Assembly (NCBI GenBank): GCA_949297305.1
Contig: CASFSG010000031.1
Location: forward strand, 1 to 36,797
Direction: 5' to 3'
DNA length: 36,797 bases
DNA from: an uncultured bacterium
GTDB taxonomy: Bacteria; Bacillota_I; Bacilli_A; RFN20; CAG-826
Translations under genes and position numbers: made by a program
Notes under the pieces: generated by a model
The model's database searches: none
What the model was told of the DNA's origin: nothing
Seen by the model: only the letters and a program-made list of their open reading frames with translations
Part shown: piece after piece, positions 1-36,797 of the stretch
Layout of the letters: every line of letters starts with the position of its first letter
How positions within the stretch are numbered: position 1 is the first letter of the stretch

Positions 1-299
1 ACAATTTCTAAATCTTCAAAATTTTCTTCTTCGACGATTTTTTCCTTATGAAAATCAAATCCGAACTCTAGACAGATTAAACCAATTGTTTCATCATCTA
101 ATATTTGGTTGACAGTGAACATTTTACCATTTAAGAAAAGATATTTAGTTATGTTCGAAACAGGAATATTTAATTGCTTACTCAATTCGGCAATCGACAT
201 ATTTTTCGAATAGACGAATGTTCCGTTATTTAAACGATTGGTCATCTTCTTATCTTTGTTACCTTGAGGTATATTTGCTTGACGTTTGTCGCTACTCAT
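1..299 (-). CDS. infB: translation initiation factor IF-2, N-terminal part (cut by window edge)
   Basis: This is the first 99 codons of a gene that continues past the left edge. The reading frame is open from the ATG at 299 to base 1. After a short basic N-terminus (KRQANIPQGNKDKK) comes an IF2_N-type helical domain containing MSIAELSKQLNIPVSNITKYLF and a hydrophobic NQILDDETIGLICLEFGFDF stretch, the signature that opens bacterial IF-2. The GTPase core, which would deliver initiator tRNA to the ribosome, is not in view. The start overlaps the 3' end of the ylxR/rnpM gene by 8 bp, so translation is probably coupled. In Bacillus ylxQ usually lies between ylxR and infB; here it is absent. Identity rests on this domain plus nusA-operon context. 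Confidence 0.9.
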   Translation of the reverse strand, partial: MSSDKRQANIPQGNKDKKMTNRLNNGTFVYSKNMSIAELSKQLNIPVSNITKYLFLNGKMFTVNQILDDETIGLICLEFGFDFHKEKIVEEENFEDLEI

Positions 300-567
300 T
301 AGACTTAACCTCCTCTTTGATTATTTTTTCTAATTCATCATAGACGCATTCGGGAATACTGACTTTTAAAACTTTTTCTAATAGATGATATTTTTTTAAT
401 TTTCCCATCGCGTCTAACGCTGGATAAATATAGGCTCCTCGACCATAGATATGTTTATCTAATTCAATAAAGACTTCACCACTATTATTTCTAACAAGAC
501 GTATCATCTCGTTAGTGGGATATAACTTATTAGAAACAATATCTTGCCGATAAACCACTTTTTTCAT
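292..567 (-). CDS. rnpM: YlxR/RnpM family RNA-binding protein (DUF448)
   Basis: This is a 91-aa protein of the YlxR (DUF448) family. The family pattern is visible: a Met-Ile-Arg-Leu-Val-Arg strand (residues 22-27), GEVFIELDKHIYGRGAYIYP (about 30-49) with the invariant GRGAY, and a charged C-terminal helix. YlxR of Bacillus subtilis has been renamed RnpM because it binds and modulates RNase P. The usual N-terminal R-K-C motif is replaced here by Y-R-Q-D-I-V. It lies 2 bp downstream of nusA and overlaps infB by 8 bp, the conserved nusA-ylxR-infB order. Family confidence is high; the RNase P role is carried over from the family. Confidence 0.9.
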   Translation of the reverse strand: MKKVVYRQDIVSNKLYPTNEMIRLVRNNSGEVFIELDKHIYGRGAYIYPALDAMGKLKKYHLLEKVLKVSIPECVYDELEKIIKEEVKSNE

Positions 568-569
568 TT

Positions 570-2252
570 TTATTTATCATCATCATAATAAGAATCGAAA
601 TCATCGAAGTCGTATTCATCATCGTCTTCGTATAAATCATCGTCATCATATTCGTCTTCAAGTTCTTGTAATTCTTCCTCGGTATAAATTGGCATAAAAT
701 TCTTATTTGGCTCAATTTTAACATCGTGAGGTTGCTCTTCTTCGGTGATTTGACGCGGACGACGCGATTCTTTTTTCGTCGCTTTGAATGTCGTTTCGTG
801 TTTCTTTTCTTCTTCGAGTTCTTTTTCTAAAGATTCAATGGTTGTTGTCGTCTTAACTTCTTTTGTGATGAGAGGTTCTTCGACAACTACTTCTTTTTGG
901 GTTTGAGGTTCACTTTCGTTTACCTTTTCTTCAATTTCTTCTTTACTTTCTTCTTTATCGTGAGGGACTTCCGTTTTTTCTGTTTCTAGGAATATATCAT
1001 CGGTGATAGCTTTAGGAAGAACCTTTTCATATCCTTCACTATTTGATTCTTTGGTTGTTTCACTTTGAATTTTGGCACGAATTTTTTCGGAATATTTTTC
1101 GAAATTTTCTCGCTGAATTCTTTGTTCTTCATCTTTGCGTAAATCTTCCGCTTTTAAGAATTCATAACCTTCTTCTTCTATAAGTTCCTTCATCTCATGT
1201 TCTTCGGCAATTTGAATATCATAGCCAGTTAACTTACTAGCTAGGCGGATATTTGAGCCACTACGACCAATCGCTAAAGAGCGTTGACCATCTAAAACGA
1301 TGGCAATCGCTTTATTTTCCTCTTTTTCTAAAGCGATGTAGATAACTTCAGCAGGTTTAAGAGCATCCATGACAAAAACCGCATCGTTTTTTGAATAAGG
1401 AATGATGTCAATTTTTTCTCTTTCGTGGCCATTGCCTAGTTGAGCAGTAATTTTTTGAATGCAAGAGCCATTAGGACCAATACAAGCACTAATAGCATCG
1501 ACATTTGGATCGTTTGAATAAACGGCCACTTTTGTTCTTTTACCCTTTTCTCTTACTAATTCTTTAATGACGACAGTACCATCATAAATATCGTGTGATT
1601 CTTCTTCGAATAATCTTCTTAAAAAACCTGGGTCGCTACGACTAACATCGATTGAAGGGCCTTTAGGTGTCGTAATGACATCGCTGACATAAAGGCGGAT
1701 GGTGTCGCCTGGTTTATATTCTTCGTCTCCAATCATTTTCTTCCTCGATAAATAAACTGAGGTGCGACCAATATTTACCATGCAACCATTTTCATTACAT
1801 CTTTCAACTTCGCCAGTAATCATTTCACCCACGCGGTCTTTGAGTTCTTCGTAAAGAGAGACTTTTTCCGCTTCAGAAATTTGTTGTTTTAAAACAGCCT
1901 TTACGACAGTCGCAGCAACTTTTGATAATTCATCGACACTAATATCGATGCGACATTTGTCGCCAATATTGAGATTAGAATCAATTATACGAGCTTTTGA
2001 TAAAGGAATTTCGTAGGCATTTTCATCATCTTCCTCATCAGCAATTACATCCTTAAATACATACATATTGATATAGGCAGGATCTAAGGAAATATCGACA
2101 TGCATATCGGCATCAGAAGCGTCAAGGGTCTTTTGAAAGGCTTTCAGAAATGCTTCTTTTAAAGCATTGACAACCGCTTCTTTAGAAACTTTCTTTTCTT
2201 GAGCGATTAAGTCGATCGCATCAACGAATTGTTGGGCATTAAATTTTGACAT
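570..2252 (-). CDS. nusA: transcription termination/antitermination factor NusA with long acidic tail
   Basis: NusA binds RNA polymerase and nascent RNA and controls pausing and termination. The 560-aa product has the N-terminal polymerase-binding domain (about 1-125), an S1 domain beginning near VGEMITGEVERCNENGCMV, and two KH domains with IGPNGSCIQKI and IAIGRSGSNIRLASKLTGYDIQI. The conserved core ends near residue 370. The last 190 residues or so form a low-complexity Glu/Lys extension ending in a run of Asp/Glu with Tyr and Phe. Many Bacilli NusA proteins stop after the KH domains, so this tail is unusually long; similar acidic extensions occur in Mollicutes. The start ATG at 2252 has an AAGGAG ribosome-binding site. 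It is the second gene of the operon, 11 bp after rimP. Confidence 0.96.
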   Translation of the reverse strand: MSKFNAQQFVDAIDLIAQEKKVSKEAVVNALKEAFLKAFQKTLDASDADMHVDISLDPAYINMYVFKDVIADEEDDENAYEIPLSKARIIDSNLNIGDKCRIDISVDELSKVAATVVKAVLKQQISEAEKVSLYEELKDRVGEMITGEVERCNENGCMVNIGRTSVYLSRKKMIGDEEYKPGDTIRLYVSDVITTPKGPSIDVSRSDPGFLRRLFEEESHDIYDGTVVIKELVREKGKRTKVAVYSNDPNVDAISACIGPNGSCIQKITAQLGNGHEREKIDIIPYSKNDAVFVMDALKPAEVIYIALEKEENKAIAIVLDGQRSLAIGRSGSNIRLASKLTGYDIQIAEEHEMKELIEEEGYEFLKAEDLRKDEEQRIQRENFEKYSEKIRAKIQSETTKESNSEGYEKVLPKAITDDIFLETEKTEVPHDKEESKEEIEEKVNESEPQTQKEVVVEEPLITKEVKTTTTIESLEKELEEEKKHETTFKATKKESRRPRQITEEEQPHDVKIEPNKNFMPIYTEEELQELEDEYDDDDLYEDDDEYDFDDFDSYYDDDK

Positions 2253-2263
2253 TTTTTTACTCC

Positions 2264-2734
2264 TTATTTAAAACTAACACCTAAACATCCTTTATCGATT
2301 AGATGAATAGGAATTTCTAACACTTTTTTTCGTCCTTTAATCGCAATTTCTAGTTCGAGAATATCGTCGCTTTTTCTAACGATGACACCCCGATAATTAT
2401 TTTCGCCATTTATAGGGTGAGACAAATGAATTTCAACAGTCTTTAAAAGATATTTCTCTAAATGATCTAAATCTAATGGTCGATTAATTCCATATGATGA
2501 AATATCAAGCAAGTAAGAATTCTTTAAAGAAGATATTTTGTCTAAAGAGGGTGAAATTAAATTATTCAAGAAAATTATATCGTCGAGAGTTAAAAGTGAT
2601 TCATCTTCTTTATCAACAACAATTCTTAAGATATTGTTTTTGTTTTCTTTTAAGTAATTCAATTCCATTAAGCGAAAATGATTACTATTAAGAATCGGCA
2701 AAATTACCTCTAAAATTTCCTTTCTATTAATCAT
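2264..2734 (-). CDS. rimP: ribosome maturation factor RimP
   Basis: RimP assists 30S subunit maturation. The 156-aa protein shows the family layout: an N-terminal domain with RIVVDKEDESLLTLDDIIFLNNLISPSLDKI (the usual L-R-V-x-I-D ... x-D-D-C/I ... S-x-x-L-D pattern) and YLLDISSYGINRPL, matching the conserved Y-x-L-E-V-S-S-P-G-x-x-R-P-L. A small C-terminal SH3-like domain follows. The usual SSPG motif is S-S-Y-G here. The ATG at 2734 has a strong GGGGAGGG ribosome-binding site. It heads the rimP-nusA-rnpM-infB operon, and its leader carries a terminator-like hairpin. Confidence 0.92.
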   Translation of the reverse strand: MINRKEILEVILPILNSNHFRLMELNYLKENKNNILRIVVDKEDESLLTLDDIIFLNNLISPSLDKISSLKNSYLLDISSYGINRPLDLDHLEKYLLKTVEIHLSHPINGENNYRGVIVRKSDDILELEIAIKGRKKVLEIPIHLIDKGCLGVSFK

Positions 2735-2748
2735 TCAATCCCTCCCCT

Positions 2749-2779
2749 TAAAACAAAGAGTGGCGTTTAGCCACCCTCT
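2749..2779 (-). terminator. attenuator-like hairpin in the rimP operon leader
   Basis: Read on the minus strand, AGAGGGTGGC pairs with GCCACTCT around a TAAAC loop (stem with a GG bulge) and is followed by TTTGTTTT. The hairpin lies between the proposed promoter (-10 at 2811-2816) and the rimP ribosome-binding site. The next gene on the far side diverges, so no upstream minus-strand transcript exists for it to end. It therefore looks like a leader attenuator rather than a gene-end terminator. Confidence 0.6.
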
Positions 2780-2810
2780 AATAAGTTAAATTGCTTATTA
2801 AAGCAAATAA

Positions 2811-2839
2811 AATATAACAAACAAGTTAACTAAATACAA
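2811..2839 (-). promoter_or_regulatory. promoter for rimP-nusA-rnpM-infB
   Basis: Minus-strand TTGTAT (2834-2839) and TATATT (2811-2816) are separated by 17 bp and point toward rimP. A consensus -35 (TTGACA, 2848-2853) lies a little further upstream but lacks a good -10 at normal spacing. The predicted transcript would have a leader of roughly 70 nt holding two small hairpins. Confidence 0.5.
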
Positions 2840-2858
2840 GTTAAATTTGTCAATATTT

Positions 2859-2878
2859 TATTAGTAATATTACTAATA
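2859..2878. promoter_or_regulatory. 20-bp perfect palindrome in divergent promoter region
   Basis: TATTAGTAATATTACTAATA reads identically on both strands. It sits between the divergent rimP and 3,012 genes, next to the minus-strand TTGACA. Its TAGTAAT half-site recurs in the inverted repeat at 2952-2967, so a common dimeric regulator is possible. Confidence 0.45.
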
Positions 2879-2943
2879 GAGCCAATTTATTACTTAATTT
2901 ATCGCAAAAACAGTTCTTCATAAATTAAAAATTTAGTAAAGTC

Positions 2944-2972
2944 TTGTTTTTATTACTATTTAGTAATATTAT
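2944..2972 (+). promoter_or_regulatory. promoter with embedded inverted repeat, upstream of the 162-aa membrane protein
   Basis: TTGTTT (2944-2949) and TATTAT (2967-2972) are 17 bp apart. The spacer holds an inverted repeat, ATTACTA-TT-TAGTAAT (2952-2967), placed where a bound repressor would block RNA polymerase. An AAAGGAG ribosome-binding site follows at about 2993-2999. Confidence 0.55.
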
Positions 2973-3011
2973 TTTAAGCGAACTGACTAGACGAAAGGAG
3001 TCAATTTAAAA

Positions 3012-3500
3012 ATGAAAAAAATCTTAACAATTATCATCTCGGTTGTCGTTGTGGTTTTAATCGGAATTACTTTTGGATTAGGTGCTTTACCTGCCGCTTA
3101 TAGTCCAAGTGACCCAACCTATGCTAAATTCGTCGGTAATTTTTACCAAATCGTTTGGCAATACGGAGATAGTTATATGATGCTTAGAGGTTTAATTATG
3201 AATATCGGCATCTTCTTCCTTTTATGCGTTTGTGGCGCTTTAAGCCTCGTTACCTTAATTCCTTTTAAAATTCGTTATGTTGGAGATGCAATTTTAAGTA
3301 TTGCTTTAGTTGCCTTGGGAGTCTTATTCTTCTTTGTCCCAACCTTCTTCTTCATGCGTTATGATGGTGTCGAGATGTCTTATTCGCTTGGTGGCGGTTT
3401 AATTGCCATGGGCGTTTTAGCAATTGTTGCTGGCGTATTAAACGCAGGAAAAACATTCCTTTTAATTCAAGAAAAAAACGCGCTTAAAAAGAGCAAATAA
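3012..3500 (+). CDS. small four-helix membrane protein, function unknown
   Basis: I do not recognise a named family. The 162-aa product is very hydrophobic, with four predicted membrane helices (about 4-24, 61-83, 91-115, 124-145), a 35-residue loop after the first helix containing several Tyr/Trp/Asp residues, and a short basic C-terminus. The start ATG has a good AAAGGAG site. It is a single-gene unit with its own promoter and terminator. Helices 2-4 resemble those of the 201-aa protein at 30,572: a G-A-L-S/L-P-x-V-T turn, an x-G-x-x-F-F helix end, and a Gly-rich last helix (LGGGLIAMGV versus LGVGAIISGI). The two may be paralogues. Location in the cytoplasmic membrane is inferred from composition only. 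Confidence 0.8.
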   Translation: MKKILTIIISVVVVVLIGITFGLGALPAAYSPSDPTYAKFVGNFYQIVWQYGDSYMMLRGLIMNIGIFFLLCVCGALSLVTLIPFKIRYVGDAILSIALVALGVLFFFVPTFFFMRYDGVEMSYSLGGGLIAMGVLAIVAGVLNAGKTFLLIQEKNALKKSK

Positions 3501-3520
3501 GTTTTGATTTTTTAAATTTC

Positions 3521-3548
3521 AGGTCTACATCGGTAGACCTTTTTTATT
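3521..3548 (+). terminator. rho-independent terminator after the 162-aa membrane protein
   Basis: AGGTCTAC (3521-3528) pairs perfectly with GTAGACCT (3533-3540) around an ATCG tetraloop, followed by TTTTTTATT. It ends the plus-strand unit at 3,012. Confidence 0.9.
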
Positions 3549-3814
3549 AATTAGAGACATTAAATGATTTGAATTCAATTATTTATCAAAAAACATTATC
3601 GAAATACAAAAATCTTATAATAGCTTTAATAAAGGATTATTTTAATAAATGTTTTTATCGAAAAAATAATCAATAAACATTGTCTTAAACATCTGATAAT
3701 ATAGACAATTAACAGATTACTTTTAACAAATATCAATTTGAGAATTTGATATTTTTATATTATAAAACACAATAAAGATTTATTTTTATAGTATAGATAT
3801 TTGCTTATAAAAAG
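3549..3814. other. AT-rich intergenic region with no recognisable gene
   Basis: No credible ORF lies between the two terminators. The stretch contains AT-rich inverted repeats only: AAAAACATT (3589-3597) with AATGTTTTT (3648-3656), TTGTCT with AGACAA near 3681-3707, and a clear hairpin AAATATCAA (3728-3736)/TTGATATTT (3746-3754) followed by a few T. A small RNA cannot be excluded, but no promoter-plus-terminator pair convinced me. Confidence 0.5.
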
Positions 3815-3846
3815 AAAAATAAAAAGTGGTATCAATAGATACCACT
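3815..3846 (-). terminator. rho-independent terminator after the 329-aa membrane protein
   Basis: On the minus strand AGTGGTATC pairs with GATACCACT around TATT (3825-3846), followed by TTTTTATTTTTC. It lies 22 bp after the stop codon at 3868. Confidence 0.9.
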
Positions 3847-3867
3847 ATAATATAATTAATACAAAAT

Positions 3868-4857
3868 TTAAGCAACTAAAGATGAATCAGGAAGAAGGGT
3901 GCCATTAAGAGAACTACTAATCGAACCACTTGCTTCTTTAACAACATAAAAATTAGGGTAAGCAATTGTAAAGTTAGCACACAAAATAATCATTAAAAGC
4001 GCGGCGATAATTAATATTGACGACAATAAAAAACATAAATGTTGGTAATTTAATAATTTTTCACTTTGATATTTACGGGCGTAATTCAATAAAACAAAAG
4101 AAGCAATAGCGCTTACTAAAGCAATAGAGCCACCAATAAAACCAAATTTTGGTAACCAACCAACTAATATGCCAATAACAGCTAATCCTGTTAATAAAAT
4201 AGCAATTAAAGCAAACTTATCATAACGATTATAAAATTGTTTCGCGGCAATCTTTTCTTCTTCGCTAGAAAAGTCCTTACTGACCACAACATTTTTCAAG
4301 GTTGATAAATGCATATGATCAAAATTTTTAAAGAAGAAAACGACAAAAGGAACTACCGCGACAATCGCTAATAAAGCACAAACAAAATATAAAACCCAAG
4401 CAATCAAATTAATTGAATTAGCACCTAAGACACCTTTAATGCTCGTAACATAAACAATAGACATTATAACATGAACAAACGATAAAAAGGCACTGACCGC
4501 TAACATAAGAGGCGAAGTTAATGTAATATTTTTCTTCTCGCGTGTAAAATAATAGGAAGAGGAGAAATATATACTCAGTATCGAGCATAGAATACTTAAA
4601 ACGACACTAAAGAAGAAAATCATACCCACGAACGGATTTTCTTCATTGCTAAGGCCGATGCCTAAAATATATGATTCATCCAAACCATATAGAGTCAATG
4701 ATAAAATTGCCATCAAAGCAATGACAACACCTAAAACGGTGTAAACAAGCCCTAAATAACGCATATCGCGCAATTTCTTTAGAAAAATTTTTAAGCGAAC
4801 TTTTAATGTATAATCTTCTTCAGTAAATGGAGAATTTTTATTTGCTTCTATATTCAT
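3868..4857 (-). CDS. polytopic membrane protein, function unknown
   Basis: No family recognised. The 329-aa product has a polar 30-residue N-terminus rich in Lys/Arg, then about seven membrane helices (near 35-56, 77-102, 114-138, 150-176, 214-234, 240-260, 273-296) and a Ser-rich tail (GSISSSLNGTLLPDSSLVA). A 36-residue charged loop separates helices 4 and 5, which could mean two related halves, though I could not establish repeat similarity. There are no charged motifs in the helices that point to a known transporter. The ATG has an AAGGGGG ribosome-binding site and its own strong promoter, so it is probably transcribed separately from the upstream HEPN-CBS operon, and a terminator follows. 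Confidence 0.8.
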   Translation of the reverse strand: MNIEANKNSPFTEEDYTLKVRLKIFLKKLRDMRYLGLVYTVLGVVIALMAILSLTLYGLDESYILGIGLSNEENPFVGMIFFFSVVLSILCSILSIYFSSSYYFTREKKNITLTSPLMLAVSAFLSFVHVIMSIVYVTSIKGVLGANSINLIAWVLYFVCALLAIVAVVPFVVFFFKNFDHMHLSTLKNVVVSKDFSSEEEKIAAKQFYNRYDKFALIAILLTGLAVIGILVGWLPKFGFIGGSIALVSAIASFVLLNYARKYQSEKLLNYQHLCFLLSSILIIAALLMIILCANFTIAYPNFYVVKEASGSISSSLNGTLLPDSSLVA

Positions 4858-4885
4858 CGGTAAGCCCCCTTAATTAACTATCTAA

Positions 4886-4914
4886 ATTATAATGAAATAG
4901 ACACTAAATAACAA
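4886..4914 (-). promoter_or_regulatory. near-consensus promoter for the 329-aa membrane protein
   Basis: Minus-strand TTGTTA (4909-4914), 17-bp spacer, then TATAAT (4886-4891). It sits directly after the stop codon of the HEPN-CBS gene and 28 bp before the ATG at 4857. Confidence 0.8.
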
Positions 4915-4917
4915 TTA

Positions 4918-5640
4918 TTAATTTTCTAAATTAACGACATCATAAGGCGTAATAATCCCAAGTAATTGTTCATCTAATTTACCTTCGCTAGTCACAAAAA
5001 CCATAACGAGTTTTTTCCCCTTATGATAATAACTTTCAAAAGCTTCAGCGATTTCATCAGCGCGATCGTTTTTACTATAAACGCGATAATATTCAGATAT
5101 ATGTTTATCGATTGGTAAATATTCTAATAAATCAATAATGGATAATTCGCTTGAATTTTTATCTCTTTTTTCCGTTAAATAACGAATTAAAACATTTGGT
5201 GAAAAAACGCCAATTAGTTCAAAATTATCATTTAATATTGGGACTTGTAAATTCCCACGATGCACCATTTTAACCAATAAATCGTTTACGCGATCTTCTA
5301 GTTTAGCATAGAGCAATTTATCGAGTTTGGTGCAGATATGAATTGCTCTTTTAGGAGAGGACAATATTTCAATCTCTTCTTGAAGAAAGTTCAATAATTT
5401 TGGGGTTATCTCAATTAATCCATCTTTATTCATGTCAAAGTCATGGACAAGCGAGTTGCGTAACTGTCTAATTAAATTCAATGTTCGCCCTCTTTCAATC
5501 GTTTTGGCAAACGCAGATTTTTGCAATTCCAAAGCATAAGTCATAATATAGGACTTATTGCGGCCGTTTTGACGATATCTATTTTCTAATAAATTATCTA
5601 ATATATTATAAAGTTGGATAAATTCTTGAGCGCTATTCAT
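4918..5640 (-). CDS. HEPN-like domain fused to a CBS-domain pair
   Basis: The 240-aa protein has two parts. The N-terminal 95 residues are all-helical and carry RQLRNSLVHDF, with R61-N-S-L-V-H66 matching the Rx4-6H (RNxxxH) signature of HEPN RNases. Residues from about 105 on form a CBS pair: ...VPILNDNFELIGVFSPNVLIRYL and ...KLVMVFVTSEGKLDEQLLGIITPYDVVNL; the G-I-I-T-x-x-D end is typical. CBS domains usually bind adenine nucleotides. I infer, without proof, an RNase or RNA-binding protein gated by nucleotide level. An in-frame TTG lies 3 bp upstream, but ATG at 5640 is preferred, with AAAGGAG 9 nt away. It overlaps the preceding gene by 8 bp, so the two are co-translated. It could also be a non-catalytic HEPN scaffold. 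Confidence 0.7.
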   Translation of the reverse strand: MNSAQEFIQLYNILDNLLENRYRQNGRNKSYIMTYALELQKSAFAKTIERGRTLNLIRQLRNSLVHDFDMNKDGLIEITPKLLNFLQEEIEILSSPKRAIHICTKLDKLLYAKLEDRVNDLLVKMVHRGNLQVPILNDNFELIGVFSPNVLIRYLTEKRDKNSSELSIIDLLEYLPIDKHISEYYRVYSKNDRADEIAEAFESYYHKGKKLVMVFVTSEGKLDEQLLGIITPYDVVNLEN

Positions 5641-6607
5641 CAATCAAAACTCCTTTAAATTTCTCTAAATATTTTTCAATTAAAATACTTTTTTCTTCGA
5701 TAATATGTGGTTTTAAATTATAAAAACTTGCGATATTACTAAGTTCATCGCTAAGAAAATATTTTGCTGATAAATTGAGTAAGGACGCAGCTAGGATGCG
5801 CGGAGATTGATAAAGATCTTTTATATTATAAGGTATAACAGTGGTAATTACGTCTTCGATTAATCCCTTACTAACCTCGCTAAAAGTTATATTATCGTGA
5901 TAACTTTGAATCTCTTTTATCGTTAAAGCAACAAAATCATTTATATTATCCAAATATTTTTTTGTGATTGCAATGACGCTTGAACCATCAAAATAATCTA
6001 TTTCATCTACGATAAAATTATGACGATATAATTCGATAACAATAATATTTTTAATTAACGAGTTAACAATATCTTCGTCCTGCAAGAGATATTCTTTAAA
6101 ATATTTGAGATATTTTTTAAAAGTGTTTTTATTTTGATTAGATGAATGAATGAGATAATCGATTTCTAAATCGTAGACAAAATTAGATAATTTGTCGAGG
6201 ATTTGCTGCTCTTTTAAAGCAATTCTTTCGTCTTTATGCAAAATTTCATCAATCATTTTCTCATATAATCGCGGTAAATCATTCACCAATTCTTCCACCT
6301 CTTGAGAATGATAGGGATAATCGCGGTATTTATTATAGAGTTTTTGAATTTCTTCCGCTTTGTTCATTTTAATATATAAATCTCTTTGAAAAGTAATCGT
6401 CATAAATAAATTACATTTTTCCAATTGAACAATATTTGAATTTAAAATTTTAATCGCCTCAGAAAAGTTTCCTAAGCTTAAATAAATATCAATCAAAAAA
6501 AATAAAGCTTCTTCATCATCAATAAATCTCTTTAAATACTTAATTGCGTCTTTTTCTTGATGATAAAAAATTAGGCGCTCAACATAATCTTTTTCACTTT
6601 GTTTCAT
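5633..6607 (-). CDS. helical-repeat protein with possible cyclin-like C-terminal domain, unknown function
   Basis: This 324-aa protein is soluble and nearly all helix. Residues 1-110 look like TPR-type repeats (EKDAIKYLKRF, EALFFLIDIYLSLGNFSEAIKIL). The middle is Lys/Asp/Glu-rich helix. The last 90 residues, with SPRILAASLLNLSAKYF and then IASFYNLKPHIIEEKSILIEKYL, follow the hydrophobic pattern of a cyclin/TFIIB box; this is resemblance by eye, not an established hit. It overlaps the nitroreductase upstream by 14 bp and the HEPN-CBS gene downstream by 8 bp, making a tight operon. That coupling suggests it works with the HEPN-CBS protein, perhaps as an adaptor. No catalytic motif is apparent. 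Confidence 0.6.
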   Translation of the reverse strand: MKQSEKDYVERLIFYHQEKDAIKYLKRFIDDEEALFFLIDIYLSLGNFSEAIKILNSNIVQLEKCNLFMTITFQRDLYIKMNKAEEIQKLYNKYRDYPYHSQEVEELVNDLPRLYEKMIDEILHKDERIALKEQQILDKLSNFVYDLEIDYLIHSSNQNKNTFKKYLKYFKEYLLQDEDIVNSLIKNIIVIELYRHNFIVDEIDYFDGSSVIAITKKYLDNINDFVALTIKEIQSYHDNITFSEVSKGLIEDVITTVIPYNIKDLYQSPRILAASLLNLSAKYFLSDELSNIASFYNLKPHIIEEKSILIEKYLEKFKGVLIDE

Positions 6608-7121
6608 ACTTATTAAAATGTAACTTATCTACCTCGATAGAAGTTTTTTGATAAAAATCTTTTTCAGGGTTCTCGCTATAACCAAAAACGATTGAGGAAT
6701 GTGGGATTAAATGTGGCGGTAAATTAAAATATTTACTCAAATCATCCATCCTAACTTTGCGAGGATAAGTACCTAAATAACAACAGCCAATATGAAGAGA
6801 AGTTGCCATCAACATCATATTTTCCGCCATCAAAGAACAGTCGACAAAAGCATAATCTCCCATCGATAAGTTTTTGTCGGCAAGAATGATGATAGCAAGT
6901 GGACACTCTTTAAGCATCCTTCCTGGTGCTTCGTAAATTTTTGCTAAATCATTTAAAATATCTTTATTGTCAATTACTAGAACTTGCCAAGGCTTTTTGT
7001 TGCAAGCGCTAGGACTAGCAAAACCAGCACATAAAATCGCATTTAAATCTTCTTTTTTTATAGGTTTGCTTAAATATTTTCTAACTGAACGTCTTTTTAA
7101 AATCGCTTCGCTTGTTTCCAT
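6594..7121 (-). CDS. nitroreductase-family FMN oxidoreductase
   Basis: The 175-aa product belongs to the nitroreductase superfamily, FMN-dependent NAD(P)H oxidoreductases acting as dimers. Family signs are RRSVRKYLSKPI (residues 10-21, FMN-phosphate-binding arginines), ASPSACNKKPWQVLVI (about 35-50), the central AENMMLMATSLHIGCCYLGTY with the flavin-contacting Gly, and the C-terminal FGYSENPEK. The size fits the short class of the family. The substrate is not predictable. It is the first gene of the operon with the helical-repeat and HEPN-CBS genes. No Shine-Dalgarno precedes the ATG; a weak -10 (GATAAA or TAAATT) lies 6-8 bp upstream, so the transcript may be leaderless. Confidence 0.9.
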   Translation of the reverse strand: METSEAILKRRSVRKYLSKPIKKEDLNAILCAGFASPSACNKKPWQVLVIDNKDILNDLAKIYEAPGRMLKECPLAIIILADKNLSMGDYAFVDCSLMAENMMLMATSLHIGCCYLGTYPRKVRMDDLSKYFNLPPHLIPHSSIVFGYSENPEKDFYQKTSIEVDKLHFNKYETK

Positions 7122-7189
7122 ATAAAGAATTTATCACATTTTGCTTATTAAGTCTTTATTTTTCTTTAGAAAAGTTCCAAAATTTATAC

Positions 7190-8497
7190 ATGCGTTTAAA
7201 TGGTTATAAATTTAAATTTATTTTATTAGAAATACTTAAATGTCTATTGATGGGCTTATTTATCGGGGTCCTTACCGCTTTATATAAATACGCGGTTGAA
7301 CTCGTTCTTTACTTATCAGGAGTTTTATTTTCGATTAACAACTTACCTTCGCTAGGAGTAGGCCTGATATCCGCTTTTGCATTACTATTCATTGGTTATT
7401 ATATGTTAACAAGCGAAGGTTCGATTCAAGGTAGCGGACTAGCTCAACTAGAACTAAACATCGCTTATAATCAAGGAACAATTAAATGGTACAAGGCTTT
7501 ACCAATGATGTTTGTAAATAGCCTCATTTCGTTTTTTGTCGGAATTCCAGTCGGAAAAGAAGGTCCGATTGTTTTTATGGGAGGTACGGTTGCAATCGGC
7601 TTAAAACGTTTCTATAAAAGTCAAGATCATGAAGACATCGCCCTTGGCATGGGGGCAGGGTTTGGAAGCGCCTTTCTTTCACCGTTAAGTGGGGTAGCCT
7701 ACACTTTTGAAGAAGGTCTCGAACATTTTTCTTTTTTTAAATTATTCAAAGCGATAATCACTTGCTTTGTCGCCGCCTTGACAAGCTATGCAATTAATCC
7801 AGAATTTGTCTACCAATTAAATGTCAACGTAGGTTTTAATTGGGCAACATCCTATACTTTAATTTTTCTTTTCTTAGTTGAATTATTAGTAGCTTACTTA
7901 CTCTTAAACGGCACGAAACACGTCAAAATTTTTATTAACAAGCATTATCAAAATTTTTGCATTAAGTATCGTTACATTTTTATTTATGTTATTTCTATTG
8001 CAATTTTAATATCGCTCCCTTTAATTTCTGGTAGTGGTTTAAATATTACCAATTCAATTTTTGCCGAGGAAGAAATAATGACGATTTATTGGGTCGTTAT
8101 TCTAATTCTGTTATATCGTTTAATCATTTTTATAATTGCTGGTAATTCAATGGCTAGTGGCGGGAACGCTCTACCAATTTTAACTCTAGGCGCCTTAGTG
8201 GCAAAATTGCTGACATTTTTATTTCACCTATTTCCTAATTATGATATGACGCAAGATTATCTAATAATTATTTTGGGTATGACTACTTTATTTGCGATGA
8301 TGAATAACGCTCCAATTACGAGCTTTTTTCTCACTTTATCATTTGGAGGATTAAGTAATCTATTAACAACAATATTTCCGTCTTTAATTATGATGATATC
8401 AATCTTTATCTATAATAAATTTAAACCAAAAGATAATATTATTGCCGTTTTAAGAAAACTACTTAAAACATCAAACGCCAATAAAATAGATCATTAA
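7190..8497 (+). CDS. CLC-family chloride/proton (or related anion) antiporter
   Basis: This is a membrane protein of the CLC family, about 435 aa from the ATG at 7190. Three selectivity regions are visible: EGSIQGSGLAQLE (GSG at about 81-83), PVGKEGPIVFMGG (122-126, with gating Glu124), and a divergent third motif, ASGGNALP, where G-x-F-x-P is normal. The internal proton glutamate position is kept (GVAYTFEEGLEHF, about 174-175), favouring an H+-coupled antiporter over a channel. No C-terminal CBS domains are present. The frame stays open upstream to a TTG at 7112 that overlaps the divergent nitroreductase, but those residues are not CLC-like and 7190 fits the family better. There is no convincing ribosome-binding site. 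The transported anion (chloride or fluoride) cannot be fixed from sequence. Confidence 0.87.
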   Translation: MRLNGYKFKFILLEILKCLLMGLFIGVLTALYKYAVELVLYLSGVLFSINNLPSLGVGLISAFALLFIGYYMLTSEGSIQGSGLAQLELNIAYNQGTIKWYKALPMMFVNSLISFFVGIPVGKEGPIVFMGGTVAIGLKRFYKSQDHEDIALGMGAGFGSAFLSPLSGVAYTFEEGLEHFSFFKLFKAIITCFVAALTSYAINPEFVYQLNVNVGFNWATSYTLIFLFLVELLVAYLLLNGTKHVKIFINKHYQNFCIKYRYIFIYVISIAILISLPLISGSGLNITNSIFAEEEIMTIYWVVILILLYRLIIFIIAGNSMASGGNALPILTLGALVAKLLTFLFHLFPNYDMTQDYLIIILGMTTLFAMMNNAPITSFFLTLSFGGLSNLLTTIFPSLIMMISIFIYNKFKPKDNIIAVLRKLLKTSNANKIDH

Positions 8498-8509
8498 TAA
8501 ATCATCTAT

Positions 8510-8532
8510 AAAAAAACAGGACTTAAGTCCTG
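8510..8532 (-). terminator. terminator of the tRNA-Arg transcript (palindromic)
   Basis: CAGGACTTAAGTCCTG (8517-8532) is a perfect 16-bp palindrome. On the minus strand it is followed by seven T, giving a good terminator 12 bp past the tRNA. In the plus direction it is followed only by AAATATTTT, so it may weakly end the CLC transcript too. Confidence 0.85.
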
Positions 8533-8543
8533 AAATATTTTAA

Positions 8544-8619
8544 TGGCACCCTCCAAGAGGCTCGAACTCTTAACCTACAGCTTAGAAGGCTGTTGCTCTA
8601 TCCATTGAGCTAGGAGGGT
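8544..8619 (-). tRNA. tRNA-Arg (anticodon UCU)
   Basis: A 76-nt cloverleaf is readable on the minus strand. The acceptor arm ACCCTCC pairs with GGAGGGT; the D arm is GCTCAATGGATAGAGC; the anticodon stem ACAGC/GCTGT encloses CTTCTAA with anticodon TCT; the T arm is AAGAG-TTCGAGC-CTCTT. The 3' CCA is encoded (8544-8546). It reads AGA/AGG arginine codons, heavily used in AT-rich genomes. It has its own promoter and terminator between uvrC and the CLC gene. Confidence 0.97.
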
Positions 8620-8629
8620 ACTAGACAAT

Positions 8630-8657
8630 ATATTAAATCATTTTCACTCTTTTTCAA
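8630..8657 (-). promoter_or_regulatory. promoter of tRNA-Arg
   Basis: Minus-strand TTGAAA (8652-8657), 16-bp spacer, TAATAT (8630-8635). The predicted start lies a few bases before the mature tRNA 5' end at 8619. Confidence 0.65.
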
Positions 8658-8664
8658 TGAAAAC

Positions 8665-10422
8665 TTATTTATTTTCATGTAGTCTTTCATAGACTTTAAT
8701 AGCGACATCATGAGGAAGAATTTGTTCGAGTTCAATTATCGAAGCGTTTTTAATCTCATCTAAAGAGCGATAAGTATTCTCTAGTAGTAAGAGGCGTTTA
8801 ATACCCAATCCCTCAATATTCGCTAAGATAGATAAGCGATAATTTTTATTTCTGATAGAGTGATGAAAGCTAATGGCATAACGATGTACTTCGTCTTGCA
8901 TCTTCACAAGTAAAAAGAAGAGATTTTTATTCGAAATTGGATATTCTTTTTCTTCTGCATCAATTAATCCTTTTGTTTGATGTTTAGCGTTTTTATATAA
9001 GCCAAAACAAGGTATTGTAAGCGAGAGTTTTTTTAACGCCTCGATAGCGACTTTAACTTGTTTTGCCCCGCCATCAACTAAAATTAAATCAGGTAAAACA
9101 TCACCATTTTCAATTAACCTCTTATAGCGACGTCCGACCACTTCCTTCATCGAAGCATAATCATCGCGTTTTTCTTTGTTAGCAATATGAAAATGACGAT
9201 ACATCTTCTTATATGGCTCACCATTAATAAAAACGACCATCGCCCCAATAGAGGCATCACCTTGAAGGTGCGAATTGTCGAATAATTCAATCCGATAAGG
9301 TGTTTTAATTTTTAACAAATCACCCAATTCTTTTAATAAAGCATCTTTATCTTCTTTTAATGATGAAGACATAAAGAAATTGTCGAGGGCTTGCGTTGCA
9401 TTTAAATGAGCAATTTTAGTTATTTCAAAAAGTTTTCCTTTGCTGATTGATAAAACTTTGACATCATAAATTTGTTCAATAGTTTTACGAGCGTTTTCAA
9501 GATTTATTATAATTTCTTGAGGCAAGTCATGATTTTGATAATATTGCAAAATTAAATCGATAACTTGTTCTTCTTCATCTAAAAATTTTTCGACGACAAA
9601 ACTATCTTTTCCTATTAGCGCGCCATTTCGATATATTAAGATTGATAATGCTAAATAGTTTTCGCGACTACTATAAGAAAAAAAGTCGCGATCTGCTTTA
9701 TCTAAAGTCTCAACATTTTGTCGCTCTTTAATGTGATTAATGCTATCTAAAATTTCTTTATACTCTTTGGCTTTTTCATAATTTAGCTTTTCGCTTTCTT
9801 CTAACATTAATTTTTTATATTTTAGATAAATTTCATCATTTTTTCCATTTAAAAAATCGCGTATTTGCGTTAATAACTTTGCAAAAGTTTCATCATTTAT
9901 CTTATTTATACAAGGTGCTAGACATTCATTAAGATGAAAATATAAACAAGGTTTACTTGGAATATTACGACATTTTCTTAAAGGAAAAATGCGATTGAGT
10001 AAATCGATAATTTGATAGGCATATTTACTTGAAGGATAGGGTCCAAAATAAAAATATTTATCAGAATTATTATGTCGAGCAATCTTTAAAAAAGGATCAC
10101 CTATTTTCTTTAAAGCAATATAGGGATAATGCTTATCATCTTTAAGTAAAATATTATAGCGAGGATAATGCTTTTGGATGAGATTCATCTCTAAAATAAA
10201 AGCTTCTTTTTCGTTTTTAGTTAAGATAAAATCAAAATGATGAACATGCATTACCATCGCTAAAACTTTTCCTTCTTGTGGCCTAAGAAAATATTGGCTA
10301 ACACGTTTATTTAAATCTTTGGCTTTGCCGATATATATGATAGTATTATCCTCGTTATACATCAGATATACCCCGGGAGAATGCGGTAATAAATCGAGTT
10401 GATTTTTAATTAATTCATTCAT
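8665..10422 (-). CDS. uvrC: excinuclease ABC subunit C
   Basis: UvrC makes the two incisions beside a UvrAB-bound DNA lesion. The 585-aa protein has the N-terminal GIY-YIG nuclease (G17-V-Y-L...Y30-I-G-K-A-K-D-L), a four-Cys-type region (CRNIPSKPCLYFHLNECLAPC), the UVR helical hairpin (about 195-230), the RNase H-like nuclease core (IELFDNSHLQGDASIGAMVVF and LILVDGGAKQV with catalytic Asp), and a C-terminal helix-hairpin-helix (NIEGLGIKRLLLLENTYRSLDEI). Length is normal for the family. Its ATG overlaps the TGA of mutS2 (ATGA), so the pair is co-transcribed and coupled. Confidence 0.97.
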   Translation of the reverse strand: MNELIKNQLDLLPHSPGVYLMYNEDNTIIYIGKAKDLNKRVSQYFLRPQEGKVLAMVMHVHHFDFILTKNEKEAFILEMNLIQKHYPRYNILLKDDKHYPYIALKKIGDPFLKIARHNNSDKYFYFGPYPSSKYAYQIIDLLNRIFPLRKCRNIPSKPCLYFHLNECLAPCINKINDETFAKLLTQIRDFLNGKNDEIYLKYKKLMLEESEKLNYEKAKEYKEILDSINHIKERQNVETLDKADRDFFSYSSRENYLALSILIYRNGALIGKDSFVVEKFLDEEEQVIDLILQYYQNHDLPQEIIINLENARKTIEQIYDVKVLSISKGKLFEITKIAHLNATQALDNFFMSSSLKEDKDALLKELGDLLKIKTPYRIELFDNSHLQGDASIGAMVVFINGEPYKKMYRHFHIANKEKRDDYASMKEVVGRRYKRLIENGDVLPDLILVDGGAKQVKVAIEALKKLSLTIPCFGLYKNAKHQTKGLIDAEEKEYPISNKNLFFLLVKMQDEVHRYAISFHHSIRNKNYRLSILANIEGLGIKRLLLLENTYRSLDEIKNASIIELEQILPHDVAIKVYERLHENK

Positions 10423-12731
10423 TTTAAATAGATGATTGTCTTTCCTGATCCACCATTATTTGCTAAAGCATCTTCAAACGATTTGACGAATGAACATTTG
10501 CTTAAATATTCGCGAACACCGCGCTTAAGAGCGCCAGACCCATGACCATGTATGATTGCAACATTAGAAAATTTATTTAATAAAGCATCATCTAAAAATT
10601 TCTCAACTTTTCTCATCGCTTCATCATACCTTAAACCGATAATATTAAGTTCAACCTGACGGTCATAACGAATATTTTTATCGACATAAAAGTCGATATT
10701 CTTAGTAATTTGAGGTGCAGCAATTTTCGTAATTTTATCAATCGTTGTTTTAACATCTAGTCCGTTATTAGTCCGTATTAAAAGATTATTTCCATTAACT
10801 TTAATAACTTTCCCCTCAATTTGATAATCGCTTAATGAAACATAATCTCCAAGTGAGATATTATCATCACATATTTTATTTTCCAAATCATCTTTTTCAT
10901 TTTTAGCTAACAATTTATTTAAAGCGTTTTTCGCCTTTATAGCAGTAGGTAAAGATACATCCATTTGCTGATTTTTTAATATTTTATCGATATGTTCTTT
11001 GGCTTTTTGTACTTCTTTAGCAATAATTTTTTCAGCATTAGATTTGATATCTTCATTTCTTTCACGCAATTTATTTTCGATAGTAGCAATTTGAAGTTGT
11101 TTAATTTCTAATTCCTTATTTCGGCGAATAACTTCTTCATTCAGCGTTTGATATTTAGCAACTTCATCGTTGAGATTTTTTAATAAATCACTGATTTCAT
11201 TATGGCTATTTTTTGCTAAATATTTTTCAGCATTATAGATAATTTCCCCTTTTAGATGATACCTTTTTGCCATATAAATACCGTAACTTTTGCCAGGCAA
11301 GCCGATTTTTAATTTATAGGAGGGAAGAAAATTTGTTTCATCGAAGATCATCATCGCGTTTTTAACCCCACTATTTTTATAAGCGTATTCTTTTAACGAT
11401 TCATAATGCGATGAAATAAATGCAAAACAATTTTTCTTTCTTAAATAGTCGATAATTGCCATCGCTATCGCACTACCTTCACTTGGAGATGTCGCTGAAC
11501 CAAGTTCGTCTAAAATGACTAAATCATTTTCTTCACAGTGACGAGTAATGCGCGCTAAATTATCAATATGGGCTGAAAAAGTTGACAAATTATCGCTTAA
11601 AGATTGTTGGTCACCAATATCGACATAGATATGTTTAAAAAAAGGAATTTTGGCATCATAAGCACTTACCGGTAATCCCATTAAAAACATCAAGGAGATA
11701 ATACCTAAAGTTTTTAAAGCAACCGATTTTCCGCCCGCGTTTGGACCAGATAAAATTATTATTTTATTTTCTCGATCAAAATAATAATCATTGCTAACGA
11801 CTATCTTAGGATCGATTAATGGGTGAGAGGCACTTTTTAGTTTAATGCTATGATCATCACTTAATTTTCCCACGATATAATTATGCTTTAAAGCATAACG
11901 AGCTTTCGCTAAGTGAAAAGAAATTTCGCCTAAAAGTAAATTATTACTGATTAATTTCTTTTCGTTTTCGAGAATTTTTTTGCTCAAAGAAACAATTAGA
12001 CGATGAATTTCTTCTTTTTCTTTTAATAAAACAACTTGTAAATCATTATAAATATCTATTAATTCACTCGGTTCCACAAATGAAGTTAGACCACTGTCAG
12101 AAATATCATAAACGATGCCCAGTACTTTATTTTTATATTGATTTAAAAGCGGTAAAACAAAATGTCCATCGCGGATTGTAATGACTTTTTCACTAAGATA
12201 AGGACTATATTTATTCAAAACTTTTTCGGCTTCAATTCGCGATTTTTCTTCAATCTTTTTAATTGATTTTCGTAAGGAATATAATTCATCACTTGCATCG
12301 TCTTTAATCGATAAATCCTCGTTAATAATTGCGTCAATCTCTTTTTTAAGCGAGGCTAAATCAAAAAAATTATAGAGTAGCTTTTTTAGTTTCGATCCAT
12401 CGATGAATTTAACTTTTGCAAAGGATGAAATTAATTGCAAAGTACTTTTAATATCTGTTCGAACCTGGTCTAATTCACCTAAAGACAACATTTTTCCTTT
12501 TTTTCCTTTTTCAAACAATATATCTAGGCGTGAAGAATAATTATCTTTAATATCGTAATAATTTAAAATTTCGATGCTTTCTGCAAGTAAATCCGTCGCA
12601 TGCTGAAATTCATCGATATCTTTAATCATTTTTAAATTTAATATTTTTTCTTTAGCGACTTCGCTATTAGATAAAGACGATATTTCTTCTAAAATTTTAT
12701 CGATTTCTAAAATGCCATACAAATTTAACAC
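10419..12731 (-). CDS. mutS2: MutS2 endonuclease / ribosome-collision factor
   Basis: This 770-aa protein has the MutS2 architecture: an N-terminal clamp/lever region, an ABC ATPase with Walker A GPNAGGKS (about 329-336), IGDQQSLSDNLSTFSAHI, and DELGSAT (408-414), a long coiled coil (about 500-590), a KOW-like region, and a C-terminal Smr domain with the G-L-R-x-x-E/D-A start and HGHGSGALKRGVREYL. It lacks the MutS mismatch-recognition domain. In Bacilli MutS2 suppresses recombination and also splits collided ribosomes; the role here is inferred from family. It starts at GTG 12731 with no Shine-Dalgarno. A weak -10 (TAAACT, 12738-12743) sits 6 bp upstream, so the mRNA may be leaderless. Confidence 0.95.
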   Translation of the reverse strand: MLNLYGILEIDKILEEISSLSNSEVAKEKILNLKMIKDIDEFQHATDLLAESIEILNYYDIKDNYSSRLDILFEKGKKGKMLSLGELDQVRTDIKSTLQLISSFAKVKFIDGSKLKKLLYNFFDLASLKKEIDAIINEDLSIKDDASDELYSLRKSIKKIEEKSRIEAEKVLNKYSPYLSEKVITIRDGHFVLPLLNQYKNKVLGIVYDISDSGLTSFVEPSELIDIYNDLQVVLLKEKEEIHRLIVSLSKKILENEKKLISNNLLLGEISFHLAKARYALKHNYIVGKLSDDHSIKLKSASHPLIDPKIVVSNDYYFDRENKIIILSGPNAGGKSVALKTLGIISLMFLMGLPVSAYDAKIPFFKHIYVDIGDQQSLSDNLSTFSAHIDNLARITRHCEENDLVILDELGSATSPSEGSAIAMAIIDYLRKKNCFAFISSHYESLKEYAYKNSGVKNAMMIFDETNFLPSYKLKIGLPGKSYGIYMAKRYHLKGEIIYNAEKYLAKNSHNEISDLLKNLNDEVAKYQTLNEEVIRRNKELEIKQLQIATIENKLRERNEDIKSNAEKIIAKEVQKAKEHIDKILKNQQMDVSLPTAIKAKNALNKLLAKNEKDDLENKICDDNISLGDYVSLSDYQIEGKVIKVNGNNLLIRTNNGLDVKTTIDKITKIAAPQITKNIDFYVDKNIRYDRQVELNIIGLRYDEAMRKVEKFLDDALLNKFSNVAIIHGHGSGALKRGVREYLSKCSFVKSFEDALANNGGSGKTIIYLK

Positions 12732-12778
12732 ATTATTAGTTTAGCATAAAGACATATCTTTTTAAGTATTTTATCATT

Positions 12779-12795
12779 TTATAACATTGTTATAA
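12779..12795. promoter_or_regulatory. inverted repeat between divergent mutS2 and rnhC
   Basis: TTATAAC-ATT-GTTATAA, 7-bp arms, in the 119-bp divergent promoter region. It could be a regulator site or just promoter-type AT sequence. Confidence 0.3.
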
Positions 12796-12815
12796 CTAAC
12801 AAAAATTAATGCGTT

Positions 12816-12844
12816 TTGATTGAATTGATCTTTTTTGATAAAAT
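12816..12844 (+). promoter_or_regulatory. promoter of rnhC, predicting a leaderless transcript
   Basis: TTGATT (12816-12821), 17-bp spacer, TAAAAT (12839-12844). A start site 7 bp past the -10 falls on the GTG start codon at 12851. Confidence 0.6.
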
Positions 12845-12850
12845 ATAAAT

Positions 12851-13783
12851 GTGATTAATGTCAATGTTCCATTAAATAACAATCGCCACGATGTCAATTT
12901 TATCATGGATTATTATCGTGACTATAAGGTTTCTAGCGATAATCAATACATGTTTTTTAAAGCAAAAAAAGGCACATTACAAGTCGTAATTTATATCAAT
13001 AAAGACAAAGAATTCACAACTTTAACTCTCCAAAATTCTATCGACTATCTCGATAAAGAAATAAAAGACCATTTTAAAATAGATTTAAACCATTTAAGCG
13101 AAGAAAATATCTCGAAAGAATGGATTGATTTGGGACCTCAAATTGGCTCTGACGAAGTTGGTGTCGGTGATACTTTTGCCCCCATTTGCGTCTGCGCTGC
13201 CATGATTAAAAAAGAAGATATCGCTTTTTTAAGAAAGTTAAAAGTCGACGATTCGAAAAAATTAAATGATGCATATATTCGAAAAATTGCTCCTTATTTA
13301 ATTAAGCGCATTCCCTATTCACAAGTTTCCTTAACAAACGAAAAATATAACGAACTAATTTTACAAGGCGAGAATCTCAATACAATCAAGGCTAAACTCC
13401 ATAACACTGCGCTATTAAATTTAAAGAAACGCTATCCAGAAATTAAACATATATATGTCGATGAGTTCGTCAACGCTAATAAATATTACCAATATCTATT
13501 TTTAGAAGATGAGATTGTCGATAATATCGTTTTTAAAACAAATGGCGAAACTTATTTTCCTAGCGTCGCAACTTCTAGCATTATCGCACGTTATTCTTTG
13601 TTAAGAAAAGTCGATAAAATCTCTGAAATATATCATTACCCGATACCGCTAGGATCAAATGCTAAAATCAAAGAAGCTTTTCAAGCAATATACCAAAAAT
13701 ATGGTTTAGAAACTTTAAGAAAACTTGTCAAAGCGAATTTTAAAAACTTTATCAATTTCTTAAAAGAAAATAATCTTAACTAA
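12851..13783 (+). CDS. rnhC: ribonuclease HIII
   Basis: RNase HIII cleaves RNA in RNA/DNA hybrids. The 310-aa protein has the HIII-specific N-terminal TBP-like domain (about 1-85) followed by the type 2 RNase H core: IGSDEVGVGDTFAP (catalytic Asp101, Glu102), VDDSKKLND (Asp near 133-134) and YVDEFVNAN (Asp204). SVATSSIIARY is another family block. The presence of the TBP-like domain separates it from RNase HII. The start is GTG; upstream ATGs are out of frame and there is no Shine-Dalgarno, but a -10 box ends 6 bp before it. Its stop overlaps the convergent rluD gene by 8 bp, with no terminator between. Confidence 0.94.
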   Translation: MINVNVPLNNNRHDVNFIMDYYRDYKVSSDNQYMFFKAKKGTLQVVIYINKDKEFTTLTLQNSIDYLDKEIKDHFKIDLNHLSEENISKEWIDLGPQIGSDEVGVGDTFAPICVCAAMIKKEDIAFLRKLKVDDSKKLNDAYIRKIAPYLIKRIPYSQVSLTNEKYNELILQGENLNTIKAKLHNTALLNLKKRYPEIKHIYVDEFVNANKYYQYLFLEDEIVDNIVFKTNGETYFPSVATSSIIARYSLLRKVDKISEIYHYPIPLGSNAKIKEAFQAIYQKYGLETLRKLVKANFKNFINFLKENNLN

Positions 13784-14675
13784 TTTTGTCTATAATCTGC
13801 TTAAAATATGTAGGCATAGGAGCGTCAAACGCCATTTTTTCTTTTGTGCGAGGATGAATAAGTTCGAGATGATAGGCGTGTAAAAGTTGACCATCATCAA
13901 TTAAATCTAAATTATCTTTGCCATAGGTAAAATCGCCAATTAAAGGATGACCGATATAATCAAAATGAACACGAATTTGATGCGTCCGACCCGTTTTTAA
14001 AACGACATCGACTAAGGTGTACTTACTTTGATAGATTTTTATCACCCGAAAATCAGTTTCAGCATATTTACCTTTTTTGAGATCGATTGCTTGTTTTAAA
14101 GGATGATTTTTATCTTTACCGATCGGAGCGATAATCTTCCCTTCTTGTTCGTCGATAACTCCTTTAACTAAAGCGAGATACTTTCTCACGATTTGATGAG
14201 AACTCAATAAAGAAGATAAAAAGGTTAACGCTTGACTATTTTTAGCGACAACTAATAGACCAGAAGTGTCTTTATCTAAACGATGGACGATGCCGGGACG
14301 ATTTTGGTTTTCCGCTAAAACTTTGTTCGCTCCAAGTAAGGCATTAACTAATGTGTGCTCATAATTATTTATACCAGGATGAGTGACGAGATGACGACTT
14401 TTATTAATGATGATAATGTCATCGTCTTCATAGATGATATCAAGAGGAATATCTTCTTTAATCAATTCTTTTACTTGGGGATTAGATAGTTCTAAAATCG
14501 AAATTAAATCACCGCGTTTTAACTTGGTGGCACTATGAGAAATTTTGCCGTTAACTAAAATATTTCCTAAACGAATATTATTTTGAATGATGGAACGTTT
14601 GCTATTTAATTTTTTTGCCAAAAAACTATCGAGGCGTTCACTATCATCAAAATCGAAAATTATTTCTTGATTTAT
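13776..14675 (-). CDS. rluD: RluD/RluA-family 23S rRNA pseudouridine synthase, probable AUA start
   Basis: The protein converts specific uridines to pseudouridine, most likely in 23S rRNA. It has an N-terminal S4 RNA-binding domain, a catalytic block RPGIVHRLDKDTSGLLVV (catalytic Asp in HRLD), KTGRTHQIRVHF and LLHAYHLELIHP. With TTG at 14621 as start the S4 domain would lose its first strand. The frame is open further up to an ATA at 14673-14675, directly after the lspA stop, preceded by GGAGG at 8 nt. This adds NQEIIFDFDDSERLDSF, matching the usual RluD opening with E-R-L-D-K-F. I therefore place the start at AUA (299 aa). A base error (ATA for ATG) is the alternative. RluD rather than RluB-like identity comes from the S4-RluA layout. 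Confidence 0.9.
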   Translation of the reverse strand: MNQEIIFDFDDSERLDSFLAKKLNSKRSIIQNNIRLGNILVNGKISHSATKLKRGDLISILELSNPQVKELIKEDIPLDIIYEDDDIIIINKSRHLVTHPGINNYEHTLVNALLGANKVLAENQNRPGIVHRLDKDTSGLLVVAKNSQALTFLSSLLSSHQIVRKYLALVKGVIDEQEGKIIAPIGKDKNHPLKQAIDLKKGKYAETDFRVIKIYQSKYTLVDVVLKTGRTHQIRVHFDYIGHPLIGDFTYGKDNLDLIDDGQLLHAYHLELIHPRTKEKMAFDAPMPTYFKQIIDKIS

Positions 14676-15377
14676 CTATTTATCCTCCGTCGTTTCTTTT
14701 TTTATAGAGGAGATGCTTTCTTTATCTTTCGCCTTATTAAGTTCTTCTAACTTAGCGGGTTCAATATCATAGATACCTTGTTCTTTTTTCTTTTTCGTGT
14801 CTTTAATTAAGTCAATAATCATCGCGATAATCAAAATAATTACACCGATTACTAAAGAAGAATCAGCGATATTAAAGGTTGGAAAACGATATGAACCAAA
14901 GATGAATTGAATCCAATCGATAACGCCATTAAATCCGACGATATTTTCCCAATAAAAAGCTCGATCGATGAGATTACCAAATGCTCCAGCAATCATCATG
15001 ATGATACCAACACGATAAATTTTATTGAAATTTTCGTACTTTAACCAATAGAAAATAGATAAACCAATTGATAAAACGATTGAAATAATAATCCAGATTG
15101 CTCGCATTAATAAAGATCCATCCGATCCCATCCCAAAGGCTGCGCCGGTATTATAGACGAGAGTGACTTCTAAAAAATTAGGAATAATACTGACACTTTC
15201 GCCAACTGTTAAATTATTTTGAACGCTCCATTTAGAAGCGATATCAATGATAAATAAAAGAATGACAACCCAAGCATAAGAGCGATAGAAAGCTTTTAAA
15301 AAGGTTAAAAACCCATTTTTAGTAAAAAGGTGTTTGATGCGTTCTTTCGATAATTTCTCTTTAAGTTTTTTAAACAT
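14676..15377 (-). CDS. lspA: lipoprotein signal peptidase (signal peptidase II)
   Basis: LspA removes the signal peptide from diacylated prolipoproteins at the membrane. The core has four membrane helices and the catalytic aspartates in GNLIDRAF (Asp138) and FNIADSS (Asp172), with the conserved VYNTGAAFG (Asn76). At 233 aa it is longer than the usual 150-170: there is a 33-residue basic N-terminal extension and a 40-residue Lys/Glu-rich tail. Presence of LspA implies a lipoprotein-based surface. It overlaps ileS by 8 bp, with GAGGTGA as ribosome-binding site inside ileS, and it abuts rluD; the lspA-rluD pairing is conserved in Firmicutes. Confidence 0.95.
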   Translation of the reverse strand: MFKKLKEKLSKERIKHLFTKNGFLTFLKAFYRSYAWVVILLFIIDIASKWSVQNNLTVGESVSIIPNFLEVTLVYNTGAAFGMGSDGSLLMRAIWIIISIVLSIGLSIFYWLKYENFNKIYRVGIIMMIAGAFGNLIDRAFYWENIVGFNGVIDWIQFIFGSYRFPTFNIADSSLVIGVIILIIAMIIDLIKDTKKKKEQGIYDIEPAKLEELNKAKDKESISSIKKETTEDK

Positions 15378-18099
15378 TTTTAATCACCTCATAGCAACGA
15401 GAACAGACTTTTTCTCCCTCGATTTCTTTCAATTCATCAACATAATTCCAACAACGAGGACATTTTTGACCATGCGCGTTTTTAACTTGTAAACAATCAT
15501 CATCTGAAAATGTTACTTTGCTAACGATAAATAAATGAGATAATTCACGTTCATTTTCATTGAGATGATATTTTTTGAAAAAATCTAAATATTTATGAGG
15601 AAGAATAACATGTGCCTCTTGGCTAGAACCAATTAAACCATTCTTGCGATATTCCTCTAATCCTTTTAAGACGATCGCGCGAATGCGATTAAATTCCTCA
15701 TAGTCTTTTAACATTTCTTCATGGTAGATATGAGAAATTTTTGGATAATCTTCTAAAGCCACTGATCGTTTGGTGGCATTAGGCGAATTGCGATAAACTT
15801 CTTCCATAGTAAAAGGAAGGATTGGAGCTAATAGGCGCATCAAAGTATTTTCGATAATGTAAAGCGTCGATTGCACTTCTTTTCTTCTTAAACTATTTAA
15901 ACTATCGCAATAAAGAATATCTTTCGTAATATCTAAATAAAAGGAGGATAAATCACTCACTAAATAATTTGATAATTTCATGATGCCACTAGCAAAATCA
16001 TAATTATCAAATGCTTCAATCATTTGATTTTTAATTAATTCTAATTTCGCTAAAATTGCTCGATCGACAAATTCTTCACTTTCAACAAAATCTAATTGTG
16101 GATCAAATAAGCGTTCATCATCATGATAAAGATTTGACAAAAGGAATTTAAAAGTGTTGCGAATGCGACGATATTGTTCACTCACTTGTTTTAAAATATC
16201 ATCGGATAGTCGGACATCCTGACGATAATCAATTGTCGAGGCCCATAAGCGCAATATATCTGCACCTAACATATTTGCAACTTTACTAGGATCGACGCCA
16301 TTGCCTTTCGATTTCGACATCTTTTCGCTATCTTCATCAAGCACCCAACCATGCGTTAGACACGTTTTAAAAGCAGCTCTACCTTGCGTTGCAACGCTTA
16401 AAATTAATGACGAATTAAACCAACCACGATATTGATCATTACCTTCCATATATAAATCGCAAGGATATTTTTGACCATCTTTAATCATCACGCTATAAAA
16501 AGATGAACCACTATCAAACCAAACATCCATAATATCTTTTTCTTTCGTAAAAATATTATGAGGCGAATGTTCACTATGATATCCCTTAGGCAAAAAATAA
16601 GAAGCTTCTTCCTTAAACCAGATTGACGAACCTTCTTTTTTAAAAATACTAGCGATATTATCAAAGATTTCCTTTTCGATAAGAGCGTGACCATCTTCAC
16701 CATAAATAATTGGTAAAGGCACACCCCAGGCCCTTTGACGAGAAATGCACCAATCAGTGCGGTCATTAATCATATTATACATCCGCTCATTACCCCAATT
16801 AGGAAGCCAATTAATTTGATCGATGGCTTTTAATAAATCTTCTTTAATTTTATCAATCGAACAAAACCATTGCGGAGTAGCACGGAAAATTAAAGGCTTT
16901 TTTGTTCGCCAATCGTGAGGATAGGCGTGATTAATAACCGTATCCTTTAACAAGAGATTATTTTCTTTTAAAATATCTAAAACGACCGCATTCGCGTCTT
17001 CATAAAATAGACCTTTTAACCGCTCGCCAACACTATCATCAAAATATCCCTTATCATCAACCGGACAATAAGGAGCTATATGATATTTTGTGCAGACGAC
17101 ATAGTCATCATTACCATGTCCAGGAGCAGTATGGACTAAACCAGTGCCGCTATCGCTAGTGACGTGTTCGCCAACAATGACAATCGATGAGCGATCATAG
17201 AAAGGATGCTTAGCTAAGATGCCGTCCATTTCTAAGCCTTTAAAAGTTTTAATCAAGGTCATTTCACCTAACGATAACTCTTCTTTTAAAGTGTCAGCTA
17301 AAGATGTTAAAAAGACGAGTTTACCCTTGCTAGTCTGATATAAGCCATACTCAAAACGTGGATGGACAGAAATGGCTAGGTTTGCTGGTAATGTCCAAGG
17401 CGTCGTCGTCCAAATAACTAATTTAGTATCTAAATCGAGTAAACTTTTTCCATCTAAAAGAGGAAAGGCGACATATAAAGAATGACTATCGACATCATGA
17501 TATTCAATTTCGGCTTCGGCTAGGGCAGATTCGCTACTAGGCGACCAATAAACTGGTTTAAGGCCTTTATAAATCAAGCCTTTTAAAGCCATGCTAGCAA
17601 ATATTTCAACCTGATGAGCTTCATATTCTTTATCGAGAGTTAAATAAGGATGCTTAATATCGCCAATGACTCCTAAGCGCATAATTTGTCCGCTTTGATT
17701 TGCGACTTGCTTTAAAGCGTATTCTTTGCATTTGTCGCGAAAAGAAACGATATCAACTTTTTTGCGATCGACGCCGCTTTTCGTTACTTGGTTTTCGATA
17801 GGTAAACCATGGGTGTCAAAACCAAAACGAAAGGGAGTATAATAACCAGACATCGCCTTATAGCGGACAATAAAGTCTTTAATTAAGCGATTGAGCATAT
17901 GGCCACAATGAATGTTTCCATTAGCATAAGGTGGACCATCATGAAAAGAAAATTCCTCTTTGCCAGCGTTTTTCTTTAATAAAAGATGATATAAATCAAT
18001 ATCATCCCAATATTTAACTAGTGCTGGTTCTTTATTAGGCAAATTGCCGCGCATTTCAAAATTTGTTTTCGGCATTAAAAGAGTCTTTTTTAGCTCCAT
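15370..18099 (-). CDS. ileS: isoleucyl-tRNA synthetase
   Basis: Charges tRNA-Ile with isoleucine. This 909-aa class I synthetase has the HIGH motif as GNIHCGH (residues 61-67) after SFHDGPPYA, an editing (CP1) domain with WTTTPWTLPANLAI and the THTAPGHG-like LVHTAPGHGNDDY, the WCISRQRAWGVPLP block, DVWFDSG, and KMSKSKGNGVDP. The C-terminus has a zinc-binding CPRCWNY...CSRC. This is the common bacterial type of IleS. The start ATG has an AGGAGAT site. It lies 14 bp after ftsZ. Having ileS-lspA-rluD behind the division genes is the standard Bacilli order. Confidence 0.98.
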   Translation of the reverse strand: MELKKTLLMPKTNFEMRGNLPNKEPALVKYWDDIDLYHLLLKKNAGKEEFSFHDGPPYANGNIHCGHMLNRLIKDFIVRYKAMSGYYTPFRFGFDTHGLPIENQVTKSGVDRKKVDIVSFRDKCKEYALKQVANQSGQIMRLGVIGDIKHPYLTLDKEYEAHQVEIFASMALKGLIYKGLKPVYWSPSSESALAEAEIEYHDVDSHSLYVAFPLLDGKSLLDLDTKLVIWTTTPWTLPANLAISVHPRFEYGLYQTSKGKLVFLTSLADTLKEELSLGEMTLIKTFKGLEMDGILAKHPFYDRSSIVIVGEHVTSDSGTGLVHTAPGHGNDDYVVCTKYHIAPYCPVDDKGYFDDSVGERLKGLFYEDANAVVLDILKENNLLLKDTVINHAYPHDWRTKKPLIFRATPQWFCSIDKIKEDLLKAIDQINWLPNWGNERMYNMINDRTDWCISRQRAWGVPLPIIYGEDGHALIEKEIFDNIASIFKKEGSSIWFKEEASYFLPKGYHSEHSPHNIFTKEKDIMDVWFDSGSSFYSVMIKDGQKYPCDLYMEGNDQYRGWFNSSLILSVATQGRAAFKTCLTHGWVLDEDSEKMSKSKGNGVDPSKVANMLGADILRLWASTIDYRQDVRLSDDILKQVSEQYRRIRNTFKFLLSNLYHDDERLFDPQLDFVESEEFVDRAILAKLELIKNQMIEAFDNYDFASGIMKLSNYLVSDLSSFYLDITKDILYCDSLNSLRRKEVQSTLYIIENTLMRLLAPILPFTMEEVYRNSPNATKRSVALEDYPKISHIYHEEMLKDYEEFNRIRAIVLKGLEEYRKNGLIGSSQEAHVILPHKYLDFFKKYHLNENERELSHLFIVSKVTFSDDDCLQVKNAHGQKCPRCWNYVDELKEIEGEKVCSRCYEVIKNV

Positions 18100-18113
18100 A
18101 AATTTATCTCCTA

Positions 18114-19235
18114 TTAAATGTTATGTTTGTTTTTTAAAAAATTGGGTAAGAAACTATTTTCTTCTTGCTCGTTATTAGTAGCATCTTCCTCTTCGATAAC
18201 TCGCTTATCTTCCTCTTTATAAGAATAGACGTGTTCTTTGACATAATTGCGATCATAGTTAGGAACGGCCGTAAAATCAAATTCTTTGGTAAAATCACTT
18301 GCGATGACGCTGACGAGAATTTGATCAGATAATTGGTCATTAATTGAAACGCCGAACTTAATATCTAAAGTTGAACCAGCCGCTTCAATGATGCGATCGA
18401 CGGTTTCTTGGGCTTCAAATAAAGTGACATTAGGACCGCATGTAACTGCACAGATGGCTCTTCTAGCTCCATTGATGCTAGCTTCAAGTAAAGGTGAATT
18501 AATCGCGCTTTCAGCCGCTTCCATCGCTTTATCTTTACCGCTGCCCATCCCAAATCCAATCAAAGAAATACCAGAATTTTTCAAGGTATTTCTAACATCG
18601 GCAAAATCGAGATTGATAATGGCAGGCATCAAAATCAAGTCGGTTACGGTTTTAACTGATTGAGCTAAGACGCGATCGCTTTCTTGGAACGCTTCACTAA
18701 TTGGCATCGTGCCATTGACCATGAGTAATTTATCGTTACTAACGATGATAATAGCATCGACGTTATCTTTTAAGTTATTGAGACCTTCGACGGAATTAGC
18801 GATGCGCTTTTTACCCTCGAAAGTAAATGGGCGGGTAACAATCGCGACCGTCAAAGCTCCTTCTTCTTTGGCAATAGAAGCAACAATAGGAGCAGCACCT
18901 GTACCAGTACCACCGCCCATACCTGCAGCGATAAAGACCATATCAGCTCCTTTAACAACTTCGCGGATATCTTCTTCGCTAGCTTCGGCAGCGGCTTTAC
19001 CCACACTAGGTTCACCACCAGCGCCTAATCCGCCAGTAATTTCTTCGCCTAAAGGTAATCGATGCATAGCTTTAGAAGTTGCTAAAGCTTGACGATCGGT
19101 ATTCATCACATAAAACTCAACAGCGTTAATTTGTTCATCGATCATGCGATTGACGGCATTATTGCCAGCACCGCCAACACCGATGACGACAATGCGGGCT
19201 ACTGGTTCAAAATTATCTAAATCATACTCAGCCAT
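18114..19235 (-). CDS. ftsZ: cell division protein FtsZ
   Basis: FtsZ is the tubulin-like GTPase that forms the division ring. The 373-aa protein has VIGVGGAGNNAVNRM (near residue 17), the signature GGGTGTG (107-113), TRPFTFEGKKR, and the T7 loop NLDFADVRNTLKN. After a short acidic linker it ends with FLPNFLKNKHNI, which resembles the conserved C-terminal peptide (I-P-x-F-L-x-x) that binds FtsA and other anchors. So the FtsA-FtsZ link appears intact. It is 9 bp behind ftsA and shares its promoter. Confidence 0.98.
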   Translation of the reverse strand: MAEYDLDNFEPVARIVVIGVGGAGNNAVNRMIDEQINAVEFYVMNTDRQALATSKAMHRLPLGEEITGGLGAGGEPSVGKAAAEASEEDIREVVKGADMVFIAAGMGGGTGTGAAPIVASIAKEEGALTVAIVTRPFTFEGKKRIANSVEGLNNLKDNVDAIIIVSNDKLLMVNGTMPISEAFQESDRVLAQSVKTVTDLILMPAIINLDFADVRNTLKNSGISLIGFGMGSGKDKAMEAAESAINSPLLEASINGARRAICAVTCGPNVTLFEAQETVDRIIEAAGSTLDIKFGVSINDQLSDQILVSVIASDFTKEFDFTAVPNYDRNYVKEHVYSYKEEDKRVIEEEDATNNEQEENSFLPNFLKNKHNI

Positions 19236-19244
19236 AATTTTTAC

Positions 19245-20447
19245 CTACTTTCTTGCTACTCGCGTAATTTTAGAAACGCGCGCTTCTTCTTCGCTAAGAG
19301 TTCCTAGATATGAACTAGCGATTACTAAAGCACCTAAAAGACTAGTTAAAGTCGCATCGCGTGCGCCAATAACTTTCGGGACAAAAAAGATAACTTTGTC
19401 ATTAGAAGCAAAGCGTTCCATAAAAAAATCTTTAATCCCATCTAAATAGGATAAACCACCGATAATCACAAGCGGAAAACGGCGGACATCATCACCATAA
19501 TTTTTTAATAAAGTATTCATCGCCTTTAAAATTTCATCATAATAACTATCAAGATACTCTTTAATTGCCACGTTTAAAGATGATAGATAGACATTGCTTT
19601 CTTGACCATTATTATTGGCACTAGCGATGACTGGTTTAAAGGAATTAGTAAAATTATTTAGACCATATAAATTAATTAATTTATGAGCTTCTTCAAGCGC
19701 GATGCCTAATTTATTAGCGACATAGCGTCTTAAATCTTTAAAACCTTTAAAGAAATATGTCGTATCATAAATTTGCTTTTCACCAAAAAGAGACAAAGTC
19801 GTCATATCTTCACCCATATCTAAAAGAAGATAGTTATTTAAATCTGGCAATTGATTATTGATTAAGCCCCCGCTAGCGTAACTAGAAACAATCAATCGAC
19901 GAGGCCTTAAACCACTATCGATAATTAAGGAAGTATAATCATCAACAAGCCTTAAAGGCAATGTATGAATTTTAGCTTTAATTTGTAGCGAGTTAGACTT
20001 AACACCAATAGGTGGCTTAAAATAAGCATTACCATCATCGGTAAAGAAAGCGTCAGGAACAATGTCAATATAAGTTAGACCAGGTTTGAGATTTTCGCGT
20101 TTAACTAAACTGATGACATTTTGAATATCGAGCGGTTCAATTAAAGAAGTTGGGCTAACGACATTAGTAATTTTTTCGTTTTGATAAACTGTAAAGCCTA
20201 AAGGAGGCAAAACTAAAACGACATCAGAAATTGATAACTTCAATTTTATTTCTTTATCTTGAATATTTTTTAAGCGTTGGATTTTGTTAATTAAACCTTC
20301 GCGATTTAAAATATTTCCTTGGTAAATTTCGCCTTCAAGCATAATTGAAGTTCGATAAATCACTAGAGGTTGATCGTTGAGAAAGACTCCCACAATTAAT
20401 TTGATTGCGCTATTAGATAATTCGATAATCGCAAGTGGTTTTTCCAT
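19245..20447 (-). CDS. ftsA: divergent FtsA-like cell division protein
   Basis: FtsA is an actin-fold protein that tethers FtsZ to the membrane. Identity here comes from position before ftsZ, 400-aa length, and patches such as LLLDMGEDMTTLSLF, DLRRYVANKLGIALEEAHKLI and VIIGGLSYLDGIKDFF (adenosine motif G-G-x-x-x-x-x-G). The phosphate-1 loop, normally D-I-G-T-T/S-K, reads IIELSNSAIKL, and phosphate 2, normally D-I-G-G-G-T, is DMGEDMT, so ATP binding may be weak or lost. The C-terminus (EEARVSKITRVARK) could be a short amphipathic membrane anchor. It has a strong AGGAGG site and its own promoter. Confidence 0.85.
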   Translation of the reverse strand: MEKPLAIIELSNSAIKLIVGVFLNDQPLVIYRTSIMLEGEIYQGNILNREGLINKIQRLKNIQDKEIKLKLSISDVVLVLPPLGFTVYQNEKITNVVSPTSLIEPLDIQNVISLVKRENLKPGLTYIDIVPDAFFTDDGNAYFKPPIGVKSNSLQIKAKIHTLPLRLVDDYTSLIIDSGLRPRRLIVSSYASGGLINNQLPDLNNYLLLDMGEDMTTLSLFGEKQIYDTTYFFKGFKDLRRYVANKLGIALEEAHKLINLYGLNNFTNSFKPVIASANNNGQESNVYLSSLNVAIKEYLDSYYDEILKAMNTLLKNYGDDVRRFPLVIIGGLSYLDGIKDFFMERFASNDKVIFFVPKVIGARDATLTSLLGALVIASSYLGTLSEEEARVSKITRVARK

Positions 20448-20469
20448 TCCTTCCTCCTAAACTAGGTAT

Positions 20470-20499
20470 ATTATAAATATAAACTCCCATTTTTAACAA
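20470..20499 (-). promoter_or_regulatory. promoter for ftsA-ftsZ-ileS-lspA-rluD
   Basis: Minus-strand TTGTTA (20494-20499), 18-bp spacer, TATAAT (20470-20475), 22 bp before the ftsA ATG with an AGGAGG ribosome-binding site. Together with the terminator at 20534-20567 this separates ftsA-ftsZ from the mraZ unit. Confidence 0.7.
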
Positions 20500-20533
20500 T
20501 AGAAAACTACTAAAAAACAAAATTTTTATTTAT

Positions 20534-20567
20534 AAAATAAAGAGCCGCCTAGAGGAAGGACGGCTCT
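20534..20567 (-). terminator. terminator after mraZ-rsmH-55-aa ORF
   Basis: AGAGCCG (minus strand) pairs with CGGCTCT, with CCT/AGG pairing further inside, followed by TTATTTTATAAA. It ends the mraZ-led transcript before ftsA. Confidence 0.8.
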
Positions 20568-20592
20568 AAAAAGGGAAGGAGTCTATCAAAAA

Positions 20593-20760
20593 TTACGATT
20601 GGTTGGCGTTGATAATTACAATATTTTCATTTACGAAAACGATGACAGGAAGAGCAATTGAAGAAGAGGTTAAAAAGAAAGCACCAATGATAATGAGAGT
20701 TTTTCGCCAAAAATAATGGAATTTACGATGATGTGTTTTATATAGTTTATCTTTTAGCAT
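20593..20760 (-). CDS. 55-aa single-span membrane protein at the ftsL position
   Basis: A short ORF starts at ATG 20760, 3 bp after the rsmH stop, with AAAGGA overlapping the end of rsmH. The product has a basic N-terminus (KDKLYKTHHRKFHYFWRK), one membrane helix (about 21-43) and a 12-residue outer tail. Its size, placement after rsmH and N-in topology recall FtsL, but FtsL normally carries a 50-70-residue outer coiled coil that is missing here. It may be a minimal FtsL-like remnant or an unrelated small protein. The gene is in a good translational context and followed by a terminator, which supports it being real. Confidence 0.65.
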   Translation of the reverse strand: MLKDKLYKTHHRKFHYFWRKTLIIIGAFFLTSSSIALPVIVFVNENIVIINANQS

Positions 20761-20763
20761 TGT

Positions 20764-21705
20764 TCAATTTTCCTTTCTAATTAAGATGCGCATCTTCGCG
20801 CTTTCTGCACGATGATTTGCCGCTATTTCTTCTAAGCTAGGCGTTATGACCTTTTTATTCCCTAACTCATAATCGCACTTATCTAAAGTAGGTAAGGTGT
20901 AGACATTGTGTCTACTTCCTTCTACTTTTGTCATTTTTTTGAAAATATCTTTAGTAATTTTATCTTCGAGCGATTGGAAGGAAATGACAACTAAACGACC
21001 CCCATTATTAAGCAAAGGAATGACCTTTTCTAACGCTTCACTTAAGGCGTTTAGTTCATCATTGACCGCAATGCGCAGAGCTTGGAATATCTGTTTAGAG
21101 GGATGACCTTTTTTTGCTAACTCTTTCATCGGTTTCGCACTTTTAATAATTTCAACTAATTCAAAAGTCGTTTCAATTTCTTTTTTTGAGCGATAATCGA
21201 TAATTTTTTTAGCGACTTGATAGGAATATTTATCTTCTCCATAAAGACGAAATATTCGCGTTAAATCACTGAGTGAATAGGTGTTAACGATATCTTTTGC
21301 ACATAAAGAGCTACTTTCGTCCATCCGCATATCTAATTTGGTATCAAATCGGTAAGTAAACCCGCGCTTAATATCATCAAATTGCGGACTAGAGACACCT
21401 AAATCCATCAAAACGCCATCGACACGACTAACGCCGAGTTTTACTAGTTCTTCTTTCACAAAGCGATAATCCGAATGCACTAAAGTGAAATTATTAGAGA
21501 TATTTTCTAGAACGATGCGACTATTTTCTATCGCCTCAAGATCTTTATCGAAGGCAATGAGGCGGCCCTTAGACGATAGTCGCTTGAGAATTTCTTTTGC
21601 GTGACCTCCTCGACCGAGAGTCAAATCAAGATAAATTCCATCAGGCTTAATATTTAAGCCATTAAGGGCTTCTTTAAGAAGGACAGGAACATGTTCATTG
21701 CTCAT
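20764..21705 (-). CDS. rsmH: 16S rRNA (cytosine-1402-N4)-methyltransferase RsmH
   Basis: RsmH (MraW) methylates N4 of C1402 in 16S rRNA using S-adenosylmethionine. The 313-aa protein starts with EHVPVLLKEALNGL and has the SAM motif YLDLTLGRGGHAKEIL, then DGVLMDLGVSSPQFDDIKRGFTYRFDTKLDMRMD, KKGHPSKQIFQALRIAVNDEL and LVVISFQSLEDKI, all classic. Length is normal. It overlaps mraZ by 11 bp and ends just before the 55-aa ORF. Confidence 0.98.
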   Translation of the reverse strand: MSNEHVPVLLKEALNGLNIKPDGIYLDLTLGRGGHAKEILKRLSSKGRLIAFDKDLEAIENSRIVLENISNNFTLVHSDYRFVKEELVKLGVSRVDGVLMDLGVSSPQFDDIKRGFTYRFDTKLDMRMDESSSLCAKDIVNTYSLSDLTRIFRLYGEDKYSYQVAKKIIDYRSKKEIETTFELVEIIKSAKPMKELAKKGHPSKQIFQALRIAVNDELNALSEALEKVIPLLNNGGRLVVISFQSLEDKITKDIFKKMTKVEGSRHNVYTLPTLDKCDYELGNKKVITPSLEEIAANHRAESAKMRILIRKEN

Positions 21706-22132
21706 TTTTAATTAATAATTTTTCGGATTTTATTTCATAATCCTTTTCATTATCACTTAGATAAGATTCCCACTTATCCTTGTCCCAAATTTCAAAATGA
21801 TCGATTAGACCAATGACCATAACATCCCGAGATATGTTATAGCGACTAAGTAGACTAGCAGGAATGACTATTCGCCCAACTTTATCTATCGCTAGATCAT
21901 AAACGCTAGATAGAGCAATGCGATAAACATCGCGAGCATCTTTACTATTTAAAATAGGCAGTTCTTGCATCGCTTTCATGTAGGCATCAAATGAGGTTTC
22001 ATCGTAAAGAGATAAAGCGCCATCATACCCCTTAAGAATGTAAACTTTATCGCCTAACTGAGCGCGAAATTTCTTATTGAGAAGAAGGCGACCTTTTTCA
22101 TCTAAATGGTAACTGAAGCTGCCATAATACAT
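21695..22132 (-). CDS. mraZ: MraZ transcriptional regulator
   Basis: MraZ is a ring-shaped DNA-binding protein of the SpoVT/AbrB fold that represses its own division-gene operon. From ATG 22132 the product is 145 aa and begins MYYGSFSYHLDEKGRLLLNKKFR, the family's usual opening; a second copy of the fold contains DKVGRIVIPASLLSRYNI. An in-frame upstream start at 22186 would lie before the predicted transcription start and on top of the operator, so I reject it. There is no good Shine-Dalgarno; the stretch before the ATG is taken up by three GTGG(G/T) boxes. Confidence 0.95.
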   Translation of the reverse strand: MYYGSFSYHLDEKGRLLLNKKFRAQLGDKVYILKGYDGALSLYDETSFDAYMKAMQELPILNSKDARDVYRIALSSVYDLAIDKVGRIVIPASLLSRYNISRDVMVIGLIDHFEIWDKDKWESYLSDNEKDYEIKSEKLLIKNEQ

Positions 22133-22133
22133 A

Positions 22134-22158
22134 CCCACATATTCCCACTTTCTACCAC
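22134..22158 (-). promoter_or_regulatory. MraZ boxes (three direct repeats, 10-bp period)
   Basis: On the minus strand GTGGT, GTGGG and GTGGG start every 10 bp (plus-strand positions 22154-22158, 22144-22148, 22134-22138). MraZ is known to bind tandem TGGG-type repeats spaced one helical turn apart. Here they fill the 5' leader between the promoter and the mraZ ATG, so autoregulation is likely. Confidence 0.85.
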
Positions 22159-22167
22159 TGCACATTA

Positions 22168-22196
22168 ATTTTAACCATAAAGACAACGCGTGTAAA
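22168..22196 (-). promoter_or_regulatory. promoter for mraZ-rsmH
   Basis: Minus-strand TTTACA (22191-22196), 17-bp spacer, TAAAAT (22168-22173). The start site would be near 22161, giving a leader of about 30 nt made almost wholly of MraZ boxes. Confidence 0.65.
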
Positions 22197-22243
22197 CAAG
22201 AAAATAAAATATTTATTTTTGATTAATTTAAGTTTTAAATATT

Positions 22244-22266
22244 AAAAAACACTCCTAAAAGGAGTG
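22244..22266 (-). terminator. terminator of the pheS-pheT-DUF177 operon
   Basis: Minus strand CACTCC pairs with GGAGTG around a small AT loop and is followed by TTTTTT. It lies 54 bp after the DUF177 stop. Confidence 0.85.
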
Positions 22267-22319
22267 ATTTTAGATAAATATTATTATTGGTAAAATATTA
22301 GTATATTTTTAGTATTATT

Positions 22320-22817
22320 TTATAAATCGAAATCTTTCAATTTGTCAAAAGCATTATTCCCACTTTCTGCTTTTTGCTTGAAATATTCTTCTTCGGTAAA
22401 GACGTTATAGCCTTTACCACTACTAGGCAGTTTTTCCTCATCTAAATGGATCGATGGCGGTACACTATTAGTGATTAAATCAAAGATATCTTGATCCAAA
22501 TCATATGTCGTCCCCTTAACATAAATTAAATCGCAATTATCTTTATCTTCTTGGCGATATGTCAGTTCGAGATTTTCAGATAAATGATATTTTTTTCGAA
22601 AAGGCTTTAAAGTGTAGGAAGATTCTAAGAGTAACTCGCTATCAATTTTTAGTTTTAACGAAGCACCATCATTCAAATGATGAGCCTCAACCTCAACCGT
22701 GCAAGATAAAATATCTAAGATTGGTTTTAATAAATGATATTTGTCTTTATCAAAAGAGATATTATCTTGATAAGATAATTTCTTTTTAAGGGCCAATTCG
22801 CTTAAAGTAATCTTCAT
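22320..22817 (-). CDS. DUF177/YceD family protein (23S rRNA accumulation)
   Basis: The 165-aa protein fits the YceD (DUF177) family: a beta-rich N-terminal half, LDQDIFDLITNSVPPSIHLDEEKLP where the family has I-x-E-x-I-L-L-x-L-P, then a charged segment ending NNAFDKLKDFDL, like the family's D-P-R-x-x-x-L-K-D-L. YceD is linked to 23S rRNA accumulation and usually precedes rpmF. Here rpmF is absent and a terminator follows, and the cysteines of many homologues are missing. It overlaps pheT by 4 bp (ATGA). It is probably expressed from the T-box-controlled pheST transcript, an unusual location. Confidence 0.75.
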   Translation of the reverse strand: MKITLSELALKKKLSYQDNISFDKDKYHLLKPILDILSCTVEVEAHHLNDGASLKLKIDSELLLESSYTLKPFRKKYHLSENLELTYRQEDKDNCDLIYVKGTTYDLDQDIFDLITNSVPPSIHLDEEKLPSSGKGYNVFTEEEYFKQKAESGNNAFDKLKDFDL

Positions 22818-25198
22818 TGTCTTAAAGCCACCCCAATCTTTTTTAAAGCTTGATACATTTTTTCTTCGATTAAGGAAAGATCTTTTTCATCTAACGTCTT
22901 ATTCATCGAAGCATATTGAATCGATATTGCTAGGGAATATTGATTGGTGAATTTGTCGTCGTGATAGATGTCGAAAACATTGATTTCGCGAATGATTGTC
23001 CGATCAATTTTATTGATGAGGTTATAAATATCGTTATAGGTAATATTGCTAGGAACCATAAAAGCGTAATCGCGATTAACACTGGGGTATTTATTTAATT
23101 CAATCGCTTTTAATGAATTGACTTTAGCCATCTTTAATAAAGATAAATTAGCCTCTAATAAAACAAGAGGAGTCTTTTCAAAAAAGCCAAATTCTTTTTT
23201 TCTTAATTCGTTCATTTCACCGATGATAGCAAATAATTTGTTATCTAAATAGACATAGGCACTACGATAGGGATGAAAATATAGATCATCGCTAGCAAAT
23301 GGTAGATATTTAATTCGCGTCATAGCAATTCCTAAGGTAGTCAAATAACCTTCTAAAAGACCTTTCGCGTCATAAAAAGAATAATTTTCTTCTTTTAATA
23401 GACCTTGAATTTCTCTTTTGCCATATAAAAGAATCGCTAAATGACTTTCCTTAAAATTATCGATATTATAAATGTCGCTAACTTCATAAATTTTTGCGCT
23501 TGAATAATTATGTCGATAATTATAGGAAGCGACATTTATTAATGAAATTAAAAGATTTTGACGAACATAGAGACGATCCTCGGTTAAAGGATTAAGAATC
23601 TTAGGCGCATCTAATTTGTTCAAATAGTTATATAAGTCTTTCTCTTTCGCACTAATAAGGGTGTAGGTCAACACTTCATCGAGTCCGACATTGTTAAAGT
23701 GATGACGCGTTTTTTGATTAAAAGCACTATCTAAATGAAGAAAGCCGCGACAAGAAGGTGTAACAGGCAATTTTGATTTAATAAAATCAAAACCAGCGAT
23801 GCGAATAACTTCTTCAGCTAAATCGCATTCTTCTTTAAGATCGATTCGCCATAAAGGAATAAGAGCCATTTGATTATTAACTTCAATATAATCGCGTTTT
23901 AAATAATTGTTAATTTCTTCAATAGTAAAATTAGTGTTTAATAAATTGTTAATATTTTGGTAAGAGAAAGGTATTTCTAAATTATCGTGTTTTACTACAT
24001 CGTAATTATGGATTTGATAAATCTCGTTGGTTTTACATAATTCTTGCACTAGCTTAGCGATGACATCTAAAACAAATTCAGCTTGATGCGGATTGATACC
24101 TTTAATAAAGCGTTGACTCGAATCGCTATTTAAACCAAGACGAATAGTCGTATGGCGAATTGAAGCATGGAAGAAATTTGCAGCTTCAATCGCGATATTT
24201 TTTGTCTTTTCATCAATCGCGCATTTTAATGAACCAAAAACACCACCTAGACACATAACCTCGTTATTATTAGTAACGCAGATATCGCCTTCTTTAATTT
24301 CGTAGGTTTTTTCATCTAATCCGACAAAAGAAGTATTTAAATCATCTTTAACTACCAATTCTTTTCCGTTTAGTTTATCAACATCGTACATGTGAATTGG
24401 TTGACCGGTCAAAAGCATGACATAATTGCCAATATCGACAATATTATTAATCGCGCGTATCCCCATCGCATTAAGAGCAAAACGCAATGAATTAGGTGAA
24501 GGAGCAATATGGACATTTTTAATCATCGAAATGGCAAATTGCGGGCATTTATCTGTTAAGCTCTTCACCACAAAGTCATCTTCTAAACGATCGATGGGTA
24601 CTAGTTTAAACTCTTTTAAAGGTCGATTAAATAAAGTTCCTAATTCCTTTGCAACATTAATTAAAGAATAAAGGTCGCTTCGATTAGCAAGTAGTTCCAG
24701 ATCTAAGATTGTATGTTTTAAATGTAAATATTCTAAGACATTATCAATGCCAATAGGTGTCTCATCTGGTAAGATTTCAATTCCGTTAATTTCTTCTTCG
24801 CTCAAATATTTAGCATCGATGCCTAACTCCATTAAAGAACAGAGCATACCTTCAGAAAGATGTCCGCGAATTTGACCTTTTTTAATTGTTAAATCCTTCA
24901 AGATAGCGCCTTCTTTAGCGACGATAACTTTTTTATTAACTGCGACATTTTTAGCACCACAAACAATATGTAAAACACCGATTTGATTGCCGCAATTAAC
25001 TTCGCATAAATGTAGATGATCGCTATCCTCCATCATCTCTACCTTAGTAACTTGTCCAACAGTTAAATTCGTTCCAATAGCGAATTCTTCAATCGCTTCG
25101 ACTTTTACACCAGCGAAAGTTAACTTATTAGCAATTTCTACGGGCGAAAGATCGCTGATATCAATTAAATTATTTAAAACTTGTAAAGATACTTTCAT
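22814..25198 (-). CDS. pheT: phenylalanyl-tRNA synthetase beta subunit
   Basis: PheT is the large subunit of the alpha2-beta2 enzyme that charges tRNA-Phe and also edits Tyr-tRNA-Phe. The 794-aa protein shows the N-terminal tRNA-binding OB domain (TNLTVGQVTKVEMMEDSDHLHLCEVNCG), the B3/B4 editing core (ANRSDLYSLINVAKELG; NIVDIGNYVMLLTGQPIHMYD), the B5 DNA-binding-like domain, and a C-terminal FDX-ACB domain (YPSVNRDYAFMVPSNITYNDIYNLI). Full length. It starts 3 bp after pheS. Confidence 0.98.
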   Translation of the reverse strand: MKVSLQVLNNLIDISDLSPVEIANKLTFAGVKVEAIEEFAIGTNLTVGQVTKVEMMEDSDHLHLCEVNCGNQIGVLHIVCGAKNVAVNKKVIVAKEGAILKDLTIKKGQIRGHLSEGMLCSLMELGIDAKYLSEEEINGIEILPDETPIGIDNVLEYLHLKHTILDLELLANRSDLYSLINVAKELGTLFNRPLKEFKLVPIDRLEDDFVVKSLTDKCPQFAISMIKNVHIAPSPNSLRFALNAMGIRAINNIVDIGNYVMLLTGQPIHMYDVDKLNGKELVVKDDLNTSFVGLDEKTYEIKEGDICVTNNNEVMCLGGVFGSLKCAIDEKTKNIAIEAANFFHASIRHTTIRLGLNSDSSQRFIKGINPHQAEFVLDVIAKLVQELCKTNEIYQIHNYDVVKHDNLEIPFSYQNINNLLNTNFTIEEINNYLKRDYIEVNNQMALIPLWRIDLKEECDLAEEVIRIAGFDFIKSKLPVTPSCRGFLHLDSAFNQKTRHHFNNVGLDEVLTYTLISAKEKDLYNYLNKLDAPKILNPLTEDRLYVRQNLLISLINVASYNYRHNYSSAKIYEVSDIYNIDNFKESHLAILLYGKREIQGLLKEENYSFYDAKGLLEGYLTTLGIAMTRIKYLPFASDDLYFHPYRSAYVYLDNKLFAIIGEMNELRKKEFGFFEKTPLVLLEANLSLLKMAKVNSLKAIELNKYPSVNRDYAFMVPSNITYNDIYNLINKIDRTIIREINVFDIYHDDKFTNQYSLAISIQYASMNKTLDEKDLSLIEEKMYQALKKIGVALRQ

Positions 25199-25201
25199 AA
25201 A

Positions 25202-26245
25202 TTATCTCTCCTTATAAAAATTACTAAATAATCTCAGATCGTTTTGATAAATATCACGAATATCGCTAATACCGTATTTGAGCATAGCGACGCGATCGAT
25301 GCCGACCCCAAAAGCAAAACCACTATATTCTTTTGGATCATAGCCGGACATCATTAAGACATTTGGATGAACCATTCCAGCCCCTAATATTTCTATATAG
25401 CCACTATTCTTACATAATGAACAGCCCTTACCCAAACAATGCGCGCAACTAATATCAACCTCGACACTTGGTTCAGTAAAGGGGAAATATGATCCGCGCA
25501 GACGGATTTCTCTTTTTTCGCCAAAAACAGCTTTTAGAAAGGTTTCAAGCGTTCCTTTTAAGTCCGCTAATGAGATGTTATGACCAACGACTAATCCTTC
25601 GATTTGCATAAATTGATGTGAATGAGTCGCATCATCGTCATCGCGGCGATAACATTTTCCAGGGCACACGACCTTAAACGCTTCGCCTTTTTTAGCATCC
25701 ATCATCCGCGCTTGAGCAGGCGAAGTATGAGTCTTAAGTAATAAAGAAGGATTAAAATAAAAAGAATCTTGCATTTCTCGCGCTGGATGATCGCTAGGAA
25801 TATTCATTCTTTCAAAATTGTAATAATCAGATTCAATATCAGGGCCCTCATAAACTTCATAACCCATATTAACGAAGATGTTTAAGATTTCATCTTCAAC
25901 TTTTCTTAAAGGATTAATCCTCCCTACTTGGTAATTAACTCCCGGCAAAGATAAGTCGATTTTTTCCTTTAAAAGACGTTTATTGTATGAGGCAAAAAAT
26001 AATTCATCGTGTTTATTTTTATAGGCTCGATCAATTTCTTGACGCGCTTGATTAATTTTTTCGCCAAAAATAGCTTTTTCATCATTATTTAAATCTTTAA
26101 AATAACGCGACAAAGATGCAAGTTTAGATTTCTTCGATAAATAAACTTCACGAAAATTCTTTAAAGCGTTTTCATCTTTTACTTCATTAAGTAAAGTGAG
26201 CATTTCTTCTTTAATAGCAGCAAGTTCAAGTAAAATTTGTTCCAT
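25202..26245 (-). CDS. pheS: phenylalanyl-tRNA synthetase alpha subunit
   Basis: PheS carries the class II active site. The 347-aa protein has an N-terminal coiled coil (1-85), the motif-2-type FKVVCPGKCYRRDDDDATHSHQFMQIEGLVVG, HTSPAQARMM, a small Cys cluster (CAHCLGKGCSLCKNSGYIEI, as in many bacterial PheS), and motif 3 GFAFGVGIDRVAMLKYGI. The ATG has an AGGAGG site 6 nt upstream. It is controlled by the upstream T-box leader. Confidence 0.98.
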   Translation of the reverse strand: MEQILLELAAIKEEMLTLLNEVKDENALKNFREVYLSKKSKLASLSRYFKDLNNDEKAIFGEKINQARQEIDRAYKNKHDELFFASYNKRLLKEKIDLSLPGVNYQVGRINPLRKVEDEILNIFVNMGYEVYEGPDIESDYYNFERMNIPSDHPAREMQDSFYFNPSLLLKTHTSPAQARMMDAKKGEAFKVVCPGKCYRRDDDDATHSHQFMQIEGLVVGHNISLADLKGTLETFLKAVFGEKREIRLRGSYFPFTEPSVEVDISCAHCLGKGCSLCKNSGYIEILGAGMVHPNVLMMSGYDPKEYSGFAFGVGIDRVAMLKYGISDIRDIYQNDLRLFSNFYKER

Positions 26246-26262
26246 ATTTGCCTCCTAAAAAT

Positions 26263-26464
26263 AAAAAAGTGGAACTAAGGAACGAAAAGATCCGTGGTAC
26301 CATCCTTATTCGTTATAATAAATAACGCTCTCAATTGTCTTAACGCGACTAACGGAATAAATCAGGCTCAAAGGTGAATTCGTTTGTCCGTCTATAAGTG
26401 CGTTTCACTATCGACACTCTCCCTAAATAAACTTGTTGCAAACTACTATTTCTTTTTCTTCGCC
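26263..26464 (-). ncRNA. T-box riboswitch controlling pheS-pheT
   Basis: The leader on the minus strand ends with the T-box core AAGGATGGTACCACGG (around 26290-26306, canonical TGGNACC), inside an antiterminator formed by AACGAA/TTCGTT plus AAGGAT/ATCTTT. A competing terminator pairs the 26291-26302 and 26270-26281 segments (with mismatches), followed by TTTTTT. Stem I is seen as GTCGATAGTG/CACTTATAGAC. A GAATTCACC segment after it offers TTC, a Phe codon followed by A, as the likely specifier. Uncharged tRNA-Phe would stabilise the antiterminator and turn on the operon. Exact specifier assignment is by eye. Confidence 0.93.
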
Positions 26465-26470
26465 TCGTTT

Positions 26471-26500
26471 ATTATAAACAAAAACTAAGGTAGTTTTCAA
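26471..26500 (-). promoter_or_regulatory. promoter for the T-box-pheST transcript
   Basis: Minus-strand TTGAAA (26495-26500), 18-bp spacer, TATAAT (26471-26476), just upstream of the T-box leader. Confidence 0.7.
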
Positions 26501-26595
26501 ATATTTATTAATAAATATTATCAATGAAATAAAATGATTAAAATAGTATTTTATTAGTGCTTTTTTAGTATATAATAAATTATTAATAATTTATT
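26500..26595. repeat. two long perfect AT palindromes between pheS and the ECF gene
   Basis: Positions 26500-26519 (AATATTTATTAATAAATATT) and 26574-26595 (22 bp) are perfect palindromes, both centred on ATTAAT-type sequence. The first touches the pheS -35 box and the second lies just upstream of the ECF-gene promoter. They might be regulator sites. The 392-bp gap between pheS and the ECF gene otherwise holds only the T-box leader and the two divergent promoters. Confidence 0.4.
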
Positions 26596-26602
26596 CAATT
26601 AT

Positions 26603-26630
26603 TTGATTTTACTAATTAAAGGACTATAAT
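26603..26630 (+). promoter_or_regulatory. promoter of the ECF gene, predicting a leaderless transcript
   Basis: TTGATT (26603-26608), 16-bp spacer, TATAAT (26625-26630). Only 7 bp separate the -10 from the ATG at 26638, so transcription should start at or next to the start codon. Confidence 0.65.
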
Positions 26631-26637
26631 TTAAGAG

Positions 26638-27135
26638 ATGAGTGAAAGAGAACTAATTAAAAAAATCACTTTAAGTGCAATATCTATCGTTTTAATTTAT
26701 TTCTTCACTGCTTTTATTAGTATCAAGATGCCTTTAGGAAGTGGTTATATTAATTTGGGTGATTCTTGCATTTTTTTATCATCGATAATCCTAGGACCAC
26801 TATTAGGTCCTCTCAGTGCAATTTTAGGTTCATTATTCGCCGATTTAACAAATGGTTACCCTTTCTTTATTCCTTTTACCATTCTCGCGAAAGGATTAGA
26901 AAGTTTAATATGTTGTTCTTTATATCCACGTTTAACAAAATTTAAAATTTTGAGTTTAATTTTAGGCTCACTAGCAATGATTTTAATATATTTTTTGTCT
27001 TATTATCTTTTATATGGCAATAGCGGATTAATTTCTAGTTTATTCGATCTAATTCAAGCTTTAGTAAATATTCCTTTAGGTTTAATATTTATAAAATTTT
27101 ATCGAGTTTATCAAAAGCACCACCATTCTTATTAG
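26638..27135 (+). CDS. ECF transporter S component, substrate unknown
   Basis: This is a 165-aa protein with five or six membrane helices. The segment GYINLGDSCIFLSSIILGPLLGPLSAILGSLFADLTNGYP matches the core of ECF-type vitamin transporter S components of the COG4684/Pfam ECF-S group, which bind a micronutrient outside and dock onto a shared energizing module (EcfA, EcfA', EcfT). It stands alone here, as expected for a group II S component using an EcfAAT encoded elsewhere. The substrate cannot be predicted, and no riboswitch is visible. The stop codon is 5 bp from that of the convergent patatin gene, and no terminator lies between. Confidence 0.85.
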   Translation: MSERELIKKITLSAISIVLIYFFTAFISIKMPLGSGYINLGDSCIFLSSIILGPLLGPLSAILGSLFADLTNGYPFFIPFTILAKGLESLICCSLYPRLTKFKILSLILGSLAMILIYFLSYYLLYGNSGLISSLFDLIQALVNIPLGLIFIKFYRVYQKHHHSY

Positions 27136-27140
27136 TTTTA

Positions 27141-28439
27141 TTAACGAGCGATAATATCTAATTCATCGAGGTGATGATAAAGTGTTTGACAAAGAGCTAA
27201 GATGATAGCGAGTTCAGGATAATCTTCAACATATTCCCATAAAAAATCGATGGAAAATTTTCTTTTTAAAGAAACTTTGATGTAATAGACGAAAGCCTTT
27301 TCGTTTTCTTCAAATTTATTAAAAATGCCTTTTTCAATTTTATAAAACTGTCGCATAACTTTTTCATCTTGAGCATATTCATCAATCGCTTCATAACAAA
27401 TTTTAATCAATTCTTTAAAATGATAGACTTTTAAATAGTCAATACTAGAAAAGTCTGCCATAATTTCAATCGCGCGGATAAAATAATCTAATTCCGATAA
27501 ACGTTGGCTATGTTTCCAAGCGAGAATTTGATCAATTTTTTTATAATGTCGCGTCGATTTTAAAATCAATAGATGAAAAAATTCATCAGCAATATCTTGA
27601 TATACATTGAGATTATCTTTATAGAAAGTATAAGCGAAACCAAGATATTTACCGAAAGCTTTTGCGGCATCATTATATCCTAAAATCATGTTATCGCGAA
27701 TTGAGGATTGAGTAAAATCCATCATATGTCCAATCGTATGCGAAGGTGAAATCTTTTTGACGAAGGGCAAATCTTGTAGCTCGCTCATTTGGGGGCTAGG
27801 AAAAGTATCGAGTAAAATAGCGACGATTTTAGTTGCCCCTAGTTCAATAGCAAAATCGATCGGCAAATTATTTTTAAATCCGCCATCGATATATTTTTTA
27901 CCTTTTATTTTTTCAATGGGAAAGATTGGATAGCAAGCGCTTGAGGCATGCAAAAAAGGTACGACATCTTCTTCGGGTATTTTCTTCATATTAATATCGA
28001 CTTCGCGCGTTGGAAAGTAAGTGCAAGTAACGATGCCAAAATCAATCGGTGAAGATTGAATTTTCTTAGGATCAATCGATTTTTTTACCAATTCTTTAAA
28101 GGGGGCGATATTCGCCCCATGATTTTTCGCGTAATTCTTTAAAAATCGCTGGATGCGAGAATATTTTTTTAAAGAAAAAAAGCCGCGGAAAAAATGTTCA
28201 TTGACATCGACACCATCGACCATTACCTGATCGACATCAATTCTTTTCCAAATATCAAGAGCCTTCTTATAATCATCTAAGACCATTAAAGCACCATTGA
28301 GCGCTCCTATCGAAGTACCAGTGACAATATCATAATGAAAATTGATTTCTTTTAAAAAGCGCCAGGCACCAACTTCAAAGGCGCCCATCGCCCCACCGCC
28401 ACAAAGAACAATACCAACTTTTTCCTTTTTATTGTCCAT
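27141..28439 (-). CDS. patatin-like phospholipase / acylhydrolase
   Basis: The 432-aa protein has all patatin elements: the oxyanion-hole loop CGGGAMGAF (13-21), the nucleophile elbow GTSIG (41-45, Ser43) and the catalytic Asp in IDGGFKNNLP (Asp185). This predicts a Ser-Asp lipid acyl hydrolase of the RssA/NTE-like bacterial group. No signal peptide is visible, so it is probably cytoplasmic or loosely membrane-bound. The C-terminal half (about 250-432) is helical and matches nothing I recognise. It overlaps the TrmH-like gene by 11 bp. Its substrate is unknown. Confidence 0.9.
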   Translation of the reverse strand: MDNKKEKVGIVLCGGGAMGAFEVGAWRFLKEINFHYDIVTGTSIGALNGALMVLDDYKKALDIWKRIDVDQVMVDGVDVNEHFFRGFFSLKKYSRIQRFLKNYAKNHGANIAPFKELVKKSIDPKKIQSSPIDFGIVTCTYFPTREVDINMKKIPEEDVVPFLHASSACYPIFPIEKIKGKKYIDGGFKNNLPIDFAIELGATKIVAILLDTFPSPQMSELQDLPFVKKISPSHTIGHMMDFTQSSIRDNMILGYNDAAKAFGKYLGFAYTFYKDNLNVYQDIADEFFHLLILKSTRHYKKIDQILAWKHSQRLSELDYFIRAIEIMADFSSIDYLKVYHFKELIKICYEAIDEYAQDEKVMRQFYKIEKGIFNKFEENEKAFVYYIKVSLKRKFSIDFLWEYVEDYPELAIILALCQTLYHHLDELDIIAR

Positions 28440-29181
28440 ACTTATCTAAATAATAATTATACAATATTATTCCTCCGGCCACCGCAACATTTAACGATTC
28501 AATCTCCTCGTTCATTTTGATTTTGATAATATCATCGCTAGATAAAAGCGCCTTTTTATTAACACCATGTCCCTCATTGCCTAAAATAATGATGTTATCT
28601 TGATCAAAGGTAAAATGATAATTATTTAAATATTGAGAATTTTTGCTTAAGGAAGTCGCAATTAAATGATATTTATCTCGATTGAGATATAGAAAACGAT
28701 AATCGTCATCGCAATATAGATTTAAATAAAATAATGCACCTTTAGAAGCTTGAATTGTTTTAAAGTTAAATGGTGAAACCGATCGAGAAGTATAAATGAC
28801 ATTTTCAATTTTAAAAGCAAGTGCTAAGCGTAATAAAGTGCCAAAATTGCCAGGATCTTGAATATCGTCTAAATATAAGATATCACCTGGTGAAAGATTC
28901 TTTAGCTCTTTTTTGACTAAAGCAACAATTTTAGCAGGTGTTTTATAAGATGATATTTTTTCAAGGATTTCGTTTGTGACAAGATATTGCTCAACATCAT
29001 CAGGTAGATTTAATTCGTTTAAAGTAAAAACCTTCAAGACTAAGTTTTTCTTTAAGGCCATTTTAAGTAAATCTTCACCTTCAATTAAAAAATAATCATG
29101 GTGAAAATTTCCTTTATTATTTTTTAATAAGGCAATTTCTTTAATTAATTCATTGCTACGCGAACTAACGATTTTCGTCAT
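28429..29181 (-). CDS. TrmH/SpoU-family RNA 2'-O-methyltransferase
   Basis: The 250-aa protein is a SPOUT methyltransferase of the RlmB/TrmH type. It has an N-terminal L30e-like substrate-binding domain (YFLIEGEDLLKMAL) and the three knot motifs: LDDIQDPGNFGTLLRLA (with the catalytic Asn/Arg-type residues), IIILGNEGHGV and IESLNVAVAGGIILYNY. It probably methylates a 23S rRNA or tRNA ribose, but the position is unknown. In many Bacilli such a gene (ysgA) lies near pheST, as here. It overlaps the metallopeptidase gene by 17 bp. Confidence 0.92.
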   Translation of the reverse strand: MTKIVSSRSNELIKEIALLKNNKGNFHHDYFLIEGEDLLKMALKKNLVLKVFTLNELNLPDDVEQYLVTNEILEKISSYKTPAKIVALVKKELKNLSPGDILYLDDIQDPGNFGTLLRLALAFKIENVIYTSRSVSPFNFKTIQASKGALFYLNLYCDDDYRFLYLNRDKYHLIATSLSKNSQYLNNYHFTFDQDNIIILGNEGHGVNKKALLSSDDIIKIKMNEEIESLNVAVAGGIILYNYYLDKYGQ

Positions 29182-29839
29182 AAAGATAATGACCCTTCTT
29201 TAAATATTTTTGCACATCATAATAAGAAGGAAAATATTTTAAAACAATTTGATAGAATTTTTTATTATGAGCATGAACGAATTCATGCGCGAGTTCATGG
29301 ACGATAACTGAATCAATAATTAACGGAGAATAATGCACTAAAGATAATTGGAATGATAAAGTCATCGTTTTTTGAGAATTAGAGCCAAAACGAGTTTTCA
29401 TATCGCGAATAGTAACCTTATATTTATTAGGAGGAATATTCATTAATAATGAGTAAAATTTAACTTTTTCTTTAAGATAATTAAGCAAGGTCTTCTTCAA
29501 ATATTTTTTTAATTCTTTCTCATCTTCAAAATAATAAAACGATTCACCACTACTAGAAAAAACATTTAATTCATATCTTTGACCAAATAGGTATAAATAT
29601 TGATTAGCAAAACTAAAAGGCATAATCTTCCCTTTTAAGTACCTATCAACAAAACGTGGCAATAAGATTTTGGCATATTTATTTATATCTATACTAGAAA
29701 AATATATCGGAACAGTTAAAAGCATAATATGATCTTTTTGGCGAACAGAAATATTTTTCACTCGCTTTTTAATAACGAGAAACTCATAGCAATTATTCCC
29801 GTAATAAAAATGGCTTAATTTATTTTTATCAATATCCAT
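29165..29839 (-). CDS. YgjP-like (DUF45/SprT-like) zinc metallopeptidase
   Basis: The 224-aa protein has HELAH (181-185) with a third histidine in HAHNKKF (His191), giving a probable zinc site, and the upstream block KTRFGSNSQKTMTLSFQL, which replaces the usual K-x-R-W-G-S-C-S. This is the DUF45/YgjP arrangement. The substrate is unknown. The ribosome-binding GGAG lies inside the preceding 41-aa ORF, whose stop overlaps this start by 11 bp, so translation is coupled. Confidence 0.85.
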   Translation of the reverse strand: MDIDKNKLSHFYYGNNCYEFLVIKKRVKNISVRQKDHIMLLTVPIYFSSIDINKYAKILLPRFVDRYLKGKIMPFSFANQYLYLFGQRYELNVFSSSGESFYYFEDEKELKKYLKKTLLNYLKEKVKFYSLLMNIPPNKYKVTIRDMKTRFGSNSQKTMTLSFQLSLVHYSPLIIDSVIVHELAHEFVHAHNKKFYQIVLKYFPSYYDVQKYLKKGHYLYDENR

Positions 29840-29954
29840 TATAAACTCCGTAGATGATAATTGTTAATAAAACGGCGACGACAAGAACCCCAATGAGAAT
29901 TGGACCTAAATAACTTAAATTAAATTTTTGTTTTGAATCTTTTTTCTTATCCAC
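29829..29954 (-). CDS. 41-aa single-span membrane protein, leads the metallopeptidase operon
   Basis: The ORF starts at GTG 29954 and ends at TGA 29829, overlapping the DUF45 gene by 11 bp. The product is a Lys-rich N-terminus (DKKKDSKQK) followed by one hydrophobic helix (about 16-37) and YNGY. There is no Shine-Dalgarno, but TATCAT (29962-29967) ends 7 bp before the GTG, so it may be leaderless. Its role could be structural or simply to couple translation of the next gene. No family recognised. Confidence 0.55.
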   Translation of the reverse strand: MDKKKDSKQKFNLSYLGPILIGVLVVAVLLTIIIYGVYNGY

Positions 29955-29968
29955 TTTTAAAATGATAA

Positions 29969-29986
29969 CATAGAAATATTTCTATG
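29969..29986. promoter_or_regulatory. 18-bp perfect palindrome in divergent promoter region
   Basis: CATAGAAATATTTCTATG, between the divergent 41-aa ORF and the TudS-like gene. It lies in the -35/-10 spacer of the minus-strand promoter, where a dimeric repressor could act. Confidence 0.45.
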
Positions 29987-30018
29987 GATTAAATTATCTT
30001 TGTTTTTATCTTTTTTTG

Positions 30019-30047
30019 TTTAATTATCACCGTAAAAACAATATAAT
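30019..30047 (+). promoter_or_regulatory. promoter of the TudS-like gene, very short leader
   Basis: TTTAAT (30019-30024), 17-bp spacer, TATAAT (30042-30047). The ATG at 30057 is 9 bp past the -10, leaving a leader of about 2-3 nt and no Shine-Dalgarno. Confidence 0.55.
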
Positions 30048-30056
30048 CTTTTTGTT

Positions 30057-30497
30057 ATGAAAAAGATTTTAGTTAGCGCTTGTCTATTAGGTGACAATGT
30101 TAAATATAATGGCGGGAACAATTATCTAACATCTATTGAAAAACTCAAAGAAAGCTATGATATTATCCCCTTTTGCCCAGAAGTTGAAGGAGGCCTAAAA
30201 ACACCTCGAGTCCCCGCGGAAAGAAATGGTCATAAAGTAATCAATAAGTTAGGAAGCGATGTCACAAAAGAATATCGTCTCGGCGCAAGTAAATGCCTCA
30301 ACATCTGTAAAGCCTTAGGAATTAAAAAAGTCCTTTTAAAAGAAAAAAGTCCTTCTTGTGGAAAATATTTTACCTATGATGGTTCCTTTACTAATACTTT
30401 AATTAAAAGGATGGGAGTTACGAGCAAATTATTACATGAAAACAACATCGAAATCTATTCTGAAGATGAAATCGATTTACTCTTAGAAAGTAAATAA
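30057..30497 (+). CDS. DUF523 protein, TudS-like [4Fe-4S] desulfurase
   Basis: The 146-aa protein begins KKILVSACLLGDNVKYNGGNN, the DUF523 opening. Conserved cysteines C9, C40 (PFCPEVEGG) and C101 (SPSCG) match the three iron-sulfur ligands of TudS, an enzyme that removes sulfur from 2-thiouracil. The E in PEVEGG may be the catalytic Glu. So it probably salvages or detoxifies thiolated pyrimidines, though other DUF523 activities are possible. It is a single-gene unit. Confidence 0.88.
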   Translation: MKKILVSACLLGDNVKYNGGNNYLTSIEKLKESYDIIPFCPEVEGGLKTPRVPAERNGHKVINKLGSDVTKEYRLGASKCLNICKALGIKKVLLKEKSPSCGKYFTYDGSFTNTLIKRMGVTSKLLHENNIEIYSEDEIDLLLESK

Positions 30498-30539
30498 AGA
30501 AATTATTAAAAAGGTATTTTATTAGAAATAAAATTCCAC

Positions 30540-30545
30540 TATAAT
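30540..30545 (+). promoter_or_regulatory. -10 box of the 201-aa membrane protein gene
   Basis: TATAAT at 30540-30545 with a poor -35 (TTTTAT) 17 bp upstream. ATTTTATT-AGA-AATAAAAT (30516-30534) forms an inverted repeat in the spacer, as at the 3,012 gene. An AAAGGA ribosome-binding site follows. Confidence 0.5.
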
Positions 30546-30571
30546 ATTTACATAAAGAAAGGAAAATAATT

Positions 30572-31177
30572 ATGGCAAAAAAAGAATCAAAAAGTCTCTT
30601 GAAATTAGTTTTACCAGTTGTTGTTTTGATATTCGGTGTTTTAGCGATTGCGATGATGGCGATGAATTTCGTCGGCATCAACACTGTTACTACCGATACT
30701 AATTCAATATTAGGTGCTCAAGTGACAACAACTAATGGTCTATTAGTTGCAATTAATGGATTTGCGGCTGCGTTTGGTGGTGAAGGCATTTTAGAATGGT
30801 ATGTTGTAGTTGAAGAACCAATATTAAGTGTCTCAATGGATGTAAACGGAAATGTTGTCATTATGGTAGCGTTTATTTTGGTAGTCGTTGGAGCTATTCT
30901 TCCACTTGTTACTATTGCATTAAAAAATAAGATGGCTAATAAACTAATGTATTTATTAAGTGCTTTAGCATTAATCGCTGGTGCGATCATCTTCTTCTTA
31001 AGCGCGACGATTGTTAAAGATTCACTTGCTCAAGAAATAGCTGATGCAAGTAATGGAGTATTTGAATTGAATCTAGATGAAACTCCTATAACACTTGGTG
31101 TTGGCGCAATTATTAGCGGTATTGCTGCCATTTTAGGTGGTTTAGCTAGTGGCGCAGGTGTCGTCAAAGCACAATAG
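30572..31177 (+). CDS. four-helix membrane protein with an outer loop, function unknown
   Basis: No family recognised. The 201-aa product has membrane helices near 10-33, 95-116, 124-145 and 174-198, with a roughly 60-residue Thr/Asn-rich loop after helix 1 and a short acidic one between helices 3 and 4. The last helix is Gly/Ala-rich. The layout and several turns resemble the 162-aa protein at 3,012, so the two may form a small lineage-specific family. It has an AAAGGA site, its own promoter and a bidirectional terminator. Confidence 0.8.
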   Translation: MAKKESKSLLKLVLPVVVLIFGVLAIAMMAMNFVGINTVTTDTNSILGAQVTTTNGLLVAINGFAAAFGGEGILEWYVVVEEPILSVSMDVNGNVVIMVAFILVVVGAILPLVTIALKNKMANKLMYLLSALALIAGAIIFFLSATIVKDSLAQEIADASNGVFELNLDETPITLGVGAIISGIAAILGGLASGAGVVKAQ

Positions 31178-31195
31178 CACTAAACTAATGATTTA

Positions 31196-31219
31196 AAAAA
31201 GGAGGCTCGCCTCCTTTTT
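31196..31219. terminator. bidirectional rho-independent terminator
   Basis: AAAAAGGAGG (31196-31205), loop CTCG, CCTCCTTTTT (31210-31219). It ends the 201-aa gene in the plus direction and the glgB-glgP-dUTPase operon in the minus direction. Confidence 0.92.
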
Positions 31220-31238
31220 AATTTTGTTTGTTTTTATC

Positions 31239-31733
31239 TTAATAATTATTCTTTTGTCGCGAATAATTGATAGCTAGTTTTTTTAAATAAGCGTCAATTA
31301 TCTCACGCTCATTAAAGCCAAGCATCGCTCCTAAATTTAATAATTCTTGCATCACTAAATAATAATTGTCTAAATTATAATTATCTAATAAATCTGCGCC
31401 TAAACGATATAAATTAATAAATTGCACATCTAAAGGAATCTTTTTACCATACATTTGATAATGATATTTATTCGCTTTTAAAGGAATGCCTAGCGATAAT
31501 AAAAAATGAAAAGCATCAGCAAATTCATCTAAAATAATATCTTTTGAAGATGGTCCTTTATTTGACCAATATTTAAAACAACGTGTTTCGTTAGCTAATT
31601 CCCCTAGCTCAACCATAAAAGCGAGGAGACGACGGGTAAAGGTCGTCTCATAGTTAATTTGATGATTTGAGGCAATTAAAGCATCTAAAGAAGCTTGCTC
31701 ATGATAAAGTTTTTCTAAATTAATCTTGCTCAT
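31239..31733 (-). CDS. dimeric (all-alpha) dUTP diphosphatase
   Basis: The enzyme hydrolyses dUTP to dUMP, keeping uracil out of DNA and feeding dTMP synthesis. The 164-aa product has the all-alpha NTP pyrophosphatase metal motifs ELGELANE and DEFADAFHF (E-x-x-D type), plus RCFKYWSNK after the first, typical of the dimeric dUTPase family. ATG 31733 is preferred over a TTG 3 bp upstream. The gene overlaps the end of glgP by 14 bp, without a clear Shine-Dalgarno, so it relies on coupling. Its link to glycogen genes looks incidental. Confidence 0.88.
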   Translation of the reverse strand: MSKINLEKLYHEQASLDALIASNHQINYETTFTRRLLAFMVELGELANETRCFKYWSNKGPSSKDIILDEFADAFHFLLSLGIPLKANKYHYQMYGKKIPLDVQFINLYRLGADLLDNYNLDNYYLVMQELLNLGAMLGFNEREIIDAYLKKLAINYSRQKNNY

Positions 31734-34143
31734 CAAAGGTTATTTTATCTAAATGCCAAATATCGCGGACATATTCTCTAATGGTGCGGTCGCTAGTAAA
31801 ATAGCCGCTCATCGCAATATTAATTAAGCAAATTTCTGCCCATTTATGACGATTAAGATAAAGTTTTTCGACTTTCTTTTGCGCTTCTAAATAAGCATCA
31901 AAATCCTTAAGGATAAAGAATTGATCATTATTATTCATCAATTCATCGAAAATATTTCTAAAGCGGTCTGGTCTTCCTTCCGCCCAAGGACCAGCAAATA
32001 ACGAATCCATAATCCATTTAATTTTGGAATTGTTATTATATTCATCCCAAGCACTATAACCGCCTTCATCATAATATTTTAAAACTTCTTCGCTCGTCAA
32101 ACCAAAAATTACACAATTATCATCATTAACTAAGTCGCGAATTTCGACATTTGCTCCATCGAGCGTCCCTAAAGTTAAAGCACCATTCATCATGAATTTC
32201 ATATTGGAAGTGCCACTAGCTTCTTTCGAAGCTGTCGATATTTGTTCGCTGACATCAGCGGAAGGAATGATTTTTTCCGCTAAGGAAACGCCATAATTTT
32301 CAACAAAGACAATCTTGATATATTTACTCACGTCAGGATCATTATTAACGACTTTTGCTACCGCTAAAATTAATTCGATAATCTTTTTAGCAAAATAATA
32401 GCTCGGAGCAGCCTTCGCACCAAAAATAAAGGTGCGAGGATACATCTTAAATGAAGGATCCTCCTTAATGCATTTATATAAATACATGATATGGAAGCAA
32501 TTCATCAATTGACGTTTATATGCGTGCAATCGCTTAATTTGCACATCATAAATTGAATTTTCATCAATATCAATATTATATTTAGCCCTAACAAATTCTT
32601 TGAATTTAATTTTATTTTCGTGTTTGATTTCTAAAAATTCTTTTTGAACATCTTTATCTTTAGCAAATTTTTTAAATTCGCTCAAACGATTTTCCATATC
32701 GGTAATCCATTCATCATCAATCTTACTCGAGATTAACGAAGCTAAACGCGGATTAGAATTTAATAACCAGCGACGATGGGTGACACCATTAGTCTTATTA
32801 TTAAATTTTTCAGGATAATATTCGTAGAATTCTTTGAAAGTTTGATGCTCTAAAATTTCCGTATGAAGTTTAGCGACACCATTGACAGAAAAAGACGCAT
32901 AAATCGCTAAATTAGTCATATGAATTTGGCCGTCTTTGATAATTTGCATTGCATAGCGTTTACCGCTATCAAAGTTCTTTTCAGCCATTTCTTGATTGAA
33001 ACGACGATTAATTTCTTCAATGATCATATAACATCGCGGGCATAGTTCTTGAATATATTGAATCGGCCATCTTTCAAGAGCTTCAGGCATAATCGTATGA
33101 TTAGTATAAGCGATGGAATGACGAACTTGATACCAAGCTTCGTCCCAACCCATTTGATATTCATCAATTAATAAGCGCATGAGTTCAGGAATCGCTAAAA
33201 TCGGATGAGTGTCGTTAAGTTGGAAGACATAAAAGTCGCATAAATTATCCATGCGACCTTCGCGACGTTTATGACCGCGTAGGACAGATTGTAAACCAGC
33301 TGAAACGAGGAAATATTGTTGTCTAACTCTTAGCTTGCGACCAGCTTCCGTAGAATCGTCGGGATATAAACCATGCGATAATTCTTTTAAATCATTTAAA
33401 TATTTTTCAAAAGAGACATCGCGGGGAAGATTGTTTTCGCTTGGGTCAGCTGACCATAAGCGCAAGGTATTAGCGACACCATTGCGATAGCCGACAACCG
33501 AAACATCATAAGGTGTGGCTTTGACATAGGTGCACTTAACTGTACGAACACCTAATTCGCCATTTGGTTTAAGATAGGTTTCACAATTGCCACCAAATTT
33601 GACTTCAACAGCGTGTTTAGGTTTACGAACTTCAAAGACAAAACCATTAGTCATCCATTGGTCGGGAAGTTCGGTTTGTTTTCCTTCATTAAAGACTTGT
33701 CGAAAAAAACCATAATCGTAACGAATGCAATTGCCATGACCTACATAGCCTAGCGAAGCAATCGAATCTAAAAAACAAGCGGCTAGTCGGCCTAAACCAC
33801 CATTCCCTAGCCCAGCATCACTTTCAAGTTCTTCTAGTTCATGAATATCAATACCTAACTCGTTTAAACCTTCTTTAGCAACTTTATAAATGCCGAGATT
33901 TTGCATATTATTAACCAAAAGGCGGCCAATTAAAAATTCCATTGAAAAATAAATCAATTGTTTTTTGTGGTGCTTAAGAGCAGCTTCGCGGGTTTCTCGC
34001 CAAGAGTAGCCAGCGTAATCTCTTACCATTTCTCCTAAAATATCATAACGTTCACTAATATGGCTATCAGGGACGCTTTTACCATATTTTTCCGAAAGTC
34101 GACGTTCGAAATGTTGCTTAAAATCTAAAACATTAGAAAACAT
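31720..34143 (-). CDS. glgP: glycogen/maltodextrin phosphorylase
   Basis: The enzyme releases glucose-1-phosphate from alpha-1,4-glucan ends using pyridoxal phosphate. The 807-aa protein has the family's LIYFSMEFLIGRLL, LEELESDAGLGNGGLGRLAACFLDS, NDTHPILAIPELMRLLIDE, and the PLP site EASGTSNMKFMMNGALTLGTLDGANVEI (Schiff-base Lys near 650). Length fits the GT35 family. It is 12 bp after glgB and forms a storage-glucan turnover pair with it. Synthesis genes (glgA, glgC) are not in this window. Confidence 0.97.
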   Translation of the reverse strand: MFSNVLDFKQHFERRLSEKYGKSVPDSHISERYDILGEMVRDYAGYSWRETREAALKHHKKQLIYFSMEFLIGRLLVNNMQNLGIYKVAKEGLNELGIDIHELEELESDAGLGNGGLGRLAACFLDSIASLGYVGHGNCIRYDYGFFRQVFNEGKQTELPDQWMTNGFVFEVRKPKHAVEVKFGGNCETYLKPNGELGVRTVKCTYVKATPYDVSVVGYRNGVANTLRLWSADPSENNLPRDVSFEKYLNDLKELSHGLYPDDSTEAGRKLRVRQQYFLVSAGLQSVLRGHKRREGRMDNLCDFYVFQLNDTHPILAIPELMRLLIDEYQMGWDEAWYQVRHSIAYTNHTIMPEALERWPIQYIQELCPRCYMIIEEINRRFNQEMAEKNFDSGKRYAMQIIKDGQIHMTNLAIYASFSVNGVAKLHTEILEHQTFKEFYEYYPEKFNNKTNGVTHRRWLLNSNPRLASLISSKIDDEWITDMENRLSEFKKFAKDKDVQKEFLEIKHENKIKFKEFVRAKYNIDIDENSIYDVQIKRLHAYKRQLMNCFHIMYLYKCIKEDPSFKMYPRTFIFGAKAAPSYYFAKKIIELILAVAKVVNNDPDVSKYIKIVFVENYGVSLAEKIIPSADVSEQISTASKEASGTSNMKFMMNGALTLGTLDGANVEIRDLVNDDNCVIFGLTSEEVLKYYDEGGYSAWDEYNNNSKIKWIMDSLFAGPWAEGRPDRFRNIFDELMNNNDQFFILKDFDAYLEAQKKVEKLYLNRHKWAEICLINIAMSGYFTSDRTIREYVRDIWHLDKITFDEQD

Positions 34144-34155
34144 ATTTACTCCAAT

Positions 34156-35988
34156 CTATTTTTTTAATTTAAAAATCATCGCGCCAAAAGAGGCAATTTT
34201 AATTGTTATTTTATAAGGGGCATTATATGGCCCAAAATCATGAGCCTCACAAGGTAAGCCATTATATTGGTTATAACCGCTATAGACATCTTTATCAGAA
34301 TTAAAAATTTCTTCATAAAAACCTGGACGCGTCACACCTATTTCATAATAAGCGTAAAAATTTGGGGTCATATTAAAAACAAAGAGTAATAAATCATCAC
34401 CACAATATCTTTCAAAAGCTAAAATGGAATCATTATTATTATCGACCATCGTCCAATGGAAATTGTTTGGATTATATTCTTCGACATGCATCGCTTTTTC
34501 ATAGCGATAAATGAGATTTAAATCGCGAATCATCCTAGAAATCGAGTCGTGTTTAGGGAATGTCTTTAAAACCCATGGTAACGATTTATTTTCGTTCCAT
34601 TCATCAAAAGAGGCTAATTCGTTACCCATAAAGTTTAATTTTTTCCCAGGATGAGCAAATTGGTAAGTATATAAATTGCGAACCAAAGCGAACTTATTAT
34701 CGTAATCGCCCCACATTTTATTAATGATAGTTCCCTTGCCATGGACAACTTCATCATGCGAAAGCGGTAAGAGGAAATTCTCGTTATAAAAATAAGCCAT
34801 CGAGAAGGTTAATTTATTATGTTCATATTTTTTATAAATAGGATCTTTTGAATAATATTTAAGAGTGTCATTCATCCATCCTAAATCCCATTTATAATCA
34901 AAACCAATTCCGCCATAAATCGTCGGTTTAGTTACTCCATAAAAATCACTAGAATCTTCAGCGATCATCATTAAAGAAGAATGACGGTCATGCATGCGAG
35001 CATTTAGTCGTTTTAAAAATTCTACCCCACCATCATTTGTGCCTTTATCTTTGTTGCCGTCCCAAAAGAGCATATTACTCACCGCGTCAACTCGAATGCC
35101 ATCAAAATGAAATTCCGTCACAAAATAATTCATCGCTGACATTAAAAAGGAGCGAACGGGATCTTTACCTAAATCAAAATAAGCACTGCCCCAAGGAGAA
35201 ATTCTTCTTTGAGTTGAAGCGTATTCATATAGATGCGCGCCATCAAAATTATATAAAGCAAAAGCATCTTTAGCAAAATGCACTGGGGCAAAATCTAAAA
35301 TAACTCCGATTCCGGCTTGATGCATCCGATCAACAAAAGACATCAATTGGAAGGGATTACCGTATCGCGAATCCACGCTATAAAAGCCTGTTGCCTGATA
35401 ACCCCAACTACCATCGAAAGGATATTGAACAATAGGCATAATTTCAACATGCGTATAACCCAAACCTTTAATATAAGGTATTAAATAATCGGCGATTTCT
35501 TCATAAGATAGATTGCGACCATCGATTTGACCTTTCCAAGAGCCTAAATGCATTTCATAAATCGACATCGGTTCATCGAAATTGCGCGTTCGTTTGAGCA
35601 TAAATTTTTCATCGTGCCAAACGAAGTTACGATAATCGAATAGGCGCGAGCAAGTTCCAGGACGATATTCACTAAAGAAAGCGTAAGGATCGGCTTTATC
35701 AACATAAACACCTTTTGCATTTCGAAAATGAAATTTATAAGATTGATAATTCTTTAACCCGGGAATAAAGATTTCATAAGTGCCGGAATCATCAATCTTT
35801 TGCATTTTGTGGGCTCCGACATCCCAATTATTAAATTCTCCAATTACCGAAACATCGTCCGCCATCGGAGCATACAAACGAAAAATGACACCTTCCTCAT
35901 CACCTTGTTTGATAAAATGCGCACCAAAATATTGGTAAGCATCAATTGTTTGTCCCATTAAAAATTCATATAAAAATCCGTATGCCAT
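34156..35988 (-). CDS. glgB: 1,4-alpha-glucan branching enzyme
   Basis: GlgB introduces alpha-1,6 branches into glycogen. The 610-aa GH13 protein has a CBM48-type N-terminal domain (about 30-110, VIGEFNNWDVGAHKM), the catalytic barrel with IYEMHLGSW, LDFAPVHF, the nucleophile in DGIRVDAVSN (Asp301), acid Glu344 in IAEDSS, and PLSHDEVVHGK, plus a C-terminal beta domain. The ATG at 35988 gives FLYEFLMGQTIDAYQYFGAH, which aligns with the family start. TATAAT (35996-36001) ends 7 bp before the ATG and there is no Shine-Dalgarno, so the transcript looks leaderless. Confidence 0.97.
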   Translation of the reverse strand: MAYGFLYEFLMGQTIDAYQYFGAHFIKQGDEEGVIFRLYAPMADDVSVIGEFNNWDVGAHKMQKIDDSGTYEIFIPGLKNYQSYKFHFRNAKGVYVDKADPYAFFSEYRPGTCSRLFDYRNFVWHDEKFMLKRTRNFDEPMSIYEMHLGSWKGQIDGRNLSYEEIADYLIPYIKGLGYTHVEIMPIVQYPFDGSWGYQATGFYSVDSRYGNPFQLMSFVDRMHQAGIGVILDFAPVHFAKDAFALYNFDGAHLYEYASTQRRISPWGSAYFDLGKDPVRSFLMSAMNYFVTEFHFDGIRVDAVSNMLFWDGNKDKGTNDGGVEFLKRLNARMHDRHSSLMMIAEDSSDFYGVTKPTIYGGIGFDYKWDLGWMNDTLKYYSKDPIYKKYEHNKLTFSMAYFYNENFLLPLSHDEVVHGKGTIINKMWGDYDNKFALVRNLYTYQFAHPGKKLNFMGNELASFDEWNENKSLPWVLKTFPKHDSISRMIRDLNLIYRYEKAMHVEEYNPNNFHWTMVDNNNDSILAFERYCGDDLLLFVFNMTPNFYAYYEIGVTRPGFYEEIFNSDKDVYSGYNQYNGLPCEAHDFGPYNAPYKITIKIASFGAMIFKLKK

Positions 35989-35995
35989 AATTAAA

Positions 35996-36001
35996 ATTAT
36001 A
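35996..36001 (-). promoter_or_regulatory. -10 box of glgB operon, leaderless spacing
   Basis: TATAAT on the minus strand, 7 bp before the glgB ATG; no good -35 was found at 16-18 bp. Confidence 0.55.
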
Positions 36002-36110
36002 GTAGCATAGAAAAAATTAAATTCCTAGATTAAATATTATAAATCTTAAAATTTTAAATTTTAAAAATAAAAAAACAATTAATTAGATAGCCAAAATTTG
36101 AATTATTTAT

Positions 36111-36797
36111 CTAATGATTTTCTAATTTAATATTTAAATCCACTTGTTTTTCACTATTTAATTTATAGTTATGACTATTTTCTTGCTTAGTAAATGTTTC
36201 GTCAGCGATATCACTAATTAATGAGTTCGCATAAATTGCCAAAGCTAATATGCTATAGAAAATTAAATGGGGCAAACCATGGAGGAGAAAAGTCGCGGAA
36301 ATAGATGTGAAAATTTCATGAAGAAAAAGCATGAACAAAAAAATACGAAAGTTAAACAAAAGTAAAACTGGAACGCAAATAAACGATAATAAGATTCTTA
36401 ACGCTTGATTTAATTTAGCCTTACTATAACCAAAAAGATGATAAAACGCTAACCAAGTCAAGAAGAAAGCGTAAATAGCTAATGGTAAAAAATCACTAGC
36501 GAAGACTTTATTAGTTTGAATAGTTGCACCTAAATAAATTAATTGAACGGTGCTCGGTATAATAAAGATGATAAGCGGCAAAGCCGATATCAAACGATAG
36601 AGATGTTTATTTTTAACATTAAAATCGCCTTTTAATAAAAACGCTATTAAGACACTAGCAAAAATGAATGCAATAGTTATTAATCCATTATTAATATTAA
36701 TTGGATAAATGTAAGTTTTTAAATAATTTTTATGATATTCATCGGAATACATTGTATGATACATCGATACTGAATAAACTATTTGTGAAATAGTTAA
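36111..36797 (-). CDS. polytopic membrane protein, function unknown, likely cut by window edge
   Basis: The frame is open from stop 36111 to the last base, so the real start may lie beyond the window; an internal ATG at 36764 would give 217 aa. The residues before that ATG (TISQIVYSVS) read naturally into what follows. About five or six membrane helices are visible, a Tyr-rich polar stretch near the start, and a hydrophilic 40-residue C-terminal tail (ETFTKQENSHNYKLNSEKQ). No motif identifies it. The gap to glgB (about 120 bp) has runs of A/T but no convincing terminator. Confidence 0.6.
   Translation of the reverse strand, partial: LTISQIVYSVSMYHTMYSDEYHKNYLKTYIYPININNGLITIAFIFASVLIAFLLKGDFNVKNKHLYRLISALPLIIFIIPSTVQLIYLGATIQTNKVFASDFLPLAIYAFFLTWLAFYHLFGYSKAKLNQALRILLSFICVPVLLLFNFRIFLFMLFLHEIFTSISATFLLHGLPHLIFYSILALAIYANSLISDIADETFTKQENSHNYKLNSEKQVDLNIKLENH

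Follow-up and report, generated by a model that had tools for sequence, protein, structure and literature searches.

Three genes on the minus strand of a contig from an uncultured bacterium overlap one another, and the last of them joins a HEPN domain to a CBS pair. Does this operon encode an undescribed module, a nucleotide-gated ribonuclease with its adaptor, as an earlier note on the sequence proposed? The window (the whole stretch of DNA analyzed) is the entire 36.8-kb contig, part of a genome of 1.22 Mb in 93 contigs. The answer reached here is that the HEPN-CBS protein is real, well conserved, and of a known kind, and that there is no new module. HEPN-CBS fusions were already listed in 2013.

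The gene arrangement itself was described correctly. A nitroreductase-family FMN enzyme (6594..7121, minus strand, 175 aa; Pfam E 1.8e-26) comes first, and overlaps by 14 bp (6594-6607) the gene for a 324-aa protein with N-terminal TPR-like repeats (5633..6607, minus). This middle gene in turn overlaps the HEPN-CBS gene by 8 bp (5633-5640), counting from an ATG start. The HEPN-CBS reading frame (minus) is either 4918..5640 (ATG, 240 aa) or 4918..5643 (TTG, 241 aa); the ATG is favored because GGAG lies 9 bases 5' of it. (Residue numbers used here are counted from the TTG, one codon before the ATG, and therefore exceed those of the earlier note by one.) In all three genomes examined from the genus, the nitroreductase gene stands ahead of the middle gene.

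The flanks can be described briefly. A membrane protein gene (3868..4857, minus), 60 bp downstream of HEPN-CBS, matches no family over cut-off and has homologs in both other genomes of the genus. Also downstream of the operon are rimP-nusA and the genes following them (292-2734, minus), which occur near HEPN-CBS in another genus as well (L126, L127). On the plus strand, 7112-8497 encodes what we take, judging the sequence by eye, to be a chloride-channel-like membrane protein. The TTG listed as its start falls within the divergent nitroreductase gene, a 10-bp overlap which suggests that translation probably begins further in.

The N-terminal domain of the HEPN-CBS protein (residues ~4-95) is very likely HEPN, a conclusion drawn from motif, helices, and profiles together. 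The HEPN Rx4-6H motif is present in its RN...H form: R62 and H67 (the R61 and H66 of the earlier note, which had recognized an Rx4H motif) are invariant, along with N63, in all 68 distinct full-length relatives, as are F8 and P135. An AlphaFold2 model (mean pLDDT 81.7, from an input alignment of 7 rows; two of the five models have pLDDT near 57-60) contains four N-terminal helices (4-26, 32-41, 46-66, and 81-95) followed by the CBS pair. The modeled helices form a four-helix bundle with the motif near a helix end. A helical N-terminus and the retention of both residues in homologs agree with the fold that had been proposed.

Profile searches point weakly the same way. When the first 94 residues, aligned in 53 rows, were searched as a profile against PDB chains, three matches up to E 10 were returned, all labeled "toxin HepN family" and all weak (E 0.009-0.02). 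In Pfam, the families matched by the 53 rows included HEPN_RiboL-PSP (17 rows), HepT-like (8), HEPN_Cthe2314 (7), and DUF4145 (6), all weakly and with every HEPN match under its curated cut-off; the best match, reaching E 7e-6 and seen in 30 of the 53 rows, was DUF6548, of unknown function. Among the VIA-align matches listed for the whole protein, which CBS proteins filled, there was no HEPN chain for the N-terminus.

The C-terminal half (residues ~97-240) is a CBS pair, as had been supposed: Pfam scores it at 26.9 bits, against a cut-off of 24, and CBS is matched in 28 of 28 relatives. In the CBS2 ribose motif GxxT/SxxD (T232-D235), D235 is present in 65 of 68 relatives and T or S occupies position 232 in 58 of 68. 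CBS1 is without the ribose-motif Asp (position 151 varies among the 68 relatives), so at most one canonical nucleotide site is expected.

Which nucleotide might occupy that site? Aligned by VIA-align, the model matches CBSX1 (Z 15.6, rmsd 3.5, 129 residues aligned) and DarB with c-di-AMP (Z 14.7, rmsd 3.0, 127 aligned); over the CBS part, structure comparison leaves CBSX1/2, DarB, and AcuB about tied. Because the scores of CBSX2-AMP and AcuB-ADP differ from that of DarB by less than 1 Z, the DarB match does not single out c-di-AMP. This nucleotide is a possible ligand, with DarB among the best matches and one diadenylate cyclase gene present in the source genome; AMP/ATP is equally possible.

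How widespread, and how constrained, is the gene? Seventy HEPN-CBS matches fall in 69 of 395 sampled genomes of the class, spread over nine families and usually in single copy (threshold E <= 4e-23; the next matches stand below a gap, at 7e-11). One class genome has two neighboring copies: at L112 they are arranged nearly in tandem with an opposite-strand gene between them, the second interrupted by one in-frame stop. In a phylum sample, which has many genomes in common with the class sample, the gene is present in 54 of 392. Only 39 of 126 genomes in the source organism's family carry it, which indicates that it is dispensable in this group. No other protein of the operon is as well conserved: HEPN-CBS is 91% identical to its homolog in the sister species and 64% identical in a second species, versus 53% for NusA, 52% for nitroreductase, and 34% for RimP in the latter comparison. 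None was found in phages, and none in viral contigs by a scan with short peptide patterns of two sub-alignments, which distant copies could escape; plasmids yielded one match, to the CBS part only. Judged by these sequence comparisons, HEPN-CBS looks like a constrained chromosomal gene.

The contexts of HEPN-CBS are lineage-specific, and include no constant partner. Layouts were made for 73 loci, with the HEPN-CBS ORF appearing in 71. (The two others, L104 and L111, were missed probably by an overlap filter or threshold; both yield a HEPN-CBS sequence in the alignment of relatives.) Eight loci of family f5 have an Mrp gene nearby, five loci from part of family f25 have LytR-CpsA-Psr and MurB genes, and genera of family f1 have a gene for DegV or cardiolipin synthase. 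In family f28 the neighbors are rplQ and ecfA: HEPN-CBS lies between the two, downstream of rpoA, at L113, L149, L150, and L153, and one extra gene separates it from rplQ at L135, L136, and L148. An NrnA-like oligoribonuclease/pAp phosphatase gene lies within three genes of HEPN-CBS at six loci from two families (f5 loci; L106:7548-8498); the one example tested scored under the NCBIfam cut-off.

One arrangement is suggestive. In family f18, a gap of just 2-3 bp separates the end of the ThpR gene from HEPN-CBS in each of the five loci with the upstream side covered (L100:3438-3977, L102, L103, L118, and L141); at the sixth, L140, no gene lies upstream before the contig end. ThpR, an RNA 2',3'-cyclic phosphodiesterase, is identified over the NCBIfam cut-off, and HEPN ribonucleases leave 2',3'-cyclic phosphate ends. 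A general link between ThpR and HEPN-CBS was considered and ruled out: among 24 HEPN-CBS genomes, ThpR is absent from 15 and encoded elsewhere in 5.

CBS modules need not act as nucleotide switches. In archaea, the CBS modules of HibA and Dri act on ribosomes, and AMP or ATP has little effect on ribosome binding by HibA (PMC13324472); this is reason for caution in equating CBS with nucleotide control. HibA consists of an HPF/RaiA domain plus a CBS module (PMC13324472), and offers a precedent for a different reading, in which the HEPN domain binds RNA or the ribosome without cutting, and the CBS pair sets occupancy as in archaeal ribosome-hibernation factors. The seven f28 loci with rplQ within two genes of HEPN-CBS would fit, as would the presence of CBS proteins 9zni, 9znf, and 9e6q among the best PDB sequence matches (that these are ribosome entries is a guess from their numeric chain names). 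Those matches cover the CBS part only, though, and the RN...H residues are invariant in 68 of 68 relatives, as expected of a catalytic HEPN domain. Non-catalytic HEPN domains often lose them. Binding without cleavage is accordingly an unlikely account, and a ribonuclease remains the preferred one.

The most familiar HEPN domains are those of toxins and defense effectors, and toxins of the "HepN family" are paired with a nucleotidyltransferase antitoxin. Might HEPN-CBS be a toxin, and the TPR protein its antitoxin? The short overlapping operon has the right form, and all three PDB profile matches are HEPN toxins. But no nucleotidyltransferase adjoins HEPN-CBS, whose neighbors here are the TPR, nitroreductase, and membrane proteins; across relatives it has no constant neighbor; it was not found in the viral contigs or phages searched; and it is strongly conserved and usually present once per genome. 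Such a pair is highly improbable. A role in anti-phage abortive infection is scarcely credible. Several Abi families are HEPN proteins, and Abi_2 is weakly matched in 3 of the 53 N-terminal rows, but PADLOC returns no match for HEPN-CBS, and its contexts (for example rplQ/ecfA, MurB, and Mrp) are of a housekeeping kind.

What, then, is the middle protein? The TPR-like repeats attributed to it hold up: residues 1-135 are modeled mostly as a confident helical repeat, with Pfam TPR below cut-off, and most of the weak PDB matches are to helical-repeat proteins, TPR or other. Confidence in the model is limited to this TPR-like part, about residues 1-120. A cyclin/TFIIB box, suggested from the hydrophobic pattern of the last 90 residues, found no support: no cyclin family is matched in Pfam, and the model has pLDDT of about 31-49 in this segment. 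In alignments it corresponds to the normal C-terminal end of a family of ~300-aa proteins whose genes are linked to tig.

Homology to that family is full-length. Among 25 clustered homolog loci outside the genus, 22 include tig in the same locus, adjoining or near (the trigger factor identity of these neighbors was established by Pfam, on examples). A profile of the 25 relatives matches the middle protein (E 4.9e-20) and, in a second species of the genus (G001), the corresponding protein (E 1.5e-38), and the match spans nearly the whole length, with ranges taken from two copies of the genus. The signature Y..PYxSQxVEE is kept in the middle protein, and Y..PYxSQ is common to the tig-linked family, whose members are about 16-22% identical to it. 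By these alignments, the middle protein is a divergent full-length homolog of the ~300-aa tig-linked TPR protein. The latter may correspond to the B. subtilis protein YsoA, by synteny (ysoA lies upstream of tig). A literature search on YsoA brought up a paper on heat stress and was otherwise uninformative.

In the source genome, tig is on another contig (G000:C25, L063), and the TPR gene is absent upstream; the gene there is, by our assumption from inspecting the sequence by eye, esterase-like. Because tig is elsewhere and has another gene upstream, the TPR gene appears to have been displaced. It occurs once each in 117 of the 126 family genomes, and is the fastest-evolving gene of the stretch, with 53% identity to the sister species versus 68-93% for other genes.

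Are the two genes nevertheless a pair? Both are present in 37 genomes, within 3 kb of each other in 10 and apart in 27. Direct adjacency is seen in three of these 37, all in the source genus: the genes overlap in two, and lie 15 bp apart in the third. The other close cases are four genomes of genus g13 and three of g24. The order in g24 is HEPN-CBS, a TetR gene, the TPR gene, and tig; g13 has the same TetR-TPR-tig layout, plus one or two opposite-strand genes between. Linkage of the TPR gene to HEPN-CBS is thus wider than the genus and is mostly not kept. The expectation that the pair would recur elsewhere is borne out as proximity, in two other genera of the family, but not as direct adjacency, which is confined to the source genus.

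These counts bear on the proposal that the TPR protein serves HEPN-CBS specifically, as its adaptor or regulator. Adjacency in three genomes of one genus speaks for it, as does proximity in the seven more genomes of two other genera, where the TPR gene lies by tig. Against this, the genes are apart in 27 of 37 genomes, the TPR gene occurs without HEPN-CBS in 80 of 126, its usual neighbor is tig (22 of 25), and the two proteins evolve at very different rates (91% versus 53% identity to the sister species). An adaptor for HEPN-CBS is therefore very unlikely, and this part of the earlier proposal goes unsupported. The upstream TPR gene and the nitroreductase gene are probably operon companions, not parts of a machine, and the three-gene operon itself holds little further interest.

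The HEPN-CBS protein is another matter. We think it reasonably likely to be a HEPN ribonuclease, chromosomal and probably housekeeping, with an adenine-type nucleotide at the CBS pair setting its activity. In the likely mechanism, a homodimer would be held together by the CBS module and the HEPN bundle, with the RN...H motifs of the two subunits brought face to face where the HEPN domains join. RNA would be cleaved in a metal-independent way that leaves 2',3'-cyclic phosphate ends. The dimer would shift between open and closed states when the CBS2 site (T232-D235) binds AMP/ATP or c-di-AMP. We infer the ribonuclease activity, the dimer, the ligand, and the direction of control alike. A bolder version is tentative, and on balance unlikely: that in Bacilli the family serves as a housekeeping ribonuclease under the control of c-di-AMP (or of the AMP/ATP ratio), linking a second messenger directly to RNA turnover, and that in one lineage the ends are processed by the 2',3'-cyclic phosphodiesterase encoded 2-3 bp upstream. 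More generally, HEPN-CBS, as a strongly conserved, chromosomal, usually single-copy protein whose catalytic motif is invariant in many families of the class, would be a housekeeping HEPN ribonuclease under nucleotide control, an idea in print since 2013. Some families include complete genomes in which HEPN-CBS could be tested.

Comparison with known systems places the protein more exactly. The motif invariance, the model, and the profile matches all favor a nucleotide-gated ribonuclease, yet the idea has been described before: Anantharaman et al. 2013 list HEPN-CBS fusions and propose that nucleotide sensing by CBS regulates RNA stability (PMC3710099). Those fusions carry HEPN and CBS in one chain, as does the HEPN-CBS protein here. 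The examples they name, from Pelobacter and the CBS+HD form alr3009, are likened to it by domain pairing and not by sequence. A literature search, with most subscription journals outside its reach, found no experimental follow-up of HEPN-CBS fusions. HEPN toxins of the "HepN family" (5yep, 6m6u, 6m6w, 7aer) are weakly matched by the N-terminal profile around the helix that bears RN...H (E 0.009-0.02), but are without a CBS part; so_3166/so_3165 is a HEPN toxin/nucleotidyltransferase antitoxin pair of this general design (PMC7701990). The CBS modules of DarB/CbpB and OpuCA, which bind c-di-AMP or AMP, have the CBS-pair fold in common with HEPN-CBS (Z about 13-15), but DarB consists of CBS only and sequence identity is about 15%. 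Finally, YsoA-like tig-linked TPR proteins lie by tig, whereas the middle gene of this operon does not.
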